Position numbers and translations under genes: made by a program. A stretch of DNA of 39,744 bases from a virus. Within the stretch, counting starts at the first letter, position 1. Each line of letters begins with the position of its first letter. Shown one piece after another: positions 1 through 39,744 of the stretch. Under the pieces are notes generated by a model. That model was given only the letters and a program-made list of their open reading frames with translations. It ran no database searches and was not told the DNA's origin. The stretch is from positions 1 to 39,744 of the IMG/VR virus record IMGVR_UViG_3300050821_002890; one strand, written 5' to 3'.

Positions 1-32
1 GACCTGTCTTCTTCGATGTATTCGATTTCCAT
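1..32 (-). CDS. Small single-TM protein, copy B, 5' fragment at window edge
   Basis: The minus-strand ATG at 32-30 starts MEIEYIEEDR, which runs off the left edge. The same start appears complete at 39738-39631, so this is the overlap of the two contig ends rather than a third gene. The complete product is 35 residues: an acidic and basic N-terminus, then one hydrophobic segment. Upstream lies the early promoter at 79-107. Confidence 0.7.
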   Translation of the reverse strand, partial: MEIEYIEEDR

Positions 33-98
33 TGGACTTTTTTTATTTTATTTGGGGTTCGACCTTCCACCTACATCCATCATACCCTATCGCTTGCC
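1..98. repeat. Direct repeat copy B, right-hand part
   Basis: These 98 bases are identical to 4361-4458, and bases 1-38 are identical to the last 38 bases of the window (39707-39744). Joined across the window ends, copy B is a 158-bp perfect match to 4301-4458. It contains the 5' part of a small membrane-protein gene, its leader and the -10 region of its promoter. The ends of the contig therefore fall inside a sequence that also occurs internally. Confidence 0.95.
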
Positions 99-107
99 TA
101 AGTGCAA
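79..107 (-). promoter_or_regulatory. Early sigma70-like promoter, copy B
   Basis: On the minus strand there is TTGCAC (107-102), a 17-bp spacer and TATGAT (84-79), giving a predicted start near 72 and a leader of about 40 nt before the ATG at 32. A dyad with arms GCTTGC and GCAAGC overlaps the -35 and spacer. The copy at 4439-4467 keeps the elements and the dyad arms while the loop bases differ, which suggests an operator. Confidence 0.7.
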
Positions 108-201
108 GCCTATCTTTTGATACGCTAGAAGCCCTTATTTTCTTACATTCTCGCTCGACTTATCCACGCCTATTCCCTGACGACCTAATTGCCTGTTGTG
201 G

Positions 202-207
202 TATAAT
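202..207 (+). promoter_or_regulatory. Plus-strand -10 element
   Basis: TATAAT lies exactly 6 nt before the ATG at 214, with a poor -35 (CTGACG/TGACGA region, 177-183). The -10/6 nt/ATG spacing is the same as at 1679, 5397, 8029 and 13434. It lies just inside the left candidate inverted repeat. Confidence 0.4.
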
Positions 208-213
208 TTCATT

Positions 214-357
214 ATGACCAAAAAAGAGTTTATCGAGGTTTTGCGGAAAGCAGTATCGTTCCGAGCAAAGAAACAAACCGCTCCTTGTCGCTGTATCGGT
301 TGTTCCGCAAAAACACAAAGCCGTCCAAGTACTCCTGCAAATACTTCCGAGAAATAA
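214..357 (+). CDS. Possible truncated ORF antisense to the transposase end
   Basis: This 47-codon plus-strand frame begins MTKKEFIEVLRKAVSF, a plausible native N-terminus, behind a TATAAT element 6 nt upstream. From about codon 7 it runs opposite the 3' end of the transposase gene (stop at 230-232), and its C-terminal half (Cys, Ser and Thr rich) looks like antisense noise. It may be the stump of a gene cut by the insertion, or simply chance. No function can be proposed. Confidence 0.25.
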   Translation: MTKKEFIEVLRKAVSFRAKKQTAPCRCIGCSAKTQSRPSTPANTSEK

Positions 358-1105
358 CCTTGTGCGTTCCCGTGATGCTCCGCTTCAAGTGCGACCAGAA
401 ACCGTCTATCGTGTTTGAGTGAACATCGCCACGCACATACTCGCCCTTGTGATGGTCTACCTCGTGCCGATTGAAACTCTTTGCGGCGTTATCAAGGCGG
501 TTGGTTGCGTCCGTCATTAGCCGAGTGCCTTTCGGCTCCACGGTTTCGGCAAGGAACTCGCTATGCGTCTTTGCAGTGCTGTCTGGCACGACTTTGAGCC
601 GAGCGTTGCCTTTCCTGTCCACCGCTCCCATAACCACGACTTTCGCCGCAATCGCTTCTTTCTGCTTCTCGTTATTTTTGCCGCTCCTGAAACGGCCGCC
701 GAAATACGCCGTGTCCATTTCCACATCCCCTTGGAGCTTGCCCGACTGCTTCAACGCAGATCGGATGAGGTGCAACATCCTCCATGCCGTCTTGTAGCCC
801 ACTTCAAGCTGTCGCTCCATCTCCTTTGCGCTTATTCCGCTCTTGGCGTTCGAGAAAGCGAGGATGGCTTTGAACCATAGCGTAATGGGCGTGTCGCTCT
901 TGTGGAAGATGGTATTAGCGGTTGGGGCTATCTGGTATCGGCACTTGGAGCATTGGAACTGCCTACGCCCCGTTTTGAGGGCATAGCGACCACCGCAGGA
1001 ACATTCCTTGGTATGCTGTGCGAGGAAGATAAACTCCAAGCACTTCTCGTCTGTGGGGAAGTCCCGTGCCAAACTCCTAATTCCATATCGGTTTATGCGT
1101 TTCAT
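230..1105 (-). CDS. IS1595-family (ISXO2-like) transposase
   Basis: The 291-residue protein has an N-terminal zinc ribbon (C35, C37, C52, C55) and an ISXO2-like transposase domain. Motifs are DTAYFGG (D131), LMTDA (D199) and HSNTIDGFW (N231, D234), followed by LKR and a GTHKVISRKYLQ segment, matching the usual order of the family. I chose the ATG at 1105 because the upstream in-frame ATG at 1141 lies in the methyltransferase gene, while 1105 follows its stop codon by one base. That coupling is unusual for a transposase. It is apparently full length, with no frameshift. Confidence 0.85.
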   Translation of the reverse strand: MKRINRYGIRSLARDFPTDEKCLEFIFLAQHTKECSCGGRYALKTGRRQFQCSKCRYQIAPTANTIFHKSDTPITLWFKAILAFSNAKSGISAKEMERQLEVGYKTAWRMLHLIRSALKQSGKLQGDVEMDTAYFGGRFRSGKNNEKQKEAIAAKVVVMGAVDRKGNARLKVVPDSTAKTHSEFLAETVEPKGTRLMTDATNRLDNAAKSFNRHEVDHHKGEYVRGDVHSNTIDGFWSHLKRSITGTHKVISRKYLQEYLDGFVFLRNNRYSDKERFVSLLGTILLSAKPR

Positions 1106-1106
1106 T

Positions 1107-1679
1107 TTAATAGTTCCATTGTTCCGCCATAGCATCGGCAATGCCTTGGAATGTCTTACTGCGCTCTTTCCACCTGTCTGGCCCAGGCGGCAGGTAATGA
1201 AGCCGCCCCTGTTTGTTCGCTGGCAGTTTTAGCATTTCTTCTTTTACGTCATTCGTGGCAATCAGCTTTGGAAGTCCTTTGAGCCAAAGGCAGGTGGTTT
1301 TCCTTTCGGGATGCCCGAACATATAGGGGTGGATAATCTGATCTGGTTTGCGTATTTTCGTGCTGATAACGCTAACGGGATTTTCAAGACAGATTTTCGG
1401 AATGTCGCAGGTAAGCAGGTATCGCACAAACCTCAATGCGGCCGCTTGTTCAACTTGCTTATTTTTGAACCACGCCGCACCACTTACCGCCAAATGAGTG
1501 CAGGGAGGATGCGCAATCATCATATCCCAACCATCCTCCAAAACATCCAAAACATTCCCTTGGATATGAGGGCCGGGAATGTCCGTAGGAAGCAGGTCAC
1601 AGGACACCGCATTATGACCTTTTGCCCGAAACGCCTCCCGCACCACGCCGCTATATTCACACGCTATTAGTATTTTCAT
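1107..1679 (-). CDS. C5-type DNA cytosine methyltransferase-like protein
   Basis: The 190-residue protein starts with KILIACEYSGVVREAF, a SAM-binding-like segment, followed by HPPC at 57-60 (motif IV with the candidate nucleophile Cys60) and LENP at 98-101 (motif VI-like). It is much shorter than a full C5 methyltransferase and has no obvious target-recognition domain, like many short phage versions. Likely role: modification of phage DNA against restriction. Its ATG lies 6 nt after a TATAAT, so the mRNA is probably leaderless. The transposase gene follows one base after its stop. Confidence 0.7.
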   Translation of the reverse strand: MKILIACEYSGVVREAFRAKGHNAVSCDLLPTDIPGPHIQGNVLDVLEDGWDMMIAHPPCTHLAVSGAAWFKNKQVEQAAALRFVRYLLTCDIPKICLENPVSVISTKIRKPDQIIHPYMFGHPERKTTCLWLKGLPKLIATNDVKEEMLKLPANKQGRLHYLPPGPDRWKERSKTFQGIADAMAEQWNY

Positions 1680-1685
1680 ACTTCC

Positions 1686-1713
1686 ATTATACTCCTCCTA
1701 ATTAGGTTGTCAA
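1686..1713 (-). promoter_or_regulatory. Consensus promoter of the methyltransferase gene (leaderless)
   Basis: TTGACA (1713-1708), a 16-bp spacer and TATAAT (1691-1686) form a near-perfect sigma70 promoter. The ATG at 1679 is 6 nt after the -10, so transcription should start at or within a base or two of the A of ATG. The spacer contains AGGAGGAG, which resembles a Shine-Dalgarno site but would not be transcribed from this promoter. The -35 overlaps the stop codon of the upstream 54-residue gene. Confidence 0.8.
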
Positions 1714-1874
1714 GGGATACGCATTGACTTATCCACAGGGAACTCCCCATATCGGTTTCTTCGGGTCATCAGTCCCCGCCTTCTCATTTCTTCCTTGTAC
1801 CCTTTTCCATGCTTCTTCTTCTGGGCTTTTATGCTTTCTTTAGCGGCTTTTATGAAACGGGATTTATTTTTCAT
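1710..1874 (-). CDS. Small basic protein (54 aa)
   Basis: An ATG at 1874 opens 54 residues beginning MKNKSRFIKAAKESIK, with about one third Lys or Arg. It is the last gene of the copy A early operon and its stop overlaps the -35 of the next promoter. No domain is recognised; the charge suggests nucleic-acid binding, by inference only. Its codons for PVDK contain a perfect DnaA box. Confidence 0.5.
   Translation of the reverse strand: MKNKSRFIKAAKESIKAQKKKHGKGYKEEMRRRGLMTRRNRYGEFPVDKSMRIP
1729..1737 (+). promoter_or_regulatory. DnaA box TTATCCACA
   Basis: This is an exact match to the bacterial DnaA R1 consensus, 16 bp upstream of the -35 of the methyltransferase promoter. Two further exact copies lie at 6962-6970 and 8835-8843 and a near match (TTATCCACG) lies at about 150-158. 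This one is inside a small coding region. Confidence 0.4.
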
Positions 1875-1883
1875 TTTCTTTTT

Positions 1884-2075
1884 TTATTTCGGAAGTTGAC
1901 CTAGTTCTATGTCGTCGCCGTGCTTTCCCGCTTTTATATGTTCCTGTCGCATTTCTTCGTTTTGAAAATACCACTCGCAATCTCTAACAGGACAAGCGTG
2001 ATCGAATGATGAGAAATCACCTATCAGTTCTTTGCGCCGGAAAAAAGAAAGAAAAAAGTTTAATATTGTTTTCAT
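1884..2075 (-). CDS. Small protein with C2H2-like finger (63 aa)
   Basis: After a hydrophobic start (MKTILNFFLSFFRRKE), the protein carries CPVRDC with HIKAGKH spaced like a C2H2 zinc finger. The first 14 residues could be a short membrane-associating helix. It sits late in the copy A early operon, after the ERF and SSB-like genes. Function unknown. Confidence 0.55.
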   Translation of the reverse strand: MKTILNFFLSFFRRKELIGDFSSFDHACPVRDCEWYFQNEEMRQEHIKAGKHGDDIELGQLPK

Positions 2076-2126
2076 TAGAGGGGAGAGAGAAGTTTATGTA
2101 TTGTTTTAGGAGATCAGACCCTTTTT

Positions 2127-2453
2127 TTATTTATTTCTCCGGGCAACTGACTCATTTGTCGCTCGCGTTATCCATCGTTGGATTTCTTCCACGGTATCTT
2201 CCGCTTCCTTGAAGGACTGGTATTCCTCCGAGGCAAGCCATTCAATCTCCGCATCTGCTCTTGATTTTATACCTTCCAAATGTCGTATTTCCTTGAATTT
2301 CCTATTGGCCGTCAATTCTTTTGCCCGCATTTCCCGTTGTGCATCTGCCCACAGAGCTTCTAAGTGAACTCCGACATCCGACCAATCCTCTGCCGCCGGT
2401 TGTGGGGAAGAAAGCAAAGAGAAAATTCGTTTTTTGATTTCGGAAAATTCCAT
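2127..2453 (-). CDS. Hypothetical helical protein (108 aa)
   Basis: This 108-residue protein is rich in Glu, Lys and Ala, with heptad-like stretches (RKFKEIRHLEGIKSRADAEI) that suggest a coiled coil. Its ATG shares a base with the stop of the SSB-like gene, so the two are probably translationally coupled. No known family recognised; location suggests a role with the recombination genes. Confidence 0.6.
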   Translation of the reverse strand: MEFSEIKKRIFSLLSSPQPAAEDWSDVGVHLEALWADAQREMRAKELTANRKFKEIRHLEGIKSRADAEIEWLASEEYQSFKEAEDTVEEIQRWITRATNESVARRNK

Positions 2454-2860
2454 CAGAAAGGTTTTTTATCTTCTAGGTGATGAATCGGCAAATCTTCTAG
2501 CTTTGGAAGCGAGTTTAACGCTTTCCGATCTTCTACGAGCCAAGAAACTTTTGAATCTATCTCTTTTATCTTTTCGAGGATAAATGGTATCGCCCCATCT
2601 TCCTGAGTGCCATTTCCTGCCCCAGAATTGCCCCGTGAGGCGTTTTCTTCATCATCTCCGTGAACTCCTACCACTACTGTAAAATTACCGCTTGTGCGCG
2701 TTTCTACGTTCAAGTTCGCTCCCGGCACGAACTTGTGAAAGATGATCTGGTTATCCGAATGAACCCAGACCGTATTTCCATTGGATGTCTTAACTCTGAG
2801 ATAGGGCTTTCCATCTTTTCCCGTTCCCGGCTTTACTTCTGCAACAGTGAGTTTTGCCAT
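2453..2860 (-). CDS. SSB-like OB-fold protein
   Basis: The 135-residue protein has an N-terminal beta-rich region (about 1-70: KLTVAEVKPGTGKDGKPYLR, then VWVHSDNQ) typical of an OB fold, a Gly/Ser/Glu-rich linker, and a C-terminus ending in DKKPF. Bacterial SSB proteins end in an acidic tail with Pro-Phe that recruits partners. It overlaps the start of the ERF annealase gene's neighbour by one base, and SSB/annealase pairs are common in phages. The family is inferred from this architecture. Confidence 0.55.
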   Translation of the reverse strand: MAKLTVAEVKPGTGKDGKPYLRVKTSNGNTVWVHSDNQIIFHKFVPGANLNVETRTSGNFTVVVGVHGDDEENASRGNSGAGNGTQEDGAIPFILEKIKEIDSKVSWLVEDRKALNSLPKLEDLPIHHLEDKKPF

Positions 2861-3384
2861 TAGAGTTCTTGATCATAAGTTATCCCCGCGTCATGTTCTG
2901 CGCTATCTTTAGCAACTTCTTTGCCCTGCCATTGTTCTGGGCTTATAGGCTTTGAACCGTAAACCTTTCGTGGCTGAGTTTTCGCAGGCAAGGCTTTTGC
3001 GCCCGGAGGTTGGGAAGCCACATTACCGTCATCGTCTACTGCTTCGAGGGCAAAGAATGACTGCAATGAGTATCGCCGGAAATAAGTAATCGCTGAACCT
3101 GCCTTCTGTGCGTCAGGAGCATCAGGAAGAATAGTTTTTTCACTAATTATCTCACCCGATGATGTGTCCACTAGACGGGTTTCTAGCAAAAGATATGCAC
3201 CTTCATGAGAGAGTGGCTGGAGTAAAACTAAATCGTATTTAGAAAGCGTCGGCTTCAAAGCTTCGAGTAGTCCATTGATGTCAAAATACATCGAGTGGAA
3301 AAACGGGTTAGCTTCGGTCTTTTTGATTTTCCCGACTTCCTCCTGAACTTTCAGGAGTTTCTGATAGATTGATTTATTTTCCAT
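2860..3384 (-). CDS. erf: ERF-family single-strand annealing protein
   Basis: The 174-residue protein begins ENKSIYQKLLKVQEEVGKIK and contains the ERF-type segments FDINGLLEALKPTLSKYDL and GSAITYFRRYSLQSFFAL, followed by DDDGN. ERF proteins anneal complementary single strands and help circularise or recombine phage genomes. The C-terminal 50 residues are polar and probably disordered. It overlaps the 66-residue gene upstream by 11 bases and the SSB-like gene downstream by one base, forming a recombination cassette. Confidence 0.85.
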   Translation of the reverse strand: MENKSIYQKLLKVQEEVGKIKKTEANPFFHSMYFDINGLLEALKPTLSKYDLVLLQPLSHEGAYLLLETRLVDTSSGEIISEKTILPDAPDAQKAGSAITYFRRYSLQSFFALEAVDDDGNVASQPPGAKALPAKTQPRKVYGSKPISPEQWQGKEVAKDSAEHDAGITYDQEL

Positions 3385-3574
3385 ATGTTTTATGACTTGA
3401 AATTATCTCGAAAGCCTCGACACAGACTTTGCACGCCTGACCCTGTTCCCGTCCGCAGTCGTGTTCCCACTTCTTTTTGCACGTTCCACAATCGCCATTA
3501 AGCATCATTTCTTCCCAATGTTTTTCGTTATAGCAGATCGTGGGTTCTTGAACTTTTATTGTTATTTGATTCAT
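3374..3574 (-). CDS. Cys-rich small protein (66 aa)
   Basis: The protein has CGTCKKKWEHDCGREQGQAC then CVEAF, giving at least five cysteines arranged as CxxC and CxxxxxxC pairs, typical of a small zinc-binding fold. A GGAAGGAA stretch lies upstream of the ATG. It precedes and overlaps the ERF gene. Function unknown. Confidence 0.6.
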   Translation of the reverse strand: MNQITIKVQEPTICYNEKHWEEMMLNGDCGTCKKKWEHDCGREQGQACKVCVEAFEIISSHKTYGK

Positions 3575-3642
3575 GTTTTTAATGATTCCTTCCCTGCCGA
3601 TAAACCTATCCAGTCATATCAGCAAGGGAGGAATGGATACGT

Positions 3643-3816
3643 TTATTCCTGAATATTTGCTCCTTCCAATCCATCCGCCTCTTTTTCTATTCTCGCTAGC
3701 TTCTTGCACAGACAGAGGACTACTTCTTCTTGGTCGTACTTTCCTACGGTTATAAATCCTTCGTCATGACATTCTTGACATTCTGCTTCAAGGAATGCTT
3801 TTTCTAGTTTTGTCAT
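3643..3816 (-). CDS. Cys-rich small protein (57 aa)
   Basis: An ATG at 3816 overlaps the stop of the gene before it (ATGA). The 57 residues include CQECHDEGFITV and CLCKKL, a DnaJ-like or treble-clef style CxxC...CxC pair that likely binds zinc. No specific family recognised. Confidence 0.6.
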   Translation of the reverse strand: MTKLEKAFLEAECQECHDEGFITVGKYDQEEVVLCLCKKLARIEKEADGLEGANIQE

Positions 3817-4025
3817 TTTAGTTTTTTATTAAATGCGACTCTTTGTTTACTGCAACCGTCTTTTAAAGCTCTTTCCTGCGCCGCGACCCTGTTAATCTCC
3901 CAGATGGTGACAATGCCCGTGAACTTTGCGGTGAGGTCTGCCAACTCTTTCCACCGCTCCTCCGCAATCAACCGTGCCGTCCTGCTGATATATTCCCGTC
4001 CGATGATGCGTTGATCTCTAGCCAT
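3813..4025 (-). CDS. Hypothetical basic protein (70 aa)
   Basis: The 70 residues are helical and basic (RDQRIIGREYISRTARLI). It lies two bases after the 86-residue gene and overlaps the next gene by an ATGA. It belongs to the copy A early operon. No domain recognised. Confidence 0.6.
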   Translation of the reverse strand: MARDQRIIGREYISRTARLIAEERWKELADLTAKFTGIVTIWEINRVAAQERALKDGCSKQRVAFNKKLK

Positions 4026-4027
4026 TT

Positions 4028-4288
4028 TTATATCTTGTTTATATCATCTAGTTTTTTAGATATTCTTTTTAGTGATTCAAGATTTTCGCTAAAGTCTACT
4101 CCCGCAATCGTGTTATCATTGCCCGCGCCGGGAAGTAACTCACTTGCCAAGATTATTGCCCATTCAAGCGCCGCCTGATACCCTTTGGTTTCTATCTGTG
4201 CTTCCGCGCTTTGCCAATTCCTTGCCCGCTCCCTTCGTAATTCTTCCCGAAAAGAAGAAACAAGATGTTCGATGTTTTGTATTTTCAT
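4028..4288 (-). CDS. Hypothetical early protein (86 aa)
   Basis: This is the second gene of the copy A early operon. Its ATG overlaps the stop of the 35-residue membrane gene (ATGA). The sequence is predicted helical (VSSFREELRRERARNWQSAE) with no recognised domain. In the sister operon at 39634 the gene in the same position is unrelated in sequence. Confidence 0.6.
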   Translation of the reverse strand: MKIQNIEHLVSSFREELRRERARNWQSAEAQIETKGYQAALEWAIILASELLPGAGNDNTIAGVDFSENLESLKRISKKLDDINKI

Positions 4289-4392
4289 TTGATTATTAAT
4301 CCAACCACCGCGCCTACGATCATGAACACAAATCCCCAGAACACTGCTTTATTTTGTTTCGACCTGTCTTCTTCGATGTATTCGATTTCCAT
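4285..4392 (-). CDS. Small single-TM protein, copy A (35 aa)
   Basis: The peptide has a charged N-terminus (MEIEYIEEDRSKQNK) and then a hydrophobic segment (AVFWGFVFMIVGAVVGLIIK) long enough for one membrane helix. It is the first gene after the early promoter at 4439-4467. Copy B at 39631-39738 differs only at the last few residues (GLIIK versus GFLIK), and the retained reading frame supports function. It could be a small membrane regulator, exclusion protein or holin-like peptide; this is unknown. Confidence 0.7.
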   Translation of the reverse strand: MEIEYIEEDRSKQNKAVFWGFVFMIVGAVVGLIIK

Positions 4393-4458
4393 TGGACTTT
4401 TTTTATTTTATTTGGGGTTCGACCTTCCACCTACATCCATCATACCCTATCGCTTGCC
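4301..4458. repeat. Direct repeat copy A (158 bp)
   Basis: This block is identical to 39647-39744 joined to 39-98. It covers most of the small membrane-protein gene, its leader and the promoter up to the dyad. The sequences flanking it on both sides differ, so it is a duplicated operon head and not a longer duplication. Confidence 0.95.
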
Positions 4459-4467
4459 CTGATGCAA
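4439..4467 (-). promoter_or_regulatory. Early sigma70-like promoter, copy A
   Basis: TTGCAT (4467-4462), 17-bp spacer and TATGAT (4444-4439) on the minus strand. A dyad GCTTGC-N6-GCAAGC covers the -35 and part of the spacer, with a further TTGCATTAGGGC half-site copy just upstream. It drives the small membrane gene and the ERF/SSB operon below. Confidence 0.7.
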
Positions 4468-4500
4468 GCCCTAATGCAAGGCTAAGTTATGCACACCCTT

Positions 4501-4926
4501 TTATTTTCTTTTTGCCGCCAATTCGTCATATAGGGAAGTGTAAGCAAGCCAGCTATGTTTCGCCGCGCTCGTAAGCTGATCTAATTCGCTTACTTCCCAC
4601 TGCCAGATTTCATTTGAAAGATTAAATAATTCTTTAGCCGTGCCCTCTCCCCACGTCCGATCTATGAAGATGCCGAACTCGTAAGGTAATCCACCATTGA
4701 AGCGATTGTCTTTTTTGCATTGTCCCGCAACGTTTCGGTAATCAAACCGCGTAGCCATGCACTCTCTTCGACGGAAATGCCCGCAATCAAGCTCTCCCAT
4801 ACGTCCACAGGTACAGCATTGTTTATACTGACTTCGTACAAGTAATGAGAGAGCAGTATCAAGTTTTCTGACGGCTTTTTGTTTTTCGCTTTTGCCATGT
4901 TTATTGAGTCCAAACTTTCTTTTCAT
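4501..4926 (-). CDS. ninG: NinG/Rap-like recombination nuclease
   Basis: The 141-residue protein carries CCTCGRMGELDCGHF, then NVAGQCKKDNRFNGG (C37, C38, C40, C48, H50, C70, N74), the zinc/HNH-like core of the lambda NinG (Rap) family, whose members act on recombination intermediates such as Holliday junctions. It fits with the ERF and SSB-like genes in the next operon. AGAAGGAAAG precedes the ATG. It is somewhat shorter than lambda NinG. Confidence 0.75.
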   Translation of the reverse strand: MKRKFGLNKHGKSEKQKAVRKLDTALSLLVRSQYKQCCTCGRMGELDCGHFRRRECMATRFDYRNVAGQCKKDNRFNGGLPYEFGIFIDRTWGEGTAKELFNLSNEIWQWEVSELDQLTSAAKHSWLAYTSLYDELAAKRK

Positions 4927-4967
4927 TTCTTTCCTTCTGTATGCGCTCTGGGGATCACGATATTTTT

Positions 4968-5174
4968 TTATTCGTTAAGGTCAAATAATTTATAGAGGGC
5001 ATTTAATCCCGCGTCTAATCCTTTTGGTATTTTTTCTTTATCTTTTGAACATATCTGGTGTATTCTCTGGCGCGAAACATTAAATAAATCTGCTATTTCC
5101 TTATAGGTACGTCCACTCTCGCGTAACTCAATAATTTCATCGTTTGTTATTTCGATTTTGCGTCGCCCAATCAT
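4968..5174 (-). CDS. HTH DNA-binding protein (68 aa)
   Basis: The segment IIELRESGRTYKEIADLFNV followed by SRQRIHQIC is a classic helix-turn-helix like sigma region 4 or resolvase-type HTH, at residues 15-43. It is small enough to be a phage transcription regulator. It lies between the coiled-coil gene and ninG. A TATAAT at about 5185 could give it a separate promoter, but the -35 is poor. Confidence 0.75.
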   Translation of the reverse strand: MIGRRKIEITNDEIIELRESGRTYKEIADLFNVSRQRIHQICSKDKEKIPKGLDAGLNALYKLFDLNE

Positions 5175-5226
5175 AAAAAAAGAAAAAAGAGATTATAAAA
5201 GAGGGTCAGATTCTTTTTTGGTTTTT

Positions 5227-5397
5227 TTAACACCAAGTAATTGGATACTGAGTCGGATATACATCCGGTGTAATCGGGTAATGTTGCAACGGACAGACAG
5301 TCGCCGGGAAAGAAGTTGAAATAGGTTCTCGCTTTTTTAATTCCGCGATTTCTTTTTCCAACGCTTTGATTTTTAACTCTAAATCTTTTATTTTCAT
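5227..5397 (-). CDS. Small coiled-coil protein (56 aa)
   Basis: The first 24 residues (MKIKDLELKIKALEKEIAEL) form clear heptads with Leu and Ile at core positions, followed by a Pro/Tyr-rich tail (YPITPDVYPTQYPIT). The ATG is 6 nt after a TATAAT, so its message is probably leaderless. First gene of the HTH/ninG operon. Function unknown. Confidence 0.65.
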   Translation of the reverse strand: MKIKDLELKIKALEKEIAELKKREPISTSFPATVCPLQHYPITPDVYPTQYPITWC

Positions 5398-5403
5398 ATC
5401 TTT

Positions 5404-5433
5404 ATTATACCACTTTTATCATTTAAATAGCAA
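5404..5433 (-). promoter_or_regulatory. Promoter with leaderless start
   Basis: TTGCTA (5433-5428), 18-bp spacer and TATAAT (5409-5404), then 6 nt and the ATG at 5397. The same TTGCTA hexamer serves the HNH gene promoter. Confidence 0.7.
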
Positions 5434-5444
5434 GAGGGGATTTT

Positions 5445-5693
5445 TTATTTTTTTATTTCTTTTTTCAATCTCTCAATAGCATCTTCTTCGTTTTTTCCCC
5501 TTACGCTTATAGTCCTCAGTCCTCCATCTAATTGCGCCCAAGCTCTCCATGGATATTCCCTTAAAAGATTTTGCGTATCCCAATTCACATATAACGATTT
5601 ACTTACTTCTTCTATCGTCATCGGCGGCGATAATTCTAAACCCGCAAACTCAGACATATTCTCTATTTCTTTTTGTAATTTTTCGCTAATCAT
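5445..5693 (-). CDS. Type II antitoxin HicB-like small protein
   Basis: The 82-residue protein contains YPWRAWAQLDGGLRTISVRG then NEEDAIERLKKEIKK, which loosely resembles the half RNase H-like fold of HicB-type proteins (a strand, Gly, helix pattern with the EDAIERLK helix). No HicA-like partner is beside it. The match is by pattern only and it may be an unrelated small phage protein. It overlaps the 32-residue ORF upstream (ATGA). Confidence 0.35.
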   Translation of the reverse strand: MISEKLQKEIENMSEFAGLELSPPMTIEEVSKSLYVNWDTQNLLREYPWRAWAQLDGGLRTISVRGKNEEDAIERLKKEIKK

Positions 5694-5788
5694 TTTTTTG
5701 CCGATTTTTCTAATAACATTTCCGATCTAAGAATCTTGAAGGTAGAATCCGTGGCTTTGAAGTTTTTAACCCGTCCCCGAATTTTCAT
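5690..5788 (-). CDS. Possible small basic protein (32 aa)
   Basis: An ATG at 5788 opens MKIRGRVKNFKATDSTFKIL and ends with a TGA that overlaps the next ATG, the coupling style seen throughout this genome. TCAGGGA lies just before the ATG, a short spacing for ribosome binding. Small size limits confidence. Confidence 0.45.
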   Translation of the reverse strand: MKIRGRVKNFKATDSTFKILRSEMLLEKSAKK

Positions 5789-5900
5789 TCCCTGAATCCC
5801 CCACCTCGGTTCCGATTATTTCATAATCGTCCCCTACCCCCTTTTCCGCAAAGTTTGGAGATAGGCGCGGGAAACTATAGCAGTTGGATATGCTATCGAA
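5766..5900 (-). other. Open frame without a start codon
   Basis: A 44-codon frame between a TAG at 5903 and a TAA at 5766 reads FDSISNCYSFPRLSPNFAEK and ends in an acidic Gly/Asn-rich tail. It looks like the C-terminus of a real protein but has no ATG, TTG or usable GTG. It overlaps the 3' part of the structured RNA region. It could be a gene remnant, a downstream exon or chance. Confidence 0.25.
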
Positions 5901-6209
5901 CTATTTAATTGCTATGTTCCGCCGGAAATTTATGGAAACAAAATTGATAACTCCCTGAGCGTAGGATTGATTGGATGTTTTTATTAGGGAGTGCTACGAG
6001 AATTAAAATCGCTCTATGCCCTTATGCACAGATTTGCACTCATGGTGTGCGTATTCAATATATTCCGCCTCATCCTTCAATCCTACATTCAAAGAGCTAC
6101 CAATTAAAAAACCCTTTGACTGGGCTACCCAGCGAAATTAATCGCCTGATAGCACCGTCAAAAGGTTCTCCGATGCTATAACCCAGTCGCAATCTTTCGT
6201 GAAGATTAC
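5870..6209 (-). ncRNA. Candidate structured RNA (about 340 nt), unknown class
   Basis: Downstream of a consensus promoter there is no credible ORF, but many helices. They include a hairpin 6202-6207/6191-6196; a closing stem 6182-6188/6118-6124 around hairpins 6171-6179/6149-6157 and 6142-6146/6131-6135; an 11-bp pairing from the hairpin loop (6157-6167) to 6110-6120; a 10-bp helix 6077-6086/5961-5970 extended by 6071-6075/5973-5977; a 7-bp helix 5986-5992/5950-5956 interleaved with it; and a hairpin 5891-5896/5877-5882. It does not show the signature sequences I know for tmRNA, RNase P RNA or group I introns. The 3' end is a guess. Confidence 0.5.
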
Positions 6210-6215
6210 ATGAAG

Positions 6216-6244
6216 ATTGTAGCGCACCCGAAAAAATAAGTCAA
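6216..6244 (-). promoter_or_regulatory. Consensus promoter of the structured RNA
   Basis: TTGACT (6244-6239), exactly 17 bp, TACAAT (6221-6216). The predicted start is near 6209, where the first hairpin begins two bases later. It lies just downstream of the 74-residue gene that ends at 6250. Confidence 0.8.
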
Positions 6245-6249
6245 GGGGG

Positions 6250-6474
6250 CTAATTCTCAAGCAATACTCCTGTTTCCATATACCAGTTAGCGATGAACTC
6301 TGCCCTTACGCTCTGGGCTTTCTTTATCCGCGCTATATATCCTTTTGCTGGATGGATGCGACGATTCGATAACTCCCGCATATGGATCGGGCGGCAGGGG
6401 ATGCAGTAAAGTTGACTTCCGTGGGAAGGCCAAAAAGGTTTTTTACAACGATTGCATAAAGGATGTTCTCTCAT
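6250..6474 (-). CDS. Zinc-finger-like small protein (74 aa)
   Basis: The protein has CNRCKKPFWPSHGSQLYCIPC, a four-cysteine CxxC...CxxC zinc motif like HNH or ribbon domains, followed by a basic stretch. The ATG overlaps the stop of the muramidase gene by 4 bases. Function unknown. Confidence 0.6.
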   Translation of the reverse strand: MREHPLCNRCKKPFWPSHGSQLYCIPCRPIHMRELSNRRIHPAKGYIARIKKAQSVRAEFIANWYMETGVLLEN

Positions 6475-6851
6475 AGGAATACGTTTAAATTATCGCAATA
6501 CTCATGATAGGTTGTCCACCATCCCACATGACCGTTTCGTATCTGCATCAATGCCCAGTTTGTCGCCCAGATCGGATCGTCAGCCATTTCTTTTGTTACC
6601 CACGGATGCGCTCGGAGATAGATTTGCCATAGACCGACACTTTTTCCTATTTTTTCCGGGCCGATCTTATCGGGAACCCACTGGCTTTCGTGGCTTACGA
6701 TGCAAACGGCTAAATTTGGGTTTATACCGTAGCTTTCCGCGGCCAATGCTACATATTGCCTTAAAATGGGTTCTAAGGGCGTATACGTTAAATTCTGGGC
6801 AAGAACGGGCAACGGAAAAAGAAGAAAGATACAAATTAGTAAGGTTTTTAT
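6471..6851 (-). CDS. Secreted lysozyme/transglycosylase-like protein, non-AUG start
   Basis: The mature part (ESYGINPNLAVCIVSHESQW, then GLWQIYL and ATNWALMQI) matches lytic transglycosylase/lysozyme-like domains, with the catalytic Glu in SHESQ. The in-frame sequence upstream of the TTG at 6812 encodes IKTLLICIFLLFPLPVLAQ, a convincing signal peptide, but the frame has only ATT (6854) and ATA (6851) before a TAG at 6860. AGGA lies 8 nt before the ATT. I place the start at the ATA by analogy with MKTLL-type signal peptides. It probably degrades host peptidoglycan after export. A TTG start would give 113 residues with no signal. Confidence 0.65.
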   Translation of the reverse strand: MKTLLICIFLLFPLPVLAQNLTYTPLEPILRQYVALAAESYGINPNLAVCIVSHESQWVPDKIGPEKIGKSVGLWQIYLRAHPWVTKEMADDPIWATNWALMQIRNGHVGWWTTYHEYCDNLNVFL

Positions 6852-6935
6852 AATATGCTACATCCTGTCACTTAGTAGCCGTCCGTTTTGGGGACTATCC
6901 CGGTTGTTACGCGGGGATTAATTAACGACAATTTT

Positions 6936-6944
6936 ATTATACCA
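6936..6944 (-). promoter_or_regulatory. Extended -10 promoter of the muramidase operon
   Basis: TGG-TATAAT (6944-6936) is a TGn extended -10 with no good -35. The predicted start near 6929 gives a leader of about 75 nt that contains small hairpins (GGGA-TAG-TCCC; GCTAC/GTAGC around AGGA). The second hairpin would place the likely ribosome site in its loop. Confidence 0.5.
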
Positions 6945-6961
6945 TATTCAATTTTATGTCC

Positions 6962-6970
6962 TGTGGATAA
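6962..6970 (-). promoter_or_regulatory. DnaA box TTATCCACA
   Basis: Exact consensus DnaA box (minus strand) in the gap between the terminator hairpin and the muramidase promoter, about 18 bp upstream of its TGn element. Confidence 0.4.
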
Positions 6971-6998
6971 AAAAAGGGGCAACCGTTGTGATCGCCCC
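6969..6998 (-). terminator. Rho-independent terminator
   Basis: On the minus strand GGGGC (6998-6994) pairs with GCCCC (6980-6976), extended by three mostly wobble pairs, followed directly by TTTTTTT (6975-6969). It ends the operon that runs from 8670 to 7076. Confidence 0.8.
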
Positions 6999-7031
6999 AC
7001 CCTCTTAGACCCTATATAAAATAGGATATGG

Positions 7032-7056
7032 CCACCTTGTTTAGGGTACAAGGTGG
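7032..7056 (-). other. Nine-bp hairpin after the 7076 stop
   Basis: CCACCTTGT (7032-7040) and ACAAGGTGG (7048-7056) form a perfect 9-bp stem with a 7-base loop. It lies between the last gene and the terminator, with no U tract of its own, so it may protect the mRNA 3' end or act as a processing site. Confidence 0.5.
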
Positions 7057-7075
7057 AAAACCTACCCGTGGGCTG

Positions 7076-7273
7076 TTATGCCTCTTCGGGATGCTGGGAA
7101 ACCTTGCGCTCATACTTCTTCCGTTCGCGCTGAATGAACTGGTAAAGACAATCGCGATTGTGACGATTATGGAAATACCATGTGAACCACAAACCCTTGA
7201 TCTTGCGGGTGTATGGTGTCAAGATACCCTTTTTCTCGTCACCAGCGCAGACTTCGCAGATTTGTCGTTCCAT
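7076..7273 (-). CDS. Small zinc-binding protein (65 aa)
   Basis: The start MERQICEVCAGDEKKG has CEVC; later NRHNRDCLYQF supplies another Cys and His residues. I chose the ATG at 7273 over the upstream one at 7336 because AGGAGGTAAC lies directly before it. A perfect 18-bp palindrome just upstream may fold next to this ribosome site. The C-terminus is strongly basic. Function unknown. Confidence 0.65.
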   Translation of the reverse strand: MERQICEVCAGDEKKGILTPYTRKIKGLWFTWYFHNRHNRDCLYQFIQRERKKYERKVSQHPEEA

Positions 7274-7284
7274 GTTACCTCCTA

Positions 7285-7302
7285 GGTTATCATATGATAA
7301 CC
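7285..7302. promoter_or_regulatory. Perfect 18-bp palindrome
   Basis: GGTTATCATATGATAACC reads the same on both strands and lies between a stop codon (7308) and the AGGAGG of the next gene. It could be a protein operator or, in RNA, a stem beside the ribosome site. Confidence 0.55.
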
Positions 7303-7307
7303 CGTGA

Positions 7308-7502
7308 TTAGTGGATGAGTTTGGAAGGCCCATCATCGCCGCGTGGAGTGCCGACGGGATAAACGCGCCCGATTTTTGCCACGTCGGGCGTAGGGTTGTC
7401 GGAGCGAAAGATATAGCAACAAACGGGTGAGTTGTTTTTGCAAATCACTCTCCATTCTTCGTTGAGAGTGTGGCATTGTGGGCATCTTTTCTCTTTCTCC
7501 AT
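7308..7502 (-). CDS. Zinc-ribbon small protein (64 aa)
   Basis: The N-terminus EKEKRCPQCHTLNEEWRVIC carries a CxxC, and NSPVCC gives a second pair. A perfect AAGGAGG lies before the ATG, strong evidence for translation although the first 58 bases overlap the HNH gene in another frame. Function unknown. Confidence 0.6.
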   Translation of the reverse strand: MEKEKRCPQCHTLNEEWRVICKNNSPVCCYIFRSDNPTPDVAKIGRVYPVGTPRGDDGPSKLIH

Positions 7503-8029
7503 TTCTCCCTCCTTTGGGCGTTCATGCAGTCCTTACACTTGCTTGAGGTTCCTCCAACGTAATTGGTTTTCCATTTTCGTGGCCAAAAGTTTTGGTAATT
7601 CACCTCCAAATATCTTTTACATAGCGGACAGTTCTTAAACCATTTTCCCTCCACGAGTTCCCAGCCATGCTCTAACCTATTATGAGTTAAAGAATCAACG
7701 ACCATAAGATTCTCTGGACGGTTATCGGATTTATTTCCGTTAATATGGTGTACTTCCTCTAGTTTTGGATCGAGGTATCTACCAATAATCTTTTCCATGA
7801 CCAAGCGATGTTCGCGGACATATCCACGTTTATCGTGAAATGGATGATCCCATGATTTTATCAGAAGATAACCCAATGCAGGTAAGACGCCGCCTTTCCA
7901 ACGTGGAACATGATGAGGATTTTGTTTCATATCCTTCACATAGCAATCCCACGAACAATGACTTTTTCTTTTAACTTCCCAGTCGGCACCCTTAACGAAT
8001 TTATCGCACATTAGACATTTCTTTTTCAT
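7445..8029 (-). CDS. HNH homing-type endonuclease
   Basis: The 194-residue protein has the HNH core YVREHRLVMEKIIGRYL followed by EEVHHINGNKSDNRPENLMV (H94, H95, N102, N107), flanked by Cys pairs at 5/8, 25/29, 134/137 and 165/168. Such free-standing endonucleases spread by cutting alleles that lack them. It has its own leaderless promoter and its 3' end overlaps the next gene, which suggests a late insertion into the operon. Confidence 0.85.
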   Translation of the reverse strand: MKKKCLMCDKFVKGADWEVKRKSHCSWDCYVKDMKQNPHHVPRWKGGVLPALGYLLIKSWDHPFHDKRGYVREHRLVMEKIIGRYLDPKLEEVHHINGNKSDNRPENLMVVDSLTHNRLEHGWELVEGKWFKNCPLCKRYLEVNYQNFWPRKWKTNYVGGTSSKCKDCMNAQRREKWRKRKDAHNATLSTKNGE

Positions 8030-8035
8030 AAAAGA

Positions 8036-8064
8036 ATTATAATCTATATGCTACTGGATAGCAA
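8036..8064 (-). promoter_or_regulatory. HNH gene promoter, leaderless
   Basis: TTGCTA (8064-8059), 17 bp, TATAAT (8041-8036), 6 nt, ATG (8029). It uses the same hexamers as the promoter at 5404-5433. Confidence 0.75.
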
Positions 8065-8077
8065 CTAGGCTATTAGC

Positions 8078-8101
8078 GGGTAGGGAGTTTAAGCCCTACC
8101 C
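8078..8101 (-). other. Eight-bp hairpin after the zinc-ribbon gene
   Basis: GGGTAGGG (8078-8085) and CCCTACCC (8094-8101) form a perfect stem with an 8-base loop, 7 bases after the 54-residue gene. There is no U tract on either side, so it may slow or end transcription only with help, or protect the upstream message. Confidence 0.5.
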
Positions 8102-8107
8102 CTTTCA

Positions 8108-8272
8108 TCATTGTCTTGGAATTGGAGCGACCTGTTCGCCCAAGATACGCCAGCGTTGCTCCCACACTTCCGCGGGGGAAAGTTGTCTAGTGAAGCCACA
8201 GTCTTGGCATATTGGATTTGCCTTTAATGTGGCGTGAAAACATTGAGGACAACGTACCTGATCGAGTTTCAT
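8108..8272 (-). CDS. Zinc-ribbon small protein (54 aa)
   Basis: The protein MKLDQVRCPQCFHATLKANP continues with ICQDCGFTRQL, a CxxC-12-CxxC zinc ribbon, and a Trp-rich helix. The ATG overlaps the stop of the spanin-like gene. Function unknown. Confidence 0.65.
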   Translation of the reverse strand: MKLDQVRCPQCFHATLKANPICQDCGFTRQLSPAEVWEQRWRILGEQVAPIPRQ

Positions 8273-8562
8273 GGTACATCCTTCTTCCTTTCCCGTATGT
8301 GGATTTTTGCGGCCAATCGCTTGACTTCAAGAAGTTTGTCGGCGGGTGTTCCACCTTTCGCTTCCTCAATAGCGATTTCATTGGTGAGCGTATTGATCTT
8401 GAACAACAGCTCGAATTGGTCATAGTCATCGGCATCATTGGTGATAAACCGATATTTTTGACCCTGCGAGGTGAAGTCCACCCATATTTTGCGTGATTGT
8501 GCAAAGAGTGCGACCGCCGTGCAGACGGTCACAAGGATAATCCATTTGATAACCGTCTTCAT
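8269..8562 (-). CDS. Inner-membrane spanin-like protein (97 aa)
   Basis: An N-terminal membrane anchor (MKTVIKWIILVTVCTAVALF) is followed by a soluble, mostly helical region of about 75 residues with a charged C-terminus. This is the layout of Rz-type i-spanins, but no o-spanin lipoprotein is evident, so the role is an inference. GAGG precedes the ATG at close spacing. Confidence 0.45.
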   Translation of the reverse strand: MKTVIKWIILVTVCTAVALFAQSRKIWVDFTSQGQKYRFITNDADDYDQFELLFKINTLTNEIAIEEAKGGTPADKLLEVKRLAAKIHIRERKKDVP

Positions 8563-8568
8563 AGTGCC

Positions 8569-8670
8569 TCATTTCTTTGGGTGTTCGAGTCGCCAGATGA
8601 CCCACACGACCAGCCAAAACATAATGGCATGGTACGTAGGTGCAGCCAACAACCAGTTAATGGTGGCCAT
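8569..8670 (-). CDS. Small single-TM protein (33 aa)
   Basis: ATINWLLAAPTYHAIMFWLV followed by VWVIWRLEHPKK gives one strongly hydrophobic helix and a basic tail. A perfect AAGGAGG lies 6 nt before the ATG, which decides this start. It is the first gene of the operon ending at 7076; a holin-like role is possible but unproven. Confidence 0.65.
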   Translation of the reverse strand: MATINWLLAAPTYHAIMFWLVVWVIWRLEHPKK

Positions 8671-8698
8671 GTGAACCTCCTTGATACAAGATTCCCTT

Positions 8699-8783
8699 AT
8701 TGATTTGTAAAAGATCAATTGAGGGTGTTGTGCGCCCTCTGTTTCCCCCAGAAGCCTAGTGTATAAATGTGAGGCTGGGGGAA
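8699..8783 (-). promoter_or_regulatory. Three-hairpin leader region
   Basis: Stems lie at 8699-8704/8714-8719 (6 bp), 8721-8727/8733-8739 (7 bp with one wobble) and 8743-8751/8775-8783 (9 bp, with an inner 4-5 bp stem). They precede the AAGGAGG of the 33-residue gene. None is followed by a U tract. I see no clear minus-strand promoter above them; the region to 8834 is otherwise featureless. Confidence 0.5.
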
Positions 8784-8834
8784 GCAGAAGGTACTTATTA
8801 CTTTAAACTTAGCATGAATTTTTCGTGAAGTCTT

Positions 8835-8843
8835 TGTGGATAA
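8835..8843 (+). promoter_or_regulatory. DnaA box (complement of TTATCCACA)
   Basis: TGTGGATAA, an exact DnaA consensus, ends 4 bp before the -35 of the small-RNA promoter, so DnaA bound here could affect that promoter. Confidence 0.4.
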
Positions 8844-8847
8844 AAAT

Positions 8848-8876
8848 TTGACGAGTGAAACAAAATAGGTTACTAT
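8848..8876 (+). promoter_or_regulatory. Plus-strand small-RNA promoter
   Basis: TTGACG (8848-8853), exactly 17 bp, TACTAT (8871-8876). It faces away from all nearby genes and reads into a terminator about 80 nt downstream. Confidence 0.7.
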
Positions 8877-8882
8877 TACGTT

Positions 8883-8962
8883 GTAGATAAGTGTAGGTGA
8901 CCCAGAAATCCTACTACACCGCAAGCTACGGTGGGCGCGCCATTATGAGTGGCGCGTTTTTA
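8883..8962 (+). ncRNA. Candidate small RNA (about 80 nt)
   Basis: Between the plus-strand promoter and a rho-independent terminator there is no ORF. The RNA can fold into a stem GTGTAG/CTACAC (8891-8896/8914-8919, alternative GTAGG/CCTAC), a 5-bp hairpin CACCG/CGGTG (8917-8921/8929-8933) and the terminator stem. It lies in the gap between the lysis cassette and the next operon and is one of very few plus-strand units. Possible roles are a trans-acting regulator or an antisense block to read-through of 8963. Confidence 0.6.
8936..8961 (+). terminator. Rho-independent terminator of the small RNA
   Basis: CGCGCCA (8936-8942), loop TTATGAG, TGGCGCG (8950-8956), then TTTTT and a T-rich stretch. 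The T tract shows that it works on the plus strand, not for the minus-strand lysis gene that ends at 8963. Confidence 0.85.
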
Positions 8963-10105
8963 TTATTTTGCAGCTGGAGGAAGGTCTGCGCCCTGCACTG
9001 AAGCATTCTGAACGCCCGCGACGTGGAAGTATGAAGCTAATATGGTGAAGATACCATCGAGGATGACTGAGTACTGTGGCGGCACTGACGGAGAGGCCAA
9101 CTGCCACACATTGTATGCAAAAGTCACAAGCAATGTGTAGAACGTGCGACTCTTAAAAATCGAATAATTCATTTGATTTGATGATTCACGACCTTTGAAT
9201 ATCTGGGAAAGTTTCGATAGCCAGTTGGAAACTTGGTCTATGAGAATCTGTATCTGACTAGGGGTGGCAGTCACGGGCGTTACGTTTGGAGGGAGCGAAG
9301 GCGTAGGAGGGATAGGGGTAACGATGCCTTGTAAGGCGAAGTTAATGGGATACCCCGCAACAAGTTCTTTCGGATTGGGCAAATAATGATCGTAAATCCA
9401 TGCGTTATTGTTTGCGATGCGATAATTCATCACACAGTGTCCCGGTGCTTCAGTCACTCCCGGCGCAGGAGGGGTGACAGAGTTCCAGTTCGATCCCACA
9501 TTAACACCGATACATAACGGCGCATTCGCAAGAGCATGAATCATATTTTGTATATTCTCTGACCCATTACAGACCCAATGATATTTTATCGCATTTGTGC
9601 CACCAATTTTTGATAGAAATAATGAAGCTTTATCTAAAAGTGTCTGGGGAATGGGATTTAGATATTCTCCAATCGGCACATTCACGGGAAGATCAGTATA
9701 GGGTAAAGCTCCATATTTCCGAAGCACATCCCATGCGTCTTGGACTGAGTTGCCGTTAAAACCATTTCCTGTTAAAACCTGAATGAATCTTGGAGATGTA
9801 TGAAAATGTGGATGGCCGTCGATTCCCGTGTCCATATAACCGTTAAGGGTAAACCATTCCATTACGGAGGGGTCTATAAGACCGTTCTGAATTAAATATT
9901 CTATTTGTGCATCGAATGATTCTTGCGCGGTAAAAAGTACACAACCGTTAGAATCTCCCCCGACGAGCATCTGTCGTTCAAAAAATTCCACATAGGGTAA
10001 CCAATCACCCGTTGAGAGAACTGCTTTTAGCGTCACGTTTCCATCGCCCATTAGATAATCCGTGGAACGTGGTTTGATAATTAAATCTTTGTGGTCAGTG
10101 TTCAT
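8963..10105 (-). CDS. Papain-like cysteine peptidase with C-terminal membrane domain
   Basis: The 380-residue protein has a C1A-like layout: Cys55 in DSNGCVLFTAQ, His223 in APGHCVMNYRI and NAWIYDHY as the third-residue region. A Pro-rich linker (about 264-282) leads to a helix and two hydrophobic segments (about 320-338 and 346-364). The peptidase could cut peptide cross-links as an endolysin; the tail could anchor it or act as a holin-like module. I chose the ATG at 10105, which overlaps the XhlA-like stop (ATGA), over the ATG at 10171. Role in lysis is inferred from neighbours. Confidence 0.6.
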   Translation of the reverse strand: MNTDHKDLIIKPRSTDYLMGDGNVTLKAVLSTGDWLPYVEFFERQMLVGGDSNGCVLFTAQESFDAQIEYLIQNGLIDPSVMEWFTLNGYMDTGIDGHPHFHTSPRFIQVLTGNGFNGNSVQDAWDVLRKYGALPYTDLPVNVPIGEYLNPIPQTLLDKASLFLSKIGGTNAIKYHWVCNGSENIQNMIHALANAPLCIGVNVGSNWNSVTPPAPGVTEAPGHCVMNYRIANNNAWIYDHYLPNPKELVAGYPINFALQGIVTPIPPTPSLPPNVTPVTATPSQIQILIDQVSNWLSKLSQIFKGRESSNQMNYSIFKSRTFYTLLVTFAYNVWQLASPSVPPQYSVILDGIFTILASYFHVAGVQNASVQGADLPPAAK

Positions 10106-10377
10106 TTTGTTCTTGTCATATAGCCGACGATTATGGGAACGAGGACAATACCGATGATCGCCCATATACAACTTGCAATAGCGATGATCTTTACAATCTT
10201 TATCGTTAATCCGTCAATTTTTGTTTCAAACTTTTCATGCGCTTCTTTGTTCTCCGCCGCGATATTGTCTACTTTTTTGTCCACACGGTTAATATCTTCC
10301 TTTAAATGGACTAATTCATTATTCCGTATAACTTCTATCTGTTGCTTCAGGAGGGCAATATCGGTATCTTTACTCAT
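10102..10377 (-). CDS. XhlA-like holin/haemolysin family protein
   Basis: From MSKDTDIALLKQQIEVIRNN there is a long coiled coil (KEDINRVDKKVDNIAAENKE) ending in a hydrophobic helix (IIAIASCIWAIIGIVLVPII). This is the layout of XhlA proteins, which work with holins in lysis. ATGs at 10392 and 10458 are also in frame; 10377 fits the family start best. It overlaps the peptidase gene. Confidence 0.65.
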   Translation of the reverse strand: MSKDTDIALLKQQIEVIRNNELVHLKEDINRVDKKVDNIAAENKEAHEKFETKIDGLTIKIVKIIAIASCIWAIIGIVLVPIIVGYMTRTK

Positions 10378-10385
10378 TTTCTTTT

Positions 10386-10508
10386 TCAACATACTTGTTC
10401 GCACCGAGTGCATATAGATTTTCTTGACGACCATTGAAATATGCGTGCGCCACAACAATGTGAACGAAGGCCGATTGTTTTAAGGAGTTCGATCCAAAGT
10501 TTCTTCAT
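10386..10508 (-). CDS. Cys-rich peptide (40 aa)
   Basis: An ATG overlaps the stop of the long fibre gene (ATGA). The product MKKLWIELLKTIGLRSHCCG ends with CTRCEQVC, giving a two-pair zinc-ribbon pattern. It fills an otherwise empty 120-base gap and looks like a real coupled gene. Function unknown. Confidence 0.55.
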   Translation of the reverse strand: MKKLWIELLKTIGLRSHCCGARIFQWSSRKSICTRCEQVC

Positions 10509-12622
10509 CGGATAATTTTTACCACATAATCTGTTGCGACTGGTGTCAAGGTTACATCGGAACAGACGTTTGTCTGAATCAATCCTGGTGAGAGGAGGAA
10601 TGAATAGACATCCACCGCTCCTGTTGATCCCAGACTATTCCGTGGCGTGGTAATGAACGCTGTCGTGGAACTCGATACCGATGAATCAACCGTCGTAGTC
10701 GCACTATCACAGCCGATGCCCACGATTGCCCCACTAATGACAGGGGTAATAACCGATGATGAGGCACTCGTAAGGGTGACTCCTCCTTTCACCTCAAATG
10801 TGGATGAGGGGGCCGCGCTATCCGTATTGATGCCGACAAATCCCGTAGACCCTTGTAAGAACATCTTATTGCTATTGCTCACGCGGAATGAGATGTTATT
10901 GTTATTCGGCGCATTGAATATCGTGCCGCCGCCGCCGTCATCAAGGTTGAAGATATAGTTCGTAAGCGATGGCGTCGTTGCATACGTTCCCATCCACATC
11001 TGCGGTTCGGCATATGAACCCGCCCCGATGGAACCGATGAGCACATTTGAGGTCACCGGATAATTCAGGTCTTGGGTCTGCAATCCAACAACACTCGATA
11101 GGCCACTGCTTGCGTTAATAAGAACGTATCCTCCAGTGAAGGTTGAAGTCTGTGATACCTGTAATGTGCCACTTGCGGTGATAGTCGCGGGGAGAGAAGT
11201 CGTACTGATACCTGTTCCAAATCCCGCGCCTCCTGCGAATACGTCACCCGAAAAAGTAGACGTGTTTACAAGGGTAACGGTAAATAATGAATTTCCAATA
11301 GCGGTCTGCCCATTCGTATTGGCAGCTTGGATAACCTGTGAGGCATTACTATAGATGTAGTAGCCATTGGCTCCAGTGGATAAAATGATCTTGTTACCAT
11401 TCATGTTCACCTGTTTCTGAAAAGCGACAAGATTTGGCGCGCCAAGCGTTGTACTAATAGTAGGAATGCCCTGATACCCCGTATAGCAATTGAGAGAAGC
11501 ATTCGTTACGCACGCCACGGATTGTATTGGCGTGGTACTACTGCTAACGGCGACAACTTCTGGCATTGCATAGACTACGGTGTTTGTTGCATCCGCCGCC
11601 GCCGTTGTTCCAAACAATGCACGAGTAACGCTATTGAGTAGTGAGCTAGTGCCATTAGAGGTGAATGATGAATAGTAGACGATTTCGCTTCCCACTAAAG
11701 CAAGACCGTTCGCCGTGAGTCCCGTCGTGGTTGATATTTGGATTGAGGTTGATGCCGTACCAATATTTAATGTCGTCGTCGCATTAAGATAATCATTAAA
11801 TTCTTGATATGAGCTTCCATTAAGGTCAAATTGCGCTGGATAGAAAGAGGGAATATTGATTCCTACAGCACCCGATGTCGCAATACGCATCCCTTCTGTA
11901 CCATTCGTTTCAAGCAAGAGAGGCTTTACTCCATCGGTATCATATGCGCCTACTCCAACGCCGAATCCCGACAAGAACTTATTAGAATCAATGGTAGGCG
12001 TTCCCCCAGAAGGTGAGACATTCTGTCCATAAGAGATTGACCCGGTAAACACCGCGTTACCTGATTGGAAAGAGCCGCCCACTTCAAGAGTGTGGGCAGG
12101 ATTTACCGTGTTGATGCCAATATTTGTTCCTGACCGGAAAATAGATGACGTGGGGGAGAGTGAGTTAGTTGTCGCCCAATAAGGGAAATAGAACTGGGTT
12201 CCTGTAGAGTTAAACGTAGAAGTCGTAAGGACGGCAATTCCATTTATAGTGATCGTTCCCGAAGCGTTGATATTCCCTGAAGTATTTATGTTCGAGAATG
12301 TCCACGTATCCGTCGTAGTGCTATACGTTCCCGATGCATAGCCAATAATTGTTCCTGAAGCATTGAACACTGCGATATAGGTCGAGGTAGACGGCCCTAC
12401 AGTGCCTGATCCACCACTTCCCGAACCTAATCCCCATGTTACGAATCCATTCGCATCGGTAGAAGAAACAATAAGCGATTTACCGGAATTGGTTGAAGAG
12501 GTATTACAAATTCCCGTGCCTCCTTGAGGGCCTTGAAGGCATGAAAAAGCATTTGCTGATTCATAAATAAATCCGAATACCGAAAGCGTTATAATAATTG
12601 CGGCGATGATTCTCTCTCTCAT
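10505..12622 (-). CDS. Long Ser/Thr-rich tail-fibre-like protein with signal peptide
   Basis: The 705-residue protein begins with a signal-peptide-like segment (IIAAIIITLSVFGFIYESANA). The body is low-complexity, beta-rich and full of Ser, Thr, Gly and Asn, with GINTVNPAHTLEVGG, a motif typical of trimeric fibres. Residues about 76-120 (YASGTYSTTTDTWTFSNIN) repeat a module found in the SGNH hydrolase at 25625-27442. A signal peptide is unusual on a cytoplasmically assembled fibre. It overlaps the collagen-like gene by an ATGA. Confidence 0.65.
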   Translation of the reverse strand: MRERIIAAIIITLSVFGFIYESANAFSCLQGPQGGTGICNTSSTNSGKSLIVSSTDANGFVTWGLGSGSGGSGTVGPSTSTYIAVFNASGTIIGYASGTYSTTTDTWTFSNINTSGNINASGTITINGIAVLTTSTFNSTGTQFYFPYWATTNSLSPTSSIFRSGTNIGINTVNPAHTLEVGGSFQSGNAVFTGSISYGQNVSPSGGTPTIDSNKFLSGFGVGVGAYDTDGVKPLLLETNGTEGMRIATSGAVGINIPSFYPAQFDLNGSSYQEFNDYLNATTTLNIGTASTSIQISTTTGLTANGLALVGSEIVYYSSFTSNGTSSLLNSVTRALFGTTAAADATNTVVYAMPEVVAVSSSTTPIQSVACVTNASLNCYTGYQGIPTISTTLGAPNLVAFQKQVNMNGNKIILSTGANGYYIYSNASQVIQAANTNGQTAIGNSLFTVTLVNTSTFSGDVFAGGAGFGTGISTTSLPATITASGTLQVSQTSTFTGGYVLINASSGLSSVVGLQTQDLNYPVTSNVLIGSIGAGSYAEPQMWMGTYATTPSLTNYIFNLDDGGGGTIFNAPNNNNISFRVSNSNKMFLQGSTGFVGINTDSAAPSSTFEVKGGVTLTSASSSVITPVISGAIVGIGCDSATTTVDSSVSSSTTAFITTPRNSLGSTGAVDVYSFLLSPGLIQTNVCSDVTLTPVATDYVVKIIR

Positions 12623-13434
12623 TTTCCGATTAAGTTAAGCGTTGCCCCATTTGCATAGCTTGTGGGATTGCCTCCCAAAAGAGTAATCGTTTGTACACGC
12701 GAAGGATTTCCCGTTACTGTGGTGAAACTAAAATCGCCATTCTGTGAAAAAATACGTCCTCCTCCAAGATATACCTGAAGTTCCGAAACAAGGAGTGGAG
12801 TGGTGAGTTTAAACGTAATGTTATTTGATGTGGTGAATGCTGAAGTTCGCGTAGTTCCACCGTGTGCGCCATAGTTCTTTTCTACCTTATTTGCCAGGAA
12901 GTTAAGGCGCGTTTCCAAGTCTTCCACATCGGCAGTAGTCAACTTTCTTTTACCCGAAATCTCCACCACTTCTTCGATGATTTCTTTTTTTAGTGAGTCA
13001 GTATCAATTATTGCATCTTTACCATCTTTTACCTTTATCTTTTTAAGAATTTTGCCGATTATCTTTTCTTCATCAAAAATCGCATCTTGGCCATGGGTTC
13101 CGTCAATACCATCCCTTCCGTTTTTTCCATCAATTCCATCTTTGCCATCCTTCCCGTCAACATAATCTTTTCCCTTAACTGGAGTGTAGCCGTCTTTCGG
13201 CGTTATGACTTTTGTTTTCAAATCACTCACCCTCTCTGCGATGTCATGCAAGGCATCGAAGTGGGCAAGATCGGGAGAAATCATAAACTTGCGGTAGTGT
13301 GCGGACTTCTCCGTCTCCGAAAGCGGTGAGAAGCGATCAAGAATAGCCAAAAGAGCCTCGAACTTTGCCTGATCGGGGTCGGTTTTGACTTTCTTTCGTG
13401 CAATAAGTGCCTGTATCTCTGAAGGAGTCGGCAT
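12619..13434 (-). CDS. Collagen-like fibre protein
   Basis: The 271-residue protein has an N-terminal helical region, a collagen-like Gly-X-Y block (about 90-115, GKDGKDGIDGKNGRDGIDG), a coiled-coil part and a C-terminal beta domain. Such proteins form trimeric fibres or fibre connectors. The ATG is 6 nt after a TATAAT, so the message is probably leaderless, and there is no Shine-Dalgarno site. Confidence 0.75.
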   Translation of the reverse strand: MPTPSEIQALIARKKVKTDPDQAKFEALLAILDRFSPLSETEKSAHYRKFMISPDLAHFDALHDIAERVSDLKTKVITPKDGYTPVKGKDYVDGKDGKDGIDGKNGRDGIDGTHGQDAIFDEEKIIGKILKKIKVKDGKDAIIDTDSLKKEIIEEVVEISGKRKLTTADVEDLETRLNFLANKVEKNYGAHGGTTRTSAFTTSNNITFKLTTPLLVSELQVYLGGGRIFSQNGDFSFTTVTGNPSRVQTITLLGGNPTSYANGATLNLIGK

Positions 13435-13440
13435 AGGTTA

Positions 13441-13474
13441 ATTATATAGGTAAATCATGGGGTAAATGGTGGAA
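13441..13474 (-). promoter_or_regulatory. Late promoter, TTCCACCA class (fibre/lysis)
   Basis: TTCCACCA (13474-13467), 20 bases, TATAAT (13446-13441), 6 nt, ATG 13434. The 20-base block TTCCACCATTTACCCCATGA differs by one base from the one at 21.4 kb. No standard -35 lies at the normal spacing. Confidence 0.75.
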
Positions 13475-13521
13475 GAGAGATAGGACTTACATTCTAGCTA
13501 AGGGTATGGTAGGATTGAGGT

Positions 13522-13638
13522 ATGACATTAAAGAGTTTAATTGGATGGTTAGCGGTGATCGGATTTGCCATTTTATGTGGTCCATTCGCATTTATCATTT
13601 TAATTATCGCGTGTTTTTATTTCTCTCGGCCTCGTTAA
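13522..13638 (+). CDS. Plus-strand small TM protein (38 aa)
   Basis: MTLKSLIGWLAVIGFAILCG followed by PFAFIILIIACFYFSRPR forms a compact hydrophobic protein with a basic end. AGGA lies 7 nt upstream of the ATG, and AGGGTATGGTAGG upstream resembles a -10 region. It fills the only gap in this stretch of the minus-strand late region and ends 4 bases inside the 755-residue gene. It could be a toxin-like or holin-like peptide; unknown. Confidence 0.5.
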   Translation: MTLKSLIGWLAVIGFAILCGPFAFIILIIACFYFSRPR

Positions 13639-15902
13639 TCTTTATTTAGGAGAGTCCAAATGCCTTCCGGCGTTGTTCCGACAGATTTAATCTTATTTTC
13701 TAGGGCAGGGTTATTTTGAACGAATTTAATCCAACTATCTTGGGTTTTAAATCGTTGCGATAAATTTTCATATTTGCTTCGTATACCTGATTTTTCTAAC
13801 ATACCTTGAATCTCTTTTATTGCTTGTGCTTCTTTTTGCTGTTGTTCAACATAATCCTGTTGTTCTTTTTGTGAATTGAACGTCTTTACGTCTTTGGTAT
13901 TCTGGGATATTTTTTCATTCTCTTGATTGGAAAATTCTTGTGCCTCTTTTGGATTTATACCAGAATGGTCAACCGTTGAGGGGCCACCAAATATAGTCTT
14001 TGATTCGGGGAGTTTTAATCGAGATTCAGCTATTGAATTATTCTGGGCAATCTGATCGAGTGCCTGTTTTACAATACCAGGAGATTTCGCTTCGGCATCT
14101 TCCATCGCCTTACGATAAAACCACGCAGGAATATTTGGGTCAGACATAACACTTACTAATTTATCAGCCGCCATACCCCCTAAAATCTCTCCGGGAATGC
14201 CACTTCCCGAACCAGCAACCATTCCAAGAATGCGTGGGAAAAATCGCCCATATGCAGGTGCTTTAAAATTCTTTCCCCTGATTGATTCCAGGAAGTCTTG
14301 AGCATCTTGTAATTTTCCGTAATGTTCATTCATTGCTTTCAAAACATCACTTCCGCTCCCTTCGATTGAATCGTTAATTGAATTACGGAGAGATCGGGCA
14401 AACACCCTACCTGCGCCTGCTTGCGTCTGTACTTCGGGATCGGACATAGGATGGGCGTAAGAGGCCTTATAGAGTTTAATCTTTGCCGTATCCGCATCTT
14501 GAACGGGAATTTTAAAATCACCATTCTCATCGGTGAATCCTTTGGGCGCGAGTTGTGATTTATAGGAATTTAATTCCTTATCCACTTTCGCTAACGCAGA
14601 TTCCTGCTGACTACCTCCATAGTTCTGTTTGATATTCGCTTTTGCATCGTTTGCAGTAGCATCGAGATTCACATATTCTCCTGTTGACTTAAGAAGGGGT
14701 TGGCGCACAGCGTTTTCAGCATCCTGTTTTGTCTGTAAAGTTTTAATGTCATTATCGGGACTTACGGTGCCATCTTCCACGCCGATATTTGGAAGTTCGC
14801 GTGAAAGGGTATCAAATACATCGGTATCATATTTATTCGGATTACCAGGGAATGCTTTTTTATATGCTCCTGCGATTTTTGCATACTGTTCATCTACACT
14901 CGCATTGCCTCCCGCCATATTTTTAACCGCTCCTTGAATACTTTTCCCCATATCAGAAAACGAGGTTCCCTCAAGAGTGTTTGTAAGAACTTTATTGCCT
15001 TGATCTAGTGCGCCACGCCATGCTTCGGGAGTTAAATCTTTTCCGAGAATAGGATATTTCTCAATAAGCGATTGAATAGCACCAGACCCTTTTTCACCAA
15101 GATAAGAAATTCCTTTATTTACGAAGTCGGGAGTCAAAGCGGGCAAGACAGCACCTGCTATCTTACCTCCAATAAGTCCCAAGGCAGTATCTCCCGCAAT
15201 CTGTTCGGGGCTTCCTCCTTCTTCAAGTCCTTGACCCAATCCCATTGCCCCACCCCCGATAGAAGGGGCAGATAAAGTTGCCGCTCCTGCGGCACTTATT
15301 CCTCTTCCAGCTCCCACTTCTAATTTTCTTGCTGCGCTTGCCTCAACAGGTAATGGCGCAACGCCAGGAAGCGAAGCAGATTCGATTTGTTTTTGAATAT
15401 CCGAATCATCGCCCCCAATTTGGGAGATACTTTTTGCCGCATCCGATGCACTCTGAAGAAGACTCGATTTTTTAGCCGGGTCAGTTTCATTATGGGCCAT
15501 CGTGATAAACCGAGATGCCATATCACTTAATGAAGCAATGGCTTGCTGGTCATGTTGCGTATTTCCTGCGGTCAAAGCTCTCGTTCCCGCTATTGCGGCC
15601 TCTTGCCCTGGCATCGCAGCCAAACCTAATCCAGGGAGTGAACTTGGAGAAGTCTGTGTAGTAAAAATATTGGGGTGTTGGGTAATATCTATTCCTGCCG
15701 CCGACGCCATATCATTGTACTGACCTGATTTAACGCCTTGAATAAACTTCGTCGCCAAGGGAGATGTAGGATCTTGCTGGGCATTCGTCCATGCCTTATA
15801 GAATGTCTGGCCTTGAGGATCAGAAATTTTTCCTGGGTCTACGCCAAAGAATGTCGACTGTGGAGTTGGATTGGTTGGTTGTGGGCTACTGGGTGGCAGC
15901 AT
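13635..15902 (-). CDS. Large internal/ejection-type virion protein (755 aa)
   Basis: The protein has a Pro-rich start, a long Ala/Gly-rich stretch (about 195-260, including GRGISAAGAATLSAP) and long helical regions rich in Lys, Gln and Glu towards the C-terminus. Podoviruses encode two or three such proteins after the tail genes and eject them into the cell to form a DNA channel. No enzyme motif is visible. Overlaps the next upstream gene by 17 bases. Assignment rests on size, composition and position. Confidence 0.5.
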   Translation of the reverse strand: MLPPSSPQPTNPTPQSTFFGVDPGKISDPQGQTFYKAWTNAQQDPTSPLATKFIQGVKSGQYNDMASAAGIDITQHPNIFTTQTSPSSLPGLGLAAMPGQEAAIAGTRALTAGNTQHDQQAIASLSDMASRFITMAHNETDPAKKSSLLQSASDAAKSISQIGGDDSDIQKQIESASLPGVAPLPVEASAARKLEVGAGRGISAAGAATLSAPSIGGGAMGLGQGLEEGGSPEQIAGDTALGLIGGKIAGAVLPALTPDFVNKGISYLGEKGSGAIQSLIEKYPILGKDLTPEAWRGALDQGNKVLTNTLEGTSFSDMGKSIQGAVKNMAGGNASVDEQYAKIAGAYKKAFPGNPNKYDTDVFDTLSRELPNIGVEDGTVSPDNDIKTLQTKQDAENAVRQPLLKSTGEYVNLDATANDAKANIKQNYGGSQQESALAKVDKELNSYKSQLAPKGFTDENGDFKIPVQDADTAKIKLYKASYAHPMSDPEVQTQAGAGRVFARSLRNSINDSIEGSGSDVLKAMNEHYGKLQDAQDFLESIRGKNFKAPAYGRFFPRILGMVAGSGSGIPGEILGGMAADKLVSVMSDPNIPAWFYRKAMEDAEAKSPGIVKQALDQIAQNNSIAESRLKLPESKTIFGGPSTVDHSGINPKEAQEFSNQENEKISQNTKDVKTFNSQKEQQDYVEQQQKEAQAIKEIQGMLEKSGIRSKYENLSQRFKTQDSWIKFVQNNPALENKIKSVGTTPEGIWTLLNKD

Positions 15903-18039
15903 TTAAGAAATCAGAATTGGTTGCTGGCGTCGAACCAGATGATCCCGTGGCGAGAGAAGAAGCAATCTCATCAGGACTCATGAAACTCGGATCGGTCTTC
16001 GGTTGGAATCCCGGCACCATGCTTACGAGAAGCGAGTTTAACTGATCGTTTAAAGCTTTGAATTGTGCATTACCCACAGAAACTGCCGTACCTCCTGCAT
16101 TCGCGGGATTCCATAGGGAAGGATCAACATTCGGCACAGACACATTACCGACATCAAACTCTTGACCATTGGCGCGTTTTGACTGCGAGAGAGAACTCAT
16201 AATTGCATAGAGAGAGTCTTTTGAAGAATTATAAGAGGCCATTGCCTGGTTGGTTGCCCCACCATAAAGCGATGAAATGCCCTTTTTAATATCCGCAAAC
16301 GGCACCGTAAGAACACTTGATGGATTTCCTGATGTCATAAAGTATTTTTGCATGTTTGCTACCTCGGTCTTTGCGGCTTCGAGACTATTCACAATCGAAG
16401 CATCAGCAGGAGCTAAAACTGGAATAGAATGACCACGTACCATGTTACCTACGCCCGTTGCTTGATCTTGATTTGAATATCCCGATGGATCGAAGTACGA
16501 AAGACCATCGTTGTAACTATGTACGCCAATAGTATTAAGGCCAGTTTTCAAGGCATTCAACGCATCGCCAGTGATCTTATTTCCACTCGAATCAGTATAA
16601 TCTCCTGTCTTTGGGTCGTAAGTTATATTCCCTGATGGCGCAGACCCATCAGCATTTTTCGGTTGCGTTCCTGAATTATCCCCTGAACTACTAGAACCAC
16701 CTACATTACCTCCACCAAGTAATGAAGCCGCGCCACCTGCTGCGCTCCCACCACCCCATTCAGCGTTAAATGTTGCCCGTGAAAGTGCTAACTGGCCTGC
16801 AGCAATGTTATTGGCGATTTGTTCATCCAAAATCTGCTGTGCATCTATCTTCTGCTTTTCCGTAAGATCGGCTTGACTGATGTAATTCTGAAACGCATCC
16901 TGTTTTTCGGTTACGCTCAAATTGGCCGAAGACATAGCATCTTGGAATTGGTTCTGTGCCGCCTGCATCTGATAATTCTGAACAAACTGTGTTTCTGATT
17001 GGATTCTGTCTGCAATGCTATTGAGTGTGGAGTTCATAGCCGTCTGGGCATCAATATATTGCTTATTCGCATCCAAGACCATCTGATAATTAGAGGTCTC
17101 AAAACTATTTTGCATCTGACTTACTGCTTGTGCCTGCGAAGCCTGGAGACCAGCGAGTTTTACCAATCCATCCGAAACTGCCCGTTGAACTGCCGATGCA
17201 GAGTCTACTGGTGAATAGCGTCCATTACGTGCTACTGCTTCTTGTGCACTACCGACAAGTGATGCATTGCTTTGGGTTTGAAGATCGGTGAGGTATCCAT
17301 ATTGTTGAATAGTTGAACTAATGAGATTCTGTTGGGAGGGAGTCAAGAGATTTGAGTTTCCTGAAAGATAATCATTTAACGCACTGATTCCCGCCGTTCC
17401 GGCGGTTTGGATTTTGGTAAGTCCTTGGATGATTGCACTATTGATTCCTGAAACGTCCGAGGTACTTCCAGCAGAACTTGCAGGGGCGAAACTAGGAGCT
17501 GTAGGGGCAGTAGGAAATCCACTCTCGTTTGTGGCGGAGTTGAGAGGCGTTGCCGTTACTCCTTGTGGAACGGAACTCACCGCATTTCCTTGGGCATCAT
17601 AATAACTCACCGTTCCACTCGTCGGATCGGTATAGGAAAAATATTGATTGCTTGTCGGTTGAGACTGTTGAGAAGTTGATGCCCCACTCGGCGCGCTCGA
17701 ACTGGTTGTGGGCGTTGTCGGACTAGGTGGCGTTGTCGGGGTAGGAGGCGTGGTCGGTGCTTGAGAGTTATAATTCTGCACGTTATTCGCTGCGCCTTGT
17801 AAGGCAGTTTCGGCTTGAGAAGAATTGACTACGAGTGGTGCGGGATGGGTTGCATCGCCACCACCTAAGACCTGTGTTGATCCGCCAGTTCCTGCAGTTC
17901 CCTGCGTTGAATTAGACCAGATCGGATTGCCTTGGCTATCTTTGCCGATATTAGTATACGTCCCCCCACCACTTGAAGCCTGTGCGCCAATAGGAGCGGT
18001 GTTAGGCAATCCAGTCGGTGATCCTCCAGTGTTTGCCAT
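15886..18039 (-). CDS. Large internal/ejection-type virion protein (717 aa)
   Basis: The N-terminal 180 residues are low-complexity (Thr-Pro blocks such as PTTPPTPTTPPSPTTPTT). The middle (about 200-420) is long alpha-helix rich in Gln and Ala, and a Gly/Ser linker (about 430-470) leads to a C-terminal domain. Together with the 755-residue neighbour it resembles podovirus internal core or ejection proteins, or an elongated tail-needle protein. No specific family recognised. Confidence 0.5.
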   Translation of the reverse strand: MANTGGSPTGLPNTAPIGAQASSGGGTYTNIGKDSQGNPIWSNSTQGTAGTGGSTQVLGGGDATHPAPLVVNSSQAETALQGAANNVQNYNSQAPTTPPTPTTPPSPTTPTTSSSAPSGASTSQQSQPTSNQYFSYTDPTSGTVSYYDAQGNAVSSVPQGVTATPLNSATNESGFPTAPTAPSFAPASSAGSTSDVSGINSAIIQGLTKIQTAGTAGISALNDYLSGNSNLLTPSQQNLISSTIQQYGYLTDLQTQSNASLVGSAQEAVARNGRYSPVDSASAVQRAVSDGLVKLAGLQASQAQAVSQMQNSFETSNYQMVLDANKQYIDAQTAMNSTLNSIADRIQSETQFVQNYQMQAAQNQFQDAMSSANLSVTEKQDAFQNYISQADLTEKQKIDAQQILDEQIANNIAAGQLALSRATFNAEWGGGSAAGGAASLLGGGNVGGSSSSGDNSGTQPKNADGSAPSGNITYDPKTGDYTDSSGNKITGDALNALKTGLNTIGVHSYNDGLSYFDPSGYSNQDQATGVGNMVRGHSIPVLAPADASIVNSLEAAKTEVANMQKYFMTSGNPSSVLTVPFADIKKGISSLYGGATNQAMASYNSSKDSLYAIMSSLSQSKRANGQEFDVGNVSVPNVDPSLWNPANAGGTAVSVGNAQFKALNDQLNSLLVSMVPGFQPKTDPSFMSPDEIASSLATGSSGSTPATNSDFLNAATQ

Positions 18040-19814
18040 TAGAATGAAATATTTTGTGCCACTTCACTTACTCCATTACCCCCGTTCCCGCCAACCGAAC
18101 CAGTACCAGGATTACCACTACCTCCACTTACCGTTATAGTTCCACTATTTGCCGTGAGAGTGTTATAGAGAATTACTACCGACCCACCGCCGCCTCCCCC
18201 ACCCGCACCAGCATTATTAGAGGTAGCTGCCGCCCCACCTGATCCAGTTGCGGTAATCGTTCCCGTGAAATTTAGTGATCCACATTCCATATATAATGCT
18301 CCTCCACCAGTTCCACCTTTTCCACCAGAATTTCCCGATTGTCCATTACCACCCCCACCCCCTCCTGAACCAGGAATAACAAGTGCGCGCATAAATAATG
18401 ATGCTTGTTGTGAGTAGTAGGGAGAAACACTTGCCGAAGTAGTACCAGCGTTACCAAAACCTCCAGGGCCACCAGTTATTTGTCCCACCCAATTCCCAAA
18501 CGCATTTCCTACCGTTCCGTTTGCACCAGAAGACCCAGAACCAGAACCATTTGCACCACCAATAGTGGCAGCACCTGCACCCCCCCCACCTCCACCACCG
18601 TTACCCGTATTTGATGCGCCGCCAGCTCCCGCACCACCCGAACCCCCGTCATTCGTAAGGTCAATCATAGTGGTTGTGGCGGAAGTAAGTGTACATGCAC
18701 CTTGCGACCTAAGGATGATAATTGCGCCCCCAGTCGAAGTGGGAGCATTTAAGAATGATAACGAACTCGTTCCCGTAATAGAGATTGAAGTATAGTTTTT
18801 TATCGTAACCGAAGCATTGTTTAAGTTTATAGTTCCCGTTGCCCCACCAGAAAGCGTGAATGCTCCATCTGCACCCGTTCCACCGAATCTACTAAGAGAT
18901 GAAGAAGAAACCAAAGTACCGCCGACAATTAGTGGCCCATTTACTGTGGTCGTTCCATTGAGTGTTGTTGAGGCAGAAACTAAATTATTAAATGAATAGG
19001 TTTGGGTGCTTGAAACAAATGATGGGTCAATCGTTCCACCTCCATTCGTCACCACTATCGAAGTGGTCGCCTGAGATGATGAAGCAGTCAGTAATGGCGT
19101 GATGACCAAATCAGCTCCCGTTGAACCCGTTCCTGAAGCGGCAGCGAGTTGAGGTCGCGTGGCTTCCTGAAATATTCCTTTTTGTATAGGAGAACCGTTT
19201 ACTACCCCCGCGAATGAAGTGGAAGCTAAATTTGCTTGGGTAACAAGATTTTGAGGATTGGCTGAATCAGAGGCATTGGAAAGGTTTGAGGTTGGAACAG
19301 TCGAAGAGAAGTTCCACGCACCAGTGATTGTTGTCGTATTGCCCGTGATAGCGAATTGCTGATAAAAACATGCCGTATTTGACAAGACAAAATTCACCCC
19401 TCCCGCGTGGGATACGGAAAGTGTGGTAGACCCATTGCAGCCTTGCGTGAGAGGATTGAACGCCAGCCCGCGGACTACCCCAGTCAAAAGTGCTTGGCCA
19501 TTTGAGAGTTGGGTGATACCACTGAATGAAACTTGTTCTTCACGCTTTGGAGTTCCTGGTTCGATAGTTCCGAAGCCGATTGAGCCAAGATCGGTCATCT
19601 GTACAAGTGAGCCGTTGGAATACGCCATTGAAGTCAAAAGAACCGACGTAGCATTATTCGTAATTCCTGAACCAGCGATTTGGAACACTTGAGTCTGAAT
19701 CGGGCCGAATGAAGCCGAACCCAAACTGGGTGCCTGTGCATGAGGCGCGAAAAATGAAGCTAAAAATAGTACCGTTCCTCCTATAATATGTCCGAAATTT
19801 CGTAAAAATGTCAT
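18039..19814 (-). CDS. Gly-rich fibre protein with signal peptide (591 aa)
   Basis: The start MTFLRNFGHIIGGTVLFLAS continues to FFAPHAQA, a good signal peptide. The middle is beta-rich and Ser/Thr-rich. Residues about 385-580 form a Gly-rich domain with GGGGGGG runs, as in receptor-binding tips built from polyglycine helices. It shares end bases with both neighbours, so it belongs to the virion operon. It is likely a receptor-binding fibre; export is unexplained. Confidence 0.6.
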   Translation of the reverse strand: MTFLRNFGHIIGGTVLFLASFFAPHAQAPSLGSASFGPIQTQVFQIAGSGITNNATSVLLTSMAYSNGSLVQMTDLGSIGFGTIEPGTPKREEQVSFSGITQLSNGQALLTGVVRGLAFNPLTQGCNGSTTLSVSHAGGVNFVLSNTACFYQQFAITGNTTTITGAWNFSSTVPTSNLSNASDSANPQNLVTQANLASTSFAGVVNGSPIQKGIFQEATRPQLAAASGTGSTGADLVITPLLTASSSQATTSIVVTNGGGTIDPSFVSSTQTYSFNNLVSASTTLNGTTTVNGPLIVGGTLVSSSSLSRFGGTGADGAFTLSGGATGTINLNNASVTIKNYTSISITGTSSLSFLNAPTSTGGAIIILRSQGACTLTSATTTMIDLTNDGGSGGAGAGGASNTGNGGGGGGGAGAATIGGANGSGSGSSGANGTVGNAFGNWVGQITGGPGGFGNAGTTSASVSPYYSQQASLFMRALVIPGSGGGGGGNGQSGNSGGKGGTGGGALYMECGSLNFTGTITATGSGGAAATSNNAGAGGGGGGGSVVILYNTLTANSGTITVSGGSGNPGTGSVGGNGGNGVSEVAQNISF

Positions 19815-20143
19815 TGTGATAATGCGTCTTCCATAGGCACATCCATAAATTTTTGATCGAGGAGGATGTTGCGGTAATCCATTCTATTATTTATCTTCGG
19901 GCAGAAAACGGAGTAATCTATCATTCCAACGTTTTTCTGTTGCCCTCCCCAGTAGTGGGGTTTATGGCAGTTGTAGCAGATGAAACGTAAGATTAAATAT
20001 TTATCCTTAAGGACATACGCATTATGTTTCTGTTCTAACGCTGTGTCCTCCTGAACTTTCTCAGCAGATTCGATGGCATCCCAGAGCTTCTCTTTCTGGT
20101 TTGAACCATCGCCATACCAATGCGTTTTCTTCCCGAAGTCCAT
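19811..20143 (-). CDS. Small protein with Cys/His motif (110 aa)
   Basis: The protein includes FICYNCHKPHYWGG, a CxxC followed by His, and a later Cys (VFCPKI), a possible zinc site. Starts at an ATG sharing a base with the stop of the 52-residue gene and overlaps the fibre gene. Function unknown. Confidence 0.6.
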   Translation of the reverse strand: MDFGKKTHWYGDGSNQKEKLWDAIESAEKVQEDTALEQKHNAYVLKDKYLILRFICYNCHKPHYWGGQQKNVGMIDYSVFCPKINNRMDYRNILLDQKFMDVPMEDALSQ

Positions 20144-20301
20144 TATTTTAACTTGCCCGCTTTTTCTTTCTTAAAGTATTCTGGTTTTGTTGAAGCAATC
20201 CGTTCGGGCGAAAAAGCGGCGACAACTTTCTTGTTGCCTTTTTCATGTCTCGTTTTTTCTATTTCCTCCTGTTGAATGATGCGCGTGATTCCGTTAGCCA
20301 T
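20143..20301 (-). CDS. Small basic protein (52 aa)
   Basis: The 52 residues begin MANGITRIIQQEEIEKTRHE. The ATG directly follows the TAA at 20302-20304 and its stop TAATG overlaps the next gene. It is Lys-rich, like the neighbouring genes. Function unknown. Confidence 0.6.
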   Translation of the reverse strand: MANGITRIIQQEEIEKTRHEKGNKKVVAAFSPERIASTKPEYFKKEKAGKLK

Positions 20302-20487
20302 TTATTTTACTAAATTATACAGTCGACTTTTTTGCTTCTTGGTCAATTTCTGTTTGGCAGTCATATGATAGATTTTCCGTTCACCGAGTTTTGGATGCAG
20401 GGTATGAAGACGTTCGTGTTTCAGACTGTCCAGCAATTCTCCGGGGTTCCCAGTGGCTCGCGCCTTCTTCTTATTGATGCGAACCAC
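20302..20487 (-). CDS. Basic protein (61 aa from GTG) or frameshift extension
   Basis: From a GTG at 20487 the frame gives MVRINKKKARATGNPGELLD and ends SRLYNLVK. The same frame is open further upstream to 20571 and reads SLGYRWIRDDKLKEFGETDT before the GTG, a sensible protein sequence with no ATG, TTG or ribosome site. The upstream part joins the end of the Lys/His-rich gene at an A7 run, so this may be its -1 frameshift extension rather than a separate gene. Confidence 0.6.
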   Translation of the reverse strand: MVRINKKKARATGNPGELLDSLKHERLHTLHPKLGERKIYHMTAKQKLTKKQKSRLYNLVK

Positions 20488-20549
20488 CTTCTTTTTGGTA
20501 TCGGTCTCGCCAAATTCTTTTAATTTGTCGTCCCGAATCCACCGATACC

Positions 20550-21374
20550 CTAGGCTTTTTTTCCTCGCTTTTTATATCCTCCTACTGATCCGACCATCGG
20601 GCCGGAACCGTTGGCACCTAATTGGTTTGTCTTATGCTTTTTCGCTCTGCGCTTTGCCATGGAGTTATTGAGGTTCCCTCCAAATGGTGTTCCTTGTAAG
20701 TTTGGTTGGAACGTATTCTGACGAACACCCGATAATTTTGATGGCGTGGGATTCCAGTGCGCTAGGCTAGGCTCATCGCCTCCGAATGATTTTTTTTTTA
20801 CGCTTTTCTTCTTGTGATGAAAGCCTTTGAGTGTCTCCGCAAGTCGTGCGCGTTTGCCTATCTTACCCCCTTTCTTTGCCACTGCCGCCAAACGTCGTGC
20901 GGGGATTTTATGACCCTCTTTTACGCCCATTTCTCGGTGCAACGCGCCAGGATGTTTGATTGCTCCTGCGATCCAATTCTTCTCGTGCTTCTTTTCTTTA
21001 TGGACTTTTTCTTTCTTTGAAGTGTGGATTGCCCCCGAAAGGTTCTTACGGTGCTTCTTTTCCTTTATCCCTTCTTCATGCGAAGCTTCGCGGTTGAATT
21101 TGTCGTTATCTTCGCGCTCAACATCTTTCTTGTGATGCTTATGGTGCTTCTCATGCTTTTTCTCTTTCTTTCCATCCTTATCAAGGTTCTTGTGCATCTT
21201 GTGATGGCTCATCGAACCACAGGATTTCTCGCATGATTTACACATATGAGACTTATGATTCTTCTTGAAGAGTGCCGCGCCACCGTGCTTTGCTTTGTTT
21301 GCATTGAGGGCGGAAATAAGATCACCAGGCTTTGATTTTTCCTTTGAAATTCCTAATTTTTTATAGAGATTCAT
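20550..21374 (-). CDS. Lys/His-rich basic protein (274 aa)
   Basis: The protein is extremely basic, with blocks such as KKEKKHEKHHKHHKKDV, a CKSCEKSC motif near residue 46 and further KK clusters to the end. It is first after the 21.4-kb late promoter. Composition suggests binding to DNA, as in packaged or ejected histone-like proteins, or metal binding by His; both are inference. Its stop follows an A7 run (see 20556-20562). Confidence 0.6.
   Translation of the reverse strand: MNLYKKLGISKEKSKPGDLISALNANKAKHGGAALFKKNHKSHMCKSCEKSCGSMSHHKMHKNLDKDGKKEKKHEKHHKHHKKDVEREDNDKFNREASHEEGIKEKKHRKNLSGAIHTSKKEKVHKEKKHEKNWIAGAIKHPGALHREMGVKEGHKIPARRLAAVAKKGGKIGKRARLAETLKGFHHKKKSVKKKSFGGDEPSLAHWNPTPSKLSGVRQNTFQPNLQGTPFGGNLNNSMAKRRAKKHKTNQLGANGSGPMVGSVGGYKKRGKKA
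20556..20562 (-). other. Candidate -1 frameshift site (A AAA AAA)
   Basis: In the frame of the 274-residue gene the end reads GGA AAA AAA GCC TAG. A slip back by one base on the A run would read AGC CTA GGG TAT and continue 85 codons to the TAA at 20302. A AAA AAA is a known efficient slippery heptamer in bacteria. A homopolymer sequencing error would give the same picture. Confidence 0.5.
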
Positions 21375-21412
21375 TTTTTTATTTAATGTTGTTCGGCCTT
21401 TAGTTTGTCTTC

Positions 21413-21446
21413 AGTATAGCGTGTTTTCATGGGGTTAATGGTGGAA
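21413..21446 (-). promoter_or_regulatory. Late promoter, TTCCACCA class (internal proteins)
   Basis: TTCCACCA (21446-21439), 20 bases, TATACT (21418-21413). It lies directly after the stop of the tail-hub gene, with a leader of about 32 nt before the ATG at 21374. The 20-base block is TTCCACCATTAACCCCATGA. Confidence 0.75.
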
Positions 21447-21448
21447 TA

Positions 21449-24235
21449 TCAAGTTTTAATATCACTCAATTGATCTTCAGAAGTGGTCACATCATAGCCA
21501 AATCCAAGGAGTGACCATGACTGGTTCACATCGTTTGATTGGAAGAATGCCTGTTCCTCGAAGAAATTGATATTGATTGAAGTGAAGATATGACGGAATT
21601 TAGGCATGTTTTGTACTGAGTCAGTGATAGAACCGATGGGGTTTTTTCCAATAGGCACTTTCCCGATAGAATTATCCGCAAAGGTATAGACAAGGAATGT
21701 TTGATTATTTCCTAATATTGAATATGTTTGTAGGCCTGAATAACCTCCGAAATCGTATTTATTCCCCGCCGAAAGGATAGTGTTTGAGGTAATATATCCC
21801 TCCACATAAAACTCGGTGAAGTGTTTTCTCTGCGCTCGAAGGCCAAAGTTTTGGTACGAGAAATACGCAATCGCATTAATCGGGTTACCGTTGTCGGTAT
21901 AAACCACGTTAGGATCAAGGGTATTGTCAATAAAAAGGCGATACGTCTCAGGCACAAAGTTTGAGTGTGCATACAAAGCTCCATTAATGATTGCAAGACG
22001 CGAGAAATTAAATGTCTGGGGTGATTCCCACCAGCCACGGGTAAAGTTATAAATTAAAATTTTACTTTCAGCGGGTAAGATAACATAGAGGAAATATTTA
22101 AAATATAATCCCCATGCACCTGTCAAGTTATAATTGAGGAAATCATTTTTGATGGAATCGGTGATTGTGATCGCTTCAGGAAGTGCCAAACTCGATTCTA
22201 CACGTCCTAAATCATCAATCGCGGGTTCATTCGTTACGAACATGACCGAATTTTTTACCTTAAAAATAGCCTCTTGGGTCAATGCTCCCTGTCCTGGAGA
22301 AATCTTAAGTGGATTAGTTGAAATGGATTCGTAGAGGATCGTAACCCCTGAAATTACATCTGATGTTTGGGTGCTTGGATTGACCTGTGTACCTGGGCCG
22401 AAATAAATATTATAAATCCAATCTGGCCCCGAGAAGACATTCATCTGAGTATCTTGCGGGGCAAAGCCAGTACAGGTCGCGTCTAAATTAATCCCCGAAG
22501 ACCCCGATCCATCACCAGGGATTCTAGGGGAGGAAGCCGAACAATCGGCATACGCATTTACTTTTGAAAAGAATATCGTCCGCGAGGTTGTGTTACCGTA
22601 ATAGATATGGTTATTAAGGGAAGCGATAAGGTTAGGATTGAAACTCGAACTCATCCCCGTAATCTGGGAGACAGGCGTTGCCACGGGTAATTGTACAATT
22701 GGATCGCCATATTTGATTGTGATTGCCGTTGTGGGATCAGGACTGACGCCCGTGATGGTCTGCGTTCCTTCGCCACCACTATAAGTAAATGACGTATCGT
22801 CAATGACTACCGACCGCCCCGTTGTCTGGTTATAAAATCCTAATTGTGTCCAACTCTGCTGGCCTTGCAAGGTAATGCCAGTCGAAGAGGCATAGGTGAA
22901 TGTACTGATAATCGCCTGGTTGGTCGCCGAGAAAGCGACTTGGTTTGCACTCGTGACCGATGGATTCTGTAACAGTCCCAATAAATGGGAAAGGGTAGTC
23001 GCGGGTGTGCCGCCAATTAACACATTCCCTGGGGCAACACCGATGACCAAAACAAACTGTACCTGTACGGCTTGACCATTGATAGTAAAAGTTGCCGTAT
23101 CACCGTTTGCGGGGTTATTGACCATGGCAAATGTCAGATTACTAAGTGTTGATGTAGAACTGATAGTATTCCCGGCCGTCGTGGTAGACCCTTGAATAAA
23201 TGGATTCTGGTTATACGTCACTGCATTGATATTTGCGGCAATGCTTGTGTTAAATCCAACATACCGATAGTCGTTGAACACTGACGGTGCGCCAAAAAAT
23301 GCCGCGAGGTTATTTCTGGTCGTCGTAAGATTGGGAGATCCCGTATTAGGTGCCCAAATTTGCACCGCGGTCGAGCCGATATTAGTATAATTATATCCGA
23401 TAGCGATTGATCCCGCGCCAAGGCCTGCTTTCCATGGAGCTTGATAGGGGGAAGATACCCACGTCAAGACGATAGTATTCCCGTTAATGACCAACGTGAT
23501 TGTATCGTTCGCCGCGGGTTGGTTCACAATGAGAATCATACCCACTACCTGACCGTTCACCGTTGTTGAAAGCACTGAGTTACCAGCGGTTGTCGTAGAC
23601 CCAGTAAATGTCGTTCCCACAGGGCAGACGAAGGTAATCACTTCTCCCGGAGGAAGGGAGGAAAGGAACGGCGACGCCGAGAGAGCTGAAGATGTTGCAG
23701 TGGCGAAGTTAGCTTTTGCCCCGTTCCAACGGTAGACGTATCCATCACCATTTACCATCATAAGTTCATCAACCTGTTCGGTCGTATTCCAGTACTCCGC
23801 ATAGCGGAAGAAATTTGACCCCTGTACCCACGTCTGTACAAGGTTGGTGTCAATCAAAGGCAACCATGAAACATTCCCTTGAGAATCAACATAATTCCAT
23901 TCTAAGACACCCGAATGCTCCCTCAGATGGTGTTCAAACCCTAAATGGGTCTCCCAGTCATAACTCGACCTGATACCATCCTGTGAATTCGGGTTTGAGG
24001 TCGCAGGCCCATAGAGCGAATACCCAGGTCGTGAATAAATAAGCCCAGCCGAGTTAGTCAAAACATTCTGTGAGGGAGATACCAAAAATCCTGGTGGGAG
24101 GGCAGTGATGTCTTCTTTAGCCCGATAGCCAAAAAACTGCGCCGTTACCGAATATTTCCCTTTATCAGAATATTTCTCGACGACCTGCGGAATGACAGGG
24201 AAGGCTGATTGCGATGACGAAGAAAATGAATCCAT
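21449..24235 (-). CDS. Tail hub / DNA-stabilisation-like protein (928 aa)
   Basis: The protein opens with a region resembling P22 gp10-type stabilisation proteins (QNVLTNSAGLIYSRPGYSLY, then repeated Trp/Tyr/Asn-rich strands), consistent with a beta-propeller-like hub. Residues about 212-440 contain a tandem duplicated domain, each copy opening with GSTTTAGN (212 and 349). The C-terminal third is again beta-rich. Position after the neck gene and before the internal proteins supports the assignment. Confidence 0.6.
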   Translation of the reverse strand: MDSFSSSSQSAFPVIPQVVEKYSDKGKYSVTAQFFGYRAKEDITALPPGFLVSPSQNVLTNSAGLIYSRPGYSLYGPATSNPNSQDGIRSSYDWETHLGFEHHLREHSGVLEWNYVDSQGNVSWLPLIDTNLVQTWVQGSNFFRYAEYWNTTEQVDELMMVNGDGYVYRWNGAKANFATATSSALSASPFLSSLPPGEVITFVCPVGTTFTGSTTTAGNSVLSTTVNGQVVGMILIVNQPAANDTITLVINGNTIVLTWVSSPYQAPWKAGLGAGSIAIGYNYTNIGSTAVQIWAPNTGSPNLTTTRNNLAAFFGAPSVFNDYRYVGFNTSIAANINAVTYNQNPFIQGSTTTAGNTISSTSTLSNLTFAMVNNPANGDTATFTINGQAVQVQFVLVIGVAPGNVLIGGTPATTLSHLLGLLQNPSVTSANQVAFSATNQAIISTFTYASSTGITLQGQQSWTQLGFYNQTTGRSVVIDDTSFTYSGGEGTQTITGVSPDPTTAITIKYGDPIVQLPVATPVSQITGMSSSFNPNLIASLNNHIYYGNTTSRTIFFSKVNAYADCSASSPRIPGDGSGSSGINLDATCTGFAPQDTQMNVFSGPDWIYNIYFGPGTQVNPSTQTSDVISGVTILYESISTNPLKISPGQGALTQEAIFKVKNSVMFVTNEPAIDDLGRVESSLALPEAITITDSIKNDFLNYNLTGAWGLYFKYFLYVILPAESKILIYNFTRGWWESPQTFNFSRLAIINGALYAHSNFVPETYRLFIDNTLDPNVVYTDNGNPINAIAYFSYQNFGLRAQRKHFTEFYVEGYITSNTILSAGNKYDFGGYSGLQTYSILGNNQTFLVYTFADNSIGKVPIGKNPIGSITDSVQNMPKFRHIFTSININFFEEQAFFQSNDVNQSWSLLGFGYDVTTSEDQLSDIKT

Positions 24236-24244
24236 GTGTTCATG

Positions 24245-25465
24245 TTACCAACCTCTCCAACCGACCCATCTACGCCATGACCTTTGTGGCATTTTGTAAT
24301 ACGTATCCTGGGGCTTTTGTGCATCGCTCGGATATTCTTTCGTATACCTATTTAATGCTTTGGTATATTGGTCGGTGAAGTATTCAAGGTCGGTATTCTT
24401 TTCAGAGCCGTGTTGCTGTTGCACCGCCTCCATAGCAAGACGGAAGAGGAATAAATTATAGGTATCCGTATCAAGATTGATATAATCCGAATCCGAGGTG
24501 GGAACTTCTTTAAATGCATTCGTCGTGCCATCGGAGAAAATATATTTTGAGAAATAGGAAATGTTAAACACCAAACCAAGTCGGTCATAGAGGGCGCAGA
24601 GGGCAACCGCATTTTGTGCCGTGCCGTCGTAGGTGAGCGAAAGTTGAAGATAATTAATTGTGGTGATATTCGGGGTTCCAGTCTGTGTAGTCTGTGGCGT
24701 CCAAACAAACGACACAAGATTCCACCCATTTTGGAATGCCGTTCCTTGCTGGGTTTGGGTCGTGGTCAGCGTGTAGTAATTCGCCGAACTTGAGCCGATA
24801 TTGATAGACACTTGAGAGAAATGCGACGCAATGGGCATATAGACCCAGAGGAAAAAAGCAGACTGGCCGTTATAGCCAGTGAGATTGATTGGTCCGATAG
24901 TCGAATTGGTGATCGTGGCCGTCTGGGGATTTGCACCCGAAGCAATATTAAATTGTAATGCCGCACCGGCCGTTGAGTCGGCAAAGTTCGTAAAATTCTG
25001 AACAAAATTCGAGACATTCGTATTTCCCGTCCAACCTAGCGTCGCATTCACTCCATTCACAAACACCGATGAAGCGGTGAAAGGAGCATTGACCCGAAGT
25101 GTCTTGACACCCGAATTAAACTCAATCGTATACATCTCTTCCAAGGAAAATGATTTATTCCGATCAAACTGCTGCCCAAATCGTTGCACATAAATATCCC
25201 ACCAGAGTCGGTTGACTTGGGGGTAGACATCAATGACTTTTGTGCCTTTTACGTCATTCGGTAATGTGTAATCCCACACCCCTTGATAGATAATGGGAGT
25301 ATTGGCAACCACTTTTGTTTCCTGCGGATCAAGGTCAAGAAGAAGTTGTGAACCAGCCCGACGATAGACACCATAAATATCACTGATCTGGTTCAGTGTT
25401 GTGCCATGCAAAAGCCCCTGCAATTCTTGCGATGCCTGGGAAATTGTGTAGGGGTTTTGTAACAT
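24245..25465 (-). CDS. Neck/tail adaptor-like protein (406 aa)
   Basis: The N-terminus (NPYTISQASQELQGLLHGTT, then RAGSQLLLDLDPQET) and the C-terminal helical segment (DTYNLFLFRLAMEAVQQQHG) look like podovirus head-to-tail adaptor proteins. Between them, at about 120-300, is an inserted beta-sandwich-like domain rich in Asn, Thr and Ser that resembles carbohydrate-binding modules. Located between head and tail-hub genes. The overall assignment is by context. Confidence 0.5.
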   Translation of the reverse strand: MLQNPYTISQASQELQGLLHGTTLNQISDIYGVYRRAGSQLLLDLDPQETKVVANTPIIYQGVWDYTLPNDVKGTKVIDVYPQVNRLWWDIYVQRFGQQFDRNKSFSLEEMYTIEFNSGVKTLRVNAPFTASSVFVNGVNATLGWTGNTNVSNFVQNFTNFADSTAGAALQFNIASGANPQTATITNSTIGPINLTGYNGQSAFFLWVYMPIASHFSQVSINIGSSSANYYTLTTTQTQQGTAFQNGWNLVSFVWTPQTTQTGTPNITTINYLQLSLTYDGTAQNAVALCALYDRLGLVFNISYFSKYIFSDGTTNAFKEVPTSDSDYINLDTDTYNLFLFRLAMEAVQQQHGSEKNTDLEYFTDQYTKALNRYTKEYPSDAQKPQDTYYKMPQRSWRRWVGWRGW

Positions 25466-25620
25466 TACGCAGGACTAATAACGCCTTGATTTACCACATC
25501 TTGTCGCGCTACCACCACACCGTTCACTACTTCTGATTCAACATCTTTTGCAGTGATAGTAGTAGGGGTAACGGCGTTATTTATATACTTTTTTGTGATT
25601 GTAATTTTTTTGTCAGCCAT
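25465..25620 (-). CDS. Small structural-operon protein (51 aa)
   Basis: ATG at 25620 gives MADKKITITKKYINNAVTPT and ends VVNQGVISPA; its TAA shares a base with the next ATG (TAATG). It fills the gap between the SGNH hydrolase and the neck gene. Beta-prone; function unknown. Confidence 0.6.
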   Translation of the reverse strand: MADKKITITKKYINNAVTPTTITAKDVESEVVNGVVVARQDVVNQGVISPA

Positions 25621-25624
25621 ATAT

Positions 25625-27442
25625 TTACGGGAGATTTTGGCAGAAACTCGGTAGTGTACTCGTCGTCACTTCAACTCCCGCAGAGATATATGACCACCAC
25701 TTTGTTCCATTCGTCACATCAACACGTTGCAGGCAACCAGGAACTGCCTGACTAAATCCTAGCTTTAGTGTTGTGCTTGCCATGCTCACATGAAATTCTG
25801 ACGTATTAGAGGCGTTACTGAAATCGTACGGATCAATGCCAACTGAAGCAGGCGGCTGGATGATTGCGGTCGAAGTACCACTACCGGAATAGATATTTGG
25901 TAATGAATTTACCATTGACCCAAGATAGTCGAGAAGCGTCTTATATTTCGGCAAGAGGTAAGGATTCAAAGCGTCCTGCACGGCGTTTGCCCATTCCTGA
26001 TGTCCTATTTGGCTCGGATGAACCCCGTCGGCTTGCGACGTGCTCGTGCCTTGTACGATACCAGCCCAGTCATAATATTTATTTATGTCCACATATCCAA
26101 TGTTCAGTCCATCAGCTGCAAGCGTTTGAGCGATTCCCTGTTCAGCGGTGTTATAAAGTTGTACCACCGAATCATTCGCCCACGTCGAAGTCACGCGAGG
26201 ATTAGATATGAAATACACGCTCTGATCATTTATGGTGCTCGCATAGAACGTTCCATTGAGTCCACGATTATTGCTTGCCACCATAATGACATCGAGGGGT
26301 GCTGCTGACGAATCTGTCTTAGTGACGACAAGCGTGTGTGATCCCTTAGCCAGGCCTCCGAACCTGAACCCTTCGGTAATAACCGAACTCGTCGCGACAT
26401 ATGTTTCATTCGGCACCGTCTGGTTGGTGCTAGATGCGACTTGAACGCCGTCAATCGTCACCGTATATGATGCGAACGTGGATGAGTTCACATACTGCGT
26501 CAAGAAATACATGGTAGTACCTGACAATGTGTACGTGGCTGAGGCATTCTGGGTCGTGGTGAAAATTCTCCATCCATTCTGCTGGCCATTCGTATATGTG
26601 CTGGTTGCCCAATTGGTAGGTAGTGCGATGCCTTGGCCAAATATCTGGGATCGTGATGTTCCGCGGGCAATTCCAAAAGACATCATACAGTGGACGAAAT
26701 CAGGATTGACCGTAGAGGTCGGGAGTCCCACCACGTTTGAATGGGAATCATTGGTGCCAAATTCAAAGAATTGCTCGTTCGATGGGCCGTTATTTTCGGC
26801 AGCAACGCCATTTGAACCCCCGGGACATGTTGAACCATTTACGCCACCATTTACCCCGGAGGCGAATCCTAAACCATTTTGAATTTTTGCAAAATATCCC
26901 TGACCAACACTGAGACCAAAGAAGTTCGTTATGCTATCCCCAATAACACTAAATTGTGACTGTATGGTACTTGGATAGTAATAGAGTGGAGCATTGTTGC
27001 CATTATTGTTATAATATTCGCTATTGCCCCAATATACTGGATAGGTTGCAGCTGGTTGGTTCGGTGCGGCGATCGTTCCGATAATTCCTGCAAACATCTG
27101 CCCCGTCGTTGCATTCACGCCTGACGGCATTGCAGTCTGTCTCCATGTTGCCACCGACCACGCGGGGCTACCTGCGATGTTCGACGTCGTTGCGTTAAGA
27201 TTTGAATACGACCATGTATCGGATGCACTATTATATGTTCCCGAAGCATAGCTTCCGACAGTACCTGCACCCGTTGAAACAACTACCTGTCCCGAAACAA
27301 GCGCAGTGGATGTGGTAATTGAACCCGATCCGCCACCCGATGAGGTAGGATTTACAATGCTTGCCCGTGCCGATTGGTCAACTATAAACATCGCCATAAC
27401 TATAATGGCTATCGAAAGAGATATATAAAATACTTTTTTCAT
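25625..27442 (-). CDS. SGNH/GDSL-family hydrolase with signal peptide (605 aa)
   Basis: A signal peptide (KKVFYISLSIAIIVMAMFIV, then DQSARA) and a Ser/Thr-rich linker precede an SGNH domain: GDSI (168-171, nucleophile Ser170), GTND (229-232) and DGVHP (472-476; Asp472, His475). An inserted beta domain lies at about 280-370. Such enzymes de-esterify or deacetylate glycans and are used by phages to process surface polysaccharide. Residues 65-80 share a module with the fibre at 10505-12622. Confidence 0.75.
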   Translation of the reverse strand: MKKVFYISLSIAIIVMAMFIVDQSARASIVNPTSSGGGSGSITTSTALVSGQVVVSTGAGTVGSYASGTYNSASDTWSYSNLNATTSNIAGSPAWSVATWRQTAMPSGVNATTGQMFAGIIGTIAAPNQPAATYPVYWGNSEYYNNNGNNAPLYYYPSTIQSQFSVIGDSITNFFGLSVGQGYFAKIQNGLGFASGVNGGVNGSTCPGGSNGVAAENNGPSNEQFFEFGTNDSHSNVVGLPTSTVNPDFVHCMMSFGIARGTSRSQIFGQGIALPTNWATSTYTNGQQNGWRIFTTTQNASATYTLSGTTMYFLTQYVNSSTFASYTVTIDGVQVASSTNQTVPNETYVATSSVITEGFRFGGLAKGSHTLVVTKTDSSAAPLDVIMVASNNRGLNGTFYASTINDQSVYFISNPRVTSTWANDSVVQLYNTAEQGIAQTLAADGLNIGYVDINKYYDWAGIVQGTSTSQADGVHPSQIGHQEWANAVQDALNPYLLPKYKTLLDYLGSMVNSLPNIYSGSGTSTAIIQPPASVGIDPYDFSNASNTSEFHVSMASTTLKLGFSQAVPGCLQRVDVTNGTKWWSYISAGVEVTTSTLPSFCQNLP

Positions 27443-27466
27443 TTTATAGTTAGATTTTTATAGTTA

Positions 27467-27874
27467 TTATCTTTCGACTATGCCGATAGTGGTTGAACTA
27501 GTTCCCGAAATACATGATATTTTACCCGTATAAATGGCTACCCCGTCAAAGGTGATTGCACCTCCGTTGCCCGCGAGCCACCAGCCACCACCATAAGTAA
27601 GTCCAGTCGTCGTTGAATTGGGAAAGCAGGAAACACCATTTGATCCACTATCCACGATAGAAACATAGACGCGATTTGCATTAGAATCTAAAATTGCCAA
27701 TGTTCCTGATGCGGTTATTACCGTGCTTGTCTGTAATGTTATTTGATCGAATGAATCTCTAACAGAGTTCGATGAACCTAACACTGGCGATGTCGAGTGG
27801 TAGGCCATAAACCCTACGATAAACGCCCCGATAAGGGAGAGCAGTGTGAGGATTTTATTTTTATATTGTTTCAT
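27467..27874 (-). CDS. Signal-anchored small beta protein (135 aa)
   Basis: A hydrophobic N-terminal helix (ILTLLSLIGAFIVGFMAY) is followed by a Ser/Thr/Gly-rich beta domain of about 100 residues with two cysteines (SCFPNS, SCISGT). It lies between two other signal-bearing genes after the capsid gene. Function unknown. Confidence 0.6.
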   Translation of the reverse strand: MKQYKNKILTLLSLIGAFIVGFMAYHSTSPVLGSSNSVRDSFDQITLQTSTVITASGTLAILDSNANRVYVSIVDSGSNGVSCFPNSTTTGLTYGGGWWLAGNGGAITFDGVAIYTGKISCISGTSSTTIGIVER

Positions 27875-27900
27875 TGTTTTTGTTCTCCCGCATCTTATAG

Positions 27901-27925
27901 CTGATCTCTCCCATAAAAAGATCAG
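27901..27925 (-). other. Intergenic hairpin
   Basis: CTGATCT (27901-27907) and AGATCAG (27919-27925) form a 7-bp stem with an 11-base loop in the 66-base gap between two genes. No U tract follows; mRNA processing or stability is possible. Confidence 0.45.
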
Positions 27926-27940
27926 ACTAAGTGCAGGAGG

Positions 27941-28681
27941 TTAGTGGAACATATTACCAAACATCAGAACCATCGATGAGGAACTGTTATCCCAGTATCC
28001 GCTGACCTGTAATGTACTCGTGGCAAGGAGTGATACCTGGCTTGCGGTGCATAATACACCTCCCGCGTAGGTATCCGTGCCAACGCCCTGCGTTTCGCAT
28101 CGGAATGCCATACCTGCTCCCGCAACGATGTTGATCGTATTCGTCGAATCGTTGGTGATAAGATTATTATTCCATGAGCCGAATGACGCTCCTGAACCGC
28201 ACAGTGCCCACGTCGAGGTAGCAGATGGCAGAGTTGCCGTCGCTACCGCAGTCGTGTTTGCCCACAGTTCGTTGGTCGTTCCACAGAACTGTGCGGCGGT
28301 GAGTGCCGTTGAAGTGCTGAATGGGCCATTAAATCCTGCGGCACCATTGATTACTTCGTTCGTCACTACCGTGCCGCCCGGAGCCAAGACGTCAACGCCC
28401 CCTGCGACGCCGACCGTCAGGATGTTTCCCGTGGAAACGAAGGAGAGAACCTGTGTGGTCGTGGAGTTGTCCGATGAAGTGAAAGCATAGCCCACTTTCG
28501 TTGTTACTCCCGATCCTGCGAAGTTCGTCCACTTCGATGCGATAGCACCGAGGTTTGTCACTGCGTTCGACATCCCTGATTCGATACTTACGATGTTTGC
28601 CGAGTTAGACAGACCAACCATTAGGCCTGCTAAACCCAGAATGAGTCCAGCTCCCAGAAGAACTTTTTGTATTGTGTTCAT
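27941..28681 (-). CDS. Signal-anchored protein after the capsid gene (246 aa)
   Basis: A hydrophobic N-terminal segment (VLLGAGLILGLAGLMVGLSN) is followed by a beta-rich, Thr/Ser/Gly/Asn-rich body with cysteines (QFCGTTN, ALCGSG, FRCETQ, VLCTAS) that could form disulfides outside the cytoplasm. Its position, just after the major capsid gene, would suit a virion decoration protein, but the anchor argues for export. Confidence 0.55.
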   Translation of the reverse strand: MNTIQKVLLGAGLILGLAGLMVGLSNSANIVSIESGMSNAVTNLGAIASKWTNFAGSGVTTKVGYAFTSSDNSTTTQVLSFVSTGNILTVGVAGGVDVLAPGGTVVTNEVINGAAGFNGPFSTSTALTAAQFCGTTNELWANTTAVATATLPSATSTWALCGSGASFGSWNNNLITNDSTNTINIVAGAGMAFRCETQGVGTDTYAGGVLCTASQVSLLATSTLQVSGYWDNSSSSMVLMFGNMFH

Positions 28682-28699
28682 TAGGTTGGTTTTGTTAGG

Positions 28700-29653
28700 T
28701 TAGCCTGTCGAGCCCACAGCACCGGCGTAGTCAACCACATACGTCTCTTCTCTGAAGTACGCCTGATAGTTGTACGTCCTGTTCTGCGACACCCACCATG
28801 GAGTCAAATAGGTTTTGACGCCCTGACGGATAAGTCTGCGAACACCATGTTTCTTGGCGAGCAAAAACCATGCGGTGTCAGAACCCGTACCATCGGGAAC
28901 TGCCGAGCCGAGCCACGGACTCATCATGACGATAAGGCCAAGTTCGGAACGGTAGAAGTTGATCGCGTTATTCGCGTTGTCTGAAACCAATGCGGACTGC
29001 GTTTCTTCGATTGCCACCTTGAACAAGGGCGGAGGAACCAAGAGAATCGCCGCTGTGTTGGAACGGATGACGCCTTTCTGGTCTACTTGGTTGATTAACG
29101 TGTACGTAGCCACGTTCAAGTTATCTGACGTCACCCCGCCTGTTACCACGTTAGAAGTCGTACCACCACCAATCAACACGTGGGCCGAGTTGATGAACGA
29201 TACGCCGTCAGCCGTGAGTGCCGGGGTCGTTGCGCCGCTGAATGCGTTTCTGAAGACCTTGAAGGAATTATAATCCTGCGTCAGTCTTGCTTTCTCTCCG
29301 AAATCAGCCACCGTCTCCGACCACACATTGTGCATGTTGTCGTCGAAGAAGTTTGCCGAAAGAGGAATCGAAGAACCGAAGTCAGCGACATAGGTCGTCA
29401 ACTTGTTGCGTACTGCTGGGGTCTGCGCGGGGAGGACGGTTGATTCACCGATCTTCGGGAAGAGTCCTGAACCTGCGAACACCATTTCAATGTAGGCAGC
29501 TTGCGCGGTGTCTCTTGGAATGAAGAGTTGTTCCGTGCGTGCTGTTGCTTTTGATGCCAATCCTTCAATGGCGTCGAACTCCTGATAGAAGACGGAATTG
29601 AGTTCTATCTGTACGACGTCGAAGTCAAGGGCATCGGATAATGTTGGGGTCAT
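28700..29653 (-). CDS. Major capsid protein (Mu gpT/HK97-like)
   Basis: The 317-residue protein starts TPTLSDALDFDVVQIELNSV and includes VWSETVADFGEKARLTQDYN, AILLVPPPLFKVA and a C-terminal basic, Tyr-rich region, all typical of Mu gpT-family major heads with the HK97 fold. It follows the scaffold-like and decoration-like genes, in the expected order. No protease gene is evident, so maturation may be protease-free. Confidence 0.7.
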   Translation of the reverse strand: MTPTLSDALDFDVVQIELNSVFYQEFDAIEGLASKATARTEQLFIPRDTAQAAYIEMVFAGSGLFPKIGESTVLPAQTPAVRNKLTTYVADFGSSIPLSANFFDDNMHNVWSETVADFGEKARLTQDYNSFKVFRNAFSGATTPALTADGVSFINSAHVLIGGGTTSNVVTGGVTSDNLNVATYTLINQVDQKGVIRSNTAAILLVPPPLFKVAIEETQSALVSDNANNAINFYRSELGLIVMMSPWLGSAVPDGTGSDTAWFLLAKKHGVRRLIRQGVKTYLTPWWVSQNRTYNYQAYFREETYVVDYAGAVGSTG

Positions 29654-29656
29654 GTG

Positions 29657-30157
29657 TTATGCGAGATAAGCTGCGCCTGCGCGAATCGAAAATGCGACCT
29701 TTCCTGGATAACTTGCCAGACTAAGATTTTCGATGACGAGACCGTTTGTTGAACCATCTGAAGCGTTGATCTTGAACACTTGTGACGAATTTTGCATCGT
29801 CACCCGTGCGCCAACCAATGCGTTATACAATGCCTGCGTTGCCCACGTTGCCGCGGTAACAGGGTTTGCCAAGAATACGTCGCCGTTCAGGAAATCTGCT
29901 ACTTCGATATTTCCCGCTGCCGTTGACGTTTCCGTGGACGTTCCTGCGCTACCTGGCGTTCCTGCCGCGATACCTACCCAATAATTCGTTGCTACCACCG
30001 GGGTGCCGTTCGCTGCAGTGATGACGTACTGGTTGCCCAGCGTCTTCTGTACGGGTTCACCCGCATTGATCGCTGGAGGCGTACCGCCCGAAGTGACCTG
30101 ATGCGACTTCGTACCGCGAAGTCCCGGATGGAAATAGGTTATATCTCCTTTACTCAT
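29657..30157 (-). CDS. Head decoration-like protein (166 aa)
   Basis: From MSKGDITYFHPGLRGTKSHQ the protein contains an N-terminal extension, Gly/Ala/Thr-rich strands and AGEPVQKTLGNQYVI, resembling the decoration proteins that come just before capsid genes. An earlier TTG at 30232 would overlap the scaffold gene; I chose the ATG at 30157, though it has no clear Shine-Dalgarno site. Confidence 0.55.
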   Translation of the reverse strand: MSKGDITYFHPGLRGTKSHQVTSGGTPPAINAGEPVQKTLGNQYVITAANGTPVVATNYWVGIAAGTPGSAGTSTETSTAAGNIEVADFLNGDVFLANPVTAATWATQALYNALVGARVTMQNSSQVFKINASDGSTNGLVIENLSLASYPGKVAFSIRAGAAYLA

Positions 30158-30191
30158 TTGTAGGGTGGCAAAGGAGTTGTTAATTACGACG

Positions 30192-30686
30192 TTACATCCT
30201 TGTGCCTGCCCGCGCTCGCTGCTTGTCTTCAAGTTCCTTGACCATCGCGTCTGTCCAACCTTTTTCCGTTTTTAACTTAGTGATAAGTTCAGCGGAAAGA
30301 GGGGAGTTCTGTGGAGGAGTGGCATCTTTCGATTCCGCTCCGGGAACTACTGGCGTTACGCCTGCTTTTGAGCGATTGGCAGTGCGTAATTCCTTGTTTT
30401 CGTGGGCGAGTTGTTTAATCAATTCGTCCTGCTTTTTTGCAAGGTCGCCTTCTTTCGTTTTGAGATATTCTTCGCGTGCGATGGCACGGATTCTATCCTC
30501 TTCGGCCTGCAAATCCTCATCGGAGAGCTTGCCTTTTGCCTTCAATAACCCTGTTTTATAATTGTTGCGCTCATCGCGCGTCTTAGCCAATTCTTCCTGG
30601 GTTTCAAGAAGAATATCGGCCATATCCTTCTCCTGTTGAGTGGCGGCCTCCTCAACTTTTTGTTCAACCGCTTTTTCCTCTGCCAT
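30192..30686 (-). CDS. Scaffold-like coiled-coil protein (164 aa)
   Basis: The protein is highly charged and helical (EKAVEQKVEEAATQQEKDMA, RIRAIAREEYLKTKEGDLAK), ends with basic residues and lies directly before the decoration and capsid genes, as phage scaffolds do. First full gene after the structured leader at 30746-30843. Confidence 0.65.
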   Translation of the reverse strand: MAEEKAVEQKVEEAATQQEKDMADILLETQEELAKTRDERNNYKTGLLKAKGKLSDEDLQAEEDRIRAIAREEYLKTKEGDLAKKQDELIKQLAHENKELRTANRSKAGVTPVVPGAESKDATPPQNSPLSAELITKLKTEKGWTDAMVKELEDKQRARAGTRM

Positions 30687-30745
30687 AGTTTTTATTAAAC
30701 CGAATCCCGAACGCCATCGGTCATGGCACTATGTTTATTAAAATA

Positions 30746-30843
30746 AGCGCTTTCGAGGCGCTCATAAAGTCCCATGATGGAGTGAAGCGCGAACTCCTAT
30801 CTCATCACGGAGACTTTATGAAAGTCCCCAATTCGCGCTTCAT
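30746..30843 (-). promoter_or_regulatory. Structured leader/attenuator of the capsid operon
   Basis: The predicted RNA starts at 30843 with an 11-bp stem (30842-30832 with 30793-30783). Inside it is a 9-bp hairpin (30829-30821/30817-30809). Part of that hairpin (30820-30812) can instead pair with 30771-30763 (9 bp). Next comes a 5-bp stem AGCGC/GCGCT (30762-30758/30750-30746) followed by TTATTTT, a weak terminator. Mutually exclusive helices before a terminator suggest attenuation; the 5' stem could also stabilise the mRNA. Confidence 0.55.
30805..30843 (-). CDS. Possible leaderless leader peptide (12 aa)
   Basis: An ATG lies 6 nt after the TATGAT, at the expected transcription start, and opens MKRELGTFIKSP then TGA. 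Its codons lie in the stem region, so its translation would open the first stem. Very short; supported only by its position. Confidence 0.35.
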   Translation of the reverse strand: MKRELGTFIKSP

Positions 30844-30849
30844 ACCGTC

Positions 30850-30883
30850 ATCATACCCTATTATTTTCCTATACGTGGTGGAA
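30850..30883 (-). promoter_or_regulatory. Late promoter, TTCCACCA class (capsid operon)
   Basis: TTCCACCA (30883-30876), 20 bases, TATGAT (30855-30850). The upstream box lies in the last codons of the 127-residue gene. The -10 context AATAGGGTATGATGA also resembles the early promoters (GATAGGGTATGATGG). No standard -35 at 17 bp. Confidence 0.65.
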
Positions 30884-31244
30884 TACTCCCCCCTGGCTTC
30901 CGTTGGGGAATCCTCTGTTGGCTTGCCTGTCTTATAAGATTAACTATTGCCAATTGTTCCTGAAGGTTATAAAGCATCCATTTGCCTCCTTTGGCCTTTT
31001 CGCCTTCATTTGCAGTACCAGGTTGAGTGAACACCAACTGCTGAGCCTGAAACTTGAGTGTTTCTTGAAATACCGACCAAATCTGCATATTGACCAACTG
31101 ATCGCATTCCACTGATAGGTTCCATAACTCGTTATCAGTCATTAACTTTCCACCTAAATAAAACTGATTATCTTTAGCGAGGAAAATCTGTTCTGCCTCG
31201 ATAGGATTTAGGAAGACCTCTTTGGAAACAGCGATGGGTTTCAT
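30861..31244 (-). CDS. Head-module hypothetical protein (127 aa)
   Basis: The protein contains FLAKDNQFYLGGKLMTDNEL and a helical C-terminal half (LQEQLAIVNLIRQASQQRIP). The last gene before the capsid promoter; overlaps the 150-residue gene by 4 bases. Its final codons carry the TTCCACCA box. Function unknown. Confidence 0.6.
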   Translation of the reverse strand: MKPIAVSKEVFLNPIEAEQIFLAKDNQFYLGGKLMTDNELWNLSVECDQLVNMQIWSVFQETLKFQAQQLVFTQPGTANEGEKAKGGKWMLYNLQEQLAIVNLIRQASQQRIPQRKPGGSIPPRIGK

Positions 31245-31693
31245 GGAATAAGTATTTTATTCTCCAATTCTCCTAAAAATTCCTTGAGAGGCACCTTAGA
31301 AAACTTCTTATCCATCCCTTCGTTCACCATTCCCTTGAGCGTTGCGAGAAGTGCAATGGCATCGGACACTTTCTCATCCTTCAAGACGTCAAGAATCTTC
31401 TGGTAGCGTGGTTTTCCCCCTGTCGCTTGGGCTAAATCCTTATCATACTCAGATATTTTGGCCTGAAAGAGCTTAGCGCGTACGGTATTCTCCACTGCCT
31501 GGGCTAACGTATTCGCCATGATAATACCATCCAATGTGTTTTCTGATTCGCTGAAAAGGATCGGGAGGATTAGGTCTTTAACTTTTTTCTTTCTTAGGTC
31601 GGCCTCTTTTTTTTGACGCTCCTGTTCTTGGTGCATCATCATTGCTTGCGGGTCTTGCGGAATGTGCGTCCGTTTCTCGAAGGGGTTCTTCAT
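31241..31693 (-). CDS. Head-module hypothetical protein (150 aa)
   Basis: The protein is helical and charged (MMMHQEQERQKKEADLRKKK, then VKDLILPILFSESENTL). It overlaps the 125-residue gene by 116 bases in another frame; an internal ATG-ATG-ATG at codons 18-20 would shorten that overlap. Function unknown. Confidence 0.6.
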   Translation of the reverse strand: MKNPFEKRTHIPQDPQAMMMHQEQERQKKEADLRKKKVKDLILPILFSESENTLDGIIMANTLAQAVENTVRAKLFQAKISEYDKDLAQATGGKPRYQKILDVLKDEKVSDAIALLATLKGMVNEGMDKKFSKVPLKEFLGELENKILIP

Positions 31694-31955
31694 GGAGTAT
31701 GGGTTCGTTTTCGACCTTTATGATCGCGACGGCAACGGCGAAGAGTTCATAGACATCCGTTATCTCATACATGCCCGTGAAACTCTGTAAAGCCTTCACA
31801 TTGAACTTGGTATATAACTCTTCACCAGACACGCCGTCCGATACTAGTTTATTGTTCTCTACCGCCCGGCCGCCCGATTTCTTAACATCAAACTTCACCA
31901 TCAACTTCTGGCGTATGTCTTCTGATTCCTGAAGCCAGCGAATCGAACTAATCAT
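31578..31955 (-). CDS. Hypothetical protein with AT-hook-like tail (125 aa)
   Basis: Residues to about 95 are a mixed alpha/beta domain (MISSIRWLQESEDIRQKLMV). The tail reads ASKKRGRPKKEKS, containing the GRP core of an AT-hook, which would bind the minor groove of AT-rich DNA. The tail is encoded in the 116-base overlap with the next gene. Possibly DNA-associated in the head. Confidence 0.6.
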   Translation of the reverse strand: MISSIRWLQESEDIRQKLMVKFDVKKSGGRAVENNKLVSDGVSGEELYTKFNVKALQSFTGMYEITDVYELFAVAVAIIKVENEPILHEEPLRETDAHSARPASNDDAPRTGASKKRGRPKKEKS

Positions 31956-32239
31956 TTCGCGTCAAGCCACATCTGCATGAGTCCTTCGTGGCTCATTGAT
32001 TTATAATCAACCGCTTCACCTGTCTTCTTTTCGATCTCTTCCGCCAACGCCCTACGTCCGGGATTTGGATACCAACCGAGTGTCGGATGTTCTGCCCAGA
32101 GATAACCTTTGGCGTATTGATCGTCCGTCAGTCCTGCGTTCCACTTTTCTGGGTCAGTTGCGGCTTCTGTCTGATACCCGGCATCCTTAAGTGCAAAACA
32201 GAGGCGATGCGTCTCACTAGGATAGATAATGTCGGCCAT
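31952..32239 (-). CDS. Head-module hypothetical protein (95 aa)
   Basis: Sequence ADIIYPSETHRLCFALKDAG with YLWAEHPTLGWYPNPGRRAL; compact, mixed structure. ATGA-type overlap with the next gene. No recognised family. Confidence 0.6.
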   Translation of the reverse strand: MADIIYPSETHRLCFALKDAGYQTEAATDPEKWNAGLTDDQYAKGYLWAEHPTLGWYPNPGRRALAEEIEKKTGEAVDYKSMSHEGLMQMWLDAK

Positions 32240-32365
32240 TTATTTTTTTTTGGTTTCGAGCAATTCCATAATCTCAAATAAGAGTTCAATGATAATGCTC
32301 TCTTTGTTATCGCTCGCGCCGAGATTGACGCGAGCTTTCAATTTTTCCTTTCGATCTTTTGTCAT
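32240..32365 (-). CDS. Small helical protein (41 aa)
   Basis: TAATG overlap with the gene before gives MTKDRKEKLKARVNLGASDN and ends IMELLETKKK; its TAA touches the next ATG. Charged and helical. Both junctions support a real gene. Confidence 0.55.
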   Translation of the reverse strand: MTKDRKEKLKARVNLGASDNKESIIIELLFEIMELLETKKK

Positions 32366-32556
32366 TACTGTGTGGCAGTTGTGGTATCGGTAGATACTGG
32401 GGTTGAGTTAACAGGTGCTGGGGCAGGCGCAGGAGTCGGCGTTGCAACGGTCGGTTGATTGCCGAGCGCCAAGAGTGCCGTTGCAAAGATGACTTCATTT
32501 GAAGTATCGCCGTTCGCTACGATGTCCTGTAACTGGGAAATGATATTAGGTGACAT
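32365..32556 (-). CDS. Small protein with Pro/Thr-rich tail (63 aa)
   Basis: The protein has a helical N-terminus (MSPNIISQLQDIVANGDTSN) and a disordered tail (TPTPAPAPAPVNSTPVSTDT). Lies one base after the 150-residue gene's end. Function unknown. Confidence 0.55.
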   Translation of the reverse strand: MSPNIISQLQDIVANGDTSNEVIFATALLALGNQPTVATPTPAPAPAPVNSTPVSTDTTTATQ

Positions 32557-32557
32557 A

Positions 32558-33010
32558 TTATATGTTTTCTTTAATTTTTTCTACGAGGTTAATAAACGCC
32601 TCAATCGTTTCGACCTTAAATGAGCTTACCGTAGATTTAGCAATATTAAAAGCCTTACCGAACTTTAAATCTTCATTGATAGTTGGAACAAATGTAACTG
32701 ATGGTTTTCCATCATGAGAAATAGAAACGCTTTGTAATTCCTTTGAACGATTATTATTAAATGGTAATGGCCCCGTAGGGATTTCCGTTGTCACTTCCGA
32801 ATTGCCTATGGAAGCGTTCATGGGAACTGTCGGTAACCCTTGTCCTTCATTCACAAAATGAGTTGTCTCTTCCGCGGTCGTGATCGTGGTAGCCATAGAC
32901 ACTGGCGGCATGATCGGTTTTGTCGCTTTCGCAATATCCGACATATCACCACCAATCACATCAAGTGGGGCGATCGGTTTAATCTTTATTGGTTTCGCGC
33001 TTTCACTCAT
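32558..33010 (-). CDS. Head-module hypothetical protein (150 aa)
   Basis: A Pro/Met/Thr-rich, probably disordered N-terminal 90 residues and a folded C-terminal part (FKVETIEAFINLVEKIKENI). Overlaps the 62-residue gene by 8 bases. Function unknown. Confidence 0.55.
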   Translation of the reverse strand: MSESAKPIKIKPIAPLDVIGGDMSDIAKATKPIMPPVSMATTITTAEETTHFVNEGQGLPTVPMNASIGNSEVTTEIPTGPLPFNNNRSKELQSVSISHDGKPSVTFVPTINEDLKFGKAFNIAKSTVSSFKVETIEAFINLVEKIKENI

Positions 33011-33191
33011 TGGGATAATCTATATTTTCTTCAACAACGAATTTTATGGGTTCGTTCTTTATACCTAAATTATGATGCCAATGGATGCGTTTGTCTAGTG
33101 GACACTTACAAGGAGCAGACCACATGTTTGGCGCGATGGCAAGATAGAATCCTTTTTCGGTCTTAAAGATATGCGTCTCGAATTTATCCAT
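33003..33191 (-). CDS. Small Cys/His-containing protein (62 aa)
   Basis: From MDKFETHIFKTEKGFYLAIA the protein has CKCPLDKRIHWHHN, a possible metal site. The ATG at 33191 lies in the last codons of groES (8-base overlap), which I prefer over in-frame upstream ATGs that fall within groES. Function unknown. Confidence 0.55.
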   Translation of the reverse strand: MDKFETHIFKTEKGFYLAIAPNMWSAPCKCPLDKRIHWHHNLGIKNEPIKFVVEENIDYPNE

Positions 33192-33438
33192 GGAGTAAAA
33201 TATCGTCTTCATGCACCACGGCATAATGCTTGTCATCAATATCAAACCCTTTTCCGTCAGCATATTTACGGAACATTACTTTTGCCCCAATTTGTAACAA
33301 GTCACTTACTTCTTGTCCCTTGCTTACAATGACGCCTTTATAGCTTCGCGTAGTCTCTTGCGCCAAAACAATGCCCGATTTAGTCGTATTCTCTGCCTGT
33401 TCGATCTCCAAAAGGATGTTTTTACCGTATGCTTCCAT
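33184..33438 (-). CDS. groES: GroES-like co-chaperonin (84 aa)
   Basis: The protein has a Cpn10 layout: YGKNILLEIEQ, a mobile loop with TTKSGIVLAQ (the IVL that binds GroEL), YKGVIVSKGQEV, IGAKVMFRKYADGKGF and the C-terminal VHEDDILLHG. It is slightly shorter than bacterial GroES (about 95). Probably works with host GroEL to fold the capsid protein, as T4 gp31 does. Its gene lies directly after portal. Confidence 0.85.
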   Translation of the reverse strand: MEAYGKNILLEIEQAENTTKSGIVLAQETTRSYKGVIVSKGQEVSDLLQIGAKVMFRKYADGKGFDIDDKHYAVVHEDDILLHG

Positions 33439-35537
33439 TATTTAATTCCCATGGGCATCCCTGCGGGGATTTTATTCGGCTGAGGGGTTGGCGTGGCCAT
33501 GCCATTTGGCGTAGGTTGAGGAGATTTACCCATTTGCGGCTGCATCTGTGGCATTGGCTGGCCTGGAGTCGCTTTCTTCGGCATATATTTGTCGGGATTG
33601 TGTGAAGATTCAGGGAACGCGCCAAAGAGGAAGTCTCTTGTCACCGCGTCCATTGCTTCAGGGTCTTGCTGGATTCTCGGATTTTGAATCGCTTGATCGT
33701 AAATCTGCAACTTAAACGCCCGTTCGGTCTCTTCGGACAGAGGATTCAACACATCAGGGCTTGCTACTATCGCATACTTAAGTTCCCGGAATAGCGATGG
33801 ATTCACACGGCTTAACTTGGTCGTTGATTTAAGTCCTCCTTGCATTTTAAGCGTCTCAAGAGAGAGTTTCAGTAAGTCTTCGTCAGAAATATTTTCATTC
33901 GGCAATCCCGAATCAAACACAATGCGGTGATGTTTTTGTTTGCCCGATCCTTTCTGCTGTACGATGAAGGTCTTGTAGATAAGTTTTGAGTCTCCCGTAA
34001 TGCCTGTTGCCTCGCCAATCGTCAAATACTGTAAAATATCCGACACCATTAGACGTCCCATCTGTTTCACCATATCCCCAATCATTGCCGTAAAGAGTCC
34101 TAAGAGAATTGCTTGCTCCTGTTCTTTAATCGCCATTTCGTAGGCGGTGATTCTATGCGAACCCAATTCCAACTGTGGTGCAGAATCATCGAGCGACTCT
34201 TGGACAGTCTGAATGACCTCTAAACCGTCTTTGATGCCTGCCACCCTAAGCGGATCAATCTTGCCGTTATTCGGCTGACTCGTTGAAATGGAAGCACCAG
34301 GGATGATGACGGAACTAGGGATGTTTTCTCCTGTCGTATTCAAGAGTGGTGGCATGATACTCAGATAGGTTCCATCCACGATCATCGGATAGAGTGTGTT
34401 GATGATGTTCGCATCCTGCTGGGTCTTGAATGCCAAAGATTTGTAATAAAAACACTGGCCTTCATCCATGAACTCAAAGCCCGTCTTGAAGAACGGATAC
34501 CGTTTGTCCTGTCGGGGATTGGGGTTGTTCCACGGCGTCATCAACACTCCGTTTACAATCTTCCATACCGTATTCTTGTTCCTGCGATAGACGGTGACTT
34601 CTTCAACCATGTCCTTACGCATGTTCGAGTCATATACTTCGTAGAACATTTGGTTGGCATCATCGAACAGCGTAATCATGCCGGGTCGCACGTACTGGAA
34701 GTTCGGGTTGTATGCGTATTCTTCTTTGGCAATATCGTAAAACTTCGCTGTGCGCTTTATCAAATAGCTTTGTTTCTGAATATCATTCTCGTAGAAATTC
34801 GAGATATAGAGTTCATCAGCACCGATGATACTTCCCATGAAACCCGATAAGTCTTCATCTTCGTCGGTTTCTTCGGTAATGCCTCCGTTTCCATCAGGAA
34901 CAAACGCCGTCCGCTGGGTTTCGTGATAGCCGAGCTCTCCGATGGCCACCGGAGACCAGAGAGCCGTGAGAATCAGCTTCAGAGAAAAGAACGGATAATT
35001 AATTTGTTCTCCAAACCATTGATATAAGTCTCTCATCACCATGGCCGCATCCTCCTGTGCTTCAGATTGTTCATTCCATGCGAATACCTTAGGGAAGATA
35101 GTCCTTGCACAGATATGCGCTGCAATAGAGATACACTTATTTCTTACCACAGGTGTCATGGCGTTCGACTTCCAGCTTTCCGTGTTATCTCCAAGCGGCG
35201 GATCGCCGTTATTCGGCTGATAGGTATTGAATGCCATCTGGTCTACTTGCATGCGCGTAAAAACCGAAAGATCATTAAACTCCCTTCGTGGTGTCCGCAT
35301 GACCACATCCGCATCAGCGTACATCTTTCTCGCTTGGGCCAAGACCTGTTGATCTTGTGGGGTCGGATTATAGCTTGAGACAATCGGGTCTACTCCTGAT
35401 AAAACCCAGCGATCAATGATTTGTCCATCGGAACCGACATCCAATGTGTCTTTTCTCTGCGTAAATTCGGCCTTCATCTTTGGAAGGCCTGACTTTTTAT
35501 CCTTGACTGGTGTCAATCGGTAGTTCGCTAATCCCAT
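33438..35537 (-). CDS. Portal protein (699 aa)
   Basis: The long protein contains a portal-like core (FTRMQVDQMAFNTYQPNNGD, VRNKCISIAAHICARTIFPK, WFGEQINYPFFSLKLILTAL), a long helical region and a Pro/Gln/Met-rich disordered tail. It sits between TerL and the head genes, and its size fits large podovirus-type portals (P22, T7). Shares a base with groES. Confidence 0.8.
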   Translation of the reverse strand: MGLANYRLTPVKDKKSGLPKMKAEFTQRKDTLDVGSDGQIIDRWVLSGVDPIVSSYNPTPQDQQVLAQARKMYADADVVMRTPRREFNDLSVFTRMQVDQMAFNTYQPNNGDPPLGDNTESWKSNAMTPVVRNKCISIAAHICARTIFPKVFAWNEQSEAQEDAAMVMRDLYQWFGEQINYPFFSLKLILTALWSPVAIGELGYHETQRTAFVPDGNGGITEETDEDEDLSGFMGSIIGADELYISNFYENDIQKQSYLIKRTAKFYDIAKEEYAYNPNFQYVRPGMITLFDDANQMFYEVYDSNMRKDMVEEVTVYRRNKNTVWKIVNGVLMTPWNNPNPRQDKRYPFFKTGFEFMDEGQCFYYKSLAFKTQQDANIINTLYPMIVDGTYLSIMPPLLNTTGENIPSSVIIPGASISTSQPNNGKIDPLRVAGIKDGLEVIQTVQESLDDSAPQLELGSHRITAYEMAIKEQEQAILLGLFTAMIGDMVKQMGRLMVSDILQYLTIGEATGITGDSKLIYKTFIVQQKGSGKQKHHRIVFDSGLPNENISDEDLLKLSLETLKMQGGLKSTTKLSRVNPSLFRELKYAIVASPDVLNPLSEETERAFKLQIYDQAIQNPRIQQDPEAMDAVTRDFLFGAFPESSHNPDKYMPKKATPGQPMPQMQPQMGKSPQPTPNGMATPTPQPNKIPAGMPMGIK

Positions 35538-35546
35538 TCGTATACG

Positions 35547-36926
35547 CTAATTATGCGTATTCGGACGGTCAAAGGCAATTCCACCATTGAACTCTGGCGG
35601 GTTCTGCGGATAGACAGGCTGTCCCCATCCTTGTGCGTTGCCGACTTGGAATGATTCAATCGGTGATTCTCTGAGAGGTGAATTCTGTGGATTTATTCTC
35701 CTGCCGTAGGTATGTGAGGATGCTTTGGGAATATTAATCTGCGCCCGTGGATTACTGATGGTCGTTTCAGACATCATCAAAGCATACCGCATTGCATCAA
35801 GCGCATCGTCATGCTCTTTGAGAGGTAATTCGTCTCTATCGCTTCCTTCTTTCTTCTCTTGATAGCTATAGGTCTCAAACTCGCTAATAAGTTCTAGAAA
35901 TTCTTTATGAATGAAAAGCCGATTTTGTTTTAATAATTCTCTAACGATGTTAATACCCGAAATAACGCTATCTTTTCCCTTATTTACCTCGCGGATATTC
36001 ACTCCTTTTCTTCGTAATGTTTCAATAGCAGAAGCATTCTCAGGATCAGGATAGACTTTTTGGAATGATTTTCCAGCAATATAATCTCCTATCTCATCCT
36101 CCGTTTTACCCGTGTGATACCATCCCTTCCCTACCCAATATCTCCGCTGGCTGTCTTTCACTATAGGCACAACTGCACAGGGATGAGTAAATCCAAAGTC
36201 TACTCCTGCAAGCGTTTCATAGGGAATGATTTGCTGTTCTTCCTTATCGCCATAGAGATGTCTCTCACGGCTAAATTCCTTATATACTAGTCCTTCAGTC
36301 TTTCTAAAATCGGCGAGATATTCTTGAGCAAACCGATCTTCAGTCAATTCCTCTCGCGCTTTATCTACCTCTTCCTTGGGAATATGAGGATTGTCATAGG
36401 TCGTGAAGTGAAATGATTTGAAGTCTTGATCGGTCGCTTCTAGGTTATAGAGATCGTAGAAATGATTGAATCCTTTTGGCGTTGAAATGAAGAGTGCTTG
36501 CCCTTTTCGATCTGAAAGCGTTGGCCTGATAACTTCCTGCCATTGCATCCAAAAATTCCGCATCATTGCCACTTCGTCAAGCACAATGAAGTCAAACGCC
36601 TGTCCTCGTAATGTTTCAATTGATTCCCATCCACGCAAAAGATAGATGCTTTCTTTCTTATCCTGTGTCTTTACTCGTATCTCCAACCTTGATTCATTGA
36701 TATTGACCGCAATGGGTAACAATTCTTTCTTTAACGCCTCCCATGCAATATCACGCGCTTGTTGATAGGTCGGTGCAATATAACATATTCTTGCCTCCCT
36801 TGAAAAACCTAAACACTTCATCTCCTCTACTGCGAGTGTAGTCTTTCCTCCTCTTCGGCCTATGTTCACCACCCTAAATCGGTGAAGATCGCTAAGAATT
36901 TTGGACTGGGGAGGGGTTAAGAGCAT
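35547..36926 (-). CDS. terL: Terminase large subunit
   Basis: The 459-residue protein has Walker A GRRGGKTT (23-30), Walker B FIVLDEVAMM (Asp117, Glu118), motif ISTPKGFN, and nuclease residues in AGVDFGFTH and HDDALDAMRYAL. It drives DNA packaging and cuts the concatemer. The N-terminus overlaps TerS by 35 bases. Confidence 0.95.
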   Translation of the reverse strand: MLLTPPQSKILSDLHRFRVVNIGRRGGKTTLAVEEMKCLGFSREARICYIAPTYQQARDIAWEALKKELLPIAVNINESRLEIRVKTQDKKESIYLLRGWESIETLRGQAFDFIVLDEVAMMRNFWMQWQEVIRPTLSDRKGQALFISTPKGFNHFYDLYNLEATDQDFKSFHFTTYDNPHIPKEEVDKAREELTEDRFAQEYLADFRKTEGLVYKEFSRERHLYGDKEEQQIIPYETLAGVDFGFTHPCAVVPIVKDSQRRYWVGKGWYHTGKTEDEIGDYIAGKSFQKVYPDPENASAIETLRRKGVNIREVNKGKDSVISGINIVRELLKQNRLFIHKEFLELISEFETYSYQEKKEGSDRDELPLKEHDDALDAMRYALMMSETTISNPRAQINIPKASSHTYGRRINPQNSPLRESPIESFQVGNAQGWGQPVYPQNPPEFNGGIAFDRPNTHN

Positions 36927-37314
36927 ACTTAGAAGCTCCTTCCGAGCTTACATTTACGATGACGATGTTATTATTGATTGCTTCCGATTCATACTTTTTC
37001 TTAAGTTTATACGCCATGTCTATGGCTTTAGCCGCATCAGAATGAGGTTGTTCGGTAAACTCGACATGGCTTCCTTCCTTTGCCCCATCAGAAACAATAA
37101 AACTCTCTCTCTTATTTAAAAGCTTGTTATGAATTGCCGTTATTTTCTCATCCGAAAGGTTCTTATCAAGCAACTCTTGCCATCCTTTAGTTCTTGTAAG
37201 CTTGTTCGTCCTATTCGCTGTCGTAAGAGAGTATTTTGCTTTAATCATAGCATCTTTTATCGTACTACCCCTTACTACCTCCTTAAATGCCTTTCTTTGC
37301 CTTATCGTCGCCAT
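36892..37314 (-). CDS. terS: Terminase small subunit
   Basis: A 140-residue protein: N-terminal HTH (FKEVVRGSTIKDAMIKAKYS), helical middle and a hydrophobic/Asn tail. Matches the terS type (binds pac sequences and TerL). Precedes and overlaps terL. Confidence 0.8.
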   Translation of the reverse strand: MATIRQRKAFKEVVRGSTIKDAMIKAKYSLTTANRTNKLTRTKGWQELLDKNLSDEKITAIHNKLLNKRESFIVSDGAKEGSHVEFTEQPHSDAAKAIDMAYKLKKKYESEAINNNIVIVNVSSEGASKYALNPSPVQNS

Positions 37315-37317
37315 TAT

Positions 37318-37683
37318 CTATATTCCCTGATTACTTGAGTTTCGTATGAATAATTTTACTTTTTTTTCGGGGATTTCTTGCCGCTCAATAGTTATAATCT
37401 CTCCCCGGTTTCCCCTTACTATCTTTGTTTCAAGGCTTTTTCTTACAATCGCCTCATAACTTCCTATCTGATGATGATACATTGAGAAATGCTTTATCTT
37501 TCTCGGTTCCATCGGAATGGCGAACCGTTCCCGCTGCTTTACGATCCCCAAATGGTACAGAATCGTCGTATGGTGGGGTATCTGGCCGTTCCGCTCGAAA
37601 TGGAGTGCAATGCGATAACATGACCATCCTTCTTGATATAAGGTTCTCATCCTTTCCTTATCTTGGACGGTAAATAGTCTCAT
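37318..37683 (-). CDS. HTH protein, first gene of the late operon (121 aa)
   Basis: The N-terminus (VQDKERMRTLYQEGWSCYRI then ALHFERNGQIPHHTTILYHL) forms a helix-turn-helix like homeodomain/MarR-like DNA-binding proteins. Its ATG overlaps the stop of the 4-codon minicistron. It may act in packaging (pac recognition) or as a late regulator. Confidence 0.6.
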   Translation of the reverse strand: MRLFTVQDKERMRTLYQEGWSCYRIALHFERNGQIPHHTTILYHLGIVKQRERFAIPMEPRKIKHFSMYHHQIGSYEAIVRKSLETKIVRGNRGEIITIERQEIPEKKVKLFIRNSSNQGI

Positions 37684-37694
37684 TGCATATCCAT
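37680..37694 (-). CDS. Four-codon minicistron (MDMQ)
   Basis: ATG GAT ATG CAA TGA overlaps the ATG of the HTH gene (ATGA). AAAGGAA lies 7 nt before it, better placed for this ATG than for the main one, which suggests translational coupling or start choice. Confidence 0.3.
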   Translation of the reverse strand: MDMQ

Positions 37695-37714
37695 TATTCT
37701 ATTCCTTTTCCCTT

Positions 37715-37743
37715 ATTATAACTAGTGGAAAAGATTAATGCAA
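37715..37743 (-). promoter_or_regulatory. Late operon promoter
   Basis: TTGCAT (37743-37738), 17 bp, TATAAT (37720-37715); start near 37708. The -35 lies in the last codons of the 37-residue gene. It drives the HTH, terminase, portal and head genes. It lacks the TTCCACCA box of the other late promoters. Confidence 0.75.
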
Positions 37744-37835
37744 ACTCCTTGTTTTCCTTTCCAGTCGTTGCAGTCACAGTCACATTCCTTTGAACAATAG
37801 ATATGGTCGTTTTTCTGACAAGGTTCACAAGTCAT
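37722..37835 (-). CDS. Cys-rich peptide (37 aa)
   Basis: MTCEPCQKNDHIYCSKECDC continues DCNDWKGKQGVC, seven cysteines in CxxC-like pairs; probable zinc protein. Overlaps the 104-residue gene by 11 bases. Last gene of the early operon. Confidence 0.55.
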   Translation of the reverse strand: MTCEPCQKNDHIYCSKECDCDCNDWKGKQGVCINLFH

Positions 37836-38139
37836 TTTTTTTATTTTCATTTCTCCAGTCATTTATATAACGCCTAATTTGCTTATGTAAGTCAATAATT
37901 GCGCCCATCGTGATTGGCACTTCATCATCCCCCAGATTATCCCACCGTTCGCTTTTGATGTAATGTTGGCCGTTTTTGTAGATGATCTCAAGGACTTTTT
38001 CTTCATTTTCTTTGGGGCTGGAGACGCCAGGGATCATTTCTGTCTCCGATATTCCCCCATTATTTTCGGAGTTTCCAGGGCTCGAATAGGTATGCTCGCA
38101 TTGTCCAGTGTAGTCGTATGAGGGGCAGGAGTGGTTCAT
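37825..38139 (-). CDS. Hypothetical early protein (104 aa)
   Basis: A disordered, Ser/Glu/Asn-rich N-terminus leads to a charged C-terminal half (GAIIDLHKQIRRYINDWRNE). Early operon; no recognised domain. Confidence 0.55.
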   Translation of the reverse strand: MNHSCPSYDYTGQCEHTYSSPGNSENNGGISETEMIPGVSSPKENEEKVLEIIYKNGQHYIKSERWDNLGDDEVPITMGAIIDLHKQIRRYINDWRNENKKNDL

Positions 38140-38143
38140 GCTT

Positions 38144-38440
38144 TTAGTGAGAGTTTTGTTGATCGAGAAGATATTTTGCTCGTTTTAATCCGTGAAGATG
38201 ATTAGATGTAAACTCATCTTTAGTTTTAAATAAATCTATTCTTTCAATCTCTTGATCTAATATGAAAATAAGACTGGCGCGTTCATCTTTCCTTATATCT
38301 TCTTCCAGTTTCACCGCTGCTTCAAGCATATCCATTTGTCCACGCCAATAATCACCCCTTTCCCGCTTTGGCGATACTTCGGGAGCGCAAAACGGGCAGC
38401 CGCGCGGCCAGTCCCAGATATGTTTACACTTCTTCTTCAT
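38144..38440 (-). CDS. Small protein with zinc-ribbon start (98 aa)
   Basis: KKKCKHIWDWPRGCPFCAPE has a Cys/His cluster (C4, H6, C15, C18) and a helical charged C-terminal half. Early operon. Function unknown. Confidence 0.6.
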   Translation of the reverse strand: MKKKCKHIWDWPRGCPFCAPEVSPKRERGDYWRGQMDMLEAAVKLEEDIRKDERASLIFILDQEIERIDLFKTKDEFTSNHLHGLKRAKYLLDQQNSH

Positions 38441-38468
38441 GTAATAGGGGGAGATTTAGGACTCTTTT

Positions 38469-38645
38469 TTATTTTTCTTGGGCGGGCAAAAACCTTGAAA
38501 GGTAGCAATCTACTCCGCGCGCCGATTTTATAAATCCCTTTTCGTCTGCCGCGTCCAATTCGTCTAGGGTTATTCCCATAAACTGAGCATATCCAGTCTT
38601 TTCCCATTGAACCCGCGAAAAAACTAAAAAAAGATTATCGTTCAT
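38469..38645 (-). CDS. Hypothetical small protein (58 aa)
   Basis: ATG at 38645 gives MNDNLFLVFSRVQWEKTGYA, ends FLPAQEK. It fills a 180-base gap in the early operon in the operon's reading direction. No recognised domain. Confidence 0.55.
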   Translation of the reverse strand: MNDNLFLVFSRVQWEKTGYAQFMGITLDELDAADEKGFIKSARGVDCYLSRFLPAQEK

Positions 38646-38663
38646 TTTACGTAATAGGATTAG

Positions 38664-39197
38664 TTAGAGAGGAGAGAGCGACCCTTTTAGTTTTTTTGCC
38701 GCGCGGGCGATTCCGGCGCGAACTTGGGGATTATTGATGCCGTGGTAGGTGTCCATGACGATTTTAATATCCTCACGCTTTACCTGCTCACGGAGGTCGT
38801 GGAATGCTTGGGAGAGCCAGGATTCGATTTCGTCAGCGTCCAATAAATCTGGCATCAAAAATCCGTCAGGAACTTGGTAATCACACTTTTCCCGAAATTC
38901 TTTTATCTTTTCCGCTACAAAAGAATCCAAAGAGGGCTTGGACATGTTAAGCAGTATATGGATTGTCGCTTTTATATCGTTTTTCGCACCGTCCGATTTT
39001 ATCTTCCACGCCTCAAAAGTATGGTCTATTTCTTTTTCCCAATCGAAGGGTTTTGTTTCGCCTGTCGTCAGAGAAGAATCCAAAGAGGGGCGATGGCACT
39101 GACATGATTCAGACTTCTTATCGCACCCAATATTCCCATCACAGAACTCGCAACACTTATCCAAAGAGGGGGATGGGGTAGGTCCTTTTTCTTTCAT
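38664..39197 (-). CDS. Hypothetical protein with Cys-rich start and PSLD repeats (177 aa)
   Basis: The N-terminus CCEFCDGNIGCDKKSESCQC likely binds zinc. PSLDK, PSLDS and PSLDS recur where three short DNA repeats lie (12-15 bp of agaatccaaagaggg at 38922, 39075 and, shorter, 39159). The C-terminal half is helical and ends in a basic stretch. Overlaps the next gene. Confidence 0.55.
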   Translation of the reverse strand: MKEKGPTPSPSLDKCCEFCDGNIGCDKKSESCQCHRPSLDSSLTTGETKPFDWEKEIDHTFEAWKIKSDGAKNDIKATIHILLNMSKPSLDSFVAEKIKEFREKCDYQVPDGFLMPDLLDADEIESWLSQAFHDLREQVKREDIKIVMDTYHGINNPQVRAGIARAAKKLKGSLSPL

Positions 39198-39433
39198 ATT
39201 ATTTTTTTATGATTTTGTTTCAGGGAAAATAGTGCGGAGCGATATTGCGGATTTCCATATCCCTGTTTTTCGTAGTCTTTATCGCTCAACATCACGCGCA
39301 CATCTACATCCCGCCAGCCCGTTTTCTTTTCGCCCATGCTCGACCCGACGTGATAAGGGATTTCACCAAACGCATCGTACACAAGCTGACCGAACTCCTG
39401 CAATTTTAATGATTCTGGCATTCCTACGCTCAT
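39194..39433 (-). CDS. Mini-nucleotidyltransferase-like protein (79 aa)
   Basis: The protein has AFGEIPYHVGSSMGEKKTGW and RDVDVRVML, the GS...DxD arrangement of the polymerase-beta nucleotidyltransferase superfamily. At 79 residues it carries only the core, as in minimal (MNT-type) proteins of toxin systems; no HEPN partner is visible beside it. The assignment needs structure support. Confidence 0.4.
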   Translation of the reverse strand: MSVGMPESLKLQEFGQLVYDAFGEIPYHVGSSMGEKKTGWRDVDVRVMLSDKDYEKQGYGNPQYRSALFSLKQNHKKII

Positions 39434-39448
39434 TTTCGTGGTGTGTTC

Positions 39449-39634
39449 TTAACTTAGAGTTCTTTTTTCTTTTTTTATTTCTTCTATGGCCGCGTTCGCA
39501 TATGCCCATACCTGCCCTACATCCAACCGTTCTACCCAAGCATCAAACTTATCAGGCATATCATCATCTAACACTTGTGGATTCAATCTTGCGAACTGCT
39601 CCTGCATATAATTCTCGAAGGTAAAGTTATTCAT
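39449..39634 (-). CDS. Hypothetical early protein (61 aa)
   Basis: Helical, acidic protein (MNNFTFENYMQEQFARLNPQ). Its ATG overlaps the stop of the copy B membrane gene (ATGA). Unrelated to the 86-residue protein at the same position in the sister operon. Confidence 0.6.
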   Translation of the reverse strand: MNNFTFENYMQEQFARLNPQVLDDDMPDKFDAWVERLDVGQVWAYANAAIEEIKKEKRTLS

Positions 39635-39738
39635 TTGATTAAGAAGCCAACCACCGCGCCTACGATCATGAACACAAATCCCCAGAACACTGCTTTATTT
39701 TGTTTCGACCTGTCTTCTTCGATGTATTCGATTTCCAT
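39631..39738 (-). CDS. Small single-TM protein, copy B (35 aa)
   Basis: Same product as at 4285-4392 except the last residues (GFLIK instead of GLIIK). One hydrophobic helix after a charged N-terminus. Its promoter is at 79-107, reached only across the window ends, which supports a circular or terminally redundant molecule. Confidence 0.7.
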   Translation of the reverse strand: MEIEYIEEDRSKQNKAVFWGFVFMIVGAVVGFLIK

Positions 39739-39744
39739 TGGACT
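39647..39744. repeat. Direct repeat copy B, left-hand part
   Basis: Identical to 4301-4398; its last 38 bases equal bases 1-38. With 39-98 it makes the complete 158-bp copy. Confidence 0.95.

What the first reader, a model, noticed from the sequence alone, without database searches (positions are those of the whole stretch)
5870..6244. Unknown structured RNA with two interleaved helix pairs
A TTGACT-17-TACAAT promoter starts a stretch of about 340 nt with no credible gene but with at least eight helices, including an 11-bp loop-to-3' pairing (6157-6167 with 6110-6120) and a 10-bp helix interleaved with a 7-bp helix (6077-6086/5961-5970 with 5986-5992/5950-5956). Such pseudoknotted architecture is typical of functional RNAs (ribozymes, riboswitches, large phage ncRNAs).
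Basis: partly seen in the sequence, partly recalled or inferred. Interest (0 to 1): 0.8.

Follow-up and report, generated by a model that had tools for sequence, protein, structure and literature searches.

The report
New phage RNA family with switch-like terminator
This phage stretch encodes a small structured RNA that belongs to a so far undescribed family, found in at least 20 versions in mostly unrelated uncultured phages, whose folded core ends in a built-in transcription terminator and often sits beside a DnaA (replication) site, which makes it a testable candidate for replication-linked RNA control in phages.

Summary
The observation largely holds. The RNA lies on the minus strand (5'->3' from high to low coordinates): promoter TTGACT-17-TACAAT (6244-6216), then a core of about 105 nt (6210-6106). 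Minus-strand folding is far from chance (z -7.6; best local z -9.2).

No Rfam family matches. From synteny, pattern scans and covariance models I found 20 distinct members in uncultured phage contigs and two small-genome MAGs. All share a 5' hairpin, a three-way junction (stems A, B, C) and a pairing D between the B loop and the strand 3' of A, directly before a U-run. A, B, C and the 5' hairpin covary at every pair (overall score 0.80 against 0.20 shuffled). One dinucleotide is complementary to both the A and D partner strands in 20/20 members, so A and D compete there.

The second claimed pseudoknot (5950-6086) is not supported: a nested stem explains it, and homologues lack it.

Seven of 15 members tested have a DnaA-box-like site just upstream of the promoter (0.06 expected); the window's own copy does not. 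Best reading: a free-standing, replication-linked phage RNA with a conditional terminator. Family and fold are shown; function is inferred.

The parts
6239..6244 (-). -35 hexamer TTGACT
   Evidence: spacer 17
6216..6221 (-). -10 hexamer TACAAT; ends 5-7 nt before the 5' hairpin, as in most homologues
6188..6210 (-). 5' hairpin P0 at the predicted transcription start
   Evidence: pairing probability about 1; P0 covaries at all 5 modelled pairs in homologues
6182..6188 (-). stem A, 5' strand (GACTGGG)
   Evidence: covaries at all 7 pairs over 20 sequences
6172..6179 (-). stem B, 5' strand (ATAGCATC)
   Evidence: covaries at all 7 modelled pairs
6157..6167 (-). helix D, 5' strand (AACCTTTTGAC), in the loop of B
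   Evidence: sequence-conserved, with covarying inner base pairs
6149..6156 (-). stem B, 3' strand (GGTGCTAT), directly abutting D
   Evidence: sequence
6131..6146 (-). stem-loop C (GCGA-TTAATT-TCGC; GNRA-type loop in most homologues, not here)
6118..6124 (-). stem A, 3' strand (CCCAGTC); its last two bases (6119-6118, TC) also pair with the end of D5
   Evidence: three-strand identity in 20/20 members
6110..6120 (-). helix D, 3' strand (GTCAAAGGGTT)
6106..6111 (-). U-run after helix D: intrinsic-terminator-like end of the conserved core
   Evidence: U-run present in every member (tails)
5943..6104 (-). long hairpin HP2 (about 33 bp plus branched apex), downstream; seen in the window, not part of the conserved family
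5775..5841 (-). G-run-rich stretch (GGGGG, GGGG, GGGGG, GGGG) downstream of the core
   Evidence: strand-specific enrichment over members 24 against 7.9 expected

Best explanation
It is a free-standing phage RNA gene of a new family. RNA polymerase starts at a sigma-70-type promoter, often beside a DnaA-box-like site. The RNA first folds into P0 and the A/B/C three-way junction, holding the D5 strand in the B loop. When the 3' end emerges it pairs with D5, competing with stem A for a shared dinucleotide, and forms the helix before the U-run that ends transcription. The core is therefore a conditional terminator. Stopping releases a ~100-nt RNA; reading through transcribes a G-run-rich non-coding stretch of roughly 130-550 nt. 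I infer that this couples an RNA (or transcription itself) to the start of phage DNA replication, as lambda pO/oop or plasmid pre-primer RNAs do. Shown: family, strand, helices, A/D competition by sequence, promoters, site enrichment. Inferred: conditional termination, DnaA binding, the replication role, the identity of any trigger.
For: Covariation over 20 distinct sequences: 94.6% standard pairs, score 0.802 against 0.202 in shuffles and about 0.1 when slid. A/D three-strand identity in 20/20 with four different dinucleotides; best of 100,000 shuffles 16; the models did not contain helix D. RNA truncated before D3 folds mostly into A/B/C, while the full core favours nested D in most members. 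The -10 box ends 5-7 nt before P0 in most members; promoter scores of 9 or more in 11 of 21 rows against 2% of background positions. DnaA-like box at -75..-31 in 7/15 members, 0.06 expected. Downstream G-runs on the RNA strand 24 against 7.9 expected. Not a leader everywhere: in G441, G432 copy 1 and G028 the neighbouring genes lie on the other strand, and in G037 the next gene has a promoter-like sequence of its own. RNA within 100-600 nt of the GC-skew minimum in G029, G037, G439, G436 and G432 copy 2.
Against: The window itself has no DnaA-like box near the promoter, and about half the members have none. GC-skew minima also mark divergent operons, so they are weak evidence for an origin; G028 fails that test. 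Some GC-rich members are related, so the counts are not fully independent. No expression, termination or replication data exist. D may simply be the terminator of an sRNA that acts in trans, with no switching. Energies ignore pseudoknots, and two members (L230, L291) favour the A-state.
Confidence: 0.4

Rival explanations
1. A trans-acting small RNA that binds a protein or another RNA; helix D with its U-run is only its terminator and the A/D overlap is incidental packing.
For: Own promoter, ~105 nt, U-run, opposite strand to neighbours in three phages; highly structured core with GNRA-type loops in most members.
Against: An incidental overlap would not be expected to be kept in 20/20 members with four different dinucleotides. 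Compact phage genomes keep about 130-550 nt of non-coding DNA after the U-run, which a 105-nt sRNA does not explain.
Confidence: 0.27
2. A cis-acting leader (attenuator, riboswitch-like or put-like antiterminator) controlling the early or packaging operon downstream.
For: In the window, L138, L170, G029 and G435 the RNA stands at the head of a co-directional operon. Three-way junction plus competing terminator is riboswitch-like in form.
Against: In G441, G432 copy 1 and G028 no co-directional gene follows, and G037 has a second promoter-like sequence before the gene. No invariant ligand-pocket nucleotides outside D. One phage carries two copies.
Confidence: 0.2
3. A large ornate phage RNA or ribozyme covering the whole 5870-6244 stretch.
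For: The long hairpin at 5943-6104 is very stable; downstream z -5.4 in the window, -4.5 in G005.
Against: The downstream part is not conserved in sequence or fold in homologues (model R1 finds nothing). No Rfam match.
Confidence: 0.08

Closest known systems
Phage lambda oop RNA / pO promoter beside ori-lambda
   Same: A short phage RNA from its own promoter; inactivating pO lowers lambda plasmid copy number, and DnaA-box-like sites protected by DnaA lie near it (PMC3985674).
   Different: From general knowledge, oop is antisense to a gene and has no three-way junction or loop-to-3' pairing; lambda's boxes lie downstream of pO, here upstream of the -35. No direct sequence comparison was made.
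RNA-based origins of mycobacterial extrachromosomal prophages (Alma, LadyBird, RedRock)
   Same: A phage region expressing a non-coding RNA is required for stable extrachromosomal prophage replication (PMC7157519).
   Different: The passages read describe no RNA structure; those are actinobacterial phages with parABS. No homology was tested.
ColE1 RNA II / RNA I plasmid replication control
   Same: A structured 5' part followed by a G-tract on the RNA strand (general knowledge); the G-run enrichment here is similar in form.
   Different: No antisense partner RNA identified here; different fold; no Rfam match.
Transcription-attenuating riboswitches
   Same: A junction that folds first and competes with an intrinsic terminator.
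   Different: No conserved ligand pocket seen; not always followed by a co-directional gene.

Membership tests
Any Rfam 15 family | Covariance-model score at or above the gathering score | tested here: not met
   Window: none; at E<=10 only matches far below the gathering scores; six homologue loci none; seven more only an unrelated tRNA at E<=0.5
This new family (models R2/R3) | P0 + A/B/C junction + loop-to-3' helix D + U-run, with covariation | tested here: met
   Window 66.6 bits, E 9.6e-10 (the window is one of the sequences the model was built from); covariation
Lambda oop-like / replication-linked phage RNA | Own promoter next to DnaA sites | tested here: inconclusive
   Family: 7/15 with a DnaA-like box; the window itself: none
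Lambda oop-like / replication-linked phage RNA | Effect on phage or plasmid replication | not testable with these tools
   needs an experiment
Cis-acting attenuator/riboswitch | Always precedes a co-directional gene | tested here: not met
   G441, G432 copy 1, G028; gene calls there are simple ORF picks
Cis-acting attenuator/riboswitch | Mutually exclusive pairing with the terminator | tested here: met
   (by sequence and energy, not by experiment)
ColE1-type RNA pre-primer | RNA-strand G-tract downstream of a structured 5' part | tested here: inconclusive
   enriched over members, but absent in G436 and G037

The most novel reading that the evidence does not exclude
A previously unknown RNA-controlled replication origin of phages, some of them probably of small-genome (Patescibacteria-like) hosts: DnaA-linked transcription, a three-strand conditional terminator, and a read-through transcript with G-tracts that primes or activates DNA replication.
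Probability: 0.25. Interest if true: 0.92.

Novelty: new variant of a known kind. Interest (0 to 1): 0.77.

Why it matters
This is a strongly covarying phage RNA family that Rfam lacks, in phages whose hosts have mostly not been grown. Its terminator is part of the fold, and a competing dinucleotide is kept in every member, so switching can be tested with a handful of point mutations. The DnaA-site association gives a concrete hypothesis for RNA control of phage replication.

Tried and rejected
BLAST of the region against phages and plasmids: chance matches only. Neighbour proteins as bait (lysozyme, NinG-like): no relatives. Model R1 of hairpin 5943-6104: no homologues in 49 other phage records or 287 genomes. 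Three exact 16-mers: no hit confirmed by R1. One search with a wrong handle and one repeat search on the minus strand failed. L169 and L172 were left out as weak. tRNA, tmRNA, group I/II intron and large ornate RNAs: no support. A plus-strand reading was rejected: the minus strand is far more stable.

Full report
What was checked. The finding names a promoter and several helices in 5870-6244. The listed promoter and helix order only make sense on the minus strand, and that is where the signal is. Minus 5890-6250 folds at -126.8 kcal/mol (z -7.64) against -97.4 (z -3.23) on plus. A window-wide local-fold scan puts minus 5933-6229 first of all (z -9.2). The credible genes of this 39.7-kb phage record are also on minus: a 74-aa ORF ends at 6250 and the next gene starts at 5693. 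The small ORFs inside the stretch match no family. No Rfam family matches.

How homologues were found. Terminase relatives included L138, a contig of a MAG with a genome of about 1.2 Mb. A sensitive profile search found there a similar sequence at 141-263, at nearly the same distance upstream of the terminase gene (the distance in the window is measured round the circle). The two sequences shared AGAACCTTTTGA...TCAAAGGGTTTTTT, with different flanking stems that still pair. A gapped pattern for that pair gave L170, L171 and L173. I trimmed variable linkers of five sequences to common lengths to obtain a gap-free structural alignment. On it 21 of 23 nested pairs changed on both sides (this alignment was fitted by hand, so it leans towards the structure). 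Model R2 then found members that the pattern could not have found (G037, G028, weak G029), which is independent confirmation. A wider pattern plus R2 and R3 brought the set to 20 distinct members.

The fold. On the 20 sequences, 94.6% of cells pair; the covariation score is 0.802 against 0.202 for shuffles and about 0.1 for slid partners. All 23 pairs of P0, A, B and C show changes on both sides. Helix D is conserved in sequence in its outer eight pairs. That is partly because most members were found through it, but G028, G037 and G005, found by model, vary there with pairing kept at most positions. In one search the model columns misplace a base of the G005 row, so it counts as unpaired there; the sequence itself pairs ACTCTTTTCA with TGAAAGGAGT.

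Three strands, one partner. The dinucleotide just before AAAGGG is complementary to the first two bases of A5 and to the last two of D5 in all 20 members, with four versions (GA, CA, GG, CG; A5 in L185 and L192 is read one base over from the model column, so that stem A pairs in register). The models treat these D bases as unpaired, so this was not built in. Shuffling D5 ends among members never reached 20 (best 16 in 100,000). A and D therefore compete for two bases. RNA ending before D3 folds mostly into A/B/C, and the full core prefers nested D in most members (L230 and L291 prefer the A-state). That is what a conditional terminator would look like, but no experiment shows switching.

What does not belong. 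There the partner strand pairs in a nested stem with probability near 1, model R1 of this hairpin finds no homologue, and downstream regions of other members are only weakly structured on average (mean z -1.65).

Surroundings. In most members the -10 box ends 5-7 nt before P0, so transcription should start at P0. A DnaA-box-like 9-mer lies at -75 to -31 in 7 of 15 members placed in larger records, where 0.06 were expected. The window has none there. RNA-strand G-runs in the 420 nt downstream are enriched threefold against the same strand of the same genomes (24 against 7.9). The RNA is not always a leader: neighbours lie on the other strand in three cases, and G037 has a promoter-like sequence before the next gene. 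GC-skew minima coincide with the RNA in five records, but divergent operons alone would do this, and in others the skew is monotonic. Two members come from MAGs with genomes of about 0.6 and 1.2 Mb.

Interpretation. Established: a new structured RNA family, its strand, likely start, core fold and A/D competition by sequence. Inferred: conditional termination and a replication link, modelled on lambda pO/oop (PMC3985674) and on RNA-based prophage origins (PMC7157519). A plain trans-acting sRNA and a cis-acting attenuator remain serious rivals. Literature searches showed no description of this family among the papers listed, in a library that lacks most subscription journals.

Noticed in passing
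window 4284-4470 and contig ends 39630-39744 / 1-110: A ~187-bp sequence at 4284-4470 matches, at 96-97%, the two contig ends read across a 38-bp exact end repeat; the record is probably circular, with a direct repeat flanking a stretch that holds an IS1595-type transposase gene and an ERF gene.
   Followed up: partly
window 230-1141 minus: IS1595/ISXO2-type transposase inside the phage record.
   Followed up: no
L108 17560-17810, 18080-18380 and 15441-15757 (phage G005): Several further strongly structured intergenic stretches (z -7 to -9) near the lysozyme-like gene of this relative; R3 does not list them as members of the family.
   Followed up: partly
IMGVR_UViG_3300033571_006685 (G432) 2207-2298 minus and 9950-10036 plus: Two copies of the RNA in one phage, on opposite strands and with different stems.
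   Followed up: partly
L258 2201-2273 (phage G436): A tRNA gene lies several hundred nt downstream of the RNA.
   Followed up: no
L138, L170 and G437 contig ends: In these three contigs the RNA lies within about 50-260 nt of the contig end, which may point to genome termini or assembly breaks at this site.
   Followed up: no
window, G432 copy 1, G433: The RNA lies within about 2 kb of an SLT-lysozyme-like gene.
   Followed up: no
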